A stretch of 64,000 nt of DNA from Myxosarcina sp. GA_180221_E-2-1-MAG-40_15 (lineage in GTDB: Bacteria; Cyanobacteriota; Cyanobacteriia; Cyanobacteriales; Xenococcaceae). Within the stretch, counting starts at the first letter, position 1; every line of letters begins with the position of its first letter. Positions 1-64,000 of the stretch are shown piece by piece. The DNA lies in NCBI GenBank assembly GCA_020692205.1, contig JAIMKV010000001.1:26726-90725 (forward strand), in the 5' to 3' direction. The notes under the pieces were generated by a model. The model was not told where the DNA came from, made no database searches, and was given only the letters and a program-made list of their open reading frames with translations. Both the position numbers and the translations under genes were made by a program.

Positions 1-1
1 C

Positions 2-277
2 GAGAGTTTAGGCGATCGCATTAATTTTCTTAAAGAAGAAATGGAGGCTAATGTTATCTTCTGGAATGAAAAAGTACTAGAAATAGAGTTACCAACTTCA
101 GTGGTGTTAGAAATTATCGATACCGATCCTGGAGTTAAAGGAGATACTGCTACAGGGGGGACAAAACCAGCTATAGTGCAAACAGGCGCTCAGGTTATGG
201 TGCCATTGTTTATCTCAATTGGTGAAAATATTAAAGTCGATACCCGTGATGGCTCTTATTTGGGTCGAGAAAATTAA
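2..277 (+). CDS. efp: Elongation factor P, C-terminal part (5' end outside window)
   Basis: EF-P binds the ribosome between the P and E sites and relieves stalling at consecutive prolines. The reading frame is open from base 2, so the gene begins upstream of the window. The visible 91 residues start in the middle OB domain ([19 protein letters not shown]) and run through the C-terminal OB domain, with the family signature around [13 protein letters not shown] and an ending close to [12 protein letters not shown], as in other EF-Ps. The modified lysine/arginine loop of domain I is not in the window. accB follows on the same strand, a common cyanobacterial arrangement. Identity is near certain. 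Confidence 0.96.
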
Positions 278-385
278 TCCCTGCTGAAGCATTAATCGGC
301 AAGTTACTTAATCTCTTAGATCGGCAATACTACACAGCTATCTTTGAGAATGGCAAAATTACTCTTAATAACGGTTGTATAGTTT

Positions 386-880
386 GTGTCTATAAATTTC
401 CAAGAACTCCGCGAATTGTTAGGGGCGATCTCTCAAACCGACATCACGGAGTTAATTCTCAAAAATAACGATTTTGAATTGACTGTACGTAAAGATAGAA
501 GCGTAATTGCTGTTGCTCAATCGCCAATGTCTTCTCAAGCTATGGAAACTACTCCAGATACCGCAGCAGCTGGGAATCCTGTAACTGTTTCGGCTGTAAC
601 CTCAGAGGTAGCACCTATATCTACAGTAGATGATAAAAAGTGGGTAGACATTACCTCTCCTATGGTGGGAACGTTTTATTCTGCTCCTGCTCCCGACGAA
701 GACCCTTTTGTCTCGGTAGGCGATCGGGTTAATAAAGGTGATACAGTCTGCATCATTGAAGCAATGAAGCTAATGAATGAAATTGAAGGAGAAGTAACTG
801 GACAAATTATGGAAATATCTGTTCAAAATGGCGATCCAGTAGAGTTTGGACAGGTTCTAATGAGAGTTAATCCAGGATAA
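386..880 (+). CDS. accB: Acetyl-CoA carboxylase biotin carboxyl carrier protein (BCCP)
   Basis: BCCP carries biotin between the biotin carboxylase and carboxyltransferase halves of acetyl-CoA carboxylase, the first committed step of fatty acid synthesis. At 164 residues it has the usual length. The N-terminal helix (INFQELRELLGAISQTDITEL) is followed by an Ala/Pro/Thr-rich linker at about residues 45-85 and the biotinyl domain at about 88-163. The biotin site is EAMKLMNE, with the biotinylated lysine at K128. The start is GTG at 386, chosen because the family begins directly with this S-I-N-F-Q-E-L segment. It lies 108 bp behind efp and is probably co-transcribed. Confidence 0.96.
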   Translation: MSINFQELRELLGAISQTDITELILKNNDFELTVRKDRSVIAVAQSPMSSQAMETTPDTAAAGNPVTVSAVTSEVAPISTVDDKKWVDITSPMVGTFYSAPAPDEDPFVSVGDRVNKGDTVCIIEAMKLMNEIEGEVTGQIMEISVQNGDPVEFGQVLMRVNPG

Positions 881-888
881 ATCAATCG

Positions 889-936
889 ACAGGATGAAGA
901 TAAGAGGTCACAATTAAACAATCTCCATCCTGTTTT
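889..936 (+). terminator. Putative terminator behind accB
   Basis: An 8-bp stem, ACAGGATG (889-896) with CATCCTGT (926-933), is followed by a short T tract. The loop is long (29 nt), so this is a weak candidate; its position just after the accB stop supports it. Confidence 0.4.
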
Positions 937-1056
937 AAGTATGTTTATTTATTTGGTTAAACTCATTTTTTACCTTAAGGTAAAACTACAGCGACTAGCA
1001 ACTAAAATTGAACAATGCTAATTTCCGACAATGTTTAGTTAATAATTACTTTTAGC

Positions 1057-1983
1057 ATGGAAATTCTGACAATTGTGCTGTCTGGATTGCTGTCTTTAGT
1101 CTCTGGTGGGAATACAATTTTGGACTTGATTGCTGCTAGCCAAATTCGCTCGCAAATAATTAGTGTCGAGGAGCAGGCAGTTAGAGTTGATAATCGACCT
1201 AGCTATCAGATTGCTCGCGGAAAGCTGCATCAGGTCAGAATTGCTAGTAGAGGTGTGATGGTTCAACCAGGTCTAAGAATTGCCGCCGTAGATCTAGCGA
1301 CTGACCCCATAGCATTTAAACTGCCAAACTTAAATTTCGACAGTGTTGATGGATTGAGAAATTCTTTAGCAAAACCAGCCTCAGGAGCAATAAAACTGGT
1401 TTTGACGCAAACCGATCTCAACCAAGCCTTACAGTCTCCTGAAATTTTAGCTCAACTACAAAAAACGCTCAATCGCCTGCTAACTAGTCAAGCAGGTTCA
1501 GCTAGAATCAGCTATCAGCTATCCAATCTTCACCTAGAGTTACAACCTGAAAATCGTCTAGAAGTAAGATTTAAGCTAAGTAGACCCAGGCCTAATATTG
1601 GTATTAATGAACAGGGAATGGCTGACTCAGCTTCTGGAACTAATACGATTAATAATCGCTCTAGAGAATTAAATATTACCTTAAAATTAGCTATTGAGGT
1701 TATAAATGGCAAAACACTTCGTCTCATCGAACCCCAGGGAACTGTCAACGCTCACCCCATTTCAGCCAGGCTGCTTAACGGCTTTGCTGAAGGTATAGGC
1801 GATCGCCTTGACTTAAATTTTCTAGAAGCCGACGGAATCTTAGCCCGTATCTTACAATTAGAGATTGAAGAGGATAGATTAGAGCTGGTTAGTTTTATTA
1901 GACTAGAAACAAAATCAACGTTATCTTCAGAACAGATCAAACTATTTCCTCGTATCGGGAGCGTAATCCATGCAGGATCGTAA
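1057..1983 (+). CDS. DUF2993 (LmeA-like) domain protein
   Basis: A 308-residue protein with an N-terminal hydrophobic stretch (about residues 4-30) and the cyanobacterial DUF2993 layout: an amphipathic beta-rich region with conserved ISVEEQAVRVDNRPSYQIARG, then VRIASRGVMVQPGLRIAAVDLATDPI. DUF2993 belongs to the family of LmeA, a mycobacterial envelope lipid-binding protein; the role in cyanobacteria is not established. The downstream GerMN gene starts 14 bases before this stop, so the two are very probably translationally coupled and may act in the same envelope process. The family assignment rests on the conserved N-terminal pattern; function is unknown. Confidence 0.8.
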   Translation: MEILTIVLSGLLSLVSGGNTILDLIAASQIRSQIISVEEQAVRVDNRPSYQIARGKLHQVRIASRGVMVQPGLRIAAVDLATDPIAFKLPNLNFDSVDGLRNSLAKPASGAIKLVLTQTDLNQALQSPEILAQLQKTLNRLLTSQAGSARISYQLSNLHLELQPENRLEVRFKLSRPRPNIGINEQGMADSASGTNTINNRSRELNITLKLAIEVINGKTLRLIEPQGTVNAHPISARLLNGFAEGIGDRLDLNFLEADGILARILQLEIEEDRLELVSFIRLETKSTLSSEQIKLFPRIGSVIHAGS

Positions 1984-2599
1984 TAAAAATCGTTTTTCTC
2001 TTCCCGTGGTGGCAGCCATCACAGGGGCTATTCTGGCTTTGGGAGGAGGCGCTGCTTGGTGGGCAAAATCCGCCCTAGAACAAAAAGCGCTGGTTACTCA
2101 GCCTAATCCCGCTCCCATAGTGGAATCAGAATTAGAAGTTCCAGGAATCCCAGAACCAATTACTCAGCAACAAGTCGTCGAGATTTCCTGGCTGAACCCA
2201 ACCGATCAGAGCATTGAGCTAGTTTCTAGCACCATGACCTTTCAGAAGTCGATTAGACCTGAACGAGTCTTGGAAACTGCTTTAGAAACCCTATTAGCTC
2301 GTCCTCCTAAAGATTCTCCCTACACTACGGCGATTCCCCAGGGAACTCAGTTAATTAGTGTCAGTAAAGATCAAAAGGGAATTCATCTCGATTTATCCCA
2401 AGAGTTTACTTCTGGCGGTGGCAGTGCCTCCATGACTAGCAGATTAGCTCAGGTTATATATACTGCAACTAGTGTCGATCGTAATAGCGCCGTTTGGATT
2501 AATGTTGAGGGTCAACCTTTAGAACATTTGGGACAAGAAGGAATTATTGTCAACCAACCCATGACCAGACAAGATTTTAAAGACAACTTTACTCTATAG
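1970..2599 (+). CDS. GerMN domain-containing membrane-anchored protein
   Basis: A 209-residue protein with a single N-terminal transmembrane anchor (about residues 10-30, Gly/Ala-rich), a proline-rich linker, and a C-terminal GerMN domain (about 85-200), with LETALETLLARPP, the TAIPQGTQLISV strand and a LDLSQEF segment followed by a Gly/Ser loop. GerMN domains occur in GerM and in lipoproteins of Gram-positive and cyanobacterial envelopes, and are thought to bind peptidoglycan or other envelope polymers. The ATG at 1970 overlaps the upstream DUF2993 gene by 14 bases, which argues for coupled expression. The precise role is not known. Confidence 0.82.
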   Translation: MQDRNKNRFSLPVVAAITGAILALGGGAAWWAKSALEQKALVTQPNPAPIVESELEVPGIPEPITQQQVVEISWLNPTDQSIELVSSTMTFQKSIRPERVLETALETLLARPPKDSPYTTAIPQGTQLISVSKDQKGIHLDLSQEFTSGGGSASMTSRLAQVIYTATSVDRNSAVWINVEGQPLEHLGQEGIIVNQPMTRQDFKDNFTL

Positions 2600-2630
2600 A
2601 TTTATATTTTTTGCTCTGACTTTGAGTTGA

Positions 2631-3449
2631 TTATTGTTTGTGATTAATTTTCCTAATTATACCGTCAAAGTACCAGTTTAATATAGGAGTCAGTAAACTA
2701 TGAAATCGATTTAGAATTGTGAGTTCCATCCCAGGAGCGATCGCAAAATTACCTTTTTCTAGTCCTCGAAGAATTTGCTCGGCTACGGCTGCTGCACTCC
2801 AAGTTTTTGCCGTGGCCGTAATTTTCTGAGTTTCAGGAGGCTTAATTTTATTTTCGGCTGCTAGCTGGGGAGTGTCAGTATCAGGAGGATAAACAATTGT
2901 TATGCTAATACCTTTGGGCTTTAATTCTCCTCGTAAAGACTCTGCCAGTCCCCTCAGGGCAAACTTAGAAGGACAATAAGCACTGTAGCCATAAATGCCG
3001 ATTAAGGCTGCACCAGAAGAGATTAGAACTATCTGTCCTCTTTGCTCTTTTTCCATGGCTGGTAACACTGCTTTAATGCTGTATAGAGAACCAAAATAAT
3101 TTACCGCCATTGTTTGCTCAAAAATTTCCAGGGGAATTTGGTTAAAATAACCAGGATGAGCAATTCCTGCTGAGGTAATTAATAGTTGAGGCGTTCCTAA
3201 TGTCGCGATCGCCTTATTAATTGCGGCGGTAATTGACTGGCGATTGGCTACATCTGCGGCAATAGTCAGGATTTTTGAGCTTGAATTAAGGCTTGCTGTT
3301 GCTATTTCCCGTTGAGCATTAACCAGCTTTTGGCGGTCGCGGGCAATCAGGGAAATATTTGCCCCTCGCGGTGCTAATAATTTAGCTACCGCTTTACCAA
3401 TGCCACTAGAACCACCAGTGATAATTACGTGTTGATTAAAATATTCCAT
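2631..3449 (-). CDS. SDR family oxidoreductase, 3-ketodihydrosphingosine reductase-like
   Basis: A classical short-chain dehydrogenase/reductase of 272 residues. It shows the nucleotide-binding TGGSSGIGKAVA loop at residues 11-22, the NAG-type ITSAGIAHPG segment, the catalytic Ser in LISSGAAL and the Y-x-x-x-K pair in YSAYCPSKFAL. The PPDTDTPQL motif after the active site is the pattern seen in 3-ketosphinganine reductases (KDSR/TSC10), and the C-terminal hydrophobic stretch also fits that subgroup. The substrate cannot be read from sequence; no serine palmitoyltransferase gene lies nearby. It converges on the GerMN gene with only 31 bases between the stops. Confidence 0.85.
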   Translation of the reverse strand: MEYFNQHVIITGGSSGIGKAVAKLLAPRGANISLIARDRQKLVNAQREIATASLNSSSKILTIAADVANRQSITAAINKAIATLGTPQLLITSAGIAHPGYFNQIPLEIFEQTMAVNYFGSLYSIKAVLPAMEKEQRGQIVLISSGAALIGIYGYSAYCPSKFALRGLAESLRGELKPKGISITIVYPPDTDTPQLAAENKIKPPETQKITATAKTWSAAAVAEQILRGLEKGNFAIAPGMELTILNRFHSLLTPILNWYFDGIIRKINHKQ

Positions 3450-3621
3450 CCTAAAATTATAAATTGTTGACTTGAAAAACTAGCTTAATTATGCTTAACA
3501 CCTGACCAATATCTTGAATTTTAATCTGCCCAAGAAATTTACCCACAACATTGCAAAATGTCAAAATTGACGGAGAAAGACTAGTATAGAAAAGCAGCTT
3601 TTATCTTCCCGAATTTTTATC

Positions 3622-4491
3622 ATGCTAGCCAAGCAACACCCTTTAATACGAAGAAAAATTAGAATATGGATAAGTAAATTTACGCTAATTATAATTGTCT
3701 TTACTACTTGCTGTTATATTTACGCTGCAAAAATAGAGCCTAACTGGATTGAAGTTGTACCAATTCAGCTGACAATTCCTAATTTATCTATGGTGTTTGA
3801 AGATTTTAAAATTGTTCAGATTGGTGATATTCATGCTAGTAAATTTATGCCAGAAAAGCGGTTAGCAAAAATCATTAGATTAGTTAATCAACAACAGCCA
3901 GATGTGATCGCAATTACGGGAGATTTAATTACTCACGGCTACAGCTTTGATGCTAACCAACTTAGTCAGACATTAAGTCAGCTACAGTCTAAGTCAGGAA
4001 TATTTGCCGTTTTGGGCAACCACGATCATTGGGAAGAAATGCTCGCTGTGCTGAAACAAGTCTTGGTCGAGAGCAACATCACCAATTTAGACAATCAAGT
4101 TTGCTTAATTGAGCGTGATGATCAACAATTGGCTTTTGCTGGGCTTGACGACCCCTATTGGGGCAAACCAGACCTTCAGAAAACTATTACTCAACTGCCG
4201 AATGATACTACTGCCTTATTGCTAGTTCACGAACCAGACTATATTGAAACAAGTGCAGCGACTCATCGGTTTGTGCTTCAATTATCAGGTCATTCTCACG
4301 GAGGACAAATTAGAGTTCCTTTTCTCGATCCTTTGATCTTGCCACCTGGCGGCAGAAAATATTTTGCGGGATTAAACCAGGTTGAAGACACAATAATTTA
4401 TACTAATCGGGGTCTGGGTATGACTAACCTACCTTTCCGCTTTGGTAGTCGCCCAGAAATTACTGTCTTTACCCTTCACAGTGCATCATAG
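3622..4491 (+). CDS. Membrane-anchored metallophosphoesterase (YkuE-like)
   Basis: A 289-residue calcineurin-type phosphoesterase. An N-terminal transmembrane helix (about residues 17-36) places the catalytic domain outside the cytoplasmic face. The metal-binding motifs appear in order: QIGDIHAS, ITGDLITHG, LGNHDHW and LQLSGHSHGGQIRVP. This set matches the YkuE/LpxH-like group, which includes UDP-2,3-diacylglucosamine hydrolases and other phosphodiesterases; the substrate is not determined by the motifs. The gene is monocistronic, divergent from the SDR gene (172 bp between starts) and convergent with the kinase-like gene downstream. Confidence 0.88.
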   Translation: MLAKQHPLIRRKIRIWISKFTLIIIVFTTCCYIYAAKIEPNWIEVVPIQLTIPNLSMVFEDFKIVQIGDIHASKFMPEKRLAKIIRLVNQQQPDVIAITGDLITHGYSFDANQLSQTLSQLQSKSGIFAVLGNHDHWEEMLAVLKQVLVESNITNLDNQVCLIERDDQQLAFAGLDDPYWGKPDLQKTITQLPNDTTALLLVHEPDYIETSAATHRFVLQLSGHSHGGQIRVPFLDPLILPPGGRKYFAGLNQVEDTIIYTNRGLGMTNLPFRFGSRPEITVFTLHSAS

Positions 4492-4503
4492 TATCGCTAC
4501 GCG

Positions 4504-4534
4504 GAAGTCATCAGAAGTCAGGAGTCAGGAGTGG
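4504..4534. repeat. Heptameric tandem repeat (GAAGTCA type)
   Basis: Copies of GAAGTCA at 4504 and 4514 and the variant GGAGTCA at 4521 run between two convergent genes. The unit is the reverse complement of the TGACTTC array at 20641, so this is the same short tandem repeat family in the other orientation. Confidence 0.7.
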
Positions 4535-4624
4535 TTAATATAAAGGCTTGTAGGTTTTGTAAATGGTTGCTTTACTTACGCCTGCGACTACTAGTTAAAC
4601 TCAATCGAGTGACTTGTTGAGCGT

Positions 4625-6868
4625 TTAAACTCCTGTGGCAATTTGAATTACCTGCATCAAGTCGGCAACGCTGCGATGTTCAGCAGGAAGCAGACAAGGA
4701 TATACATTTAACCCTTTGATTTGGTTGGCTGCTTCTGTGGTTCTAGCATCTAAGGTGATTAAAGGTAAAGCAGCTAAATATGCTGATTCTTGAAGCGATC
4801 GCAAATATTGAGCGGGTTCAATAATTTGATAGCCATTTAAGATAATTACGTCTAGTTGCCAAATCCGCGCTAGAGTATGTGCCTGTTCTAGACTATCTGC
4901 TTCAATAATGCGATGTTGACAATCGAATTGTTGTTCGCTGGTGTCTGACCGCGTTAGGCAGGGAACGCTTGACCATTTTTTGAGATCGAAATTTGCACCA
5001 CTGCCATGATTAGCTTGAGGATCGATTACCTCCAGTTCAGGATAGAGGCAAAGAATAGTTAAATTCTGATTAGTTGGCTTGGTTAAGCTTTTGGGATTGA
5101 TATTTGAATTACCAGCTAACTGCTGCTGAGTCTGATCTTGAGGTAACAACAGGGTGAATTGACAGCGATTTGATAAATAAAGGCTAGTTACACTACCGCA
5201 AATGACTTCAGCTAAATATTCAGCAATTACTAAGTTTAAGTCCGAATCTGACCCCAATGAGCTATTTTTTGAAGCTGATGATCCATCGCTTAAGTCGCTA
5301 CTGACCACAATTTCCGTCATTCCCTGTAGACTCTTAATATTGATCTTTAAATTGTCTGGAGATTTGGCAAGCTTAATTGTCGCCAAAACCAAGTGAGAAA
5401 GTATACAGGACAAAAATAACTTGTCGGCGATCGCTATTCCTCCTGATTCAATTTCCAGATCTAATTTTGACCCAAAAGCCTGAGCCTTAAACGAAGATTC
5501 AGCCGATGCCAGTTCGACTTTATTTAAGACCTGTTGATAAAGCTGCCGACAGAGAAACTCTAAATTGATTAACTCAGGCTCTAATAGCTGTTTAGTAGTT
5601 AGGCTTGTCAGTTTTGATAAGTCATCAACAATGCTCATCATTTTTTGTCCGCTGCTTTGGATCAGCTGCACGTATCGAGCTTGTCGCTGATTTAGTTGAC
5701 CTAATTTTTGTTCTCTAAGCAAGCTAGATAAGCCAATAATGCCCGTTAAAGGAGACTTAAGCTCATGACCAATAGTTGCCAGCAATCTATGGTTAAGTGT
5801 TGCCAGACTTTTCGACTCACTAATGCTTGTTGGATTTAAAGGCTTTTGTAAAGCTATTTTAGTGGCGATCACCAACCGATAGGGAAAATTATTGATTTGG
5901 GTTAACCGTTGTTTAGCAACTAGAGGAATCTTCAGGTAATTCCAATCTGATACTTGTTCGATCACTAAGCTTAATTGGGAATGATCTAGCTGTTCTTGCT
6001 GTTCTACCCTAGAGTCTGGATTAGACGCTGTGTAACCTGAATTGAGTATTTTTGGTGATATTTCAGACAAAAACAACTTATGACAATTACTCTTGGCGCG
6101 ATCGCCATTGGCTAAATTTGGTAGTTTTTGGGCTTGGCATTGCTGCTGGCAATCCTGTTGTGCTGAGTATAGCTGCTGTTCCATCCACCAGGTTGCGATC
6201 TTAGTATCGGGTTGTGCTAGCGGTGGCTGTGAATCTTGATTGTCAGCAACTTGTTCTTGCCAACACTGATTCAGCTGAATATCTTTGCCTTCAACAGTTT
6301 CTATTTTTAAGGGCAAAGCAATAAAATCAATTAATTTACTTATGTAGTCTAAGCTAGCTGGTAATTGAGGAGGATTAGTTGAAGATTGTTTAGCTAAATA
6401 TTTGAGTATTTTGTTTCGATCTAACTTGCCCTGTAGCTCTCCTGTAGCATTAACAACTAAGTATTCGTCTTGATGATCAAATAAAGATTCGTAATGTAAG
6501 TAATTTAAAAATTCATCTAGCTGAATATCTGCCTGACAAATCAGCGCGGGTTTGATTATAGAATCAAAGTCTGAAGTCTTTACATAAGGAATGCTGCGTT
6601 GATCAGCTTCACTTGTGGGATGACTAACCAACGCCACTTTGTCTGCCAACCAAGTTTTAGCGATTAAGGAAAGTAAATCTTCAGCATAAATAATTCCCCA
6701 CCCACCATAATTTTGAGGAACTGCCAGTAACTTGCAATTTAAATGTTGAAAAATTTTGAGGAGGCTGCTTAAATCAGTTTCTGGTTGACAGATCGCAATT
6801 GGGTAAACAAAATTTTTTAAATAAGCAGTATTGCTAATAGACATAATTATTAAATTTTTGTTTTCCAA
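4625..6868 (-). CDS. CBS-domain / degenerate histidine kinase with receiver-like C-terminus
   Basis: A 747-residue protein divergent from kaiA. Residues about 15-170 look like a pair of CBS repeats (LVVNATGELQGKLDRNKIL ends the second). A HisKA dimerisation domain follows, with the phospho-acceptor H368 in IGHELKSPLTGIIGLSSLL. The ATPase part (about 455-575) is degenerate: the N-box asparagine is absent (CILSHLVLATIKLA) and no D-x-G-x-G or G-L-G-L motif is recognisable. The last 130 residues form an alpha/beta segment resembling a receiver, but without a clear acidic phosphorylation pocket. It may be a regulatory pseudo-kinase that is phosphorylated by, or scaffolds, another kinase. Two start codons (6868 and 6844) are possible. 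A function in the clock is inferred only from position. Confidence 0.75.
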   Translation of the reverse strand: MENKNLIIMSISNTAYLKNFVYPIAICQPETDLSSLLKIFQHLNCKLLAVPQNYGGWGIIYAEDLLSLIAKTWLADKVALVSHPTSEADQRSIPYVKTSDFDSIIKPALICQADIQLDEFLNYLHYESLFDHQDEYLVVNATGELQGKLDRNKILKYLAKQSSTNPPQLPASLDYISKLIDFIALPLKIETVEGKDIQLNQCWQEQVADNQDSQPPLAQPDTKIATWWMEQQLYSAQQDCQQQCQAQKLPNLANGDRAKSNCHKLFLSEISPKILNSGYTASNPDSRVEQQEQLDHSQLSLVIEQVSDWNYLKIPLVAKQRLTQINNFPYRLVIATKIALQKPLNPTSISESKSLATLNHRLLATIGHELKSPLTGIIGLSSLLREQKLGQLNQRQARYVQLIQSSGQKMMSIVDDLSKLTSLTTKQLLEPELINLEFLCRQLYQQVLNKVELASAESSFKAQAFGSKLDLEIESGGIAIADKLFLSCILSHLVLATIKLAKSPDNLKINIKSLQGMTEIVVSSDLSDGSSASKNSSLGSDSDLNLVIAEYLAEVICGSVTSLYLSNRCQFTLLLPQDQTQQQLAGNSNINPKSLTKPTNQNLTILCLYPELEVIDPQANHGSGANFDLKKWSSVPCLTRSDTSEQQFDCQHRIIEADSLEQAHTLARIWQLDVIILNGYQIIEPAQYLRSLQESAYLAALPLITLDARTTEAANQIKGLNVYPCLLPAEHRSVADLMQVIQIATGV

Positions 6869-7495
6869 AGCAAGCTTAAATTATGAGCAAGCATAACTTT
6901 TAAATACCTTAAAGCCATTTCATCTTAATAGTAACTAGCTAATATTTTTCAAGTAAGTTTTTTAAAGAACCAGCAACTTATCTTGTCTCGGTTCTTAACC
7001 GATAAAATGTGATGAAACTAAATCTGCGACATAGCTTTTAGCTGCCTTAGCCTCGATCTATACTTGAGAGAGGTGATCCTTAGTTTACTAATAACTTTGA
7101 TTTGACGCTTTATTTAACTAAACTAGAAAATTCATTTCACGTTTTACCAGTCTTAAGTTAAACAGATATATTATGTACAATCCTAATACGTTCTGCCCAT
7201 AAAATGAATCTCTTTTTAGGTTGCTTTTTATTACAATTCGCAAAGAGGCTCAATAAATGTTAACTTTTTATTAAATAGGATTATGTCTTGATTGAACTCG
7301 AATCATCTCTAACCTTTAGCGGATGAGCATTAGAGACTATATATCAGAGGTTGTTGCGATCGCGGGTATCTTCGTTAAAGTCTCAGCTGATATTTTGCAA
7401 TCAATGACCGCGGAAGGCGGTCACAGGCAAGCACCGCCTTTTAAAGGCGGTGAACCTGTGACATTTGCAATTATTAACGTATAAATTATCCAGCA
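6869..7495. promoter_or_regulatory. Divergent promoter region between the kinase-like gene and kaiA
   Basis: A 627-bp AT-rich spacer between divergent starts. No open frame of note was seen. It contains one HIP1 octamer near 7357 and a compact palindromic element (7394-7471, listed separately) ending 24 bases before the kaiA ATG. The kaiA promoter and 5' leader must lie here, but I could not assign -10/-35 boxes with confidence. Confidence 0.6.
7394..7471. repeat. Palindromic element flanked by 8-bp direct repeats, in the kaiA leader
   Basis: TTTGCAAT occurs at 7394-7401 and again at 7464-7471. Between them are two hairpins: TGACCGC (7405-7411) with GCGGTCA (7417-7423), and CACCGCCTTT (7432-7441) with AAAGGCGGTG (7443-7452). 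The second is enclosed by TCACAGG (7421-7427) with CCTGTGA (7455-7461). The direct repeats look like a target duplication around a REP/MITE-like insertion. As RNA the element would form a stable structure just before the kaiA start. Confidence 0.7.
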
Positions 7496-8509
7496 ATGTC
7501 AGATTACCCAGAATTCAGTTCTGCTAAAGAATTTGCCTCAGCTAAATTATATATCTGCTTGTTTTTGACTCAACAGCAGCTATCTAATTCGGTAACCCAA
7601 CTATTAAACAGCGATCGCTATGAGCTAAAATATCTCAGTCTGGTTCAAGATTTAACTGATTTTATCGTTGAAAACCAAGAACAGATCGATTGTTTGGTTC
7701 TATTTAGAGATGCCCAGTTAGATTCGGTCATGAATCAGCTATGGCAATCAGAGATTTTACTGCCGACGGTAATAGTTGAACTAGAGCAGTTAGTTGACGG
7801 GGCATACAAGCCCTGCCCTTCGAGGCCAGGTACAGCCCCTGACGCACTAGCTGAAGCACCGACAGAATATAGTACCTCTTTACCTAATTTGACTACTATT
7901 CATCCTCTTTATCACCAAGCAGAAATCCGCCTCTATCCAACACAACTAACCGAAATAAATTCATACATCAATTTAGCCATTACCAAGTTCATCAGCTTTG
8001 CTCCAGGTTCAAAAATTGAGCATAATTCCCTTCAAAACGAACTCCAAAAAGAATCGGTAAGAAAGTCTTTAATCGCGCAGCAGCGACGGTTAACCGAAAA
8101 GCTCAAGGAAAGACTCGGTTATTTAGGCATATATTACAAGCGCAATCAAAACTCTTTCTATCGTAATTTATCCTCAGCCAAGCAAAAAGAGTTACATCAT
8201 CAATTAAGTTTGAGGTATCGCCAGATTTTAATTGAATACTTCAATAGTAATTCCCAAACCAATAAATTAATTGACGAATTTGTCGATCTAGCTTTTTTTG
8301 CGGATATTGCTACAGCTCAAATTTTGGAAATTCATATGGAGTTAATTGATGATTTTTCACACCAGCTAAAAATAGAAGGAAGAAATGATGATATTTTACT
8401 TGACTACCGTTTGCCACTAATCGATGTTATTTCGCATTTATGTGAAATGTATCGTCGTTCTATCCCTGGAGAAAAAGACTCTTTGGAATTGCTCTTTGCA
8501 GTAGAATAA
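7496..8509 (+). CDS. kaiA: Circadian clock protein KaiA
   Basis: KaiA stimulates KaiC autophosphorylation by binding the KaiC A-loops. The N-terminal pseudo-receiver domain (about residues 13-150) lacks a phospho-acceptor pocket, as expected. The C-terminal helical dimerisation domain (about 200-330) carries family motifs such as KERLGYLGIYYKRN, then LVDLAFFADI-like and LDYRLPLIDVISHLCEMYRRSIP segments. At 337 residues it is longer than well-studied KaiA proteins (about 280-300). The extra length lies at about residues 100-125, in a GC-rich stretch (7796-7870) between pseudo-receiver strands. The ATG at 7496 begins MSDYPEF with no obvious Shine-Dalgarno site. It is first in kaiABC. Confidence 0.96.
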   Translation: MSDYPEFSSAKEFASAKLYICLFLTQQQLSNSVTQLLNSDRYELKYLSLVQDLTDFIVENQEQIDCLVLFRDAQLDSVMNQLWQSEILLPTVIVELEQLVDGAYKPCPSRPGTAPDALAEAPTEYSTSLPNLTTIHPLYHQAEIRLYPTQLTEINSYINLAITKFISFAPGSKIEHNSLQNELQKESVRKSLIAQQRRLTEKLKERLGYLGIYYKRNQNSFYRNLSSAKQKELHHQLSLRYRQILIEYFNSNSQTNKLIDEFVDLAFFADIATAQILEIHMELIDDFSHQLKIEGRNDDILLDYRLPLIDVISHLCEMYRRSIPGEKDSLELLFAVE

Positions 8510-8615
8510 ACGATAGTATGTTAGGCCAAGATTAAAATAATTAATTAAGTGCTTGGTGTTTTTCAAGCAAAATTTTCGATTTATCATCTCAAAACTAGTT
8601 GATAAATTACTTAGT

Positions 8616-8951
8616 ATGATGGATCAATTTAGAAAAACTTATGTACTTAAATTGTACGTAGCTGGCAATACACCAAATTCAGTTCGAGCCCTCAAAACTC
8701 TAAAAAATATCTTAGAAAAAGATTTTCAAGGAGTTTATGCTCTCAAGGTCATTGATGTGTTAAAGAATCCTCAATTAGCTGAAGAAGATAAGATTTTAGC
8801 GACTCCAACTTTATCTAAAGTGTTACCACCCCCTGTACGAAAAATTATTGGTGATTTAAGCGATCGCGAAAAAGTATTAATTGGCTTAGATCTACTTTAC
8901 GAAGAAATTCGCGAGCAAAGATTGTCCAATCCTACGGACGGTTTACTGTAA
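8616..8951 (+). CDS. kaiB: Circadian clock protein KaiB
   Basis: KaiB is the fold-switching protein that binds phosphorylated KaiC, sequesters KaiA and competes with SasA. The thioredoxin-like core [18 protein letters not shown], the segment [20 protein letters not shown] and the cis-proline motif [12 protein letters not shown] are all intact. The frame is open upstream to a GTG at 8553, but the family starts just before K-T-Y-V-L-K, so the adjacent ATGs at 8616 and 8619 are preferred; this gives about 110 residues, slightly longer than the usual 102-108. It lies 106 bp after kaiA and 76 bp before kaiC. Confidence 0.96.
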
Positions 8952-9027
8952 GATATTATACTGTTGCTTAAAACCCAATCACTATCGTTTTAAAGTAAAT
9001 TCTTCAGTCCCGCTATTTCTGTTTTAG

Positions 9028-10623
9028 ATGAACGAACCAAATCCTAATAATCAGCCACAGCAGCAAGAATTAAGTACTAAGGGAGTTCGTAAGATCCGCA
9101 CCATGATCGAAGGATTTGATGAAATCACTCATGGTGGTTTACCTATTGGCAGAACTACGTTGGTCAGTGGAACTTCAGGCACGGGAAAAACACTTTTAGC
9201 AGTTCAGTTTCTTTATCGAGGAATTGAATTTTTTAATTGTCCTGGGATATTTGTGACTTTTGAAGAATCTCCCAAAGATATTATTGAAAACGCCTATAGT
9301 TTTGGCTGGGATTTGCAAGACTTAATTGATCGTGGCAAGCTTTTTATCTTAGATGCATCCCCCGATCCTGAAGGGCAAGAAGTAGTTGGTAACTTCGATT
9401 TATCCGCGTTAATCGAGCGCATTCACTATGCAATTCGTAAGTACAAGGCAAAACTGGTTTCGATTGACTCAGTAACAGCAGTCTTTCAACAGTACGACGC
9501 GGCTTCGGTGGTGAGGCGAGAAATTTTTCGTTTAGTTGCACGTCTTAAACAATTAGAAGTCACTTCAATTTTGACGACTGAAAGAGTTGAAGAATACGGT
9601 AAGATCGCCCGATTCGGCGTTGAAGAATTTGTTTCCGATAATGTAATTGTTATTCGTAATGTTTTAGAAGGAGAGCGTCGTCGCCGTACCATCGAAATTC
9701 TCAAGCTTAGGGGAACAACCCACATGAAAGGAGAGTATCCTTTCACTATTACTAATGATGGGATTAATATTTTTCCCTTGGGAGCGATGCGCCTTACCCA
9801 GCGTTCTTCTAATGTTCGGCGCTCTTCTGGGGTTAAAACCCTGGATAAACTATGTGGAGGAGGTTTTTTCAAAGATTCGATTATTTTGGCTACCGGTGCC
9901 ACAGGAACTGGCAAAACTTTACTAGTCAGTAAGTTTCTGGAAGAAGGTTGCCGTCAGGGAGAAAGATCAGTGCTGTTTGCCTATGAAGAATCTAGAGCGC
10001 AGCTATCTCGCAATGCCTCTTCTTGGGGCGTGGACTTTGAAGAAATGGAGCGCCAGGGTTTACTCAAGCTGCTCTGTTGCTATCCAGAATCAGCAGGTTT
10101 AGAAGATCATTTACAAATGATTAAGTCTGAGATTACTGATTTCAAGCCTTCTCGCATTGCGATCGATTCCCTGTCTGCTTTAGCCAGAGGAGTTACTAAC
10201 AATGCCTTTCGTCAGTTTGTGATCGGAGTCACGGGTTATGCCAAACAAGAAGAAATCACGGGTTTCTTTACCAACACTACCGATCAATTTTTAGGAGCTA
10301 ACTCAATTACGGAATCTCATATTTCTACCATTACTGACACCATTATTTTGCTACAGTATGTTGAAATTCGGGGCGAGATGTCTCGGGCGATGAACGTATT
10401 TAAAATGCGTGGTTCGTGGCACGATAAAGGAATCCGCGAGTATGTGATTAGCTCTGACGCGCCAGAAATTCCCTTAATCAAAGAATCTTTTCGCAATTAT
10501 GAGGGAATTATTAGCGGTTCTCCGTCTCGCGTTGCTCTCAACGAAAAAAGCGAGCTATCTCGAATTGCCAGAAACGTGAAAGATCTCAGCGTCGATGGGA
10601 TAAAAGACGAAGATAGGCGATGA
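9028..10623 (+). CDS. kaiC: Circadian clock ATPase/autokinase KaiC
   Basis: KaiC is the hexameric oscillator core; CI has slow ATPase activity and CII has autokinase/autophosphatase activity. The 531-residue protein has both RecA-like repeats: P-loop GTSGTGKT at residues 48-55 with catalytic E79-E80, and P-loop GATGTGKT at 290-297. The dual phosphosites are conserved as S433 and T434 in SHISTITDT (S431/T432 in S. elongatus numbering), and the transient site is T428. The A-loop and C-terminal tail that KaiA binds are present. The stop overlaps the next ATG (ATGA at 10620), so the downstream flavoprotein gene is translationally coupled. Confidence 0.98.
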   Translation: MNEPNPNNQPQQQELSTKGVRKIRTMIEGFDEITHGGLPIGRTTLVSGTSGTGKTLLAVQFLYRGIEFFNCPGIFVTFEESPKDIIENAYSFGWDLQDLIDRGKLFILDASPDPEGQEVVGNFDLSALIERIHYAIRKYKAKLVSIDSVTAVFQQYDAASVVRREIFRLVARLKQLEVTSILTTERVEEYGKIARFGVEEFVSDNVIVIRNVLEGERRRRTIEILKLRGTTHMKGEYPFTITNDGINIFPLGAMRLTQRSSNVRRSSGVKTLDKLCGGGFFKDSIILATGATGTGKTLLVSKFLEEGCRQGERSVLFAYEESRAQLSRNASSWGVDFEEMERQGLLKLLCCYPESAGLEDHLQMIKSEITDFKPSRIAIDSLSALARGVTNNAFRQFVIGVTGYAKQEEITGFFTNTTDQFLGANSITESHISTITDTIILLQYVEIRGEMSRAMNVFKMRGSWHDKGIREYVISSDAPEIPLIKESFRNYEGIISGSPSRVALNEKSELSRIARNVKDLSVDGIKDEDRR

Positions 10624-11687
10624 ATAGTGAGATTGAGCAAATTGAGTCTTTTTTACAAGCTCAGATTGCTCCTTTAGCCAACAAAATAGATCGTCAGCCT
10701 CAAGTTTTAAAGTTAGCCTTGCAAAAAATCGGCGATCGCTCTTGGTTGGCTTTAAAAGCTGCTCCCGAATTGGGCGGAACAGGTTTGAGCGACGCAGACT
10801 ATCTGAGTTTACAAATCAGGATGGCAAGAGCTTCTGGAGCTTTGACTTTTTTGCAAACCCAACATCAGAGTGCCGTAGCTAAGCTCGCACAAAGCCAAAA
10901 TAAGTCTTTGCAGCAAGAATTTTTTCCTGATGTAGCACAAGGCAAGGCTTTAATCGGGGTTGGGTTTTCTCATTTGCGCCGTCGCGGGGTGCCAATGATG
11001 CAGGCAACCCAAACGCCAGGGGGATATCTTTTAACCGGAAAAGTTCCCTGGATTACTGGCTATGGTTTTTTTACCCAGTTTGTTTTAGGGGCAACCTTGC
11101 CCGATGGTAGAGAGCTTTATGGCATGCTGCCGCTGCAAAATCAATCACCAGAATTGGGAGGCGAAATAAAGCTCAGCAAACCGATGGAATTGATTGCCAT
11201 GTCTGCTACTAATACCGTTAGTGCAGAAATCAATCAGTGGTTTTTGACTAGCGATCGCCTAGTAGCCATCAGCCCAGCAGGAGCAATTCACGCTCTTAGT
11301 CGTCGAAACATCCTCAATCATGGTTTTTTCGCTTTAGGCTGTGCTTACGCGGGGCTAGATATTCTTGAGGCTATAGCTGCAAAAAAACAGTTAGAGTTTT
11401 TGCAAGAATCTTGGCAATCTCTCCATGGAGAGGTAATGCAACAAGAACATAAGGCGATCGCTGCTTTATTAAACAACCATTATCCCCAACAATTACAGCT
11501 TCGTGCTGCGATGATTAATTTAGCTCAACGCTGTAGTTTAGCTGCGGTAATTGCCTCTGGTGGCGCAGCAAACTATCTCAACTCCAGTGCAGGACGAATT
11601 TATCGCGAAGCTTTACTATTTAGTGTTTCTGGACAAACTATTGACGTAATTAAAGCTAGTTTAAACAACTTATTGCGATCGGGCTGA
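10620..11687 (+). CDS. Acyl-CoA dehydrogenase-like flavoprotein coupled to kaiC
   Basis: A 355-residue protein with the acyl-CoA dehydrogenase fold: an N-terminal helical domain with the ELGGTGLSDADYLSL segment, a middle beta domain containing GYLLTGKVPWITGYGFFTQFVLGA (positions 11026-11097), and a C-terminal helical bundle. The place where dehydrogenases carry the catalytic glutamate (Y-E-G-T type) reads FSVSGQTIDV here, so the normal base appears to be missing. It may be a DszC-like or otherwise repurposed flavin enzyme; substrate and reaction are unknown. Its ATG overlaps the kaiC TGA by 4 bases, making it the fourth gene of the kai operon. Identity at superfamily level is firm. Confidence 0.82.
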   Translation: MNSEIEQIESFLQAQIAPLANKIDRQPQVLKLALQKIGDRSWLALKAAPELGGTGLSDADYLSLQIRMARASGALTFLQTQHQSAVAKLAQSQNKSLQQEFFPDVAQGKALIGVGFSHLRRRGVPMMQATQTPGGYLLTGKVPWITGYGFFTQFVLGATLPDGRELYGMLPLQNQSPELGGEIKLSKPMELIAMSATNTVSAEINQWFLTSDRLVAISPAGAIHALSRRNILNHGFFALGCAYAGLDILEAIAAKKQLEFLQESWQSLHGEVMQQEHKAIAALLNNHYPQQLQLRAAMINLAQRCSLAAVIASGGAANYLNSSAGRIYREALLFSVSGQTIDVIKASLNNLLRSG

Positions 11688-11700
11688 GAATAACGAAGAC

Positions 11701-11728
11701 AAGCTGGGCGGGTTTTCCCACCCAGCTT
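11701..11728. terminator. Strong inverted repeat between convergent genes
   Basis: AAGCTGGGCGGG (11701-11712), a TTTT loop, then CCCACCCAGCTT (11717-11728), paired throughout except one C/A mismatch. It sits just behind the kai-operon flavoprotein gene and in front of the converging GH57 stop. No T tract follows on either strand, so termination is inferred from stem stability and position. A second short palindrome (CAGCTTTTAAGCTG, 11817-11830) lies next to the GH57 stop. Confidence 0.6.
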
Positions 11729-11833
11729 GAGATGTCACTGCTGTTGCGACGGGGAACCCATCGGTATAGCAAGCCCCGCCGCCCATACGCAGATCTTCGC
11801 ATTGTAGTAAAGTAATCAGCTTTTAAGCTGCTG

Positions 11834-13423
11834 CTAGATGGTTCTATAGGTACGGTAGTTAAGATTAGGAAAAATATTGTCGATCGCTTCAACTTTTTCT
11901 AACCATTCCGAATCCACTTTGCCTACCAACAGATCTTCGTAAATTTTATTAAAGCGGAGTAAATGCGATCGCGTTCTGCGAATTGCATAGGGAACCATGG
12001 TTCCGGTACGCATAATAAACGCCCAATCAGAGGACTGCGCTAACAGCAACTCCCTAGCTGCTTGATTTAAGGCCCGCCACTCTAGTTCATCAGCGGGTTC
12101 ACGATTTGCCAGCTTAATCATTCTTTCGGCTGCTTTATGTAGATGAGGATAGACCCAAGCGTTAGTCTCATTTAACCAATATTCATGGAATCCTTTATAA
12201 CCCCAGCTAGATTGTGACGGACGACAAACTTGTTGAGCGGGCTGCTGCTGCAAATATTCCGACAGGTGTGTCATGTCGTAAGTATTTTGATCGTACCAGC
12301 TCTTGCGAAAGAGAAAGTCAATAAATTGTGGTCCTTCATACCACCAATGACCAAATAATTCGGCATCATAGGGAGAAACTACAATCGGTGGACGTTGCAA
12401 CATATCGTTTAGATGTTGAATTTGTCTTTCTCGGTTGTACATAAAGTTACTGGCGTGTTCTGCAGCTTTTTCCCTTGCCCAATAAGGATCGTAAAGACCT
12501 TTTTCTGACAATCCGCCATCGCGACTAGTAATTTTATGATATTTGATACCCGTATTTTTGCGCTGACCATTAGGCATAATGTAGGGCTTAATATACTCAT
12601 ATTCTGCCTCCCAGCCTAAGTCTTTATAAAATTCACGATATTCAACTGCACCAGGATAGCCAACTTTAGAAGACCAAACTTGCTGCGAAGATTCGTGATC
12701 TCGACCAAAAGCAGCAACTCCTGTTTCGGTAAAAATCGGCGCATAAGAGCCGAAACGAGGACGAGGACGTGCATAAAGAATACCGTGTCCATCAGTTAAA
12801 AAGTAGCGTAAGCCAGCATCAGCCAGCATTCTTTCTAAACCTTCATAGTAGGCACATTCTGGTAGCCAAATTCCTTTGGGTGGACGACCAAAGTTTGACT
12901 CATAGTGTTCGCAAGCGACCTTGATTTGTGACCACACTGCTTGAGGATACATCTTCATCAAAGGAAGATAACCATGAGTCGCACCACAGGTAATAATGTC
13001 AAGGTTGCCACTATCTAAAAATTGTTTGAATGCAGCTACTAAATCTCTACTGTAGTCTTCCCATGTTTTTCTGATTTGATTAAAAGAGTTAGCATAATAT
13101 TCGGCCAGATAGCGCATATGACCATTGTGTTGATGACGTTCTAACTCTTTGCTAATTAATTCCTGTAGCTGAGTAAGATGAGCATCATAACGATCTTGTA
13201 GTAGTTCATCACGTAACATTGACACTAAAGGCGGTGTCATACTCATCGTCATTTTGAAATCAACCCCGTCTCGCTTCAAGTTTTCAAATACCTGAAGCAA
13301 AGGAACATAGGTTTCAGTTATGGCTTCAAACAGCCATTCTTCTTCTAAAACAAAATCGCTTTCTGGATGACGAACGAAAGGCAAGTGAGCATGTAAGACG
13401 AGAGCAAGATAACCAAGAGCCAT
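11834..13423 (-). CDS. GH57 family 1,4-alpha-glucan branching enzyme
   Basis: A 529-residue glycoside hydrolase family 57 protein. It begins MALGYLALVLHAHLPFVRHP, the GH57 motif 1 with its metal/substrate histidines. The nucleophile motif is IWLPECAYYEG (E189) and the acid/base motif is SPYDAELFGHWWYEG (D353). Length and motifs match the GH57 branching enzymes that create alpha-1,6 branches in glycogen. It is transcribed toward the kai operon and its start is 561 bp from the divergent sasA start. Glycogen turnover is strongly rhythmic in cyanobacteria, so its place between kaiC and sasA is notable, though sequence alone does not show co-regulation. Confidence 0.9.
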   Translation of the reverse strand: MALGYLALVLHAHLPFVRHPESDFVLEEEWLFEAITETYVPLLQVFENLKRDGVDFKMTMSMTPPLVSMLRDELLQDRYDAHLTQLQELISKELERHQHNGHMRYLAEYYANSFNQIRKTWEDYSRDLVAAFKQFLDSGNLDIITCGATHGYLPLMKMYPQAVWSQIKVACEHYESNFGRPPKGIWLPECAYYEGLERMLADAGLRYFLTDGHGILYARPRPRFGSYAPIFTETGVAAFGRDHESSQQVWSSKVGYPGAVEYREFYKDLGWEAEYEYIKPYIMPNGQRKNTGIKYHKITSRDGGLSEKGLYDPYWAREKAAEHASNFMYNRERQIQHLNDMLQRPPIVVSPYDAELFGHWWYEGPQFIDFLFRKSWYDQNTYDMTHLSEYLQQQPAQQVCRPSQSSWGYKGFHEYWLNETNAWVYPHLHKAAERMIKLANREPADELEWRALNQAARELLLAQSSDWAFIMRTGTMVPYAIRRTRSHLLRFNKIYEDLLVGKVDSEWLEKVEAIDNIFPNLNYRTYRTI

Positions 13424-13984
13424 GATAAAGTAATATTTCTAAAAATTTTCTGACCGCGAAAGGGGTTGGGGCGTGTAACCTGAAAAACATTTTGAGGGCG
13501 TAACAAATGCGGGTTTAGCCTTGATGAGGTTTTATGCCCGATGTCAACCGCCACCCGAATTAGGTAACAGCCCTTCGTCAACGCAAGCGCCATCGTCTTA
13601 TCTCAATCCTGCTTGACAGGGGACAAGTCCGCATCGTCAGGGGTCTTTCCTGACGTTTGAGTGCGTGGGCTATGCCACTGATGAAGCAGCTAATCTAACC
13701 ACGCTGTTAGCGAACGCGGTGGTTTAACGTTGAGCGAAATTAAGCAATTGAGGCAATCTGGGTAAATTTTATGATATCTTAATAGTGTCTTATAAGAAAG
13801 TTTGAGTTGTGGGGAAAATCTTTCCAACAGCGGTGATTGCTGGCTAATAGCTACTTTCTAATAAACTAAATAAGCTACTAATATTGGCACAATAAGTATT
13901 AAAAGGCAGTTTATTTAATTGCCATTTTGTTTATATTAAAGGGTTAAGGTAGCTTTTAGCTACCTTGTTGGGTTTTTAGATCTA
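13424..13984. other. Structured intergenic region between GH57 gene and sasA
   Basis: No convincing gene. The first 300 bases are GC-richer than their surroundings and hold several stems: CGTCAGG (13634-13640) with CCTGACG (13648-13654), and AACCACGC (about 13697) with GCGGTGGTT (about 13715). A short frame near 13654-13728 ends in a Cys/Gly and Asp/Asn pattern faintly like the zinc-ribbon end of a TnpB protein, so this may be a relic of an IS200/IS605 element. The last 250 bases are AT-rich and lead into sasA. Motifs here recur in the same order at 23.47-23.6 kb. Confidence 0.5.
13946..13977 (+). promoter_or_regulatory. Terminator-like hairpin in the sasA leader
   Basis: AAGGTAGC (13946-13953), a 5-base loop, GCTACCTT (13959-13966), then GTTGGGTTTTT. 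The T run ends only 8 bases before the GTG start of sasA, so if transcription enters from upstream this would act as an attenuator or as a translational control hairpin. Confidence 0.55.
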
Positions 13985-15163
13985 GTGTTGCAATCCAATA
14001 AGCAATACCCTGATTACGACCAAAGTAATTCTGAGGAACTATTGCTTCAACTATTATTGTTTGTAGATAAACGCTCTTCTTCAGATGAGCAAATTCAAGA
14101 AATTCAGGCTTACTTAGAGAGTTTGCAATCTGATTACTCTTTTAAGCTAAATGTGGTTGAGATCGAAAAACAACCTCACTTAGTAGAGTTTCTGAAGCTG
14201 GTTGCGACTCCTGCTTTGGTTAAAATAGCTCCAGCACCCCGACAGACTTTAGCAGGAAGCAATTTAATTAAGCAGTTAGAAAAATGGTGGCCTAAATGGA
14301 AGACTTCTCAAGCAGATTTAGCAGCAAGCGAAAATGAACCTAATACGCTAGAGAAATCAAACTACCTCGTAGCCCAGCAGAGTTATTCTGTTAAAGATAT
14401 TGAACTAGCCGACGAAATATTTAGCCTGAAGCGAGAAAAAGAAGAACTGGCTGCACAGCTAAAGTTTAAAGATCAGATTCTGGCTATGTTAGCCCACGAC
14501 CTGCGGACACCTCTGACAGCAGCTTCAATGGCAGTAGAAACTATTGAACTATCAGAGCAAAATGATCGCTTAGAAGCGAACAAGCTAAAAACTCTCAAAC
14601 AAAGGCTTTTTCGACAAGCCAAAAATCAATTCGGCATCATGAATGGCATGATTAGCGAACTATTACAAAATTCTCAGAGTGTGAATGCTAACTTAGCCGT
14701 TAAGCCTAGATCGCTAGATTTACCAACCTTATTCCAGGAAGTAATTAGTCAGTTTGATGCCAGGCTAAAGCAGAAACTGATGAATTTTCAACAAGATATT
14801 CCTCGAGATCTGCCTCAAGTTTATGCTGACGAAGAGTTAATTCGTCAGTTAGTGGGCAACCTGCTTGATAATGCCATCAAATACACTCCCAAGCAAGGTA
14901 AAATTTCGTTATCTGCATTACACCGTACCAATCAGAAAGTTCAGGTCAGTATTTGTGATACAGGACCAGGGATTCCCCCAGAGAAAAGAGAACGAATCTT
15001 TGAAGATAGCTTCCGTCTGAAGCGCGATCGCGACTCCGAAGGCTATGGATTAGGGTTAGCAATGTGTTATCAAATAGTTTGCGCCCATTACGGTCAAATT
15101 TGGGTGGAAAGCTCTCCTGAATCAGGTAGCTGTTTTCAATTCACTTTGTTGGTCTACAAGTAA
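13985..15163 (+). CDS. sasA: Clock output histidine kinase SasA
   Basis: SasA senses KaiC through an N-terminal KaiB-like thioredoxin domain and phosphorylates the transcription factor RpaA. The 392-residue protein has this domain at about residues 18-108 (LQLLLFVDKRSSSDEQIQEI, with a VATPALVKIAP cis-proline segment), a coiled region, HisKA with phospho-acceptor H171 in LAHDLRTPLTAAS, and an intact ATPase domain with N-box LLDNAIKYTP, G1 motif CDTGPGIPPE and G2 motif GYGLGLAMC. The start is GTG at 13985, needed to keep the KaiB-like domain complete. It lies about 3.4 kb from the kaiC stop, with two genes between. A good terminator follows. Confidence 0.95.
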   Translation: MLQSNKQYPDYDQSNSEELLLQLLLFVDKRSSSDEQIQEIQAYLESLQSDYSFKLNVVEIEKQPHLVEFLKLVATPALVKIAPAPRQTLAGSNLIKQLEKWWPKWKTSQADLAASENEPNTLEKSNYLVAQQSYSVKDIELADEIFSLKREKEELAAQLKFKDQILAMLAHDLRTPLTAASMAVETIELSEQNDRLEANKLKTLKQRLFRQAKNQFGIMNGMISELLQNSQSVNANLAVKPRSLDLPTLFQEVISQFDARLKQKLMNFQQDIPRDLPQVYADEELIRQLVGNLLDNAIKYTPKQGKISLSALHRTNQKVQVSICDTGPGIPPEKRERIFEDSFRLKRDRDSEGYGLGLAMCYQIVCAHYGQIWVESSPESGSCFQFTLLVYK

Positions 15164-15183
15164 TTATTTTAGTCATTTTGGTT

Positions 15184-15220
15184 GGGGCAAACGGCTGTTT
15201 GCCCCTCTGTTATGTTTTTT
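15184..15220 (+). terminator. Rho-independent terminator of sasA
   Basis: GGGGCAAAC (15184-15192), loop GGCT, GTTTGCCCC (15197-15205), then a T-rich tract ending in six T residues (15215-15220). It lies between the convergent stops of sasA and ppc and clearly suits sasA. Confidence 0.88.
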
Positions 15221-15231
15221 AGCTGCTAAGA

Positions 15232-18200
15232 TTAGCCTGTATTACGCATTCCCGCAGCAATACCGTTGATAGTTAGCATCGCACCTCTGAGTAACTCTTC
15301 TTTGCTAAAACGGAAGTGTAGAGCCTGAGATTTATCATGCTGACGCAGGCGTTTAATTAAAGCCACCTGTAAAAACCCTAAAGGCACAATTGTCCCGTTG
15401 CGCAACTGTACCGATCGCTGTAGTTCAGGATCGCCATCGAGAAGTTTCTTCTGACCATTAATTTTCAGAATTAGAGCTTTGGTCAGATTATATTCTTCCG
15501 AAATTTGGGCGAACAACTTTTGAAAACGTTCTAGATCCTCTGGTTGAGACAACTCTTTGACATAATGTTCGGCTATCTGCAAATCTACCTTAGCCAAAGT
15601 CATTTCCACTTTGGAAATCACCACTCTAAAGAAGGGCCACTTAACGTAAAAATATTGCAGCAGATCGAGATTTTTCTTGGGTTCTTGGTCTAAGAATCCC
15701 TGTAAGGCAGAACCTACTCCATACCAAGCAGGTAGCAAAAAGCGACTTTGAGTCCAGCTAAAGACCCAGGGAATTGCCCTCAGACTGCTCATGTCTTTTT
15801 TCTTGTTAGCGTTTCCCTTGCCAGGACGCTTAGAAGGACGAGAGCCAATCTGTAGCTGGCTAATCACGTCTACTGGCGTAACCGAATGAAAGAAATCAAC
15901 AAAATCTGGCTGCTCATAGATTAACGAGCGGTATACGGTACGCGATCGCGCCGATAATTCTTCCATAATCTGGTTCCAGGGAGCTACTCGGTCAAATCCA
16001 CTACCGAGCAAACTAGACTGAATCACTGCCGTGGTCATAGTTTCGAGATGATATAAAGCCAGTTCTGGCAAAGAATATTTAGAAGCTAATACTTCTCCTT
16101 GTTCGGTAATCTTTATTCGACCCTGAATTGTATCTGTAGGCTGGGCTAAAATCGCTGAATAAGCAGGACCACCACCACGACCGACCGAACCACCACGACC
16201 ATGAAAGATTCGCAGGGAAATGCCAAATTCTGAGGCTACCTTTTGCAATGCTCTTTGAGCTTTATGAATCTCCCAATTACTGCTGAGGAAACCAGAATCT
16301 TTGTTACTGTCAGAATAACCCAGCATCACTTCTTGAAGATCGCTAGGCTGGAGGGGAACGAGACTAAGATGAGCTTTAATGTTTTGTTGATTTGTGGCAA
16401 CATGCTCGTAGCCTCCTGCCAGAGATGCGCGGTAAAGAGGCAGTTCAAATAATTCCCGCATTACCTCAGGAGCGCGTTTTAAATCTTCAACTGTCTCAAA
16501 CAAAGGTACGATTCTAACGCAGGTGCTACAGGTAGCTGGATCGTATAGACCTGCTTCTTGGGAAAGTAATAATACCTCCAAAACATCACTAACAAAGTTA
16601 GTCATGCTGATAATATAAGTCTGACAAATATCCCGCCCAAATTCTTGCTGCAACAAGTGCAACATCCTAAAGGTTTCAATCGTCTCGCAAGCTGTATCAG
16701 AAAAAGGCATCTCCGCAGGAATCAAAGGGCGACGAGTTTTTAATTCTTGAATTAGCCAGGCAGTTTTTTCGGCTTCGGAAAGCTCTTCGTAAGGTCTGGG
16801 TAGAATTTGGAGATATGCAGTGATTTCGGCGATCGCCTCACTATGGCGGGAGGAATCTTGTCGAAAATCTAGTTCCACTAAATTAAAGCCAAATACCTCC
16901 GCCTGACAAATTAAATTATCTAGCTCGCGACATTGTAAGCTGGTTGCAGCCAAACTATTCTGCATCAACTTCAATTCAGCTACAAACTCAGCTCCTGTAG
17001 CATAGATATTGTCGGTATTAATTTCCGAAATTGCCTGTCTTCCAGCCGCTGAAGATAAAGCCCGATTCCGCTCTAAAGTAATTTTTAACCTCTGAGCAAT
17101 ATAAGCCAGCTTGAGTCGATAGGGTTCTTGGCGATAGCGAATTGCTAATTCTTCATAAATGCCAGACATACTTTGCTGGTCTTGCTCCAAAGAATCTAGT
17201 AATTCCTGCTGAACATCGCTCCAATGTAACGAAAGGCTCAATAATTCCCGTAGTTGATCGATGGAACTGAGATATTTTTCAATGACAATTTTTCTTTGAT
17301 AACAAGCCGTTTCCCAAGTTACCTGAGGCGTTACAAAAGGATTACCATCGCGGTCTGAACCGACCCAAGAGCCGAAATAACAAAAATTATGAGTTGGAGC
17401 AACCAGACCAGGAAAAGAATTGGCTAATGACTGTTTGAGACGCGAAGCCAGTTGAGGAATTACGTCAAACAATACCTCCTGAAAATAGTGCAGCGAATAA
17501 TCAACCTCATCTAAAACTTTAGGCTTAAACTGGTGTAGTTCGTCCGTACGCCACCAGAGCCTAATCTCTTCGGTTAGTTGACCAACAGCCTCATTAGATT
17601 CCCAAGATTCTGATAATCCGATTTCCCGCATTACTTCTTCTGCTACATCGAGCTGTTCGAGAATGTGGGATATACGACGCTGTTTTTTACGGATCGTGTG
17701 ACGCACAATCTCCGTCGGGTGAGCCGTAAAAACTAGCCTAATGTCTAAGCGATCTAATAATCTTTGTAGCATTAGCGGTGGCATATTAATTTCCTTAAGA
17801 TAAGGAAATAGCCAGTGAAACAGCCCTGCTTGATTGCTACTAGATATAGTGGGTTCAACCCAATTATCAGCTAATTCATTCGCTAGCGAGCTATTATTGC
17901 TGCCAAAAGGAGTATTGGAGTGCTGCTGTAAACCATTGCCATTAGCAGCCTGTGGTAATGATACAGTACGGGTAACACGCCGAGCTAGTTTTTGTTCTCT
18001 AGATTCGTAGTGTTGTTCAACAATATTAGTTAATTGAAAATAAAGAGCAAACGCCCTAGCTGCTTGAATAGCATCGCTCAAGGTTAGCTTTTCAATTAGC
18101 TGTGGCACAGAAGACTGAGGAAATGTATCTGTTACCTGTCCTTCAGCAGAAGAAAGAGAGCGCATTTGCTGAAGTAGGTCAAGCATTTCCTGACCACATT

Positions 18201-18327
18201 CAGAACGTAATACAGATTCCCAAAGATCTTCTATCAATTTTTGGCGATGACGCAGCAGTAAATAAGAAGTGTCGACTACGTTAACCTCTGTTGGATCTGC
18301 TATCGAAGATTGAACAACCGAACTCAT
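15232..18327 (-). CDS. ppc: Phosphoenolpyruvate carboxylase
   Basis: This enzyme carboxylates PEP with bicarbonate to oxaloacetate, the main anaplerotic reaction in cyanobacteria. At 1031 residues it has the normal cyanobacterial length. Signature regions are present: [20 protein letters not shown] with the catalytic histidine, the [16 protein letters not shown] block, [17 protein letters not shown], the catalytic [14 protein letters not shown] loop, [10 protein letters not shown], and the C-terminal MRNTG end. The N-terminal 60 residues are variable and Ser/Gln-rich, as in other cyanobacteria, without the plant-type phosphorylation motif. A small membrane-protein gene lies 85 bp upstream on the same strand and could share its promoter. 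Confidence 0.98.
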
Positions 18328-18412
18328 AAAAACCTCTGCTTAGCGTGTGTAAATCGTAATTTGGTGAGTGTAGTAATAATATTTGAGTTTTGCTGTACTA
18401 GATCAATAGCGA

Positions 18413-18604
18413 TTATCGATCATCAAAGTTAGGAAAGTTCAAGATCGGCAAGCGTTCGGAACGAAATATTTCTTCACTGGCTTTACCTAGCTCAGTCATG
18501 AATTCGGTTAAGAAATATAAAGTCAAAATGCTAATAATGAAAGGACTTGTAGCAATACTCAATCCTAAAAATGAGACTAGGTAGGATGGATTATTAGGCT
18601 TCAT
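18413..18604 (-). CDS. Small one-helix membrane protein, function unknown
   Basis: A 63-residue protein with a hydrophobic segment at about residues 8-33 and a charged C-terminal tail (ELGKASEEIFRSERLPILNFP). The ATG start, sensible amino acid composition and a tail pattern that looks conserved suggest a real gene, not a chance frame, but I know no function. It is located 85 bp upstream of ppc on the same strand and is divergent from the PhzF-like gene. Confidence 0.6.
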   Translation of the reverse strand: MKPNNPSYLVSFLGLSIATSPFIISILTLYFLTEFMTELGKASEEIFRSERLPILNFPNFDDR

Positions 18605-18762
18605 GGTTTGAATTGCTGATGTTATTTAACTACTATTGTATGGACTTTAGGCAATTGCAGCGCAAAGCTAGATTATTTTTCTTTAATCAAACCAAAACTT
18701 ACCTTAGTTTTCTGTATATTTTGTTCAGACTTATATTTTAGGTGTAGAGCTAGCAAAATTTG

Positions 18763-19560
18763 ATGCCCCAAAAAATTATTCAGGTAGATGCTTTTACCGC
18801 TCAAGCTTTTCAAGGAAACCCAGCTGCTGTATGTGTCTTGCCATCGCCCCAAGACGACTGCTGGATGCAGTTGGTAGCACAGGAGATGAATCTGTCCGAA
18901 ACAGCATTTTTAGTCAAACAAGAACAACAACACTATAACCTGCGGTGGTTTACCCCAACTACAGAAGTTCCGTTATGTGGTCATGCAACTCTAGCCAGCG
19001 CGCATGTATTATGGACCGAAGGTTATGCTTCTACTGGTCAAGAGGTTAAGTTTAAAACTAAAAGTGGCGTGTTAACTGCTAGGTATGAAAATGATTGGAT
19101 TAAATTAGATTTTCCCGTAAATCGATCGCAAGACATTCCGCCGATTACTAAACTAGGCGATGCTTTGGGCGTACCTTTGAAGACTGTTTTATATAATTCT
19201 TTGGGTTACTTAGTCGAAGTTGCCTCGATTGAGCAGATAAAACAGCTACAGCCTAATTTTATTTTACTGAAGCAGCTTCCAATCTCCAACGTAATTGTAA
19301 CTAGTTTGGCTGGGGATAATTCAGAATATGATTTTGTCTCGCGATTTTTTGCTCCAGGGTTAGGCATAGACGAAGATCCAGTTACAGGTGCTGCTCATTG
19401 CTGTCTAGCTCCTTATTGGCGCGATCGCTTACAAAAAGATCGGTTTTTAGCTTATCAGGCTTCTCCCCGCGGTGGCGTGGTCAAAATTGACTACGATGGT
19501 GGCGATCGCGTTTTTCTTCAAGGACAGGCAATAACGGTGATGCGGGGGGAGTTAGTCTGA
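18763..19560 (+). CDS. PhzF family isomerase/epimerase-like protein
   Basis: PhzF-fold proteins are two-domain isomerases related to diaminopimelate epimerase. The 265-residue protein shows the N-terminal family motif VDAFTAQAFQGNPAAVC, the catalytic glutamate in EMNLSETAFLV, the LCGHATLASAHVL block, and the second-domain signature GIDEDPVTGAAHCCLAPYW. These are the standard residues for the family; the substrate is unknown and the phenazine pathway itself is not implied. ATG at 18763 is preferred over a TTG three bases earlier. Downstream is a zone of decayed genes. Confidence 0.92.
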   Translation: MPQKIIQVDAFTAQAFQGNPAAVCVLPSPQDDCWMQLVAQEMNLSETAFLVKQEQQHYNLRWFTPTTEVPLCGHATLASAHVLWTEGYASTGQEVKFKTKSGVLTARYENDWIKLDFPVNRSQDIPPITKLGDALGVPLKTVLYNSLGYLVEVASIEQIKQLQPNFILLKQLPISNVIVTSLAGDNSEYDFVSRFFAPGLGIDEDPVTGAAHCCLAPYWRDRLQKDRFLAYQASPRGGVVKIDYDGGDRVFLQGQAITVMRGELV

Positions 19561-19599
19561 TTTTTGGGTTATCTGCTTACAAAGGTCAAAACGTAAGGG

Positions 19600-19752
19600 C
19601 GAACAGCTTTTAGAGGCTTTAAGCTAAGAGGATATAACATCTTACTCTTTATGTCATGAGGTGCAGCCGAGTCGATTTTAGTCAATCCTGATGGAACAAT
19701 GGTCGGTGTTAATGACGTTCGTAAACCCGCAGGAAAAGCGATGGCTTGTTGA
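19600..19752 (+). pseudogene. Remnant of a gamma-glutamyltransferase C-terminus
   Basis: One frame, with an in-frame stop near 19659, reads like the end of a gamma-glutamyltransferase: a LRGYNI segment, then GAAESILVNPDGTMVG and VNDVRKPAGKA before a TGA. The pattern Gly-Ala-Ala-x-Ser-Ile-x-Val-x-Pro followed by x-D-x-R-x-P-x-G is typical of that C-terminus. Only about 50 codons survive and no start is present, so it is a fragment. The assignment is from remembered family pattern and is moderate. Confidence 0.45.
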
Positions 19753-19921
19753 GCAAAACTATTCCTTTAAGAATGCTGGATAAAACTCTAGATTGGGGAC
19801 ATCTGACCAACGCTGACGCAGCAGATCGAGAATTCGACTGAACGTACTACGTCAACTAGTAAGTTGATTAAATATAAAAGCGAGGGCTATGCTCGAATTT
19901 GTTAGGTATTGTGCTTAAGAA

Positions 19922-20618
19922 TTGATGTTGAGCGATGCAGCAGCGATCGCCGAATCGATATTGTCTGACGCAGCCAAAAACCATTTAGCCAACCGTACCA
20001 TAATTCAAATGGGGACGATCGCCCCGACAGAGAGTCTGTCAATTCGCGATGCGGTATCTGAAGCAGGCGGAGAATATTTGGAAGCACCTGTATTAGGCAG
20101 TATTCCCCAGGTAAAAACAGGGGAGTTGATTGTTATGGTAGGCAGTTATGGTAGGCAGTACTAAAGCGCAGTTTGATCGATATAGTGAACTACTCAAATG
20201 CTATAGTCCTGAGCCGATGTACATTGGGGAAGTAGGTACAGCAGCAGCAATGAAGCTAGCTCTCAATCAATTAATTGTCGGTTTGACTAGTACTTTTGCC
20301 GTCAGCCTTAGTTTTGCTCAAAAGCAAGGAGTAGATATAGAACAGTTTATGTCAGTGGTACGTCAGAGTACTTTATATACCCCAACCTTTGACAAAAAGC
20401 TGGAGCAAATGCGCGATCGCAATTTCGCCAACCCAAATTTCCCTACCAAACACCTTTTAAAAGACACTAATCTGTTTCTCAACCAAGCAGCAGAGTTAGA
20501 TTTAAATACCAGTAGTTTAGAGGGAATAAAACAAATTATCGAACAGGCGACCGCCATAGGTTTAGCAGATTTAGACTATTCAGCTATTTACTCCGCCATT
20601 AACCAATCCGACTTTTGA
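19922..20618 (+). pseudogene. NAD(P)-dependent beta-hydroxyacid dehydrogenase (HIBADH family), truncated and frameshifted
   Basis: Two overlapping frames together encode a 3-hydroxyisobutyrate dehydrogenase-type protein lacking its first 60 or so residues; the GxGxxG dinucleotide loop is absent and an in-frame stop precedes the frame. The first part holds MGTIAPTESLSIRD and GEYLEAPVLGSIPQV; the second holds the catalytic-lysine region AAAMKLALNQLIVGLTST and HLLKDTNLFLNQAAEL. The break is a perfect 13-bp tandem duplication, TATGGTAGGCAGT, at about 20131-20156; removing one copy restores a continuous frame through IVMVGSTKAQF. The 5' truncation is older or independent, so the gene is dead either way. 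Confidence 0.85.
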
Positions 20619-20640
20619 TGTTATACCCTTGTGCTACTTC

Positions 20641-20696
20641 TGACTTCTGACTTCTGACTTCTGACTTCTGACTTCTGACTTCTGACTTCTGACTTC
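20641..20696. repeat. Heptamer tandem repeat, eight perfect TGACTTC copies
   Basis: Eight exact TGACTTC units in a row, preceded by a partial ACTTC. This is a short tandemly repeated repetitive (STRR) type sequence. It abuts the 3' end of glmM (its stop lies at 20698-20700) and follows the dehydrogenase pseudogene. Related units occur at 4504 and 30966. Confidence 0.97.
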
Positions 20697-20697
20697 A

Positions 20698-22101
20698 CTA
20701 TGCTACTAAATTCTGTTCCACAACCTGAACTAATTTATCTGTCCAATAGTTAGTCAATTGACGATCTGCGGCTTCTACCATGACGCGAATTAGAGGTTCT
20801 GTTCCCGAAGCACGAACTAAAATACGTCCTTGTTCTCCCATTGCCGCTTCCGCCTGAGCGATCGCCTGCTGTAAAGGTTCGCATTCTTGCCATTTACTAC
20901 GACGTTCTTGATCTTCAACTCTGACATTACGCAAAATTTGCGGATAGGTTTGAAAACTGTTATCCACCAATTCGGTTAAGGAAGTTTCTGATTGACGTAC
21001 CAAAGAAGTGAGGTGCAAGGCGGTTTGAATTCCGTCGCCTGAAACTCCATGATGATGACAGAGGATATGCCCAGACTGTTCTCCGCCTAACATAGCTCCT
21101 GTACTCCACATCGCCGCCTGCACATAGCGATCGCCAACTTTGGTGCGCTGCATTTTGCCACCTATAGCTTGCCAAGCACGCTCAAAGCCTAAATTTGCCA
21201 TTACCGTCGCCACAATTAAATCGTCTGGCAGCTGTTGTTTCTGTCTTAATAGTTCGCCCCAAAGATAGAGGATATAGTCGCCGTCAATGACTCTACCTTG
21301 ACTATCTACCGCCATGACTCGATCAGCATCACCATCAAAGGCAAATCCCAGATCTGCCTGGTATTCTCTAACTCCTTGCTTTAGTGGTTCTAGATGAGTT
21401 GAGCCACAGTTAACGTTAATGCGATCGCCATTGGCTGACTGATGTAGGCTAATTACTTCTGCTCCCAACTGCTGAAAAATAGCAGGAGCAACCTGTACTG
21501 ATGCTCCCCAGGCCAAATCTAAAACAATTCGCATACCTTCAAAGCTAGTGTTTTGAGGCAAAGATGCTTGGAGAAATTGAACGTATTGCTTGACCAATTC
21601 TGGACGATGATAATGCCTTCCCCAAGCTTGCTCAACTTGATCCTGCATATCGTTGCTTCTAAGATGTGTCTCGATTTTCTGAGTCAAAGAATCAGCTAAC
21701 TTAGTTCCTTTCTTGCCAAAAAACTTGATTCCATTGTCTTGTGGAGGGTTATGGCTGGCAGAAATCATAATGCCACCAATTGCATCACTCTGGTTAGTTA
21801 AGCTAGCAACACAAGGAGTCGGACATAAACCTAAATGCCAAACTTCTAGCCCAGCTGAAGTTAATCCTGCTGCGATCGCACACGATAGCATATCGCTTGA
21901 ATTACGGGAATCCTGTCCAATGATAATTGGCCCTTTATTTTCTGCTGCCTGCGCTAAAACTTTTCCCGCCCAATAACCCAACTGAAGCGTAAAAGGTGCA
22001 TTTAATATGTCTCCTGCTCTGCCTCTAATTCCATCTGTTCCAAATAGAGGAGTTGTGGGTAGTTGATTCGCATCCAATAAGGCTTTTGCTAAACTGTTCA
22101 C
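20698..22101 (-). CDS. glmM: Phosphoglucosamine mutase
   Basis: GlmM interconverts glucosamine-6-phosphate and glucosamine-1-phosphate on the way to UDP-GlcNAc for peptidoglycan and other envelope polymers. The 467-residue protein has the N-terminal LFGTDGIRG phosphate-binding loop (residues 19-27), the active-site phosphoserine in [17 protein letters not shown] (S116), the metal-binding FDGDADRVM loop, the sugar loop GGEQSGHI, and the C-terminal phosphate-binding [15 protein letters not shown]. The GlmM subgroup is favoured by DGIRG and GEQSGH motifs over PGM/PMM. It is followed almost at once by the TGACTTC array. Confidence 0.96.
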
Positions 22102-22339
22102 ACCAATATACTCCTAAGTTAATTCCAGCTAATTTCTCTAGTCTTTTTATCTAAATATAGAATGTTTGATAATTAGGCAAAATTGCGCCGCTCAATCTAA
22201 TACTTGCTTGAAATTTCACAACATCTACACCATAAAATTAAGCCATAAAGTTTAATTTTGGGTAAATAACTTGATTTTTGAGTATATGTGCTTAAGATAT
22301 GTCCTACTCTCAGCCGATTCACCTCTCCGACTCTTGTAG

Positions 22340-22642
22340 TTAAAGATTCATCTTCTCTAAAAGATCGAGCATGGCTGCTAAACTTAGTCCAGATTCAATA
22401 ATCTCTGGCTCTCTAGGGTTATAGGGACTAGCAAGGCGATCAATTGAGGTAATATAAGAATCGGCTGCAATTACAGGCACATCGGGATCGAAGGCAGTAG
22501 CTCTCATTAAAGAACTAGAAAAACCCGCATAAATCATGACGGTATCAGGCTCACCTGAAGCAGTTTCCAAATGAACCATCAGTACTTCTTGTTTACGTTT
22601 GAGAGTATATTTTTCCAGACGCAGACTAATTGCTTCAGACAT
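22340..22642 (-). CDS. Conserved hypothetical protein, 100 aa
   Basis: A compact 100-residue soluble protein beginning MSEAISLRLEKYTLKRKQEV, with a beta-rich first half (VLMVHLETASGEPDTVMIYAGFSSSL) and a C-terminal helical end (SGLSLAAMLDLLEKM). It has the look of a protein conserved across cyanobacteria, but I do not know its function. It lies 71 bp behind the DUF3177-like gene on the same strand and may be co-transcribed with it. Confidence 0.75.
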   Translation of the reverse strand: MSEAISLRLEKYTLKRKQEVLMVHLETASGEPDTVMIYAGFSSSLMRATAFDPDVPVIAADSYITSIDRLASPYNPREPEIIESGLSLAAMLDLLEKMNL

Positions 22643-22713
22643 GGTTTAAGTTGATTATTCTCTTAGTCTCTCAATTAATCTTAGCCATTCAATCATAATG
22701 AAGAGCCAATTAA

Positions 22714-23307
22714 TTATTGTTCTAAGGCAGAACGCCCTTGCTTACCAAGACGAATCAACACGAAATAAGCTAGATAAATGATATATATCACTAAGCCAAC
22801 TGACCCCATAAAGCCTAAAAAGCCTTCATTTCCTGGCTCGCTGTGGAAGAAATTACGATAAGCTAGGGGTGCTTCTAACCATACTTGGCAAAAAGCCGTC
22901 TCAACGGTTGTGCTAGATAAACCACAGGGAAGAAAAATAGCTTTGGCGATCGCTCCTAAAACACAATAACCCGTCATTGCCCAACGCCAAGAGGTAAATA
23001 CTAGCTTTAAAATACTCTGGGGTATATCTCTAATTTCTTCATTTAAATCTACCCAAAACCAGAGAGAAATTGCAATTAAAATGCGCGCCGCCAAGCCAGT
23101 AATAAATCCAATGTTCCAGCCAGGGATTAATAAATAGATCGTAATCATCAACAAACTGGCAACCCGCCAATAGATGATTAGTAATCTTTGCATGGCTTCT
23201 TGTTTTTGGAATAAAGTCCAAATCAACAGCACTAAGGGGATAATTACCCCCATCAGTACTCCTAAACGATAGTCCATCCATACTAAAGGTCTAAACCAAA
23301 TATCCAT
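22714..23307 (-). CDS. DUF3177-like multi-pass membrane protein
   Basis: A 197-residue integral membrane protein with about five hydrophobic helices (near residues 14-32, 42-62, 66-84, 108-125 and 163-187) and a conserved-looking N-terminus MDIWFRPLVWMDYRLGVLMG. I associate this with the cyanobacterial DUF3177 family, whose role is not known. No catalytic motif is visible. Both the gene and its 3' neighbour are on the minus strand; the 410-bp region upstream contains several hairpins. Confidence 0.78.
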   Translation of the reverse strand: MDIWFRPLVWMDYRLGVLMGVIIPLVLLIWTLFQKQEAMQRLLIIYWRVASLLMITIYLLIPGWNIGFITGLAARILIAISLWFWVDLNEEIRDIPQSILKLVFTSWRWAMTGYCVLGAIAKAIFLPCGLSSTTVETAFCQVWLEAPLAYRNFFHSEPGNEGFLGFMGSVGLVIYIIYLAYFVLIRLGKQGRSALEQ

Positions 23308-23717
23308 TATTTATTGTTTGATTGAAATTATGTCGCTTATTGTGTTTGAGATCGAACACCCTTAGATCATCTTTTAAGAGTGCATTAACAATTGCTCTAA
23401 GTCAACGCCTGAAACGCTAAACAATTCTGGTGTATTGTGGTTGATCTTTTATTTTTAGCCCCAAAAACAAAAGATCAACGCAGGCATCGTCAAAAAATAA
23501 CGATGTAACGTTGACCGCATGCCACAGTGAGTAGATAATTATATTCTCACTTGTGTTTGGTAATAATTAGTTAACCGCAGAATGCGGTAGAGCGTTTGAA
23601 CTACCTGTAAGTAAATTCAGACGACAGCACATACGCCATTTAAAACCAAGTTGTTAAGGGACGTGACCGATAAAGCGTCGGCTGGCAATTGTTAAGTCCG
23701 TTGACACAGAGCTAACG
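23308..23717. other. Hairpin-rich intergenic region between cp12 and the DUF3177-like gene
   Basis: No gene was recognised in 410 bp. Four stems are readable: GTTGATCTTTT (23440-23450) with AAAAGATCAAC (23469-23479); CATCGT (23485) with ACGATG (23500); AGTGAG (23526) with CTCACT (23546); and ACCGC (23574) with GCGGT (23584). The density of stems suggests a structured RNA or the relic of a mobile element, or a set of terminators for cp12. The order TCAACGCA, ATCGTC, ATGCCAC, AACC-GC/GCGGT is shared with 13.57-13.72 kb. Confidence 0.5.
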
Positions 23718-23942
23718 CTAGTCTTCGTAGACTCGACATTCTAAAGCATCAGGGTTATCTTCGCAATATTGCTCAAAAGAATTTTTCTTGGGAGCTTTTT
23801 GCTTTTGATGAGCTGCTTCAGCGGATAATTCTTCTACTGTGTCCCAAGCAGCAGCACATTCTCCCGAAGTGTCACCTTCAGTACTGCAAACTTGTCTTGC
23901 AGCCTCTCTTTCTCTTTGTATTTGTTCTTGTATATCGCTCAT
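23718..23942 (-). CDS. CP12, redox regulator of the Calvin cycle
   Basis: CP12 is a small, largely disordered protein that in its oxidised form ties GAPDH and phosphoribulokinase into an inactive complex in the dark. The 74-residue sequence has both cysteine pairs, C19/C29 and C60/C69, the core AWDTVEELSAEAAH after the first pair, and the GAPDH-binding C-terminal tail ending ALECRVYED. It is therefore the canonical four-cysteine type. It is on the minus strand between cysS and a structured intergenic region. Confidence 0.96.
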   Translation of the reverse strand: MSDIQEQIQREREAARQVCSTEGDTSGECAAAWDTVEELSAEAAHQKQKAPKKNSFEQYCEDNPDALECRVYED

Positions 23943-24187
23943 CTTAGTCCTCTTATTTTTAATATCAGGATTATGTTATACCATGCCAGGTTATTCAGCG
24001 ACGGTAGCTGCTGACAGGCTTTATTATTATAAGAAATTTCATAAATACCATACATTTTGGTATCTATCAATAATTATTTCTCTAATATTCGATTAGCCTA
24101 GGCATTTATACTTTATAATTTAGCATTTTTGCTAATCTAACTGGCTAACATCTATCTTAATTTAATCCCCCAGAACAAATTATAGAT

Positions 24188-25633
24188 CTAACCGCGATTC
24201 CAGATTGTTACCCCTCCAGGTTTATCGATTAAGGTAATACCTTGGGCTTGTAATTCATCCCGAAGGCGATCGCTTTGGGCATAATTTTTATTTTTTCTAG
24301 CTTCATTACGCTGCTGCACTAAAGCATCAATTTCCCAGTCCCTCAATCCTTCTGAACTATCAGTGCTAGCTTGTTCTGGTTTGGCTTCAAAACCCAAAAT
24401 TTCGGCTAATTTAGTCAAAGTTCGCCATTGCAGCTCTAATTCTCTAGCTTCAGTTTTAGTCGTTCCTTCATGGATGATCATATGCCCTTCTTTGCTCAAG
24501 TTTTTAGCAATCTCAAACAGCACAGCCAAACCACCAGCAAAATTGAAGTCATCGTCTACGGCTAATTTAAACTTGCTTACTAATATCTCATCTTGCAAAT
24601 CGGCATCAGCAAAACCTAATTGTTTTCCATACTGATGACCAAACAATAATCCTGCCTTTAAAGTTGACCAGCTACTAGTAGCAGTAGTTAAGGCTGCTTC
24701 GGTGAAATCTACTGGCTTGCGATACTGAGTTTGCAAAATGAACAACCGTACCGCCATAGACTCATATTTATCCAGCAGTTCACGGATGGTAATGAAGTTG
24801 CCTAGTGACTTAGACATCTTTTTCCCTTCCACAATAATCATGCCGTTATGCAGCCAATAATTAGCCAGGGGTTTACCTGTCACAGCCTCAGACTGAGCAA
24901 TCTCATTCTCATGATGAGGAAAAGTTAAATCGCTCCCACCGACATGAATATCGATAGTTTCTCCCAGCATTTCTCGCACCATTGCCGAACATTCTATATG
25001 CCAGCCAGGGCGACCATTACCCCAAGGAGACTCCCAGGCTGGTTCACCCTCCTTGGCTGCTTTCCAAAGGGCAAAATCAAAGGGGCACTGTTTTTTGCTT
25101 CTTTGTGCGTCTTCTGTACTAACTCTACCGCTAGCACCCGCCTGCATATCCTCCAGTTTCCTACCCGATAACTTGCCGTATTCAGGAAAATTTTGGACTG
25201 CATAGTAAACATCACCGTCGGCGGGATAGGCAAAACCTTTTTGTTCTAATTCATAAATCAGACGCTTAATTCCATTTAGAGTATGGGTAGCACGGGGATA
25301 GGCATCTGCTTGTCCTACTCCTAACCTTGCCATATCTTCAAAATATGCGGCAATAAATTTCTCGGAAACTGCTGCCATTGATGTTCCTTCTTGCTTAGCG
25401 CGGTTGAGAATTTTATCGTCAATATCCGTAAAGTTCTGAATATAATTTACTTCGTAGCCAGACCATTGTAGGTAGCGACGCACTACATCCCAAACCAAAC
25501 AAGTTCTTGCATGACCAAGATGGCAATAATCATAGACAGTGATGCCACAGCAATACATCCGCACTTTGTTTTCTTCAATGGTCTGAAACGTTGATTTGCT
25601 ACGGGTAAGAGTATTGTATACGGTTAAAGTCAT
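24188..25633 (-). CDS. cysS: Cysteine-tRNA ligase
   Basis: This class I aminoacyl-tRNA synthetase charges tRNA-Cys. The 481-residue protein has the HIGH-type motif in YDYCHLGHARTCLVWD, the zinc/cysteine-binding residues in MYCCGITVYD and HIECSAMVREMLG, the GGSDLTFPHHENEIAQSEA block, and the KMSKS loop GKKMSKSLGNFITI. The C-terminal helical and anticodon domain ends with the common sequence GITLIDKPGGVTIWNR. Length is normal. It is divergent from ilvA. Confidence 0.98.
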   Translation of the reverse strand: MTLTVYNTLTRSKSTFQTIEENKVRMYCCGITVYDYCHLGHARTCLVWDVVRRYLQWSGYEVNYIQNFTDIDDKILNRAKQEGTSMAAVSEKFIAAYFEDMARLGVGQADAYPRATHTLNGIKRLIYELEQKGFAYPADGDVYYAVQNFPEYGKLSGRKLEDMQAGASGRVSTEDAQRSKKQCPFDFALWKAAKEGEPAWESPWGNGRPGWHIECSAMVREMLGETIDIHVGGSDLTFPHHENEIAQSEAVTGKPLANYWLHNGMIIVEGKKMSKSLGNFITIRELLDKYESMAVRLFILQTQYRKPVDFTEAALTTATSSWSTLKAGLLFGHQYGKQLGFADADLQDEILVSKFKLAVDDDFNFAGGLAVLFEIAKNLSKEGHMIIHEGTTKTEARELELQWRTLTKLAEILGFEAKPEQASTDSSEGLRDWEIDALVQQRNEARKNKNYAQSDRLRDELQAQGITLIDKPGGVTIWNRG

Positions 25634-25807
25634 GACTTTAGTTTAGGGTGGAAATATTATTGCAGACTCGCAAAGATCGAAGCTAAAAGTCAAGCTTCCT
25701 TGGTCAAAAGCTTGATCTTTCATTTAACAGAAGCGATCGCCTTAAGCAAAATTACCTCAATAAACTTTGATAGAATTTTAAATTATCTTTACATAGTCAT
25801 CCCACTA

Positions 25808-27319
25808 ATGAAATCCGACTACTTGGAGAGGATTCTCAACGCCCGTGTTTATGATGTTGCTCAAGAATCGCCTTTGGAATATGCGCCTATTTTATCAGCT
25901 AGACTAAACAACAAGCTGCTATTAAAACGAGAAGATATGCAGTCGGTATTCTCCTTTAAGCTACGGGGTGCCTATAACAAAATGGCGCAACTACCGCCTG
26001 ATGTTCTGCAACAGGGAGTGATTGCCGCCTCGGCGGGAAACCATGCCCAAGGAGTGGCTTTAGCTGCTCAACATTTGGTCACAACGGCAATTATTGTCAT
26101 GCCCGTAACCACCCCACAGGTAAAAATAGATGCGGTAAAAGCTCGTGGCGCTACTGTAGTTTTGCATGGTGATACTTATGATGATGCTTGCGCCCATGCC
26201 AAACAACTATGTCAACAAAAAAACTTGACTTTTATCCACCCCTTTGACGATCCTGATGTAATTGCTGGCCAAGGAACAATCGGCATGGAAATTTTACGGC
26301 AATACCAGCAGCCAATACACGCGATTTTTGTGGCTATTGGTGGTGGTGGTTTAATTGGCGGAATTTCCGCCTATATCAAGCGATTGCGCCCCGAAATTAA
26401 GATTATTGGGGTAGAGCCTGTAGATGCCGATGCCATGTCTCAATCCCTCAAGGCAGGATATCGAGTTTGTTTACCCAGAGTAGGTCTATTTGCCGATGGT
26501 GTAGCGGTGCGGGAAGTGGGGGCGGAAACTTTTCGTCTTTGTCAAGATTATGTAGACGAAATTATCTTGGTGGATACTGATGATACCTGTGCTGCGATTA
26601 AAGATGTATTTCAAGATACACGCTCTATTTTAGAACCCGCAGGCGCATTAGCGATCGCCGGAGCTAAAGCCTATGTAGAACGGGAAAAGATTACGGGAGA
26701 AACTTTGGTGGCGATCGCCTGTGGTGCGAATATGAACTTTGATCGCCTGCGATTTGTCTCGGAAAGGGCGGAATTTGGCGAACGTCGGGAGGCAATCTTT
26801 GCGGTGACTATTCCCGAAGCGAGGGGCAGCTTTCGTAAGTTCTGTGAGTGTATTGGCAAGCGTAATCTGACTGAGTTTAACTATCGTATTTCTGACGACG
26901 AGAAAGCCTATATTTTTGTCGGCATCCAAATTCAAAATCGCGCTGATGCCGAATCAATAGTAACTACTTTTGAAGACCAAGGATTTGAAACGATCGATTT
27001 AACTGATGACGAACTGGCTAAGATGCACCTCCGTCATATGGTAGGAGGGCGATCGCCTCTTGCCAAAAATGAGCTACTCTATCGCTTTGAATTTCCCGAA
27101 CGCCCCGGGGCATTAATTAAGTTTCTTAGCTGTATGAGTCCCAACTGGAACATCAGTCTATTTCACTATCGTAATAATGGTGCAGACTATGGGCGCATTG
27201 CCGTGGGGATGCAAGTTCCTCCTGATGAAATGACCCAATGGCAAAAGTTCCTTAACTCAATGGGTTATCGTTATTGGGATGAAAGCTCTAATCCCTCTTA
27301 TAAATTATTCCTGAGTTAA
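25808..27319 (+). CDS. ilvA: Threonine ammonia-lyase, biosynthetic
   Basis: The enzyme deaminates threonine to 2-oxobutanoate, the first step of isoleucine synthesis. The PLP lysine lies in FSFKLRGAYNKM, the substrate loop is ASAGNHAQGVALAA, and the PLP phosphate site is GGGGLIGGISAY. Two ACT-like regulatory domains follow (about residues 325-500), giving 503 residues, the long isoleucine-inhibited biosynthetic type. The frame is open upstream to 25700, but the ATG at 25808 (MKSDYLERILNARVYDVA) matches where the family begins. It diverges from cysS. Confidence 0.95.
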   Translation: MKSDYLERILNARVYDVAQESPLEYAPILSARLNNKLLLKREDMQSVFSFKLRGAYNKMAQLPPDVLQQGVIAASAGNHAQGVALAAQHLVTTAIIVMPVTTPQVKIDAVKARGATVVLHGDTYDDACAHAKQLCQQKNLTFIHPFDDPDVIAGQGTIGMEILRQYQQPIHAIFVAIGGGGLIGGISAYIKRLRPEIKIIGVEPVDADAMSQSLKAGYRVCLPRVGLFADGVAVREVGAETFRLCQDYVDEIILVDTDDTCAAIKDVFQDTRSILEPAGALAIAGAKAYVEREKITGETLVAIACGANMNFDRLRFVSERAEFGERREAIFAVTIPEARGSFRKFCECIGKRNLTEFNYRISDDEKAYIFVGIQIQNRADAESIVTTFEDQGFETIDLTDDELAKMHLRHMVGGRSPLAKNELLYRFEFPERPGALIKFLSCMSPNWNISLFHYRNNGADYGRIAVGMQVPPDEMTQWQKFLNSMGYRYWDESSNPSYKLFLS

Positions 27320-27407
27320 ACATAAATCACCCAGGAATAAAACCATAAATTAAGCTGCGATAAACTCCAGTAAATCAAAAGTGCTTAACTGTTGACTGTT
27401 GACCATA

Positions 27408-27638
27408 CTACTCTTTCTGCTCAAACGTAACTGGTTTATAACCATCAGTCGCTTGAATCGGCGAAATCTTAGCTAAATCCTGATTAATACAGCCTTTTTG
27501 CTGCTCGGCGACATATTGACATACCCGCGCCCAAAGTTTAGTGCGATCGCCTGGCTTACCCGCGCTAAATATTACTTCGCGATCGTTTTTGATCTGAACC
27601 TTACAAACTGGGCAAATCTCGATGTTTTCTGAGGACAT
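27408..27638 (-). CDS. Small zinc-ribbon-like conserved hypothetical protein
   Basis: A 76-residue protein with the C-x-x-C pair CPVC near residue 9 and further cysteines in WARVCQYVAEQQKGCINQD, which could bind a metal. It appears to be a conserved cyanobacterial type but I know no function. ATG at 27638 is chosen because it has an AAGG Shine-Dalgarno-like stretch just upstream; a TTG twelve bases earlier is the alternative. It diverges from the gene preceding ccmK3. Confidence 0.68.
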   Translation of the reverse strand: MSSENIEICPVCKVQIKNDREVIFSAGKPGDRTKLWARVCQYVAEQQKGCINQDLAKISPIQATDGYKPVTFEQKE

Positions 27639-27808
27639 AAACCTTACCAACTAGTGCTTGCTTTAATCATCATACGTATTTTTGTGATCAATGCTACTTA
27701 TTAAGCAGCGATACTTAATTAAACATAAAGTCGATCTGTTTTATTAACTTGCCTGTCGATGAGCAGAGATACAATGCAAATAAGAGCAGGCTTAGTCGCA
27801 TTGGATTG

Positions 27809-28417
27809 ATGACATATACCACCAACGAACTAATCAAAATACTAGACTCTGAACTAAAAGAGAATTGGAAAGGAAAGCGTGTTGTCCTGTCTTCAGCGCA
27901 ACGAATTAGCGATCCAGTAATGGCAAAAGCCCTTAATATGGATCAGGTCAACAAAGTCTTTGCCTATCGCGATTTTCGCCATCAAATTCATGAATACCAA
28001 CACCAACATGGAGTATCGGGCATTATTTGGCGCACCTGTACTTTTAACCAGCAAAGTATTACCTATCCTGAAATTCATAATCAATTGATTCCTGTTCCAG
28101 GAGATAAAGAAATTTTAATTTCTGCCCGTGCCAAGATTTTAAATTTTTGGCATCAAGTCACCTCCAAAATGAATTTTTGGCTAGTCAATAATCGAACTAA
28201 CCGCCATGGTAATCATCATCAACCAATTTCGCCAGAATATCTACATAAATTGGTCATTCAAACCGAGTGGGCAGAAATCGACGCAGCCCTGACTGAGATA
28301 TACCTTGGCTTGTGTTGGGGAGATCCTAAAGATCATCAATATCAGTGGGCTAAACCAAAATCAGGTTGCGATCGCATTATCGCAACTAGATCCCAACCGA
28401 GCGCAATCAAGATATAG
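27809..28417 (+). CDS. Hypothetical protein upstream of ccmK3
   Basis: A 202-residue soluble protein that I cannot assign. Visible features: a polar N-terminus (TTNELIKILDSELKENWKGKR), a His-rich central part (YRDFRHQIHEYQHQHGVSG) and a Trp-rich region around FWHQVTSKMNFWLVNN. The frame extends upstream to 27749, but ATG at 27809 gives the more regular N-terminus. It ends 92 bp before ccmK3 on the same strand, so it may belong to the same transcript; a role in the carboxysome is not shown. No signal peptide or membrane segment was seen. Confidence 0.65.
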   Translation: MTYTTNELIKILDSELKENWKGKRVVLSSAQRISDPVMAKALNMDQVNKVFAYRDFRHQIHEYQHQHGVSGIIWRTCTFNQQSITYPEIHNQLIPVPGDKEILISARAKILNFWHQVTSKMNFWLVNNRTNRHGNHHQPISPEYLHKLVIQTEWAEIDAALTEIYLGLCWGDPKDHQYQWAKPKSGCDRIIATRSQPSAIKI

Positions 28418-28509
28418 TGGTTTAGATAAAGCTTACTCCGTCTTCCAAGCGGTACGAGTTTATTTCAGAAAATCTGCCTTAACTATTAAAATTTTGAAGC
28501 AAAAAGTTT

Positions 28510-28824
28510 ATGTCTCAACAACACGCAGTAGGCGTAATCCAAACTTTAGGTTTTCCTGCTGTTTTAGCTGCTTCTGATGCGATGTTAAAAGCTGGTCGCG
28601 TCACTCTAGTTTATTTTGACAAGGGAGAAAGCGGTACTTTTGTCATCGCTATTCGTGGTCCAATCGCGGAAGTAAGACCGTCAATGGAAGCAGGATTAAA
28701 GGCGGCGGAAAATACTTTTGGTGGAGAGGTAACAACCCACTATACTGTCCCTAATCCGCCTGACAATGTGGTGACGGTCTTGCCCATTGATTATACCGAA
28801 CAAGTAGAACAATTCCGCTTCTAG
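28510..28824 (+). CDS. ccmK3: Carboxysome shell protein CcmK3
   Basis: A 104-residue single-domain BMC hexamer-type shell protein. The sequence AVGVIQTLGFPAVLAASDAM followed by KAGRVTLVYFDKGESGTFVIAIRGP and a HYTVPNPPDNVVTVLPIDY end is the CcmK3 subtype: Q and L replace the Glu and Lys/Thr of the CcmK1/2/4 ETxGFP motif, and the pore-loop region differs from CcmK1/2. CcmK3 is known to form mixed hexamers with CcmK4. It lies 125 bp before ccmK4 and away from any ccmKLMN operon in this window, the satellite-locus arrangement known in other beta-cyanobacteria. Confidence 0.93.
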   Translation: MSQQHAVGVIQTLGFPAVLAASDAMLKAGRVTLVYFDKGESGTFVIAIRGPIAEVRPSMEAGLKAAENTFGGEVTTHYTVPNPPDNVVTVLPIDYTEQVEQFRF

Positions 28825-28949
28825 CTTATCTTTTACCAAGAGTTGAATTTATTTAACAATTACCCCGCGTCAGTTAAAATTAGTATTCGTAAATGCAATT
28901 TAGCCTGACTAAATTTCTATTTGTAATTAATAATTTCAGGAGCAAATTT

Positions 28950-29303
28950 ATGCCATCTCAATCTGCCGTGGGGTCGATCGAAACAAAAGGATTCCCAGGC
29001 ATCTTAGCAGCAGCCGATGCTATGGTAAAAGCTGGGCGAGTAACCTTAGTCGGCTACATTCGCGTTGGTAGTGCGCGCTTTAACGTTAATATTCGTGGCG
29101 ATGTTTCAGAAGTTAAAACGGCTATGGCTGCGGGAATTGAGGCCGTAAAAAAAGCCGAAGGCGCGACCTTAGAGTCTTGGGTAATTATTCCTCGTCCCCA
29201 CGAAAATGTCTGTGCTGTGTTGCCGATTGATTATACTGATGAAGTGCAGCCTTACCTAGATCGTGTTGAGGGTAGAACATTGCCTATTGCACCCAATAAT
29301 TAA
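28950..29303 (+). CDS. ccmK4: Carboxysome shell protein CcmK4
   Basis: A 117-residue BMC shell protein with the typical AVGSIETKGFPGILAAADAM start, the VGSARFNVNIRGDVSEVKTAM core and the WVIIPRPHENVCAVLPIDY end, plus a short tail (EVQPYLDRVEGRTLPIAPNN). The CcmK4 assignment rests on its tandem position behind CcmK3 and on the pore-side residues. The frame is open to 28893, but ATG at 28950 has an AGGAG site 8 bases upstream and aligns with the family start. Confidence 0.93.
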   Translation: MPSQSAVGSIETKGFPGILAAADAMVKAGRVTLVGYIRVGSARFNVNIRGDVSEVKTAMAAGIEAVKKAEGATLESWVIIPRPHENVCAVLPIDYTDEVQPYLDRVEGRTLPIAPNN

Positions 29304-29406
29304 ATTGCTTTGGTTGCAAACTTCTTGATTTAATCAATGAATTGAGCGATTGATTGTTCTGTTAAATGCAGTTTAAATCGAGCTAATCATTAAAGTAAAA
29401 AGTAAC

Positions 29407-29436
29407 GGATGGGTTTAATCATAGCTTTACCCATCC
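29407..29436 (+). terminator. Inverted repeat behind ccmK4
   Basis: GGATGGGT (29407-29414) pairs with ACCCATCC (29429-29436) across a 14-base loop, about 100 bases after the ccmK4 stop and shortly before the converging gene. There is no long T tract, so it is a plausible but not certain terminator. Confidence 0.5.
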
Positions 29437-29470
29437 ATCTTATATTGACTTGGCCTTGAATCATTAGAGT

Positions 29471-30016
29471 TTAATGATCTATCGTAGATAACTTTCTTTT
29501 TAAAGCTCTGACATAGAGGAAAATTGGGAACTGATAATACTCAATAATGAGCCAAATAATACAACTTAGGTGAGCGCAGAAAGTCAAGATTGCCCAAGTT
29601 AGAGGAAGCCATGATAGCAAGCTGCCACTCATTGGCGGAAATAAATATACCCCTGTGCCAATGACGGATGTGGGGATCACTACAAAAGCCAAAGCACACA
29701 CTACATAAGTCCATCCTACCTCAGCACCTTCTCGATGAATACCCTTCCAGATTTTACCATTCCAGTACCAGGTCAGAGGAAGTTGGCTGTCTACCATCTT
29801 AAGTAACTGTTTATCAAAATTAGTCGTAAAAATATGCTGACAAAAATTACAAGAAAAAGTTTCCATTAAGGGCATTTCAGTAACTTTGCCATGACGACAT
29901 ACGGGACAGGGATATTCTCCATGGTCATGAAAGCGATTATGCTCTGTCCATTCTTGCTGCAAAAGATCGATTCTAGAATTTGTTAGTGAACTATGAGAAT
30001 TATGAGCGTTAGCCAT
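29471..30016 (-). CDS. Membrane protein with N-terminal zinc ribbon, function unknown
   Basis: A 181-residue protein with two C-x-x-C pairs near residues 37-60 (CPVCRHGK and FSCNFCQHIFTT), a typical zinc ribbon, followed by the WYWNGKIWKGI segment and two to three transmembrane helices between about residues 100 and 170. The layout is like uncharacterised cyanobacterial proteins; a function cannot be read. It stands alone, converging on ccmK4. Confidence 0.75.
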   Translation of the reverse strand: MANAHNSHSSLTNSRIDLLQQEWTEHNRFHDHGEYPCPVCRHGKVTEMPLMETFSCNFCQHIFTTNFDKQLLKMVDSQLPLTWYWNGKIWKGIHREGAEVGWTYVVCALAFVVIPTSVIGTGVYLFPPMSGSLLSWLPLTWAILTFCAHLSCIIWLIIEYYQFPIFLYVRALKRKLSTIDH

Positions 30017-30347
30017 ATACTTCAGATGTCGTGATACTTTTCAAGTGCTGATAGATCTGAAAATTATCGAGCTGGTAATTTGGATTTAACGATTGTTTAA
30101 CTAAGTGGTAAATTGTTGCGTCATGTAGGCAAAGCAAAATAGGTAAAATGCTGCTTCTCTACATTTGTTGATGAGCATTCGATTTAGAGTGTAATTATAG
30201 CTAGCTTAGTGTAGCTAATCACTAAGTTCAGCTATATTTCGATATAAATGTCAATATTAATTTGCAGAATAGACTTTTATTGTAAATATTATGGGTATGT
30301 GAAAACAATTGGGGAGAAAATTCATCAAGCTCAAAAAAATGCTGTAT
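30017..30347. other. Intergenic region, no gene seen
   Basis: 331 AT-rich bases between two minus-strand genes. One clear stem, CTTAGTG (about 30207) with CACTAAG (about 30222), lies near the middle. No open frame or RNA gene was recognised. Confidence 0.5.
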
Positions 30348-30809
30348 TTAGGCGATATTAGGCGGAATTGAACCTAGTTGCTGGATCTGCTGTTGGATTA
30401 ATTCAGCTAGGCGATCGCGCTTGATTTCGATACCGCGACTAAGATTTTGGGAATCTTCCAGAAAAATAATGCTGTCTACCTGCTGTAGAGAAAACAGCCT
30501 AAACAAAAGCTGGATAACAGAAATTGGCATTGCCATAAGATCGGGGTTAATTTTGCCTTGAAAAGTGGCGGCATCCTGAACTGAGACAAAAGCATAAATT
30601 ACTTTTTTGTCCTGCTGTAGTTGATGATTAGTAATCGTAGTTAAGACCCAATCTTCGGCAAGATTTTGTAGCACATAATATTCGAGATGCTGAAGCTGAT
30701 CGGCAAACAATTTTAATACTGGAGCGATCGCCTGTTCGACTACTATGGCTGGCACACCATAATTTGCTGCATCTTGAATAATGATTTCTAACTGTTGCTC
30801 CAAGTTCAT
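30348..30809 (-). CDS. Conserved hypothetical protein, 153 aa
   Basis: A 153-residue soluble protein with a helical N-terminus (LEQQLEIIIQDAANYGVPAIVVEQAIAPVL), a central mixed region (NLAEDWVLTTITNHQL, then KKVIYAFVSVQDAATF) and a charged helical C-terminus (GIEIKRDRLAELIQQQIQQL). No motif I can name is present. The look is that of a cyanobacteria-specific conserved protein. ATG at 30809 is the only reasonable start. Confidence 0.72.
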   Translation of the reverse strand: MNLEQQLEIIIQDAANYGVPAIVVEQAIAPVLKLFADQLQHLEYYVLQNLAEDWVLTTITNHQLQQDKKVIYAFVSVQDAATFQGKINPDLMAMPISVIQLLFRLFSLQQVDSIIFLEDSQNLSRGIEIKRDRLAELIQQQIQQLGSIPPNIA

Positions 30810-30928
30810 TTAATCTACTGATTGTGAGCTACTTTGGTTCAAATTTATGACTTCTGATACGAAATCCGATTGTCAACACGGTGATTGCACAAGTGGAGGA
30901 AACCTCCGCGTCCCTCACAGTCAAAACC

Positions 30929-30946
30929 CACTTTTAATTAAAAGTG
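30929..30946. repeat. Perfect 18-bp palindrome
   Basis: CACTTTTAATTAAAAGTG is a perfect palindrome between two minus-strand genes. A second small stem, GGAGG-AAA-CCTCC, lies 30 bases away. It could be an operator or part of a terminator for the ABC-F gene, which ends nearby. Confidence 0.6.
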
Positions 30947-30965
30947 CAATAAAGACCTTTTAACT

Positions 30966-31007
30966 TTTGACTTCTGACTTTTGACTTTAATCTGACTTTT
31001 GACTTTA
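30966..31007. repeat. Heptamer-type repeat (TGACTTT/TGACTTC variants)
   Basis: Imperfect copies of TGACTTT and TGACTTC alternate through this stretch, next to the ABC-F stop. It belongs with the repeats at 4504 and 20641. Confidence 0.8.
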
Positions 31008-31045
31008 AAGTGAGGAACTACTTAACAACTGTTACCTAAAATGTA

Positions 31046-32764
31046 TTAAGCTTTGGCTTTTTTCGGTTTTTGTTGCTTTTTCTCTGCTTGTTTAGCTCTT
31101 TTTGCTTCTTGCTTGGCTGCTTTTAACTCTGCTTCAGCTTTTTGTCGGGTTTTTTCTTTTTCTTCGGCAATTTTGTCTAGATAGTAGTGATAATCACCAC
31201 GATAAGTAATCAATTCTCCATCGCGGATTTCGACAATTTTGTTGGCAGTTTGAGAAATAAAATAGCGATCGTGAGAAACAATTAGCACCGTACCATCATA
31301 ATGCTGTAAGGCTTCTTCTAGCATTTCTTTGGCGGGAATATCTAAATGATTAGTAGGCTCATCTAAAATCAATAAATTAGCTGGTCTAAGCAGCATTTTT
31401 GCCAATGCCAAACGAGCTTTTTCACCACCACTTAATGCGGCTACTTTTTTAAAGGCAGTATCGCCACTAAACAAGAATTGTCCTAGTAAAGTACGAACTT
31501 CCTCGTTTTTCCACTCAGGAACTTCATCATGAATCGTATCCATGACGGTTTTCTCAAGATCTAACGCTTCAGCTTGGTTTTGCTCAAAATAACCAGGAAT
31601 AACGTTATGTTTACCTAATTCAACCGTTCCCTCGTCAAACTTCTCCATCCCCATAGCCATCCGCAACAAAGTAGATTTTCCCGCACCGTTTGGCCCTAAA
31701 ATGGCAATGCGATCGCCCCTTTCGATAGTCAATTGGGCTCCTAAAAATAAAATGTCGTTATTATAGGCATGAACTAAATCCTGAATCGTAATTACTTCTC
31801 TACCACTCCTAGGAGAAGGCGGAAAGCGAAACTTAAGCGTTCTTAAATTGGCAACTGGTGCTTCGACAAGTTCTACTTTATCTAGCTGTTTTTCTCGACT
31901 TTTGGCTTGAGTACTGCGAGTAGCACTGGCTCTAAATTTTTCGATAAATTCTTGCTGTTTGGCAATTTCTTTTTGCTGTCGCTCGTAAGTTGCTCCCTGA
32001 GATAACCGCGCTTCAGCTTTTTGTTGGAGATAAGCAGAATAATTTCCTAAATAAGTGGTCGAAATACCTCTCTCTGTTTCAACAATTTTGGTACAGAGAC
32101 GATCTAAGAATTCGCGGTCATGAGAGACAATAACCATGGGGGTGTTAATGCCTCGCAAATAATTTTCTAGCCACTCGATCGTTTCTAAATCTAAGTGATT
32201 AGTCGGTTCATCCAGCAGCAGCAAATCTGGTTCTTGCAGCAAAATTTTACCTAAACTCATTCGCATTTGCCAGCCACCACTATAGGAGCTTACCAGGCGA
32301 TCGCCATCTTCTGAGGTAAATCCCATCTCTGGTAGGATTTTTTCAATTTGAGCATCTAGGCTATAGCCTTCGAGCGCTTCAAATTGACGCTGTAGCTTGT
32401 CAAGCTGATCAATTAGACGATTTAACTCATTAGGATCGGCTGTCTCCATCTTTTGCTGTATTTGCCCCATCTCCTGCTGAATTGCATTGGCTTCGGTAAA
32501 AACCGTCCAGAATTCCTCATAGACTGTTCGTGTGGGTTCAACTTCAAATTCTTGAGTCAAATAAGCAATTTTAAGGTTAGCTGGACGAATTACTTCTCCA
32601 GATGTAGCTTCAATTTCACCACTAATTATTTTTAGCTGAGTCGATTTTCCTGCACCATTAACTCCAACTAAACCCACCCTTTCTCCAGGTTTAACTTCCC
32701 AAGTAACGTCTTTGAGAACCTCCCCCGTGGTGTAAATTTTGTTGATGTGTTCGAGTCGCAACAT
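31046..32764 (-). CDS. ABC-F family ATPase (ribosome-associated type)
   Basis: A 572-residue protein with two ABC domains and no membrane segment. The Walker A motifs are GVNGAGKST and GPNGAGKST, the signatures SYSGGWQMR and LSGGEKARLALAK, and the Walker B motifs LLLLDEPTNHLDL and LLILDEPTNHLDI. The interdomain linker (about residues 235-310) is charged and helical, and the C-terminus is a lysine-rich tail ending KKAKA. ABC-F proteins act on the ribosome in translation (EttA/Uup-like) or in antibiotic protection; this resembles the housekeeping YdiF/Uup type. It diverges from the receiver-protein gene. Confidence 0.95.
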   Translation of the reverse strand: MLRLEHINKIYTTGEVLKDVTWEVKPGERVGLVGVNGAGKSTQLKIISGEIEATSGEVIRPANLKIAYLTQEFEVEPTRTVYEEFWTVFTEANAIQQEMGQIQQKMETADPNELNRLIDQLDKLQRQFEALEGYSLDAQIEKILPEMGFTSEDGDRLVSSYSGGWQMRMSLGKILLQEPDLLLLDEPTNHLDLETIEWLENYLRGINTPMVIVSHDREFLDRLCTKIVETERGISTTYLGNYSAYLQQKAEARLSQGATYERQQKEIAKQQEFIEKFRASATRSTQAKSREKQLDKVELVEAPVANLRTLKFRFPPSPRSGREVITIQDLVHAYNNDILFLGAQLTIERGDRIAILGPNGAGKSTLLRMAMGMEKFDEGTVELGKHNVIPGYFEQNQAEALDLEKTVMDTIHDEVPEWKNEEVRTLLGQFLFSGDTAFKKVAALSGGEKARLALAKMLLRPANLLILDEPTNHLDIPAKEMLEEALQHYDGTVLIVSHDRYFISQTANKIVEIRDGELITYRGDYHYYLDKIAEEKEKTRQKAEAELKAAKQEAKRAKQAEKKQQKPKKAKA

Positions 32765-33254
32765 GAAGTATCTCCTGTAATGAGTGAAATGTAACCAGAC
32801 AAAATTTTGAGCTGTTTGTTTATTTTTGTTACATTTTTAGTCTAATTTCTATTATATGATTGATGGATTGAAACATATCTAATAATTTCTTCAAACTATT
32901 GTTTGGTTGATTTAGTCAAGCCAAGATCAACTTAACGAGCTTAGTTTCTTAGAAAAGCAAAGCTTTCCAGCGACTATTAGATAAGCTAGCTCAGATGAGT
33001 GCATCACAACTAGTATTAGCAAATCGTCCAGAAACAAATTAATCCTTGTCAGCAAATTGCCAATTGCATAACTTTAATGTCTAATACTTAAAATAAGTTA
33101 AATAGAGAAGGAGGCTAACTCAAAATTTAGGTAGCACTAGATTTGAGCTGTAATGCCTTTAACTATTAGTATTTTTTCGCCTATTCTTCAGTTTAGCTAT
33201 TAATTTTTTAAACACGGGTTTAATTTTTCTGGTTGTATTTAATTTTGGATCAAG
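32765..33254. promoter_or_regulatory. Divergent promoter region
   Basis: 490 AT-rich bases between the ABC-F gene and the response-regulator gene. No convincing small gene, RNA or strong inverted repeat was found. It should hold the promoters of both genes. Confidence 0.5.
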
Positions 33255-34091
33255 ATGACAACAGTTCTAATCGTTGATGACTCAAGCAGCATTAGAGAGT
33301 TTTTGAAAATTAACTTATCTAGTGAACTAAATATACAAATAATTGGGTTAGCAGATAATGGAGAGAGAGCCATCTCGTTGGTTGAAGAACATCAACCAGA
33401 CGTGGTTTTGATGGATATTGATATGCCAGGCGAAATCAACGGCATACAAGCAACCGAAAAAATTATTCAGCGTTTTCCCGAGATCAAAGTTTTACTCCTA
33501 ACTAGTCAAGATGATCGAGAACAGCTAAACCTAGCTCTCAAAGCGGGTTCTCGAGGCTATGTTCTCAAAAATACTAGCGTTAAAGATATTGCCAGCATTA
33601 TTCGCCTAGCTGAAAAGGGCTTTTTTCAAATCGGTCCTATATTCGGTAACTGGGACGGTTCACTACACAGCAACGTACAGTCAAGTAATGGTACTAGAGC
33701 AATAGTGAGAACTTCTGGTCAAGCTGGAGCTATCATCCAGCAAGACACGCAGCCTGCTAACAATTACAGTGAAGCATCCGAAATGAATTATGTCCTATCT
33801 AACCTGACATCTGGACTGTTTCAATTGCAAGAAACAATTAAATCTCAGGAAGATACTATTGTTAATCTAACTAATCAATACTCGCTAGTTCAACAAGAAA
33901 TTAGAGCTAAGCTAAACAAAGACAAGCGTACTTTTAATGCACCAAAAGCCCCAGGCTATAGTTATAAAATAGCATCCAAAAGTCGCACCCAAAGACGGCA
34001 ACATCTTTTATTTATTAGCAGTTTTTTCTTGGGAGTATTTACTGTACTTATTTTAATGCTGCTAATTATGACTTTAGGAACAGTAATTTAG
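33255..34091 (+). CDS. Response regulator receiver protein with C-terminal membrane anchor
   Basis: A 278-residue protein. Residues 1-125 form a NarL-type receiver domain with acidic pocket D8/D9, phospho-acceptor D54 in VLMDIDMPGE, the Thr in LLLTSQDD and the Lys in GYVLKNTS. No helix-turn-helix follows. Instead there is a low-complexity linker, a short coiled coil (about 180-215: LQLQETIKSQEDTIVNL-like), a basic stretch, and a single strongly hydrophobic helix at the very C-terminus (about residues 250-276, FFLGVFTVLILMLLIMTLG). The layout implies a tail-anchored receiver that signals at the membrane and not on DNA. The partner kinase is not evident. Confidence 0.88.
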   Translation: MTTVLIVDDSSSIREFLKINLSSELNIQIIGLADNGERAISLVEEHQPDVVLMDIDMPGEINGIQATEKIIQRFPEIKVLLLTSQDDREQLNLALKAGSRGYVLKNTSVKDIASIIRLAEKGFFQIGPIFGNWDGSLHSNVQSSNGTRAIVRTSGQAGAIIQQDTQPANNYSEASEMNYVLSNLTSGLFQLQETIKSQEDTIVNLTNQYSLVQQEIRAKLNKDKRTFNAPKAPGYSYKIASKSRTQRRQHLLFISSFFLGVFTVLILMLLIMTLGTVI

Positions 34092-34124
34092 TTTAACCTA
34101 GTAACTAATTGTTTTTAGCTTTAC

Positions 34125-34568
34125 CTAGTTTGACGCAGCAGTTTCGCCAATTAAATTAGAATGCCTCCCGCCAAAAATTACTTCAGGCTTGCTATAGTAT
34201 TTAAATTCAAGCAAGTTGAAGAATGGATCTTCTAAAAAAAAGCAATAATGCTCTAAACTTTGATCACGAAAGCGTAACTTTGGTTGATGATAAAAAGTAA
34301 TTTTTTGCTCCTGAGCGCGATCGCAAATCTGCGACCAAGCCAATTTTGTCGGTAAGATTAAACCCAAGTGTCTGGGATAGATCCCTGGTTGTCTGGTCAA
34401 GGTTTCTCTCGTAACGTGACCTACTAGCTGAGTACCGTAAAAATTAAAGATTACAGCGAATTGGTTTTCACGCCCTACTTTGCAGCCTAAACCCTCAGCG
34501 TAAAATTCTTTGGCTTGAGCAACGTTGCTAATGGGAATAGTTAAATGAAAAATAGCTTTTTGATTCAT
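34125..34568 (-). CDS. VOC family (glyoxalase/dioxygenase-like) protein
   Basis: A 147-residue protein of the vicinal oxygen chelate superfamily: an N-terminal ATFHLTIPIS-like strand with the metal histidine in FHLTIPISNVAQAKEFYAEG, the RHLGLIL strand, and the C-terminal HYCFFLEDPFFNLLEFKYY motif, with the final metal-binding Glu. The C-terminal DP-x-x-N-x-x-E-F pattern is typical. The substrate is unknown. It converges with the receiver-protein gene, 33 bp apart. Confidence 0.85.
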   Translation of the reverse strand: MNQKAIFHLTIPISNVAQAKEFYAEGLGCKVGRENQFAVIFNFYGTQLVGHVTRETLTRQPGIYPRHLGLILPTKLAWSQICDRAQEQKITFYHQPKLRFRDQSLEHYCFFLEDPFFNLLEFKYYSKPEVIFGGRHSNLIGETAASN

Positions 34569-34795
34569 AATTTTGCTACCGTCAATTATATTTAGTCTAG
34601 ATCGATAATTCTAGAAAAATTCTCGATTGAAAAACAGTCGAGCAAGTGACAGGTACACCGCCCATACGCGGTCAGAGATTAATCCATCGCGTTTGATTTT
34701 GGATGCCAACATGTATTTTCAGGCTTACTAGCCTTGCCACATTCCAGGGTAGAATACTGAATGTCTTAAAAACATATTAAAGAATCTAAAGAATC

Positions 34796-35326
34796 ATGAA
34801 GCACCAGGGAGTAGCAGTTTGGTTGACAGGGTTTAGTGGTGCAGGCAAAAGCACTATTGCTGCGGCACTTACTGACAAATTGAAATCGGAAGGGTATCAG
34901 TTAGAAGTTTTAGACGGCGACGAAATCAGAGAAAATTTGACCAAAGATCTTGGTTTTTCCAAAGCAGATCGAGATACTAATATCCGTCGTATTGGCTTTG
35001 TTGCCAAGCTATTAGCCCGTAATGGAGTAATTGTCTTAGTCCCTGTCATTAGCCCTTATCGTGCTATTAGAGAGGAAATGAGGGCAAAAATTGGCAACTT
35101 TGTCGAAGTTTTTGTGAATGCTCCTTTATCAGTATGTGAAGAGCGAGATGTCAAAGGGCTTTATAAACAAGTTAGAGCTGGAAAAATTAAACAATTTACT
35201 GGTATTGACGATCCTTATGAGCCTCCAGTCAATCCTGAAGTAGAATGTCGAACTGATCTCGAAGAATTATCTGAAAGTGTGGAAAAGATATTCAGCAAAC
35301 TCAAAGAATCAGGATATATTTCCTGA
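34796..35326 (+). CDS. cysC: Adenylylsulfate (APS) kinase
   Basis: CysC phosphorylates APS to PAPS in sulfate assimilation. The 176-residue protein has the P-loop GFSGAGKST (residues 12-20), the LDGDEIRENLTKDLGFSKADRD segment, the IRRIGFVAKLLARNGVIVL block, the VISPYRAIREEMR loop and the C-terminal GIDDPYEPPVNPEVE substrate-binding region. It is a stand-alone enzyme, not fused to ATP sulfurylase, with no other cys genes next to it. Confidence 0.96.
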   Translation: MKHQGVAVWLTGFSGAGKSTIAAALTDKLKSEGYQLEVLDGDEIRENLTKDLGFSKADRDTNIRRIGFVAKLLARNGVIVLVPVISPYRAIREEMRAKIGNFVEVFVNAPLSVCEERDVKGLYKQVRAGKIKQFTGIDDPYEPPVNPEVECRTDLEELSESVEKIFSKLKESGYIS

Positions 35327-35412
35327 ACTAAAAAAATATTTGCTTGATTTTGATAGCTAGATTCTGCAATCTGGCTCCAAACTGCTTAACTTTTTAAATG
35401 TATAGCTAATCT

Positions 35413-35889
35413 ATGGATGATGTAGTATTCGATACAGCCGATTGGCAATTTAAGGTAAATCAAATAGTTTGCCTAGAACATCAAAGCAATCAACTTTATG
35501 GTGAAGTAATTCAGCTGATTCCTGATCGCCAACTATGCTGGTTTAGACCGAAGTGCTTGGTATTATCTAACTTTGATCCTGCACAGCAAAACGATTATTT
35601 ATACAAGCAAAGTTCACAGGCTCAGTTGAACTCAAGCTCAGTCAATTTGGCGCAAAAAGCTTTTTGCCGCAGTTCCAATTTAGAAGCAACTCAATTAATA
35701 GATCTACAATCAACTTCAGATTTATTATGGCCTGTAATCCTATTTAGACCAGCCTTAGACACTGAAATTATTTATTTATTAGCTCAATTAAAAGATATAA
35801 ACTATTGTTCAACTGATAAAACAACTAATCGACAATATTTAAACCGATTTGTTCAGCAAGTTTGGCAAGCCAATCAAGATAAGTTTTAA
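35413..35889 (+). CDS. Conserved hypothetical protein, 158 aa
   Basis: A 158-residue soluble protein with a beta-rich N-terminus (FKVNQIVCLEHQSNQLYGEV, then QLCWFRPKCLVL), a Ser/Gln-rich middle and a helical C-terminus (YLNRFVQQVWQANQDKF). The first half has the feel of a small beta-barrel, but no named domain is recognised. It follows cysC by 86 bases on the same strand. Confidence 0.68.
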   Translation: MDDVVFDTADWQFKVNQIVCLEHQSNQLYGEVIQLIPDRQLCWFRPKCLVLSNFDPAQQNDYLYKQSSQAQLNSSSVNLAQKAFCRSSNLEATQLIDLQSTSDLLWPVILFRPALDTEIIYLLAQLKDINYCSTDKTTNRQYLNRFVQQVWQANQDKF

Positions 35890-36400
35890 ATATATATATA
35901 GAAGATAATCTACCTTATTATTACTTGACTCTTTAATTCTTCATCGGTCTTTTTTCTCCTAGTTCTTTACTTTTGTAGTTTAATCTGAATAAAACTAAAT
36001 ATAGCTCTCTAGCAATTAAAGATTTAGTAAATTCTAATACCAACTATTAGCTATAACTAAATCATAATAGGCGTATTATGCCAGTCAGGAGTAGTTTAAT
36101 TAGTGCCAGCAAAAACTAAAAATTCAGTAATTGCCCCGATCTAGAAAAGCGATAAATTGATTATAAATGTAAGGTGTTTCTCATAGTTAAGGTGGAATGG
36201 AGTTTTTCAACGCACAGCGTGAAGCAAAAAAATGTAAAGCATTTTACATATATCCATAATTGACCAAGCTTTCAGGCAAAGTTTAGTACTGCTTTATCTC
36301 CCTATCAAGATTCTATAAAGTAGGTTGAAAAAAGTGGATAACCGTAAATTTACCGATTATTCTTGGGACATAAAACTAATTTTTTTAAGCAATATCTAAA
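35890..36400. other. Intergenic region with a 7-bp-arm palindrome
   Basis: 511 AT-rich bases. The notable element is ATGTAAA (36232-36238), spacer GCAT, TTTACAT (36243-36249), a symmetrical operator-like site 167 bases before the STAS gene. No gene or RNA was recognised. Confidence 0.45.
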
Positions 36401-36415
36401 GTGAGAAACAATCAA

Positions 36416-36754
36416 ATGAGCAGCACACAACTACGTACGCAATTTACCACTTTCAGACCAGAAGGTTTTTTGAATGCAGCAAATGCGGCAGAATTTTTGG
36501 AACGTTTGACGGTAGAAGTAAAATCTTCAGTAAATTCCGCTTTACTTGTCAATATGGAGGCGGTAGAGTTTATGGATAGTGCGGGATTAATGGCTTTAAT
36601 TAAGGCATTTCGTCTAGCTGAAAGTTTAGGGCGTAGGTTTGGAATTTGCTCTCTTGCCCCTTCGGTACGCATGATGTTTGAGCTAACTCAATTAGATAAA
36701 GCCTTTGAAATTTTTGACACCCAAGATGATTTTCAACTAGCAATTAAAAATTAA
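36416..36754 (+). CDS. STAS domain anti-sigma factor antagonist-like protein
   Basis: A 112-residue single-domain STAS protein of the SpoIIAA/RsbV type. Signatures: LLVNMEAVEFMDSAGLMALIKAF, where the serine after the aspartate is the usual phosphorylation site of an anti-sigma kinase, and a C-terminal LTQLDKAFEIFDT segment. In partner-switching systems the unphosphorylated form binds the kinase and releases a target. ATG at 36416 is preferred; an in-frame GTG lies at 36401. No kinase or phosphatase gene is adjacent. Confidence 0.88.
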   Translation: MSSTQLRTQFTTFRPEGFLNAANAAEFLERLTVEVKSSVNSALLVNMEAVEFMDSAGLMALIKAFRLAESLGRRFGICSLAPSVRMMFELTQLDKAFEIFDTQDDFQLAIKN

Positions 36755-36894
36755 GGATCAAGAGATTTTTATCTTGCTGTTAGAAGGCAGATAATCACCC
36801 AGTGAAGTCGTTAAGATCGTAACAGTTGTCATAATTTTTGAGCATTGCTTTTCCAGCTTGATTTTTGTAGTTTGGCTTTAGCAATCAGGTCTAT

Positions 36895-37248
36895 CTAAGC
36901 AAAGCGACTCGTTACTTTGCCTACTATGTCCAATAGCCCCACTACTCCCCAATGACGGCTATCAGTACTGGCGATTGGATTATCTCCAGTTAGAAAATAC
37001 TGACCATTGCGATCTATAGCTGAAACTCTTTTGACAATAGTTAATTTATTTAGCTGAGGATGCTTTGTCACTACGATGTCATCAATTCTTGGGGGATATT
37101 GGTGATAAGCATATGGATCGACTAAGATCTCGTCTCCTGGATTGAGAAAAGGCTGCATTGATTCTCCGACAACTTTAAGTCGTTTTCGCTTACGTAGCAA
37201 TAACAGTAATAGTTCATAATAGCTAGTTTTTGGTAGGACATTTGCCAT
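36895..37248 (-). CDS. S26 family signal peptidase, nickel-type superoxide dismutase maturation protease-like
   Basis: A 117-residue signal-peptidase-like protein with the catalytic serine in VVGESMQPFLNPGDEILVD (S30) and the general-base lysine in LTIVKRVSAI (K73), followed by the box YFLTGDNPIASTDSRHWG. It is short, with at most one hydrophobic segment at the N-terminus. This pattern and size match the protease that trims Ni-SOD (SodN) to expose its His-1. No sodN gene is seen in this window, so the substrate here must be elsewhere or different. Confidence 0.85.
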   Translation of the reverse strand: MANVLPKTSYYELLLLLLRKRKRLKVVGESMQPFLNPGDEILVDPYAYHQYPPRIDDIVVTKHPQLNKLTIVKRVSAIDRNGQYFLTGDNPIASTDSRHWGVVGLLDIVGKVTSRFA

Positions 37249-37524
37249 GTTTTACCTGCTCAAAATTGAATTAGATCTTAAAACTTTAACAAGTTATTGC
37301 ATTTAATTAGCGTGAAATACGCTAACACACACACATAATTTTATTTGTTGTTCAAAGCTGTTATTAAAACTATTTTGGTCTTGATTACCCGATCGCTTTT
37401 GACAATCTCAAGCAAGGTTAAGCAACTACAACCCGAGACTTGATAATTTTGCTTTCTTACCCAGACGATCTGGCGAATTACCCTTTATCATTCGAGGTAG
37501 ACTTTAAAATTATCTTACTTGGTA

Positions 37525-39174
37525 ATGAGTGATTATCGATTTTCCTGCCTTTGGCAACGACCAGAAAAAATCAGCAGATATCTATGCCTGTTTTTAATTT
37601 GCTTGTTCTTGGCTATAGGGTGCAACAATAGTCAAACTCCCGAAAATAGTAATAATAATGTTGACAGCAATCGAATTTCTTTTGGCACAACTTTAAAACC
37701 CCGTACTCTCGATCCAGCAGATAACTACGAGCTAGCAGGATTGAATATTATTTACAATGTGGCAGAAAGTCTCTATACCTATGAAGTAGGTACAACAGAA
37801 ATTAAGCCACTGTTGGCAACCGCAATGCCAGAAATTAGCGAGGATGGTTTAAGCTACACAATTCCTTTGAGAGAAGGAGTTACCTTCCATGATGGTGCTG
37901 TTTTCGATGCTAAGGCAATGGAATTTTCTATCAAACGTTTTATAGAAAACGGCGGGCAACCCGCTTTTTTGTTAGGAGATGTAATTGAGACTGTAGAAGC
38001 GATCGCTGAATATCAACTTAAGATTGGCCTGAAGCAGCCTTTTGCTGCTTTTCCTGCTTTATTAGCTTTTCCTGGTGCTTGTGCGATATCCCCTCAAGCT
38101 TACAAAATTGGTTCAGGAGAATTTAATCCCAATAACTTAGTCGGTACGGGAAAATATCAGCTAAATCAGTTTAACAGCGACTCAATTAGTCTTGATGCTA
38201 ATAATAACTATTGGGGCGAAAAACCAGCTAATCAAGGGATCAATATGCAGATTTATGCTGGAAATTCGGCTAATCTGTTTAATAGTTTCAAAACTGGAGC
38301 AGTAGATGTAGCTTATCAGTCACTTGACCCGCAACAGATTGAGAGCTTACTTAACAGCAAGGACAATATACAGGTAACTGAAGGTTCGGGGACTGTAGTT
38401 AATTATTTGGTGTTAAACCTACAGCAAGAGCCACTAAATCAGCCAGAGATTCGTCAGGCGATCGCTGCTATGATAGATCGGGCTTTAATCAATGAGAGAG
38501 TCTTAAAAGGGCAGGCTGAACCTATTTATAGTCTGCTTCCTACCGCATTTGATGCTTACCAGCCCACATTTAAAGAGCTATATGGTGAAGCTAATACAGA
38601 CAGAGCCACAGAATTGTTAACCAAAGCGGGCTATTCAGTTGAAAATCCCGCTATTATCGAAATTTGGCATCCTTCTGGCTCGATCACGCGAGGTATTGTG
38701 GCAGATACGATCAAAGCCTACGCCGAACAAGAGTTAGGTGGGATCATTCAGTTTGTGCCTAACAGTATCGAATCAGCTTCATTTTTTAGCAATTTGAGTC
38801 AAGGAGTATATCCTGCTGCTTTGGTAGACTGGTATCCTGATTTTCTTGATCCTGATAATTATCTGCAACCTTTTTTAAGCTGTAGTCAGGGTTCTCCTAA
38901 TGTCGGTTGCGAAGAAGGTGCAGCCCAAAGTCGGGGTTCATTTTATTATAGCGATCGCGCCAATCAATTAATCGAGCAATCGCGACAGGAACAAGATCCT
39001 CCTAAACGTCAGGCTATCTTAGTGGAACTGCAAAAACTTTTAGCGCAAGATGTTCCTTATATTCCCCTGTGGCAAACCAAAGACTATGCTTTTGCGCAAA
39101 ATAACATTAACGGTGTGGTAATTAATCCTAGCCAAACTTTCCCCTTGTGGACAATTGAAAAAGCTGCTAGCTGA
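37525..39174 (+). CDS. Extracellular solute-binding lipoprotein, family 5 (peptide/nickel type)
   Basis: A 549-residue ABC transporter substrate-binding protein. A lipoprotein signal (hydrophobic stretch ending in LAIGCNNS, cleavage before the Cys at about residue 33) precedes the family 5 core: FGTTLKPRTLDPADNYE, then LREGVTFHDGAVFDAKAMEFS, and later a PEIRQAIAAMIDRALINERV block. The family binds peptides, nickel or sugars; the ligand is not evident. ATG at 37525 is preferred to the TTG at 37519. No permease or ATPase genes are adjacent, so the transporter partners lie elsewhere. Confidence 0.92.
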   Translation: MSDYRFSCLWQRPEKISRYLCLFLICLFLAIGCNNSQTPENSNNNVDSNRISFGTTLKPRTLDPADNYELAGLNIIYNVAESLYTYEVGTTEIKPLLATAMPEISEDGLSYTIPLREGVTFHDGAVFDAKAMEFSIKRFIENGGQPAFLLGDVIETVEAIAEYQLKIGLKQPFAAFPALLAFPGACAISPQAYKIGSGEFNPNNLVGTGKYQLNQFNSDSISLDANNNYWGEKPANQGINMQIYAGNSANLFNSFKTGAVDVAYQSLDPQQIESLLNSKDNIQVTEGSGTVVNYLVLNLQQEPLNQPEIRQAIAAMIDRALINERVLKGQAEPIYSLLPTAFDAYQPTFKELYGEANTDRATELLTKAGYSVENPAIIEIWHPSGSITRGIVADTIKAYAEQELGGIIQFVPNSIESASFFSNLSQGVYPAALVDWYPDFLDPDNYLQPFLSCSQGSPNVGCEEGAAQSRGSFYYSDRANQLIEQSRQEQDPPKRQAILVELQKLLAQDVPYIPLWQTKDYAFAQNNINGVVINPSQTFPLWTIEKAAS

Positions 39175-39277
39175 GTCGCTCAGATCTAGTTTGACTCAAA
39201 TTGGTGAGCATTCATTTAAGATATGACAATTAGCTTACCCCACCAAACAATTGACGGTTTCAGTTTAGAACAAAGAT

Positions 39278-40273
39278 ATGAAGCTGATTATTCAAATTCC
39301 CTGCTATAACGAGGAAGCAACTCTGGGGCTAACTTTGTCTGAGCTACCCCGCCAATTAACCGGTATAGACCAAGTAGAATGGCTAATTATTAATGATGGT
39401 AGTCGAGATCGCACTTTAGAAGTAGCGCAGGCTTGTGGAGTGGATCATATTGTCGATTTACAGTCTAATCAAGGTCTGGCAAGAGGCTTTATGGCTGGGA
39501 TCGAAGCTTGTCTCAAAGCGGGAGCAGATATTATTGTTAATACCGATGCCGATAATCAGTATTGTGCAGCAGATATTCCCAAATTGATCGCACCGATCCT
39601 CGAAGGTAATGCAGAAATAGTCATTGGTGCTAGACCAATCCCCGACATTCCTCATTTTTCCCCAATCAAGAAGTTGCTGCAAAAGCTAGGTAGTTCTGTG
39701 GTTCGTCTGGCTAGTAAGACCAATATTCCTGATGCTCCTAGTGGTTTTCGGGCCATGAGTCGAGAAGCTGCTTTAAGGCTCAACGTTTTTAATGAATACA
39801 CTTATACCTTAGAAACAATTATCCAAGCTGGTCAAAGGGGTTTGGTAGTTACCTCGGTGCCGATTCGCATTAATGGTTATCTACGTCCTTCTCGGTTAGT
39901 CAAAAGCATTACTGCCTACATCCAGCATTCTATTGTCACCATTGTGCGGATTTTTATGACCTATCGTCCGCTTCAGTTTTTTATGATGCTGGGTAGTGTG
40001 CCTTTTGGCTTGGGCTTTCTACTTTGTTGTCGTTGGCTACTGCTTTTTTGGGGCATTATTGGCGATAATCCCGCCAAGCCCCGTGTTCCCAGTTTGATTT
40101 TAGCTGCAATGTTAATCATCATTGGATTCCAGCTTTGGCTCTTTGGTCTAATTGCCGATTTGATGGGCGTAAATCGCCAGTTACTTGAAGACATTCAGTT
40201 GCGATTAAGACGTAAAGATTTTGAATCGCATCATAGTAAAAAAAGCGATCGCCAAAAAGATACTGTTTATTGA
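39278..40273 (+). CDS. Glycosyltransferase family 2, membrane-associated
   Basis: A 331-residue GT-A glycosyltransferase. The N-terminal domain has QIPCYNEEATLGLTLSELP, the LIINDGSRDRTLEVA nucleotide-binding segment and the metal motif VNTDADNQY, in the dolichyl-phosphate mannose synthase-like branch. Two hydrophobic helices at about residues 235-255 and 265-295 anchor it in the membrane. The acceptor is unknown; polyprenyl phosphate would fit the branch. It lies 103 bp behind the binding lipoprotein gene. Confidence 0.9.
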   Translation: MKLIIQIPCYNEEATLGLTLSELPRQLTGIDQVEWLIINDGSRDRTLEVAQACGVDHIVDLQSNQGLARGFMAGIEACLKAGADIIVNTDADNQYCAADIPKLIAPILEGNAEIVIGARPIPDIPHFSPIKKLLQKLGSSVVRLASKTNIPDAPSGFRAMSREAALRLNVFNEYTYTLETIIQAGQRGLVVTSVPIRINGYLRPSRLVKSITAYIQHSIVTIVRIFMTYRPLQFFMMLGSVPFGLGFLLCCRWLLLFWGIIGDNPAKPRVPSLILAAMLIIIGFQLWLFGLIADLMGVNRQLLEDIQLRLRRKDFESHHSKKSDRQKDTVY

Positions 40274-40387
40274 TCGATTAACTTACTGCGCTTTTCCCTA
40301 AAGGATTAACTCCTACGTCCTAAAGGATACCGCTCCGCATATCGCGTCACAAATGAGTAGACCACAACAATGAAATTCAAAAAAGCG

Positions 40388-40426
40388 CGTGAGGGATGCT
40401 GAATTTATTTCAGCATATCCAATCAC
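40388..40426. repeat. Extended hairpin
   Basis: CGTGA...GGATGCTGAA on one side pairs with TTCAGCAT...TCC...TCACG on the other (core ATGCTGAA at 40396-40403 with TTCAGCAT at 40409-40416). It lies between the convergent GT2 and HAD genes and may terminate either. Confidence 0.6.
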
Positions 40427-40434
40427 GTATATTA

Positions 40435-40476
40435 GCTAAGAGCTAAGAGCTAAGAGCTAAAAGCTAAAAGCTACGA
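40435..40476. repeat. Heptamer tandem repeat (GCTAAGA type)
   Basis: Three GCTAAGA units, two GCTAAAA and one GCTACGA follow each other without gaps. A second heptamer array type, distinct from the TGACTTC family, between convergent genes. Confidence 0.92.
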
Positions 40477-40510
40477 ACTAACTAATTAAAAACGTAACGG
40501 ACATCTTACA

Positions 40511-40531
40511 GGCTTGAGGCAACCTCAAGCC
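40511..40531. terminator. 9-bp-stem hairpin behind the HAD gene
   Basis: GGCTTGAGG (40511-40519), loop CAA, CCTCAAGCC (40523-40531), just downstream of the HAD gene on the minus strand. No T tract is seen on that strand within a few bases, so the assignment is by stem strength and position. Confidence 0.55.
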
Positions 40532-40543
40532 CCGTGTCCTCGT

Positions 40544-41347
40544 CTATTCAACTGAAAATGGCTGTATTAGTTCGTCAATCAGCTTCAAATCTAGTTTTTC
40601 CAGGTTACTCAAAACAACTTCTGCACCAGCTTCCATCAGCTGATGAGCGTAATCGGCTTGCTTTTCTGCCGAAGTTTGGACATGAGGCGGCAGAATTCCT
40701 ACAGCAATCCAGGGACGTTCTGGTTTGATTTCTTTGGCTTTGACTACGGTATACATATCTGCCACCGTATCTCCCAAATAAAATACGGGAATGTTGCCTG
40801 GAGTAGTTTCGATTTGAGTCAAAACCGCAAACATTCCTGTAGGATCGGGTTTACTGGGAGCATCTTCCATGGCGATTAAAACTGGTTCTTTTAGTTTCAA
40901 ACGCTGTTTCAGCACAAATTCTGCCGAACCTCTGGTTGCACCACTAAAAAAGCCGTAACTAATCTGATTTTTACTTAACTGCTCAAAATAGCCAGGCGAT
41001 CCCAGTAAAGGTTCATCGGTAATATACCCGTCAAGAACCTCAGGGTGTTTGCCACGATAGCGTTCTTGAAAAAAATCCACCAGGCGATCATAATTGAGAT
41101 TTACTGACTCACGGGTTCGATCCATTGCTTCAAAATAACGATAAATTAGTTCTTGTGATGCTAACCAATCGTTATTCCAAATTCCCTCTGACTTGAGCTG
41201 ATCCATGTCTTGCATCGTCGGTCGCCAACCACCATTGGTAAACTTTTCTACGGTATCAGCGATCGTCTTCCGATAAGAATTTCCCACATCCCTAATCACG
41301 CCATCTATATCAAAAACAACAATTGCGATTAATTGATTTCTATTCAT
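40544..41347 (-). CDS. HAD superfamily hydrolase, TIGR01548-like
   Basis: A 267-residue haloacid dehalogenase-type phosphatase. Motif I is VVFDIDGVIRDVGNSYRKTI with both catalytic aspartates, motif II is FFSGATRGSAEF, the lysine lies in MEDAPSKPDPTGM and the acidic pair in FYLGDTVADMYTV. The specific layout and the GNSYRKTIADTVE segment resemble the cyanobacterial TIGR01548 group, sometimes linked to histidinol-phosphatase-like annotation, but the substrate is not proven. It diverges from the PSRP-3 gene. Confidence 0.88.
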   Translation of the reverse strand: MNRNQLIAIVVFDIDGVIRDVGNSYRKTIADTVEKFTNGGWRPTMQDMDQLKSEGIWNNDWLASQELIYRYFEAMDRTRESVNLNYDRLVDFFQERYRGKHPEVLDGYITDEPLLGSPGYFEQLSKNQISYGFFSGATRGSAEFVLKQRLKLKEPVLIAMEDAPSKPDPTGMFAVLTQIETTPGNIPVFYLGDTVADMYTVVKAKEIKPERPWIAVGILPPHVQTSAEKQADYAHQLMEAGAEVVLSNLEKLDLKLIDELIQPFSVE

Positions 41348-41419
41348 GTTCGCTTTCTTGTATAATTATCATTGGTTAATTATGTAAAATATTGATTTAA
41401 ATATTTATTGGAGGCTTAA

Positions 41420-41728
41420 TTGGAGTCAGAGGCAAGGTTTAAATTAAAAGTTTTGTGGTTAGATAAAAATGTAGCGATCGCAGTAGATCAGGTAGTAGGG
41501 AAGGGTACGAGTCCCCTGACGGCTTATTACTTTTGGCCGCGTAACGATGCTTGGCAACAGCTTAAAGACGAATTAGAAGCTAAGCACTGGATTGAGGAAG
41601 CAGAGAGTATTGAAATCCTCAACCAAGCTACAGAAGTGATCAATTTTTGGACAGAAAGGGGTAAGACTACTCCGATGACTCAAGCCCAAACTAAGTTCCC
41701 TCACATTGTGTTTACTGGAACTAACTAA
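41420..41728 (+). CDS. 30S ribosomal protein PSRP-3 (Ycf65)
   Basis: A 102-residue protein of the plastid-specific ribosomal protein 3 family, found in cyanobacteria and plastids as a small-subunit component. The family core is plain: [20 protein letters not shown], then [20 protein letters not shown] and [13 protein letters not shown] AT-E-V-I-N-F-W. The start is TTG at 41420 with a GGAGG site at 41410-41414, five bases upstream, which decides the start. A strong bidirectional terminator separates it from atpC. Confidence 0.93.
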
Positions 41729-41806
41729 ATGCTAAACAGAGAAAGAAATTATAAATTTAAGCTTCAAAATTTGAATTAATCTTTTCTCTAAGATCAACCT
41801 ACAGAT

Positions 41807-41840
41807 AAAAGGGCAGAATTAACTCCTATTCTGCCCTTTT
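41807..41840. terminator. Bidirectional rho-independent terminator
   Basis: AAAAGGGCAGAAT (41807-41819), an 8-base loop, ATTCTGCCCTTTT (41828-41840): a 13-bp perfect stem with A and T tracts on its two sides. It serves both the PSRP-3 gene (plus) and the atp operon (minus). Confidence 0.9.
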
Positions 41841-41925
41841 ATGCGGCAATTTTGGTATACAGACTTAAAATAGTTTACAGCTTAATTTAATGCTGCCTTT
41901 CATCTCTCATCCTTGTTTTAGCCAT

Positions 41926-42336
41926 TTAAACCATTCCGCCTGCGGCTTGAAGACGCGCTCTAGCTTTTCTCATTGAGTTTTCAGCTTGGATTTTCTCTTG
42001 GCGATCCTCGCTCTTTTCAACTTTTTGAAATCTGGTTTGTGCCTCTTGATACTCGGTACGAGCAGTATCTCGGTCAATGTTATCTCCTAATTCTGCGCCG
42101 TTAACTAAAATTTTAATCTCGTCATTTTCTACTTCGGCAAAACCACCCATCAGAGCGATAGTTTTCCATTCCTTGTTGGGGCGGACACGCATTACGCCTA
42201 CTTCTAAAGCCGTGAGTAGCGGCGCATGACCAGAAAGAATTCCTAGTTGTCCAGTGGTACTGGGTAGAATAATCTCTTCTACTTGATCATCCCAGACTGT
42301 TTTGTCTGGAGTAATTACTTTTACAGTTAACGCCAT
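41926..42336 (-). CDS. atpC: ATP synthase F1 subunit epsilon
   Basis: A 136-residue epsilon subunit (named atpE in some cyanobacterial literature). The N-terminal beta sandwich begins [20 protein letters not shown] and contains [26 protein letters not shown]; the C-terminal helical hairpin is rich in Glu, Arg and Ala (about residues 88-130). It follows the beta gene by 148 bases on the same strand, the usual cyanobacterial beta-epsilon operon apart from the main atp cluster. Confidence 0.97.
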
Positions 42337-42484
42337 TTCTTTTAAATATTAAATGATCAATTATTTAATTAGTTACCAGGCTTTGATTAACAGTGATTAG
42401 TTATTAATAACTTTGACTAATAACTGATCACTGCAAGAGGAGCGATCGCCGCGCCTACTAGTAACTATTCACTGAATACCGACT

Positions 42485-43960
<1,476 letters not shown>

Positions 43961-44206
43961 TTAGCTGTTTTATATGGCAGGTAAAATCTTAAAAAAAGTG
44001 TAAAATTTTGCCATCTTTAAGATTATCATTGATCGATTCATCTGAAAACTCTCTTTTTGTCGGCGTTCAAGTAGATACTACCTGGTCAAAAAAACCTAAA
44101 CTGTTTAATCGCTAGAGAAAAAAAGTCAAGCGCAAGACCTGCCTTCGGCGGTAATTTATTGAGCAAAAGCTTGAATCAGTTTGGCCAGAGCGATCGCTAT
44201 TCTTCT

Positions 44207-44704
44207 TCAATTAAGAGATAAGACACCAAACTCTTGCAGTGCAGGAATAAAGTTTTTATTTTCATGACTGGGACGACTTAGTTTAATCACGGCAAAACGC
44301 TGGGCAGGAGTCAAGTTAGACCACTGCTTTAATGAGAGATTAACTTGGCATTCTCTGGCTTTTTCGACGACGCTGCTGGGAATATTTGTTTCGTCTAGCC
44401 ACGGTGGATGAGGATTAATCGCTAATTCTTGAGCGGGATGACCAGTTTTAACCACAATCAAATTTTGCAGGAATTGGCGATAAATCTGGCTTTCTGCTGG
44501 ATTAGTGCAGGGCATATCTACTAGTGCTTGGCGTTCTGTTTGGCTCAATTGATTCCAATGTGCTAGCTTCAGTTTAACACCACAGTTATCTAGCTTCATT
44601 CTTACCTGCATTGGAATGCACTGGAGAGAGCCAACAAAATCTGCTTCAAATTGAAAGTAGTTAGTATTCGAGTTGTGTGACTTAGGTTGTAAGTTTGACA
44701 TCAA
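44207..44704 (-). CDS. Nitrate reductase associated protein-like
   Basis: A 165-residue soluble protein. I recognise the pattern FQFEADFVGSLQCIPMQVRMKLD, then the KLKLAHWNQLSQTERQALVDMPC repeat-like element and its second version VNLSLKQWSNLTPAQRFAVIKLSR, as the cyanobacterial family often found beside narB (nitrate reductase associated protein). The function is not established. No narB or nitrate transporter gene is in this window, so the usual context is absent here. Confidence 0.78.
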   Translation of the reverse strand: MMSNLQPKSHNSNTNYFQFEADFVGSLQCIPMQVRMKLDNCGVKLKLAHWNQLSQTERQALVDMPCTNPAESQIYRQFLQNLIVVKTGHPAQELAINPHPPWLDETNIPSSVVEKARECQVNLSLKQWSNLTPAQRFAVIKLSRPSHENKNFIPALQEFGVLSLN

Positions 44705-44963
44705 GTTCTATCTTGTCAGATTGATATATTTCGGTATTTTTGAGTTAAAGATTAGATTGTCAGCAATCCAAATAATTACATTTGATTGAATCTTGAGACA
44801 TTAAGTGGGCGGATTCACTAGGTTTAACTTGCCAAAATTTAAATAGTTAGTAGGATCGACAGTAATGTACTGCCTTTTTGGTAATTAAATATTAAACTGC
44901 TCGGTAGTTTCATTGCAGTAAGCTCAGACAATTTTTTCAGATTTTATATTTATTGCTAATCAA

Positions 44964-46268
44964 GTGATTAAACTTCGCTCTCAATCTAGAAAACCAAGTA
45001 CTTCGAAATCTAAGCTGACATACATTGCTCAACAAGCATGGTTCTTGCTCTACTCTTGGAGACAGCTAGACTGGCTATTACTGATGCTAATCGTTGGCCT
45101 GACTACGTTTGGGGGATTTACTATTTACAGTACTGAACCTCCTGGGGAACATAGTTATAGCTATCAACATTGGCTGGTTAGCATACTAGGCTTGGCAATA
45201 GTTTTAGTTTTTTCTCGTTGGCATTATCAACTATTATTGCGTTGGCATTGGGTAATATATGCTTTAACCAACATATCTTTAATAGCGGTAATGGTAACAG
45301 GGGTTGAGGCTAATGGAGCCCAAAGCTGGATTAATATTGCGGGTTTTAACGTTCAGCCTTCGGAGTTTGCCAAAATCGCCATAGTCATTACCTTGGCAGC
45401 TTTACTGCACAATCAAGATGGAGCAGATTTAAAAACAGTGGTTAGAACCTTGATAATCACAGCTCTCCCCTGGGGTTTAATATTTTTACAGCCCGATTTA
45501 GGTACTTCTTTGGTTTTTGGAGCAATAGTAATCGCCATGCTGTATTGGGCAAATGTTAAGACGGGATGGCTAATATTAATGATTTCTCCCTTGCCTTCGG
45601 CTATTCTCTATCATGTCTATCTTCCAGGCTGGCTGTTATGGGTTCTGAGTGTGGCGGGAATAGCTTGGCTAACTTTGCCTAATAAGGTTGTTTCCACTCT
45701 TAGTGCTGCAACAATTAACTTAGGTGCAGTAGAGCTGGGCAATTTTTTCTGGAACTTGCTCAAAGACTATCAAAAAGCACGACTAATTATGTTTCTTGAT
45801 CCAGAACAAGATCCTTTAGGCGGTGGATATCACTTAATTCAATCGCGGATTGCCATTGGTGCGGGCAAACTTTGGGGACAGGGATGGCATCAAGGAACTC
45901 AAACTCAGCTTAATTTTATTCCCGAACAGCATACGGACTTTATTTTTTCTGGAGTGGGAGAAGAGTTTGGTTTTTTAGGCTGTATTATTTTGTTGTCAGT
46001 ATTTTGGTTGATTTGTATTCGTTTGATTTGGATTGCATCTACTGCCAAAGATAATTTTGGCTCTTTGTTGGCGATTGGAATATTGTCAATCATTGTGTTT
46101 CAAGTCGTGATTAACATTAGTATGACAATAGGATTGGCACCAATTACGGGAATTCCTCTGCCTTGGATGAGTTACGGGCGTTCTTCCTTGTTTTCTAACT
46201 TTATTGGTATTGGCTTAGTAGAATCTGTGGCTAACTATCGTGAGCAAAAAACTAGAAACACTTATTAA
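44964..46268 (+). CDS. rodA: Peptidoglycan polymerase RodA (SEDS family)
   Basis: RodA is the glycan-strand polymerase of the elongation machinery. The 434-residue protein has about ten membrane helices and the SEDS signatures GAQSWINIAGFNVQPSEFAKIAIV (positions 45317-45388), LPWGLIFLQPDLGTSLVF, the GWHQGTQTQLNFIPEQHTDFIF loop and the C-terminal TGIPLPWMSYGRSSLFSNFI. The RodA branch is favoured over FtsW by INIAGFNVQPSEFAK and by the GTQTQLNFIPEQHTDFIFS motif. Start is GTG at 44964 (MIKLRSQ). It opens the envelope/polysaccharide region. Confidence 0.93.
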   Translation: MIKLRSQSRKPSTSKSKLTYIAQQAWFLLYSWRQLDWLLLMLIVGLTTFGGFTIYSTEPPGEHSYSYQHWLVSILGLAIVLVFSRWHYQLLLRWHWVIYALTNISLIAVMVTGVEANGAQSWINIAGFNVQPSEFAKIAIVITLAALLHNQDGADLKTVVRTLIITALPWGLIFLQPDLGTSLVFGAIVIAMLYWANVKTGWLILMISPLPSAILYHVYLPGWLLWVLSVAGIAWLTLPNKVVSTLSAATINLGAVELGNFFWNLLKDYQKARLIMFLDPEQDPLGGGYHLIQSRIAIGAGKLWGQGWHQGTQTQLNFIPEQHTDFIFSGVGEEFGFLGCIILLSVFWLICIRLIWIASTAKDNFGSLLAIGILSIIVFQVVINISMTIGLAPITGIPLPWMSYGRSSLFSNFIGIGLVESVANYREQKTRNTY

Positions 46269-46471
46269 ACTGCAGTATAGTTGGCTTTAATATATTGCTG
46301 ATAATTAATTGTTTTCTTGATATTGGAAGATGAAGATCTAATTGATCAAAGGTTAAATATAAAGATAAATATTGCTAGTTTCTGTATTTCTCAGTTATTC
46401 TGACTTTAGTTCCAGATTAGCTAAAAATATTCAAGTCTGAATTGAAAGCCAAATAATTTTAGTTTAGTTGT

Positions 46472-47278
46472 CTATCCATAAGATTCAATTTTTTCTTTGC
46501 CATCTGGCATAGAAGGTATGAATTTTTTTAATCCCAAATATTGCTGTAAAATATTCCAAAGATAAAGTGGATTAAGAATCGCGTAACGCTGCCAGAGTCT
46601 TTTTGGCTCTTGAACTAAACGAAACAACCATTCTAAGCCTGCATTTTGCATCCATTTAGGAGCTTGAGGTAAGGTTCCAGCATGAAAATCAAAAGCCGCC
46701 CCGACAGCCAATACTGGTATGTTTAGCAAATTTCGATACTCATAAGCCCAAGTTTCTTGTCTAGGACAACCTAACCCAAGAAAGACTGCATTAGCTCCAG
46801 AGGCTTTGATTCGTTCAACTAGCTGTAGACGCTCGGAGTCAGAAAGCCGTCTAAATTTAGACTCTTCCATTCCAGCAATTTTAAATCCAGGATAGAGTCG
46901 TTTGAGATTTTGAGCAAATTTTTCTAAGGTTTCTCTCTTGCTACCATAAAGGTAAATACTTAATCTCTCTTTGGTCAGAGATTCAGCCACCTTGAGAGTT
47001 AGATTTGGTCCATAAACGCGGTCAGGTAGCTGCTTTCCATATAGCCAAGCCAGCGCCCACCTTACAGGCTGTCCATCTGGTACAACCAGATCTAGACCAT
47101 TTAAGCGTTTGGCATGAGTAGCATCCAAAAATCCAGTCATCACACCATGTACTGCTAAAGCACTGACAGAACAAGGTTTTCTCTTGATAGCCGCTGCGGT
47201 AATTGCCGATACCGCAAAATCGTAATCAACAGCATTAATGTTGATTCCTAATATCGAATACTTTCCTAGATTAATCAT
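46472..47278 (-). CDS. WecG/TagA/CpsF family glycosyltransferase
   Basis: A 268-residue glycosyltransferase of family GT26, which adds N-acetylmannosamine(uronate)-type sugars to lipid-linked intermediates. Motifs: [16 protein letters not shown] with the catalytic Asp, [12 protein letters not shown], the [18 protein letters not shown] segment, [17 protein letters not shown] and [22 protein letters not shown], then the [19 protein letters not shown] end. Its start overlaps the stop of the epimerase gene by 4 bases, so the two are coupled and likely serve one pathway. Confidence 0.93.
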
Positions 47279-48342
47279 TTGTCATTCCATCTTGTTAAAC
47301 CACTTTCGTAAATTTCTGATAATATTTGGTTAATATTATATTTCAGCGACCAGTCAGGATAATGAGACTTAAATTTTGATAAGTCGCTGATATACCAAAT
47401 ATGATCGCCACTACGATTATCATCAGTATAGGAATAGTTTAATTTTCTACCTGAAAGCTCTTGCGCTACTTCAATTGCTTCTAGCATCGAGCAATTGCTT
47501 TCTCTGCCACCACCAATGTTATAAACCTCAGCCACACGAGGATTTTTATAAAACTCGTAAAAAGCAGCGATTAAATCTGAAGAATGAATATTATCGCGAA
47601 CTTGTTTGCCTTTGTAGCCATATATAGTGTAAGGCTTACCAATAGCAGTGCATTTGACTAAGTAAGCTAAAAATCCATGAAGCTCAGTTCCTGAATGATT
47701 TGGTCCAGTTAAACAACCGCCCCTAAATGAGGCTGTGCGAATACCAAAGTAGCGTCCATATTCTTGAACTAGCACATCAGCAGCAACTTTGGAAGCTCCA
47801 AATAAAGAATGTTTACACTGGTCAATACTCATGGTTTCAGGTATGCCTACATGATATTCATGAGCCGAATCTATCTCCCAACGTTTTTCTAATTCTTGCA
47901 ACGGTAAAGAATTAGGAAGATCTCCATATACTTTATTAGTAGATGTAAAGATAAACACTGCATCAGCACAGTATTCACGGGTTGCTTGCAAAAGATTTAG
48001 CGTACCATTAGCGTTAACCGTAAAGTCTGAAAAAGGATCTTTAGCAGCCCAGTCATGGGATGGTTGAGCTGCCGTATGAATGATTAAAGAAATATCATTA
48101 CCAAAACGTTGGAAAATTTCTTTAATTTTGTCGTAATCTCGTATGTCTACTTCACGGTGTTGATAATTATCAAGTTCTTTTTCTAATCTTTGGCGATTCC
48201 ACTTAGTTGAAGCTTCTTCCCCGAAGAAAAACTGACGCATATCATTGTCGATGCCAACAACATCCATTCCTAGGTTACTAAAAAATCTGACCGCTTCTGA
48301 TCCGATCAAACCAGCAGAACCAGTAATAATTGCTATACCCAT
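47275..48342 (-). CDS. NAD-dependent epimerase, CDP-paratose 2-epimerase-like
   Basis: A 355-residue extended SDR. It has the N-terminal [17 protein letters not shown] nucleotide-binding loop (about residues 5-21), the catalytic serine/threonine in [15 protein letters not shown], and a Tyr-Lys pair inferred in [20 protein letters not shown], where a phenylalanine takes the place of the usual tyrosine, as in CDP-tyvelose 2-epimerases. The middle [20 protein letters not shown] segment is typical of this group. It supplies a modified sugar nucleotide, probably for the neighbouring glycosyltransferase. Confidence 0.87.
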
Positions 48343-48779
48343 AATTCAAGTCTTTTGGTGGTTGTCTAATAAGTTCAAAACGAAGCTCTAATCAATGATT
48401 TAAGACTTTCAATTCTACTGCATTTTTGTAAGTAATTACTACTAAGTATATTCACTATTTATTTTTTGTCATAATACAATAAGCTCCTAATTATGTCGAT
48501 AGCTAATCAGTAAAAGTTCTGAATTCAAAACTTGGGCAAAAAATAAAATAAGGATCTGATTTTATGTGTTTAAAAAACAATAAATATGTGTTTAAATATA
48601 AGGTTTGTTTGAAGCAAAAATATTTATATATTGAAACCTTGCTTCAAGGAAATATAAGATAGTTGTAATACGGTTGATTTTTTGCTGGTATTTACTTATT
48701 TTGGGTAGTCCAGGATTAAATAGTTGTTTCTACGCAAGTGTTTATAGATAATTTAAGATATTGTTAATCGATCATAGTT
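48343..48779. promoter_or_regulatory. Divergent promoter region
   Basis: 437 very AT-rich bases between the epimerase gene and the glycosyltransferase-like gene. No open frame, RNA or strong inverted repeat was recognised. Confidence 0.5.
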
Positions 48780-49961
48780 ATGCTTATTGGAATCATTGAA
48801 GTTAGCGAACCCAACCATTATTCAGCAGTTAACGGTTTACTCAAAACTTATGCCAACAATCCGAACAATAAAATAATTGTCTATAGTCTGCCTTTAATAC
48901 AGAAGGCTCTAGAAGAAAATGGCTTACCAAACAATTCTAGTTTAGTAGCCTTAGAACCAGGGCAATCTTTAAAAAAATTACTCGATGATATTGAAAAAAT
49001 CGCCTTTGATCGCATACATATTTGTACTATTTTTGACAATTATCTTGAGTTTGCGCAATTTAAGCCTCAGACTAAAGAAATATTTTTCCATGTTCACCAA
49101 TGCGAAGAATGGTATAACGATAATTTCAGTAGGGCTATGAATACTTTAGTTTTAAGTTTAAAGAATAAAGACCAAAACAGAGATTATTCCCGGATCCTAG
49201 CTCGTGCAGTCGTGGACTATCTAATTTATAAACCCATTCGGAAAAAAATGCTGGCTCAGTATGAACAAAATTATCAGCTTAAAATTATTGTCCATAGTGA
49301 AGGACAAAAAGAAGCTTTACTAAAGTATTCATGTCAATCTCCAATCACTATATTTCCCTTTGCGATATATGAAGGGATGGAAGATAACTCTCAGTCAAAT
49401 GAGCTTCTAACAATCTGCATACCTGGAGTTATTACTCAAGCTAAAAGAGACTATTTGGGATTATTTCAAGCTTTACAGGAGAACTCGGAGACTTTAAGTG
49501 ACCGTATTTATTTGTATCTTCTGGGATATATCACCGATCGCGAAAAAGCAGAAATGAGTACAGCTATAGCTAATCTAGTTGATTCTGGTTATCAGGTTCG
49601 TTACCACGATTCATTTGTCTACGGAGAAGAATTTGACCAGGCGATCGCCAATTGTGATCTTTTGCTTAACAATCAGTTTATTAGCAGAAATAGTACTGAA
49701 GTCTATGGCAAAACGAAAGAGTCTGGCATGATCTTTAATATGCTTAGAGCAGCTAAACCAGGATTATTACCCAAGGAATATAATGTTGCTTCAGAATTTC
49801 AAGACTCTAGTTTATTTTTCGAGAGCTATCCTCATTTAATTGAAATTATCCACCAAATTTTAGACGATTCTCAGAAATTACAGCAGTTAAAGATATCTGC
49901 TCAAAAACTATCAGCAGTTTATTCTGCTGATAGTCTCTATCCCAGACTAGCGTCTGCTTAG
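48780..49961 (+). CDS. GT-B fold glycosyltransferase-like protein
   Basis: A 393-residue protein with the general layout of a family 4-like glycosyltransferase: an N-terminal alpha/beta half (IIVYSLPLIQKALEENG) with the FFHVHQCEEWYNDNFSRA segment, and a C-terminal half with ICIPGVITQAKRDYLGLFQAL, typical of the second Rossmann-like domain, and ANCDLLLNNQF in place of the usual E-x7-E motif. The donor/acceptor are unknown. It is single-gene in its direction; a terminator stands between it and the converging glycosyltransferase. Confidence 0.72.
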   Translation: MLIGIIEVSEPNHYSAVNGLLKTYANNPNNKIIVYSLPLIQKALEENGLPNNSSLVALEPGQSLKKLLDDIEKIAFDRIHICTIFDNYLEFAQFKPQTKEIFFHVHQCEEWYNDNFSRAMNTLVLSLKNKDQNRDYSRILARAVVDYLIYKPIRKKMLAQYEQNYQLKIIVHSEGQKEALLKYSCQSPITIFPFAIYEGMEDNSQSNELLTICIPGVITQAKRDYLGLFQALQENSETLSDRIYLYLLGYITDREKAEMSTAIANLVDSGYQVRYHDSFVYGEEFDQAIANCDLLLNNQFISRNSTEVYGKTKESGMIFNMLRAAKPGLLPKEYNVASEFQDSSLFFESYPHLIEIIHQILDDSQKLQQLKISAQKLSAVYSADSLYPRLASA

Positions 49962-50040
49962 TTAATTACAACTACCGCGGCTAACTCGGTTAAGTCAAAT
50001 CAAGCTTCGGGCGGTCGCGTTTCTAAATGTATAGTAAAAA

Positions 50041-50071
50041 GATCTCAAGCTTTAAAGAGAAGCTTGAGATC
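50041..50071 (-). terminator. Rho-independent terminator
   Basis: GATCTCAAGCTT (50041-50052), a 7-base loop, AAGCTTGAGATC (50060-50071): a perfect 12-bp stem. On the minus strand it is followed by TTTTT, so it terminates the minus-strand glycosyltransferase gene, and it probably also stops the gene that converges from the left. Confidence 0.85.
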
Positions 50072-50178
50072 AACGTATTTAGGTAAATTTTTATCAGGTT
50101 ACAAAACTATACTCATTACTAAATCAAAAACAGACCATTTACTCACGTTTTTTGTGTAACAAAGCAATCCTCAACCTA

Positions 50179-51159
50179 TTATGTTTTCTGCTCTGTCAGT
50201 TTAATCAGCCGAGTAATTTCCTGCTGTACCGAAGCATTCCATTGCTCACGATATGGGGCAAGATCTAACTCTTGTAGAGATAAGTTCTTTATAGCATGAA
50301 TAATTGATTCAGAAGAATTTTCTACCAGCACAGCCCATTCTCCAAAAAGCTTTTGAGTCAGAGATGTCTTACTAATAATCAGTTGAGTGTTTGAAGATAA
50401 AGCTTCACAAGCACCGCTCGGCTGAGTAGCATCACTAGTAGTTAAAACCAACGATGCCAAGCTAGAACACAACGTCTGATGATATTCTGCTGTAGCTAAA
50501 AAACCAGTAAGCTTGACGTTGTTTAGCTGTCTAAGTTTGGCTGCCGTTTCTAAAGCGAGTTTATCAGGATCGGCAGTAATAATAAAATCAAAATCGGCTA
50601 ATTCTGCCATGGTTTCAATGAGCAAATCTATCGGTTCATCCCAAGGATCGAAAGAAGCAATGACTAATATCTGCTTTGGATGGCGTTTTTGAGGTTGAGC
50701 TGGTTTGATTGATTCAATCGGATCGCAAATAGTAAACAATTGAGCTGAAGGATAATTCTTGTTAACCAACTGAAACATTTCTGCATTATGCACAATTATC
50801 CCTAGAGCATTATTTAATATGCTTTTACTCAAAGGTAGATTCTGCCATATTTCCACTTGAAACAATGGATTGTGAGCATCAATAACATATGGAGTCTTGG
50901 TAATCAACGGGGGAAGTGCGCTAAAAGTAGGAGGACATTGAGCAACAACAAAATGAGGTTTTTTCAGCCAAATATCTTTAACGCTTGCTATTAATTTAAT
51001 TGCATAATCAAGCGGACGTAAATATTTGTTTTTGAATACATGGGGAATAAATTTCAGTTTGCAATTTATTAGAGGTGCCATAATTTCTGCTCTTCGTTGG
51101 TATTTTTTCCAAACGAGGAACAAACCAAAAGATTTTTTATTTACTGTAGAATTGGACAT
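50179..51159 (-). CDS. Glycosyltransferase, GT-B fold (family 4-like)
   Basis: A 326-residue protein with a short N-terminal donor/acceptor half containing FVVAQCPPTFSALPPLI and YVIDAHNPLFQVEIWQNLP, and a C-terminal half with ILVIASFDPWDEPIDLLIETM, LTGFLATAEYHQTLCSSL and TQPSGACEALSSNTQLIIS. The last fits the family E-x7-E region (G-A-C-E-A-L). The sugar transferred cannot be predicted. It runs against the flanking genes and is followed by a good terminator. Confidence 0.82.
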   Translation of the reverse strand: MSNSTVNKKSFGLFLVWKKYQRRAEIMAPLINCKLKFIPHVFKNKYLRPLDYAIKLIASVKDIWLKKPHFVVAQCPPTFSALPPLITKTPYVIDAHNPLFQVEIWQNLPLSKSILNNALGIIVHNAEMFQLVNKNYPSAQLFTICDPIESIKPAQPQKRHPKQILVIASFDPWDEPIDLLIETMAELADFDFIITADPDKLALETAAKLRQLNNVKLTGFLATAEYHQTLCSSLASLVLTTSDATQPSGACEALSSNTQLIISKTSLTQKLFGEWAVLVENSSESIIHAIKNLSLQELDLAPYREQWNASVQQEITRLIKLTEQKT

Positions 51160-51310
51160 TATTATAAATTCTCAAACTAGCTTAATTGTTAGAAATGTAT
51201 AGTTTTAGGTACGAATACATTGAACAATAATTAATATATAATTTTAGCTGCATATTTAATTCACTATACTTTTTGTGCATGTCCTAAATTTTACATTAAG
51301 TAATTAAAAA

Positions 51311-52363
51311 ATGAAAATATTTACTTTTAATGCCGCCAACGATACTCGGGTCGAAATATTATGGTCACTTAGACCTAAAAACCGAGATAATATATTTAGC
51401 CAATATATTACTGAAAATAAATACACTGAAGTTAATTCAATTCAAGACTGTCAAGTAGCTATTTATCCTAAAAAAGCTTTTAATCCAGAAAGCTTAGCTT
51501 TTGATAGTTTTGTATATGATGCTGTTGAAGAAGCAGAAAAATATCAAAAACCATTGATTATTGATGCTACTTGCGATTCTGATGTTTTTTTAGATATACC
51601 AACCGCTAGAATTTTACGTTGTGGATTATATAAAAGTTTACAACAAAGTTTTGAAACAGAATGTCCTTTTTGGAGTAACTTTAGAACTAAAAATAGCTTA
51701 GATCTATTAAAAATATTTCCTAAACAAAAGAAACCCGCGATTAGTTTTTGTGGTACTATATCTTCAGTTGGCAAATTATCACAAATCAGTAAGTTTTTAT
51801 TTCCGATAAAGACAGTTAAATCAATTTTATCGTCAGGACAATCATCTCGTAAAGTTGACATAAGATTAAAAGAAGGAATGAGTCTTAAGCTTCGAGAAAC
51901 TGCTCTAAAACTATTAACTACAGATCAGCGTATAAATAGCTATTTTGATGTTACTAATCCTGATCAAAGCTACTATCATGACGATGACAGTAATCGAGTT
52001 AGGCTGGAAAAATTGTTTGTGAACAACATCAGTAAATGTGACTATGTATTGTGTTCTAGGGGTACTGGTAATTATTCTGGAAGATTCTACATGGCTTTAA
52101 ATGCGGGACGTATACCAGTAGTAATTGATACTGATGTTGTTATTCCCTTTGAGAACAAAATTCACCTTATAAAAGTTCCTGTAGAATCTATTGAAAGAAT
52201 AGGAGATTATGTTTCAGAACATTTTGAAAAGACATCTGAATTAGAATTAGAGACTATGAAACTTGAAAATCGTTATGTTTATCATCAATATATAGCTCCA
52301 GAGAAATTTCTAACTAACTTTTTGCGTAATGTATCTGAGTACAAGTTTGACAATATTTTATAA
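51311..52363 (+). CDS. Exostosin family glycosyltransferase-like protein
   Basis: A 350-residue protein with the exostosin GT47-type C-terminal signature: KCDYVLCSRGTGNYSGRFYM, then ALNAGRIPVVIDTDVVIPFEN, and an ERIGDYVSEHF segment. The N-terminal half is a poorly conserved alpha/beta region (VAIYPKKAFNPESLAFDSFV). The gene is markedly AT-rich and lacks HIP1 sites, unlike most of the window, suggesting acquisition by transfer. The product is probably a glycosyltransferase for the exopolysaccharide; its specificity is unknown. Confidence 0.82.
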   Translation: MKIFTFNAANDTRVEILWSLRPKNRDNIFSQYITENKYTEVNSIQDCQVAIYPKKAFNPESLAFDSFVYDAVEEAEKYQKPLIIDATCDSDVFLDIPTARILRCGLYKSLQQSFETECPFWSNFRTKNSLDLLKIFPKQKKPAISFCGTISSVGKLSQISKFLFPIKTVKSILSSGQSSRKVDIRLKEGMSLKLRETALKLLTTDQRINSYFDVTNPDQSYYHDDDSNRVRLEKLFVNNISKCDYVLCSRGTGNYSGRFYMALNAGRIPVVIDTDVVIPFENKIHLIKVPVESIERIGDYVSEHFEKTSELELETMKLENRYVYHQYIAPEKFLTNFLRNVSEYKFDNIL

Positions 52364-52514
52364 TTTGCTTTATTTGATAACCAAAGTAAAAATTAAAATT
52401 ACCTAATCCTAGTAAAATAAATAATTGTATTTAAAAAACATTTAAACAGCTTTTTATTTATTTTATTTAGCTTAAGCACTTGTATAGGATAAATATAATC
52501 AACTTAATCTAAGA

Positions 52515-53282
52515 TTAGATTAATTTATTCTTACCGTTGCAATTTGCCGTTGGCTGAAAAGACAAAGAAAAATGTAGTTCTGTTAGCTGAGATTGAATGT
52601 AGGTTAACAATCCGCGAATAAATATTACTATGCCCAACATCTCTAATATCTCTTCGATGCTAGAAGCTATTCCATAAGATAATGTTTTGAATCCATAGGT
52701 ATCGGCAATATATCCCCCAATTAACTCCATGCCTAATGCTCCACCGACATAAACTGCACCTGAGGCAATAAACAAAACTTTAATTCTCAGCGGAAGACTA
52801 AAGACAAATTTTCTAAATACGATTAAAAAAACTATTAATAAAATAAACGCAGGCACAACCCAGGTAAAATATAAAATACCTCGGGCATTCATCGCACTTC
52901 TTAAAAAAGGAATTGACAATTCGTGAATACTACAAACTTCGTCGATCGCCAAAAATATAAAAATCACTGATAATGCTTTCCAATGCTTGGCATACCTAGC
53001 ATTTCGAGATTTTTTAATTACAGCAATAATCGCTAATAAATAGCTGGAGAAACCTAGAGCTAAAGCCGAATATAAAGTAGGAAAATTTGATTCTTGGTCG
53101 AAATTAAAATAGTGAGAATTAATTTTACTATTATTAATAAAGTTTAGCCAGCGAACAATCGCTCTCTCTCCAAGATTCAAGAAGATTAACAATCCGATTA
53201 CTAAAAGTAAAAATTTAGTAATTTTTTGTGGTGATAAATTGTATGCAGGCAGCTCAAATTGACTAGATCTTGTCGATCTCAT
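52515..53282 (-). CDS. Multi-pass membrane protein with conserved acidic/His motifs, function unknown
   Basis: A 255-residue integral membrane protein with about seven hydrophobic helices. Polar residues sit in helices: FIFLAIDEVCSIHELSIPFL (Asp-Glu and His-Glu), MELIGGYIADTYG and SSIEEILEMLGIVIFIRG (Glu-Glu). Such membrane-embedded acidic/histidine clusters can bind metal, but I recognise no characterised family; related cyanobacterial proteins are sometimes labelled multidrug transporter without evidence. It is isolated on the minus strand inside the polysaccharide region. Confidence 0.75.
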   Translation of the reverse strand: MRSTRSSQFELPAYNLSPQKITKFLLLVIGLLIFLNLGERAIVRWLNFINNSKINSHYFNFDQESNFPTLYSALALGFSSYLLAIIAVIKKSRNARYAKHWKALSVIFIFLAIDEVCSIHELSIPFLRSAMNARGILYFTWVVPAFILLIVFLIVFRKFVFSLPLRIKVLFIASGAVYVGGALGMELIGGYIADTYGFKTLSYGIASSIEEILEMLGIVIFIRGLLTYIQSQLTELHFSLSFQPTANCNGKNKLI

Positions 53283-54740
53283 AAATTTCGGATTAGATAT
53301 GATTTCAAATATTATATTAAGCTTAGGTTAACTTTTAAATAATTTTACTTAAACTAAATTTTAGCTTTACATAGTTTTTACAAAGCTGATTAAACCGTAG
53401 CAGCAACATAAATAGCTTGCCAAAAGCTAACCAGGGGTTAATTAATTGCGCTCGCTAAATACCTTTGTAGTTTTATAAGAATATAATATACTTAATATAG
53501 TGTCGAAATTAGTTAATTAACCTGTTTATTAAAGCAATACCGAATATTGATTTGGATCATAAATTTAAACTTAGCCAAATAGACTGATCTAGCGCGACCG
53601 CATCTCACACTAAAAATTATCGTGTTACAATTACTCAGCTATTTTGCGTCCGTAGCAGACTATAGACTAGATAGGATAATGCGATCGCCTCGATCAAAAG
53701 GGAGTTCGATTTATGGTTTCTAACTCCAATGCTCAAATAATTCACGATCTCTATAGAGATTACAAAGTTGAGTTGGTCTATGCAACCAGAGCAATTAATT
53801 CCCAAGCCAATAAGCGAGGCAAAATCCCCGAAGTAATAATTACCAATTATTAAGAGGGAAATATAGGCGATCTCTTCTTAAATTACTCTTGCTGTGGAAT
53901 CTTCACCCCGCAGCGGTTCGGCGCATTTGTACTCACTAACAACGCTCTTTAATCTACGTGGCAGACTGGGAATGGCTAGCTTTAAATAGCTTCTGAAAAT
54001 GTTGTATTGCTCAATATTTAGCTACGCCAGTTTCGCACTTCGCGGACTTCAAGCATAATTTCGATTCTGATAACTTTTGTTCTTCTAGCTGAAGTTTTTT
54101 TTCAATAGTAACAGTCAAACCTGTGAAAATAAAGGCAATGGAATTTTACCTTGGGTAATGATTTGTCAAATCGTTTTCTCTGTAGTTTTGTTAGCTTGGG
54201 CAGTATGGTTAAGTCAGCTTTCTAGATTAATTAATCTTTGGTTTTTGGTCAATAGATATTTATGGTTTATTAACAGATTTTACATCATAGCATCTCGACC
54301 AAATTAAACTTTTAGTTAGAGAAATACTGAAGGCAAGATTTGAAGCTACTCTTGTATATAATGCTACCTGAGAGTCGAAATAATCTTGTCTAATTGCGTA
54401 TTTCATACTAGAGTTTTTTACTTTTTTCTGCTTTTTAATAAACTTAGTGTAAAGCAAATGTCTCTTTTGAACTAAGTCATTGACAGCGCGATGCACCATG
54501 AGTTATACATAATCCTACAACTTAAGTATTTTTTCTTAAATAAAAATACTTACGGTATTATTGGATCAACACATTACTAATATTTTTTGAAGTTTGATTA
54601 TCCGAAACAAAATTGCTGTTAAATAGCTAGTGGAATAATTAAATATTTATACTAGTATTTAGTAAAAGCGGTATAAATGTACTAAATAATACTTTGTTGA
54701 TTCCGATTTAGAGCTTTAAGACCAATTTGAAGAGCAAGTT
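53283..54740. other. Large gene-poor gap in the polysaccharide region
   Basis: Nearly 1.5 kb without an intact gene. It contains the Dam methylase remnant (53680-53853). A 49-codon frame at 54158-54307 would encode a hydrophobic, Trp-rich peptide (MICQIVFSVVLLAWAVWLSQ at its start), which could be a small membrane peptide or a remnant. The rest is AT-rich with many stops. It looks like the decayed remains of inserted DNA ahead of the sugar transferase gene, whose promoter must lie at the right end. Confidence 0.6.
53680..53853 (+). pseudogene. C-terminal remnant of a Dam-type (D12 class) DNA adenine methylase
   Basis: An in-frame stretch ending at TAA reads LDQKGVRFMVSNSNAQII, then HDLYRDYKVELVYATRAINS and KRGKIPEVIITNY. 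This is the familiar end of D12-class GATC adenine methylases: a hydrophobic strand ending in L/V-S-N-S, a Leu-Tyr helix, then R-A-I-N, an R-G-K loop and a final T-N-Y. An in-frame TAA lies directly before (53677-53679) and the catalytic D-P-P-Y part is absent, so only about 57 codons remain of a roughly 280-residue gene. Confidence 0.75.
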
Positions 54741-56222
54741 ATGTTAGACAAATTCTCCAGTACTACAGGCTACGCGGTCAGAAAAAGTCATCTAGCTGAT
54801 AATCTAGCTGAAAATAAAGATCTTCGTTCTCCTGGATATTTAAAGTTAGCTGAAAAAGAATTTTCTTACAGACTTAAAATAGTTATTTTGTTAGCTTTAG
54901 ATAGTTTTTCGCTTTGGCTTGGCTGGTCTATTGCCTATGCTGATAATTGGCAGCCATCTAAGATTAATTTACTTTGGCAAAGTTCAGAGCTACCTAGTCT
55001 ATTTTTAACTGTATTAGCTTTTATGGTTTTTTTGTTTTCTGCTTACGACTTATACCGTAAAGGAGACAAAGGTCGAAATCTTTCAAACCCAATTAAAGCG
55101 GTTTTCTTGGCGCATTTGGCAATCATTCCCATTATTTTTAAATTTTACGAACCACCAATTATTGCTAAATTATCAGTAGCTGGATTCATAACACTTGTAT
55201 TAGTAACTTTCCAACGCCTAACTTTGAATTGGATCTGGGCTTATGTACGACAAAAGCACACTCCCTTAAGGCAAAAGATATTATTGATTGGTAACCCTGA
55301 ACAACTCGAACGCTCAAGATCCCTGTTAGACAGCAGCGAGGTATTTAAAATTGCGGGGCAGCTTAATCTTGCAGAATTTGAGGATGATGAATCGCTATAT
55401 ATAGCTTTAGATAAAATTAATTATAAAGAGCTGGATGAAGTCTTTATCTGCTCTTGGGAAGCAGTAAAGGGAGCGGCTAGTTTATATTGGAAATTAAGAA
55501 CCATTGGGGTCAATTGGCGGATCTTGCCAATCAACATCAAGTTGCCAAACAGACAAGCTGAAATGGCTACAATTATTGGTGTTCCAACCATTAGATTTGC
55601 TCATTCTGCTATTGTAGGTATTGATTTTTTTAGCAAGCGCATCTTTGATATTATGGTGTCTTCTATGCTATTAGCCATAATTGGCTTACCGATGTTATTT
55701 ATTGCTACTTTAATTAAGTTAGATTCACCTGGCAATATTTTATACAAACAAACTCGTGTAGGTTTAAAGGGAAACCATTTTAAAATTTGGAAATTCCGTA
55801 CGATGGTAGCAAATGCTAGTGAATTGCAGCACAAGCTAGAGGCTCAAAATGAAATTCAGGGCGGAATTTTATTTAAAATCAAAGACGATCCCCGCATTAC
55901 TAAGGTAGGGAAATATTTGCGTCGCTATAGTCTTGATGAGTTACCTCAATTGTTTAATGTCTTGCGTGGTGAAATGAGCTTAGTGGGGCCTCGACCATTG
56001 CCAGTCAGGGACGTAGCTAAGTTTTCCCCAGATCACTTTTTTCGACAAGAAGTTTTACCGGGAATCACAGGCTTGTGGCAGGTAAGTGGTCGTTCCGATA
56101 CTGGTTCTGATGGAGTATTTAATTTGGATTTTGAATACATTGAGAACTGGTCTTTGGCTTTAGATTTTAGAATTTTGCTGCAAACAGTTCAAGTTGTTTT
56201 CCGCGCCAAAGGTTCATATTAA
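54741..56222 (+). CDS. Polyprenyl-phosphate sugar-1-phosphate transferase (WcaJ/WbaP type)
   Basis: The initiating enzyme of polysaccharide repeat-unit assembly: it transfers a hexose-1-phosphate to undecaprenyl phosphate. The 493-residue protein has about four N-terminal membrane helices (about residues 47-160), a Rossmann-like middle domain, a reentrant helix near 300, and the catalytic C-terminal domain with KLDSPGNILYKQTRVGLKGN, FKIWKFRTM, YSLDELPQLFNVLRGEMSLVGPRP, and the GITGLWQVSGRSD end. It heads a run of same-strand genes to 63.2 kb that forms a Wzx/Wzy locus. Confidence 0.95.
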   Translation: MLDKFSSTTGYAVRKSHLADNLAENKDLRSPGYLKLAEKEFSYRLKIVILLALDSFSLWLGWSIAYADNWQPSKINLLWQSSELPSLFLTVLAFMVFLFSAYDLYRKGDKGRNLSNPIKAVFLAHLAIIPIIFKFYEPPIIAKLSVAGFITLVLVTFQRLTLNWIWAYVRQKHTPLRQKILLIGNPEQLERSRSLLDSSEVFKIAGQLNLAEFEDDESLYIALDKINYKELDEVFICSWEAVKGAASLYWKLRTIGVNWRILPINIKLPNRQAEMATIIGVPTIRFAHSAIVGIDFFSKRIFDIMVSSMLLAIIGLPMLFIATLIKLDSPGNILYKQTRVGLKGNHFKIWKFRTMVANASELQHKLEAQNEIQGGILFKIKDDPRITKVGKYLRRYSLDELPQLFNVLRGEMSLVGPRPLPVRDVAKFSPDHFFRQEVLPGITGLWQVSGRSDTGSDGVFNLDFEYIENWSLALDFRILLQTVQVVFRAKGSY

Positions 56223-56289
56223 ACAATTCAATTACCTGAGTTTTCAAACATAAATAAATTTAATACAGTAAGTTCATCAATTAAAATTT

Positions 56290-58464
56290 ATGGATTCTAA
56301 CTTACATATAGAAGAACATATAGACTTCAATCAATATTGGCAAGTTCTTAAGCGTCGTTGGATTCCTGCAACAGCTACCTTCGCAGGAATTTTAGCTCTT
56401 TCATTAGTGGCAGCTTTGGCCTCCGAGGATGTTTATCAAGCACAAGCTCAGTTACTAATTAAACCTGATCGCACCTCTAAAATAATTGGGATTCCCGACG
56501 GCAGTACGGAAGAAAAAAGCTCCTTTCAAGACAAAGATCCGATTGAGACAGAAGCCAAAATTCTTCAATCTAGACCAATCCTGGAAAGGGTAGTTAAAGA
56601 ACTTAACCTAAGAGCAAAAAATGGTGAACCGTTAACCTATAAGAAAGTCAATCGCTCGCTTAAAGTTGAGCCAGTTATAGGTACTGATTTGCTCCAGATT
56701 ACCTATGAAGACCCCGATCCAGATGTAGCTGTTTCCTTTGTTAAACGGGCAGTGGAATTATATTCTGAAGACTATGCTCTGTTCAATAGCGAAGAAGCTA
56801 TAAAAGCCAGAGACTTTATTGATCAAGAATTACCTAAGACAGAAGATGCTGTCAGACAAGCGGAAGAAAATCTGCGTCTATTTAAAAATCGCAATGATAT
56901 CTCTGATTTAGAAGGACAGATTGATGCTGCGATTGATTCAGTTTCCAAGATTGAGAACCAACTTGATCAGGTCAACGCTGAGTTAAAGGATGTTAATGCC
57001 CGACACGACAGACTACAAAGTCAATTAGGTATGAGTTGGCAAGAGGCTTCTGCGGTCAGTTCTCTCAGTCAATCTGTGAGCGTGCAGCAAACATTAGCTC
57101 AACTACAGAAAGTTAAAATGCAGCTAACGCAAAAACGTAACTTTCTGTCTGATAATGCTCCTCAAATTATTAGCTTACAAGAAGAACAGGCGGACTTAAC
57201 TGCTCTTTTAGAGCGAGAAATTGCTAGTACTTTGGGCGCTCAACAGCAAGGTTTAGCTAGCAACATTAATATTTTGGGCTTGGGAGATCTCAAACAAGCG
57301 CAATTGACTGAGTTTGCGGATCTAGGACTGCGTAAGGAAGGTTTAGAAGAAAGACTGGCATCCCTTACAAGTGCTTATGATACCTACAGGAAAAGATCTA
57401 GCCTGTCTCCTCAATTGCAAGAGCAGCAAAGAGAGCTGGAGCGTCAGCTTAAGGCTGCTACACTAACTTACGAAACACTGTTGAACAAACAAAAAGAAAC
57501 GGGAATTATCGGCAATCGAGATGTTGAGAAAGTTCGTGTAATTGCTGATGCGGCGATCTCTGAAGATACGGTCAACCCCGACGGCAAGATAATTGTAGCA
57601 GCGGGGGCGATGATGGGAATTTTGTTTGGTGCAGCGATCGCTTTTCTGTTAGATCTCAAAGACAATACAATCAAAAACACTCAAGAAGTGGAGAACTTGT
57701 TTGCCTACCCTCTTCATGGTGTTGTACCTGACTTGAATTTACCAGCAGATAAGCAACAGCTTAAGCTGGTGGGTAGTGAAAAATCACTGCCAAATTCAAC
57801 AACACCAAGCGAAATCTCAATGATGCCTCTCCAAGAAGCTTATCAAAACATTCAGGTAAATTTAAAGCTTCTTGATGCTGATATTAAGAAAAAAGTTATT
57901 GCTATCACTAGTTCCGTTCCTCAAGAAGGAAAGTCTTCGGTATCTGCCAACTTAGGAGTGGCTCGCGCTCAATGTGGTCAGCGAATTTTATTAGTAGATG
58001 CAGATATGCGTCGTCCAACTCAACATCATATTTGGGAAATCTCTAATCAAACTGGTCTTAGCAATGTTCTTAATCATGAAATTGAATGGCAAGAGACCGT
58101 ACAAAATGTAATGCCTAATTTGGATGTTTTAACTTCAGGCTCTATTGCTGAACATCCTATCTCTCTACTAGATTCTCCATCATTCAAGGATTTTATTGAC
58201 AGCATTTCTAATCATTACGATCAAATCATTTTTGATACGCCGCCAATTATTGGTATTGCCGATACCAAAATCATCGGCAAACTAATAGATGGTTTCTTAT
58301 TTGTAGTGCGCCCTGGAGTCGCCGACTATAACAGTGCTACAGCTGCGAAGAAGATGCTAGATACCACTGGACAAAAAGTTTTAGGTGTAGTCGTCAATGG
58401 AGCAAATATGAATCGAGAACCCTACCATTACAATAGCTACTATCCCAACCAAGTTGGCACTTAA
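56290..58464 (+). CDS. Wzc-type polysaccharide co-polymerase / BY-kinase
   Basis: A 724-residue fusion of a Wzz-like chain-length regulator and a bacterial tyrosine kinase. The Wzz domain has membrane helices near residues 27-45 and 437-455, with a long periplasmic coiled coil between. The cytoplasmic kinase has Walker A SVPQEGKSS (K548), Walker A' LLVDADMRRPTQ and Walker B QIIFDTPP. The C-terminus ends with a tyrosine cluster (EPYHYNSYYP), the usual autophosphorylation sites. It follows the sugar transferase by 67 bases and controls chain length and export in the Wzx/Wzy pathway. Confidence 0.95.
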   Translation: MDSNLHIEEHIDFNQYWQVLKRRWIPATATFAGILALSLVAALASEDVYQAQAQLLIKPDRTSKIIGIPDGSTEEKSSFQDKDPIETEAKILQSRPILERVVKELNLRAKNGEPLTYKKVNRSLKVEPVIGTDLLQITYEDPDPDVAVSFVKRAVELYSEDYALFNSEEAIKARDFIDQELPKTEDAVRQAEENLRLFKNRNDISDLEGQIDAAIDSVSKIENQLDQVNAELKDVNARHDRLQSQLGMSWQEASAVSSLSQSVSVQQTLAQLQKVKMQLTQKRNFLSDNAPQIISLQEEQADLTALLEREIASTLGAQQQGLASNINILGLGDLKQAQLTEFADLGLRKEGLEERLASLTSAYDTYRKRSSLSPQLQEQQRELERQLKAATLTYETLLNKQKETGIIGNRDVEKVRVIADAAISEDTVNPDGKIIVAAGAMMGILFGAAIAFLLDLKDNTIKNTQEVENLFAYPLHGVVPDLNLPADKQQLKLVGSEKSLPNSTTPSEISMMPLQEAYQNIQVNLKLLDADIKKKVIAITSSVPQEGKSSVSANLGVARAQCGQRILLVDADMRRPTQHHIWEISNQTGLSNVLNHEIEWQETVQNVMPNLDVLTSGSIAEHPISLLDSPSFKDFIDSISNHYDQIIFDTPPIIGIADTKIIGKLIDGFLFVVRPGVADYNSATAAKKMLDTTGQKVLGVVVNGANMNREPYHYNSYYPNQVGT

Positions 58465-58789
58465 CTTTTTGCTAACTAGCCTGGGTTGCCAATAACTTCA
58501 TTGAAGTTGAGTTGGAATAATGGTCAAACTACGATTTGGCTGCTTGAACACTTCACTATCGATCAATTACCAGGCAGTTAATTTAATTGTCATAACTAAA
58601 GGTAATTATCCGAAGGCAAAATTTGCTGAAAAATTTTCTAGTTAGTTTGCTTCCATCTTTGGTGAAGTCAGTAAACTAGCTAAATTTGAATATTAGTTAG
58701 TTTAAACTCAATAATCAACGGATAGTTCCAAAATAGCGATCGCTATTTAACCTGAATGATCGAAAATATTTTTTAATTAAGCAAGGATT
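58465..58789. other. Intergenic region, no gene seen
   Basis: 325 bases between the BY-kinase and Wzy-like genes. It contains one HIP1 octamer inside the palindrome AATAGCGATCGCTATT (58733-58748). No gene or RNA was recognised; a promoter for the downstream genes may lie here. Confidence 0.45.
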
Positions 58790-60022
58790 ATGAAGTACTC
58801 AATTCGCTCTTTTGAAAACATATTTTCTATTATCTCGTTGTTACTATTTTCACAAGGATTCTATCCGATTATATTAGGCAGCGGCAGCTCTGAGGAAGGA
58901 GATGTAGATAGCCCCTTGCTCCGCATCGTCTTTATCCTGATATATTTTATTACTATGGCTTTGCTAACATTTCGTTGGCAAAGATCTCTAGCCTTTTTGA
59001 AAACAAATCTATGGCTGCTATTTTTAATTGGTTTGGCAATTGCTTCGATTTCGTGGTCTTCTATTCCAGCAATATCATTTAGAAAAGTAATAGGATTGAT
59101 TGGAACAACCTTTTTTGGTATTTATCTAGGTTCTCGCTATACATTTGAACAACAGCTAAAAATATACAGTTGGGTTTTTGGTATTGCTATAGTCTTTAGC
59201 TTTTTGTTTGCCTTACTAATTCCGGAGTACGGAATAATGAATACATTTGCTATCCAAGGAGCCTGGCGGGGAATCTATCCTCACAAAAATGGCTTAGGAG
59301 AGAGCATGTTTGCCAGTTTCTTAACGTTTTACTTTTTATCTCTTTTAAGCAAACGGCAGCTATTATCTCAAATACTTTGTATATTATCGGTAGTTTTGAT
59401 CTATTTTGGTCAATCAGCAACAGCTTTAATGAGCGTTTTATTTATTTTCTTAACAGCTCAAGGATTAGAAAAATTATCTTTAAAATCTAAACGAAGTGTA
59501 TTGATGATTTTGCTATTTTTGATTCTAACTCTATTGCTGATGTTTTTAATTTTAATCAACTTTAATACCTTTTTAAATGTAAATGATAAGGATATTACCT
59601 TGTCGGGTCGGACAATTTTGTGGGATTCCCTAGGGGATTTTATTCGCCAAAAACCATGGCTAGGTTATGGTTATGGCAGCTTTTTTTCCAGCGAAGCTAG
59701 GGAAGCCAATCTATTATGGCAAGTTCATGATTGGTCGCCTGTACATTCTCATAATGGATATATACAGCTATGGCTTAATTTAGGAATAATCGGATTATTG
59801 GCATTTATCTGTGGATATGCTTTGTGCTTATTTAATTCACTGTTCAACTATTTGGTATCTAAAGATCTCCAAATGCTCTGGATATTTTTGTTCTTAATAT
59901 ATACCGTATTTTTGAACTTAACCGAGGTGTCTTTTGTTGGTAACAACAGTGTCATCTGGATTATTTCCGTAGCTTCAATTTATTCGCTCAAAAAAGTAGC
60001 TCCAGCAAAAATTACAGCTTAA
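58790..60022 (+). CDS. O-antigen ligase/polymerase (Wzy-like) membrane protein
   Basis: A 410-residue protein with about ten to twelve membrane helices and the large loop typical of the Wzy_C/O-antigen ligase family near residues 270-320: LSGRTILWDSLGDFIRQKPW, then GYGYGSFFSS and VHSHNGYIQLWLNLGIIGLL. The histidine in the H-S-H-N motif and the arginine in SGRTILW are the family's usual functional residues. In this locus it most likely polymerises the repeat units. It ends 13 bases before the flippase gene, so the two are co-transcribed. Confidence 0.9.
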   Translation: MKYSIRSFENIFSIISLLLFSQGFYPIILGSGSSEEGDVDSPLLRIVFILIYFITMALLTFRWQRSLAFLKTNLWLLFLIGLAIASISWSSIPAISFRKVIGLIGTTFFGIYLGSRYTFEQQLKIYSWVFGIAIVFSFLFALLIPEYGIMNTFAIQGAWRGIYPHKNGLGESMFASFLTFYFLSLLSKRQLLSQILCILSVVLIYFGQSATALMSVLFIFLTAQGLEKLSLKSKRSVLMILLFLILTLLLMFLILINFNTFLNVNDKDITLSGRTILWDSLGDFIRQKPWLGYGYGSFFSSEAREANLLWQVHDWSPVHSHNGYIQLWLNLGIIGLLAFICGYALCLFNSLFNYLVSKDLQMLWIFLFLIYTVFLNLTEVSFVGNNSVIWIISVASIYSLKKVAPAKITA

Positions 60023-60035
60023 GCCAAAATAATTT

Positions 60036-61307
60036 ATGTTGATTAAAAAAGTTAAAGATTTTGTTGGTGATAAGTTACAAAAACCTCTGCTGGTCAGCAC
60101 CTTAGCCTTTTTTAAGTCGTATTTATTACGTTTGGTAGTACAGGGCGTTTACTTTGTAATTTTGGCTCGCAGTTTTGCACCAGAAAAATACGGGGCTTAC
60201 GTCGGAATAGTGGCAATTATTGCTATTTTCATTCCTTTTGCTAACTGGGGCAGTGGTGAAATATTAATGCAGGAAGCTTCTAGAGATCATCGACTGTTTA
60301 AGGATTATTGGGGAGCAGCAATTCTCAAAAGCTTGGTGATCGGTTCAATTTTGATCGGACTTGTACTAATAATTTACAGCTTTATTCCGATTGAAAATAT
60401 CTCGATGGCTATAGTATTTTTTACTGCTTTAGCTAATCTAGTTTTTTTCAAAGTAGATGAAGTGGCAAGACACGCTTTGATGTCTATTGGACTATTACAT
60501 GAGGCGGCTAAGGCACAAGTAGTTCTTTACCTTAATCGATTTGTAGCTTCTTTAGCCTTCCTGGCTTTTTTTAAGGGTGCTAATATACTTGACTGGTCAA
60601 TACTTTATTGTCTATCTACTTTAGCTACTGCTGTTATGACTACTGCCATGGTTGTTAGGCAGACTGGATATCCAAATTTTAGCCTATCAGCAGTTACCAA
60701 AGAGTTAAAGCTCGGTTTTGCTTTTGCTGTCGGTGTGTCCGCACAAAATATCTATAGCGACTTGGACAAATCTATGCTGGCCAAGTTGTCAACTCTAGAA
60801 GCTACTGGTATATACGGAGCCGCCTACCACATTTTGAATGTAGCTTTTGCTCCCATCCAGTCTTTAATGTTTGCATCGTTTAGAACCTTCTTTCAGCAAG
60901 GAGCTTCGGGAATCAAAGGCAGTTTTGACTTCTGTAAAAAACTATTGCCTTTATCCTTAGGATATTCATTGATCGCTATTGTTGGACTAATTATTTTTGC
61001 TCCTTTACTACCTTTGATTTTAGGGGCTGAGTATCAGGATTCTGCTGGGGCATTAATCTGGCTATCGCCAACAATTTTTTTTAGGACAATGCATTTCTTT
61101 GGAGCTGATACATTAACTGGGGCGAATTACCAAGGCGCAAGAAGTACTTCTCAAGTTATGGTAGCAATGTTCAATGGTCTGCTCAACTTTTGGCTCATTC
61201 CTCTTTATGGTTGGCATGGTGCTATTTGGGCGACAATTGCTTCGGAATGTCTGTTGATGATTTTTCTCTGGTCTTTTGTCTTCAAATATTCAAGACAGTC
61301 TGCTTAA
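60036..61307 (+). CDS. Oligosaccharide flippase (Wzx-like, MOP superfamily)
   Basis: A 423-residue protein with about twelve predicted membrane helices and the polysaccharide flippase pattern: an N-terminal VQGVYFVILARSFAPEKYG, then GVSAQNIYSDLDKSMLAKLS in the mid region and an ATGIYGAAYHIL segment. It would flip lipid-linked repeat units across the membrane. It follows the Wzy-like gene by 13 bases. Substrate specificity cannot be read. Confidence 0.9.
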   Translation: MLIKKVKDFVGDKLQKPLLVSTLAFFKSYLLRLVVQGVYFVILARSFAPEKYGAYVGIVAIIAIFIPFANWGSGEILMQEASRDHRLFKDYWGAAILKSLVIGSILIGLVLIIYSFIPIENISMAIVFFTALANLVFFKVDEVARHALMSIGLLHEAAKAQVVLYLNRFVASLAFLAFFKGANILDWSILYCLSTLATAVMTTAMVVRQTGYPNFSLSAVTKELKLGFAFAVGVSAQNIYSDLDKSMLAKLSTLEATGIYGAAYHILNVAFAPIQSLMFASFRTFFQQGASGIKGSFDFCKKLLPLSLGYSLIAIVGLIIFAPLLPLILGAEYQDSAGALIWLSPTIFFRTMHFFGADTLTGANYQGARSTSQVMVAMFNGLLNFWLIPLYGWHGAIWATIASECLLMIFLWSFVFKYSRQSA

Positions 61308-61425
61308 AAAAGGCGATCGCCAGATCGGACAATCTTGGGTGTACTAATGTTCAATCTAGGCTAACTAATAACTGCCAAAGTCTGCTAAGTTTTCTAAAGA
61401 TACGTCACAAAATTACCGATTAAGC

Positions 61426-63231
61426 ATGACCTCAAGTAAAGCTAAGTCGTCAAAGCATCCTCTAGCTCGATTACTGCAATATGGAGATAAATATCAGGTT
61501 ACTATATGGCAAGCTGCTATCTGTTCTATCCTGAACAAGCTCTTTGATCTTGCACCTCCAGCGATCATTGGTGCTGCGGTGGATGTGGTAGTTAAACAAG
61601 AAGACTCGATTGTGGCGAGCTTTGGCATTACCGATATTTTTGGACAGCTTGTAGTATTGTCAGTACTATCGGCGATTATTTGGGGTTTGGAATCTGTATT
61701 TGAATATGCTTTAACTAGACTATGGCGTAATTTGGCTCAAGATGTGCAACATGATATTCGTTTAAATGCTTACGCTCATGTTCAAGATTTGGAGTTGGCT
61801 TACTTTGAAGAACATAGTACAGGGGCATTATTATCGGTTCTTAATGATGACATTAACCAGCTAGAGAGATTTTTAGATGTTGGTGCCAATGAAATTATTC
61901 ATGTACTGACGACGGTATTGATAGTTGGTGGTTCGTTTTTTATTTTGACACCTGATATTGCTTGGATGGCAATTATTCCTATCCCCATTATTGTTTGGGG
62001 TTCAGTAGCATTTCAAAAATGGTTAGCACCTAGATATGCCCAAGTGCGCGAAAAAGTAAGTGCGCTCAATTCTCGATTAGCTAATAATCTTAGCGGAATT
62101 ACCACTATCAAAAGTTTTACCACTGAAGCTTATGAAATAGAGCGTTTAAGCAAAGATAGCCACGCCTACAGACAAAGCAATCAAAAAGCGATCGCTCTTT
62201 CGGCTGCTTTTATTCCGTTAATTCGTCTGGTAATTCTCGCTGGCTTTACTGCTATCTTGCTTTATGGTGGCGTTCAAGCTGCATCGGGGGCATTAGCCGT
62301 AGGTACATACAGCGTCTTAGTCTTTTTGACGCAAAGATTACTTTGGCCTCTAACTCGCTTAGGACAAACCTTTGATCTATATCAAAGAGCAATGGCTTCG
62401 ATTACTCGCGTTATGGATTTACTAGATACTCCTATTGCGATTCACCCAGGAGATCAATCTTTACCTCTGGCAACCATTAAGGGAGAAGTAAACTTCAACA
62501 ATATTACTTTTGCCTACAGCCAAAGGCAGCCTGTAATTAAAAATCTCTCGCTACATATTCCCGCTGGGCAGACTATAGCCATAGTTGGGGCAACTGGTTC
62601 AGGAAAAAGCACCCTGGTTAAACTATTGTTACGTCTATATGAAATAAAGTCGGGCAAGATTACTTTAGATGGTCAACACATTAAAGATATAGTTCTATGG
62701 GATCTGCGTCGTGCAATCGGTTTAGTTAGTCAGGATGTCTTTTTGTTCCACGGTACGGTTAGAGAAAACATTAGCTATGGTTCTCCTGATGCCAGCATCG
62801 GTCAAATAATTGAGGCTGCCAAAGCTGCCGAAGCCGATCGCTTTATTCGAGAACTACCTGAAGGTTACGACACTATAGTCGGGGAAAGGGGGCAAAAACT
62901 CTCTGGAGGACAAAAACAACGAATTGCGGTCGCCAGAGCTATTTTGAAAGATCCTCCAATCTTAATTTTAGATGAGGCAACCTCGGCAGTAGACAACGAA
63001 ACCGAAGCTGCCATTGCTCGTTCTTTAGAAAAAATTACTCAAAATAGAACCACAATCGCGATCGCTCATCGCCTATCTACCATCAGACATTCAGACTGCA
63101 TCTATGTAATGGATTATGGTCAACTAATTGAACAGGGAACCCACGAAGAACTACTAGCTTTAGGTGGCGTTTATGCTGGTTTGTGGCACGTCCAGACAGG
63201 CTCTCGTCAAGGCAGACAGTTAATTGGCTAA
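61426..63231 (+). CDS. ABC exporter, ATPase and permease fused (HepA/MsbA-like)
   Basis: A 601-residue half-transporter with six membrane helices (about residues 25-320) and one nucleotide-binding domain. Walker A is GATGSGKST (K394), the signature LSGGQKQRIAVARA, Walker B ILILDEATSAVD, and the H-loop is in IAIAHRLSTIRHS. Such exporters move lipids or polysaccharide intermediates; HepA of heterocystous cyanobacteria is a known relative in envelope polysaccharide deposition. It lies 118 bases behind the flippase gene and closes the polysaccharide block. Confidence 0.92.
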   Translation: MTSSKAKSSKHPLARLLQYGDKYQVTIWQAAICSILNKLFDLAPPAIIGAAVDVVVKQEDSIVASFGITDIFGQLVVLSVLSAIIWGLESVFEYALTRLWRNLAQDVQHDIRLNAYAHVQDLELAYFEEHSTGALLSVLNDDINQLERFLDVGANEIIHVLTTVLIVGGSFFILTPDIAWMAIIPIPIIVWGSVAFQKWLAPRYAQVREKVSALNSRLANNLSGITTIKSFTTEAYEIERLSKDSHAYRQSNQKAIALSAAFIPLIRLVILAGFTAILLYGGVQAASGALAVGTYSVLVFLTQRLLWPLTRLGQTFDLYQRAMASITRVMDLLDTPIAIHPGDQSLPLATIKGEVNFNNITFAYSQRQPVIKNLSLHIPAGQTIAIVGATGSGKSTLVKLLLRLYEIKSGKITLDGQHIKDIVLWDLRRAIGLVSQDVFLFHGTVRENISYGSPDASIGQIIEAAKAAEADRFIRELPEGYDTIVGERGQKLSGGQKQRIAVARAILKDPPILILDEATSAVDNETEAAIARSLEKITQNRTTIAIAHRLSTIRHSDCIYVMDYGQLIEQGTHEELLALGGVYAGLWHVQTGSRQGRQLIG

Positions 63232-63319
63232 CAACAGCTAGTGAAGCATTACTGAGTCCTTCGGACAAGCGATCGCAACCGCTACGAGATCATCTCTGAC
63301 TTCATACTTCATTTTTCAC

Positions 63320-64000
63320 TTAAACCGATACTGGCTCTTGTGATTTAGACACAGCTTCTGGTGATTTTTGATAATCAATTTCTGATTGAGAAGGTTTTTC
63401 GGTAATCAAACGCGCTCCCCTACCGAGGGTAATATAGTTCCACGCCCACTGGATCATAACTATCAGCTTATTATCAAATTCAATTAGGTAGTAAATATGA
63501 GCAAATACCCAAATTATCCAGGCAACAAAACCAGAGAAGCGACCAAAATTAAGATCGGCAACTGCTTTATTTTGCCCAATTACCGCCATGCTGCCAAAGT
63601 TATTGTAACTGAATGACTCGACTGTTTTGCCTGCAACTCGGTTAGTAATTAGTTTAGCTATATATTCTCCTTCTTTCATCGCTACGGGAGCAACTCCAGG
63701 TAGAGGGCGATCATCTTGATGGGGGAAGTTAGCTAAATCTCCAATCACGAAGATATCAGAATGTGATTTGAGGCTTAAATCTGGTTCGACAATTACTCTA
63801 CCAACCCGATCCAATTCTGCCCCAGCACGATCTGCCAACACTTTACCCATAAAAGAGGCTCTAACCCCTGCTGCCCAAAGAACTGTGTGAGCCTTAATCG
63901 TTTTCGTCTCATCACCTTGACGGAAAGTAACGCAATTATCGGCAATGTTAGTTACTAATGTTTGAGTTTGGACATCTACACCCAGTTTTTCAAGCGACTT
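63320..64000 (-). CDS. Type II NADH dehydrogenase (NDH-2), C-terminal part; gene continues past window end
   Basis: A single-subunit flavoenzyme passing electrons from NAD(P)H to quinone at the membrane. The reading frame is open to base 64000 and continues beyond it. Visible are the second NAD/FAD-region strand TVLWAAGVRASFMGK, the FAD signature VEPDLSLKSHSDIFVIGDLA, the VAPVAMKEGEYIA segment, and the C-terminal membrane-binding region with a hydrophobic, Trp-rich stretch (GFVAWIIWVFAHIYYLIEF). The N-terminal FAD-binding loop is not in the window. It converges on the ABC exporter gene. Confidence 0.92.
   Translation of the reverse strand, partial: KSLEKLGVDVQTQTLVTNIADNCVTFRQGDETKTIKAHTVLWAAGVRASFMGKVLADRAGAELDRVGRVIVEPDLSLKSHSDIFVIGDLANFPHQDDRPLPGVAPVAMKEGEYIAKLITNRVAGKTVESFSYNNFGSMAVIGQNKAVADLNFGRFSGFVAWIIWVFAHIYYLIEFDNKLIVMIQWAWNYITLGRGARLITEKPSQSEIDYQKSPEAVSKSQEPVSV

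Follow-up and report, generated by a model that had tools for sequence, protein, structure and literature searches.

The kai cluster in the window (the whole stretch of 64,000 nucleotides analysed here) raises the question of why a gene for a protein with the fold of the acyl-CoA dehydrogenases (ACADs) should overlap the end of kaiC, and whether its product acts on the clock, is timed by the clock or simply lies beside it. The features that bear on this question are the following.

7496..8509, plus strand: kaiA (Pfam PF07688 and PF21714)
8616..8951, plus strand: kaiB (TIGR02654 above cut-off), with the Met pair at 8616/8619 as its start
9028..10623, plus strand: kaiC (TIGR02655 above cut-off), with TGA at 10621-10623
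10620..11687, plus strand: gene for the ACAD-fold protein of 355 amino acids
10620..10623, plus strand: ATGA, in which the ACAD gene starts within the end of kaiC, read directly
11631..11639, plus strand: codons of Ser337-Gly338-Gln339, Gly338 standing in the place of the ACAD catalytic Glu (alignment to 2dvl and 1ivh)
11700..11729, no strand assigned: 13-pair hairpin, 13 nt past the ACAD stop, with a T-rich tail on the minus strand

The identity of kaiA, kaiB and kaiC was confirmed by Pfam, and that of kaiB and kaiC by NCBIfam too; the mechanical open reading frame of kaiB begins at 8553. The sequence-only reading of this locus had described the ATG of the fourth gene as overlapping the kaiC stop, and the ATGA is indeed common to both genes. 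It had also called this gene the fourth of the kai operon. The part of this that stands is its position as the fourth co-directional gene of the kaiABC cluster, which is kept across a clade; its operon status is presumptive. The canonical kaiABC cluster likewise has kaiA-kaiB-kaiC on one strand but differs from that described here, where a fourth, coupled gene is present in 9 of the 26 kaiC-bearing genomes of the window's taxonomic family. There is no room for a promoter between kaiC and the ACAD gene. Promoter-like sites in the region numbered 15 against 14.4 expected in shuffles, and terminator-like sites eight against 5.8. With its T-rich tail on the minus strand, the hairpin beyond the ACAD gene appears to mark where the convergent gene ends; read on the plus strand it has no T run.

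Divergently upstream of kaiA, at 4625-6868 on the minus strand, is a gene for a 747-residue protein with a HisKA domain and no HATPase match in Pfam at E 0.1; a relative stands at the corresponding position in seven further kai loci of this clade. Two genes past the kai cluster, behind a convergent gene, is a SasA-like histidine kinase with a KaiB domain (13985-15163, NF006800 above cut-off). The window's genome also encodes a second KaiC-like protein, 48% identical (G000:C2:54475-55944).

The gene is present in 18 of the 27 genomes of the window's taxonomic family, and in nine of these, the window's own (G000) together with G406, G405, G400, G398, G408, G407, G404 and G395, it lies directly behind kaiC on the same strand. 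The case that would speak against the sequence-only reading, in which the gene adjoins kaiC in no relative, was looked for and did not occur, eight further genomes being linked; the other nine gene-bearing genomes of the family showed no kaiC next to the gene. The spacing in the readable cases runs from -11 to +3 nt. Among the eight junctions there are overlaps of 4 nt (G000) and of 11 nt (G405 and G400, where the value depends on the start codon chosen), gaps of 3 nt (G406, G398, G408 and G404) and one direct abutment (0 nt, G395). Three of these loci are incomplete: the G404 gene lies on two contigs, its second piece containing a TAG, the G408 contig breaks off inside the gene and in G407 the adjoining kaiC end is an 85-residue fragment at a contig end. 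The linked genomes fall into one KaiC clade (support 99/96) in which G395 branches first and which also holds five genomes of the genus without the gene, and on the gene tree the seven usable linked sequences need one change (short search, support 94). These trees suggest that linkage to kaiC is lineage-specific and arose once.

Within the linked clade the identity of the proteins drops to 57%, and the coupling persists throughout the nine genomes. The next gene beyond the ACAD gene differs in all seven contigs compared and the kaiC side is constant, and the pair has therefore stayed together while the flank changed (the next gene of G406 is that of the split G404). Compared with G000, dN/dS was 0.16-0.17 in the five pairs for which dS was usable, and KaiC gave 0.02-0.03; the values come from a simple counting method at high dS. 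It follows that the protein is under purifying selection and that the linkage is old. The gene is not essential to the clock, since five of the 13 genomes of the genus (G399, G401, G402, G403 and G409) keep kaiA, kaiB and kaiC without a match to it. A tblastn search at E 10 for a decayed copy behind kaiC in these five genomes gave chance-level pieces only.

We hold it to be moderately probable that the ACAD gene is co-transcribed and translationally coupled with kaiABC, the amount of its product following the clock as a timed metabolic output. The kai operon would have captured the gene once, a shared kaiABC transcript would give the protein a rhythmic level and the oscillator would work without the gene product; capture of this kind would in turn probably make the product a clock-timed output. 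Because dN/dS is ~0.17 the window gene may be read as encoding a functional enzyme, the chemistry of which would probably be the flavin-dependent oxidation of a small metabolite with no electrons passing to an electron-transfer flavoprotein (ETF). If co-transcription holds, gene order ties the product to the level of KaiC, and this would be a simple form of clock timing of a metabolic enzyme. Among open-licence papers none was found that describes this gene by title or abstract start.

The wider distribution of the family was determined in 386 genomes sampled evenly across the phylum, of which 94 gave some match at E 0.001 and 52 had a close member (best E <= 5e-59). At E 0.001 the gene itself is the sole match in the window's genome (131 contigs, 99.99% complete). 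A scan of contigs with a single sequence as query returned no relatives; with an alignment as query it returned 293, and the best 80 of these were used. They include contigs named Pleurocapsa, Hyella, Xenococcus, Moorena and Microcystis as well as Coleofasciculus, Trichodesmium, Scytonema and Calothrix, and Stanieria cyanosphaera also bears a member. The ACAD-like family is largely cyanobacterial. Two contigs labelled Armatimonadetes (L184 and L213) carry members 44-45% identical, by transfer or as mis-binned cyanobacterial DNA, and two genomes of genus g31 (G145 and G181) have fragmentary matches with many stop codons that represent decaying gene copies.

Flanks were fetched for 39 of the 51 other carriers in the phylum sample, and these bear on the alternative of a linkage without functional meaning, in which the gene was inserted behind kaiC, maybe with its own promoter, and kept there by chance and by an overlap that is hard to break. 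A same-strand neighbour lies within ~30 nt in 15 of the 39 genome loci and in 10 of 64 further named loci (16 named loci were left out, being judged the same contigs as genome loci, and the window is counted among 65), and these neighbours are mostly of unrelated kinds. Tight coupling by itself thus says little for a shared function, and the free loss of the gene among genomes of the genus also fits this alternative. It is harder to reconcile with the changing distal gene in all seven contigs beside a kaiC side that was kept, and with the lack of space for a promoter and the chance-level number of promoter-like sites. On balance we regard a meaningless linkage as possible but doubtful.

The sequence-only reading had suggested that the flavoprotein could be a redox input or metabolic partner of the clock, and this suggestion is not supported. 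Outside the window's taxonomic family kaiC lies beside the gene in only one of the 39 genome loci (G036), equally tight packing is seen behind unrelated genes in other lineages, and the gene is absent from the five genomes of the genus that retain kaiC. Furthermore, a close KaiC was found in 182 of the 386 sampled genomes and a family member in only 52. An action of the protein on the clock, perhaps by contacting KaiC as a flavin-based sensor of redox state or of a metabolite, coupling serving to fix its amount relative to KaiC, would nevertheless agree with a linkage held in nine genomes at identities down to 57%, with the loss of the standard catalytic base (see below) and with a second neighbourhood in two genomes of Synechococcus elongatus type (G036 and G412). 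In these a divergent member, which shares 40% and 37% identity respectively with that of the window, lies tail-to-tail with kaiC, the two stop codons touching or ~20 nt apart.

5457-6464 of L090 (G036): tail-to-tail member
~5259-6248 of L222 (G412): tail-to-tail member

The next gene in both is glutathione peroxidase-like (by eye). All 335 residues of the G036 protein agree with those of a protein named S. elongatus PCC 11801, and another relative, 72% identical, is named S. elongatus. In PCC 7942 we take kaiC to be gene 1216, hence 1215 would presumably be the family gene. Synpcc7942_1214 is given as a glutathione peroxidase in an excerpt of one paper (PMC12016511). The opposite orientation to kaiC speaks for the closeness in S. 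elongatus-type genomes being a separate event, and a rough estimate of its arising by chance (~50 loci, two flanks, ~4500 genes) is 0.02, which is suggestive only. The nine-genome linkage and this separate closeness could together mean, against the capture reading, that a clock role is real; we consider such a role improbable. About as improbable is a broader version, in which the clock recruited base-less ACAD-fold flavoproteins on two or more occasions, once as a translationally coupled fourth gene of the kai cluster in the Pleurocapsa-like clade and once through the gene convergent with kaiC in S. elongatus, where the protein would sense redox state by its flavin or regulate KaiC while bound to it, a role overlooked by clock genetics. 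The presence of the family beside kaiC in S. elongatus-type genomes makes any effect on the clock testable in a standard laboratory organism by removal of one gene.

To return to the protein that the kai operon is proposed to have captured, PF02771 (Acyl-CoA_dh_N, E 2.3e-10, above cut-off) is the only Pfam model reported for its open reading frame at E 0.1, with no match to the ACAD middle and C-terminal models at that threshold, and no NCBIfam model matches at cut-off (best 32.1 bits against 600); a fused relative matches PF00441 below cut-off. The predicted structure is the full three-domain ACAD fold over the whole length (pLDDT 93.7). Among the matches listed no clock-related or other fold stood above the ACADs, a result that excludes nothing. 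From the predicted fold, FAD binding is likely. Isovaleryl-CoA dehydrogenase (IVD; 1ivh and 8sgr) and the Thermus ACAD 2dvl are ~16% identical to the window protein. The family differs from these in having Gly or Ala for the catalytic Glu, in lacking the [TS]EPxGS loop in all 54 aligned members and in the lack of ETF in the genomes that carry it. DszC (3x0x), an ACAD-fold flavin monooxygenase, shares the fold and gives a partial profile match (2.2e-6, profile positions 38-224). The AidB-like proteins also have the fold in common, and some sources label family members 'AidB-like', with no AidB chain among the 60 of 69 profile matches listed. One paper reports that transcription of aidB is rhythmic in Rhodobacter sphaeroides (PMC6627678), the only printed link between an ACAD and a rhythm that was met in the open-licence literature searched.

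The C-terminal motif FSVSGQT is as the sequence-only reading had it: aligned to 2dvl, the protein has Gly338 where the Thermus enzyme carries the Glu of Y-E-G-T. Position 338 is Gly in 52, Ala in two and Glu in none of 54 aligned members, and in a second set Gly in 71 and Ala in one of 72, both sets containing the window's protein. The alternative Glu position of IVD, which we take to correspond to residue 228 or 229 here by alignment, is acidic in one and two of the 54 members respectively. The absence of the usual catalytic glutamate, also claimed in that reading, extends, by sequence alignment, to both known ACAD positions. Invariant among the aligned members are H82, R120, W144, G147, R295, G315, R326 and E330. 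Regular-expression searches of the full sequences, without reference to the alignment, hit R..FG in 6 of 54 and EG[TS] in 4 of 54; these counts are given no weight. The ETF domain PF01012 was found in none of 41 carrier genomes (41 of the 69 then known) against 10 of 14 controls. Because the catalytic Glu is missing at both sites and no ETF was found in carriers, standard ETF-linked acyl-CoA dehydrogenation is unlikely, in agreement with the earlier suggestion that this is no standard beta-oxidation enzyme, and a role in beta-oxidation was rejected on the same two grounds. A literature search on beta-oxidation in cyanobacteria gave nothing of use. That the protein is a standard dehydrogenase with a shifted glutamate is very improbable, since a search among the conserved acids led to Glu330, which by sequence alignment alone matches the structural Asp in the RDAK stretch of IVD and not an active-site acid, and since the scarcity of acids at 228/229 and the lack of ETF in all 41 carriers also count against it. 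The family is a branch of the ACADs that has lost the catalytic base and is yet kept under selection; the missing Glu could also mean, against the capture reading, that the protein has no enzymatic function.

In other lineages a PF04199 cyclase-type hydrolase is fused behind the family member or adjacent to it at 10 of the 39 genome loci, as it is at 12 of the 80 named loci; a MazG-type domain, fused in front of the member or next to it, occurs at five of 39 and six of 80 (L091 was dropped as having no usable member, and some named loci repeat genome loci). Pfam support for MazG comes from one probe (1.4e-4), which the others match by blastp; a fused MazG half matched nothing in Pfam at 0.01. 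Mapped on the 54-row tree, the label for the cyclase takes three changes and that for MazG two. These neighbours point to small-molecule metabolism, and in other lineages the PF04199 hydrolase would act in the same pathway; they say nothing direct on the window's clade, which has neither neighbour. The ACAD half of the cyclase fusions is of the same family, 43-47% identical to that of the window, whose genome differs in having no PF04199 cyclase at E 1e-30, and the pathway guess may therefore fail there, to the detriment of the capture reading. A close PF04199 relative occurs in 48 of the 386 genomes and in 16 of the 52 carriers (~6.5 expected, the count coming from two lists). As an obligatory partner the cyclase was rejected, on this count and on its absence from the window's genome at that threshold. 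The PF04199 partner in L077 (6511-7242) and in the fused cases has H-S-[AG]-T-H-x-N-A-P at the place where relatives elsewhere presumably have H-x-G-T-H-x-D-x-P-x-H, and its metal site may be altered. In L088 and L089 the family member overlaps by ~20 nt a 3-methyladenine DNA glycosylase-like gene behind it (by eye), and a DnaJ-like gene lies directly upstream.
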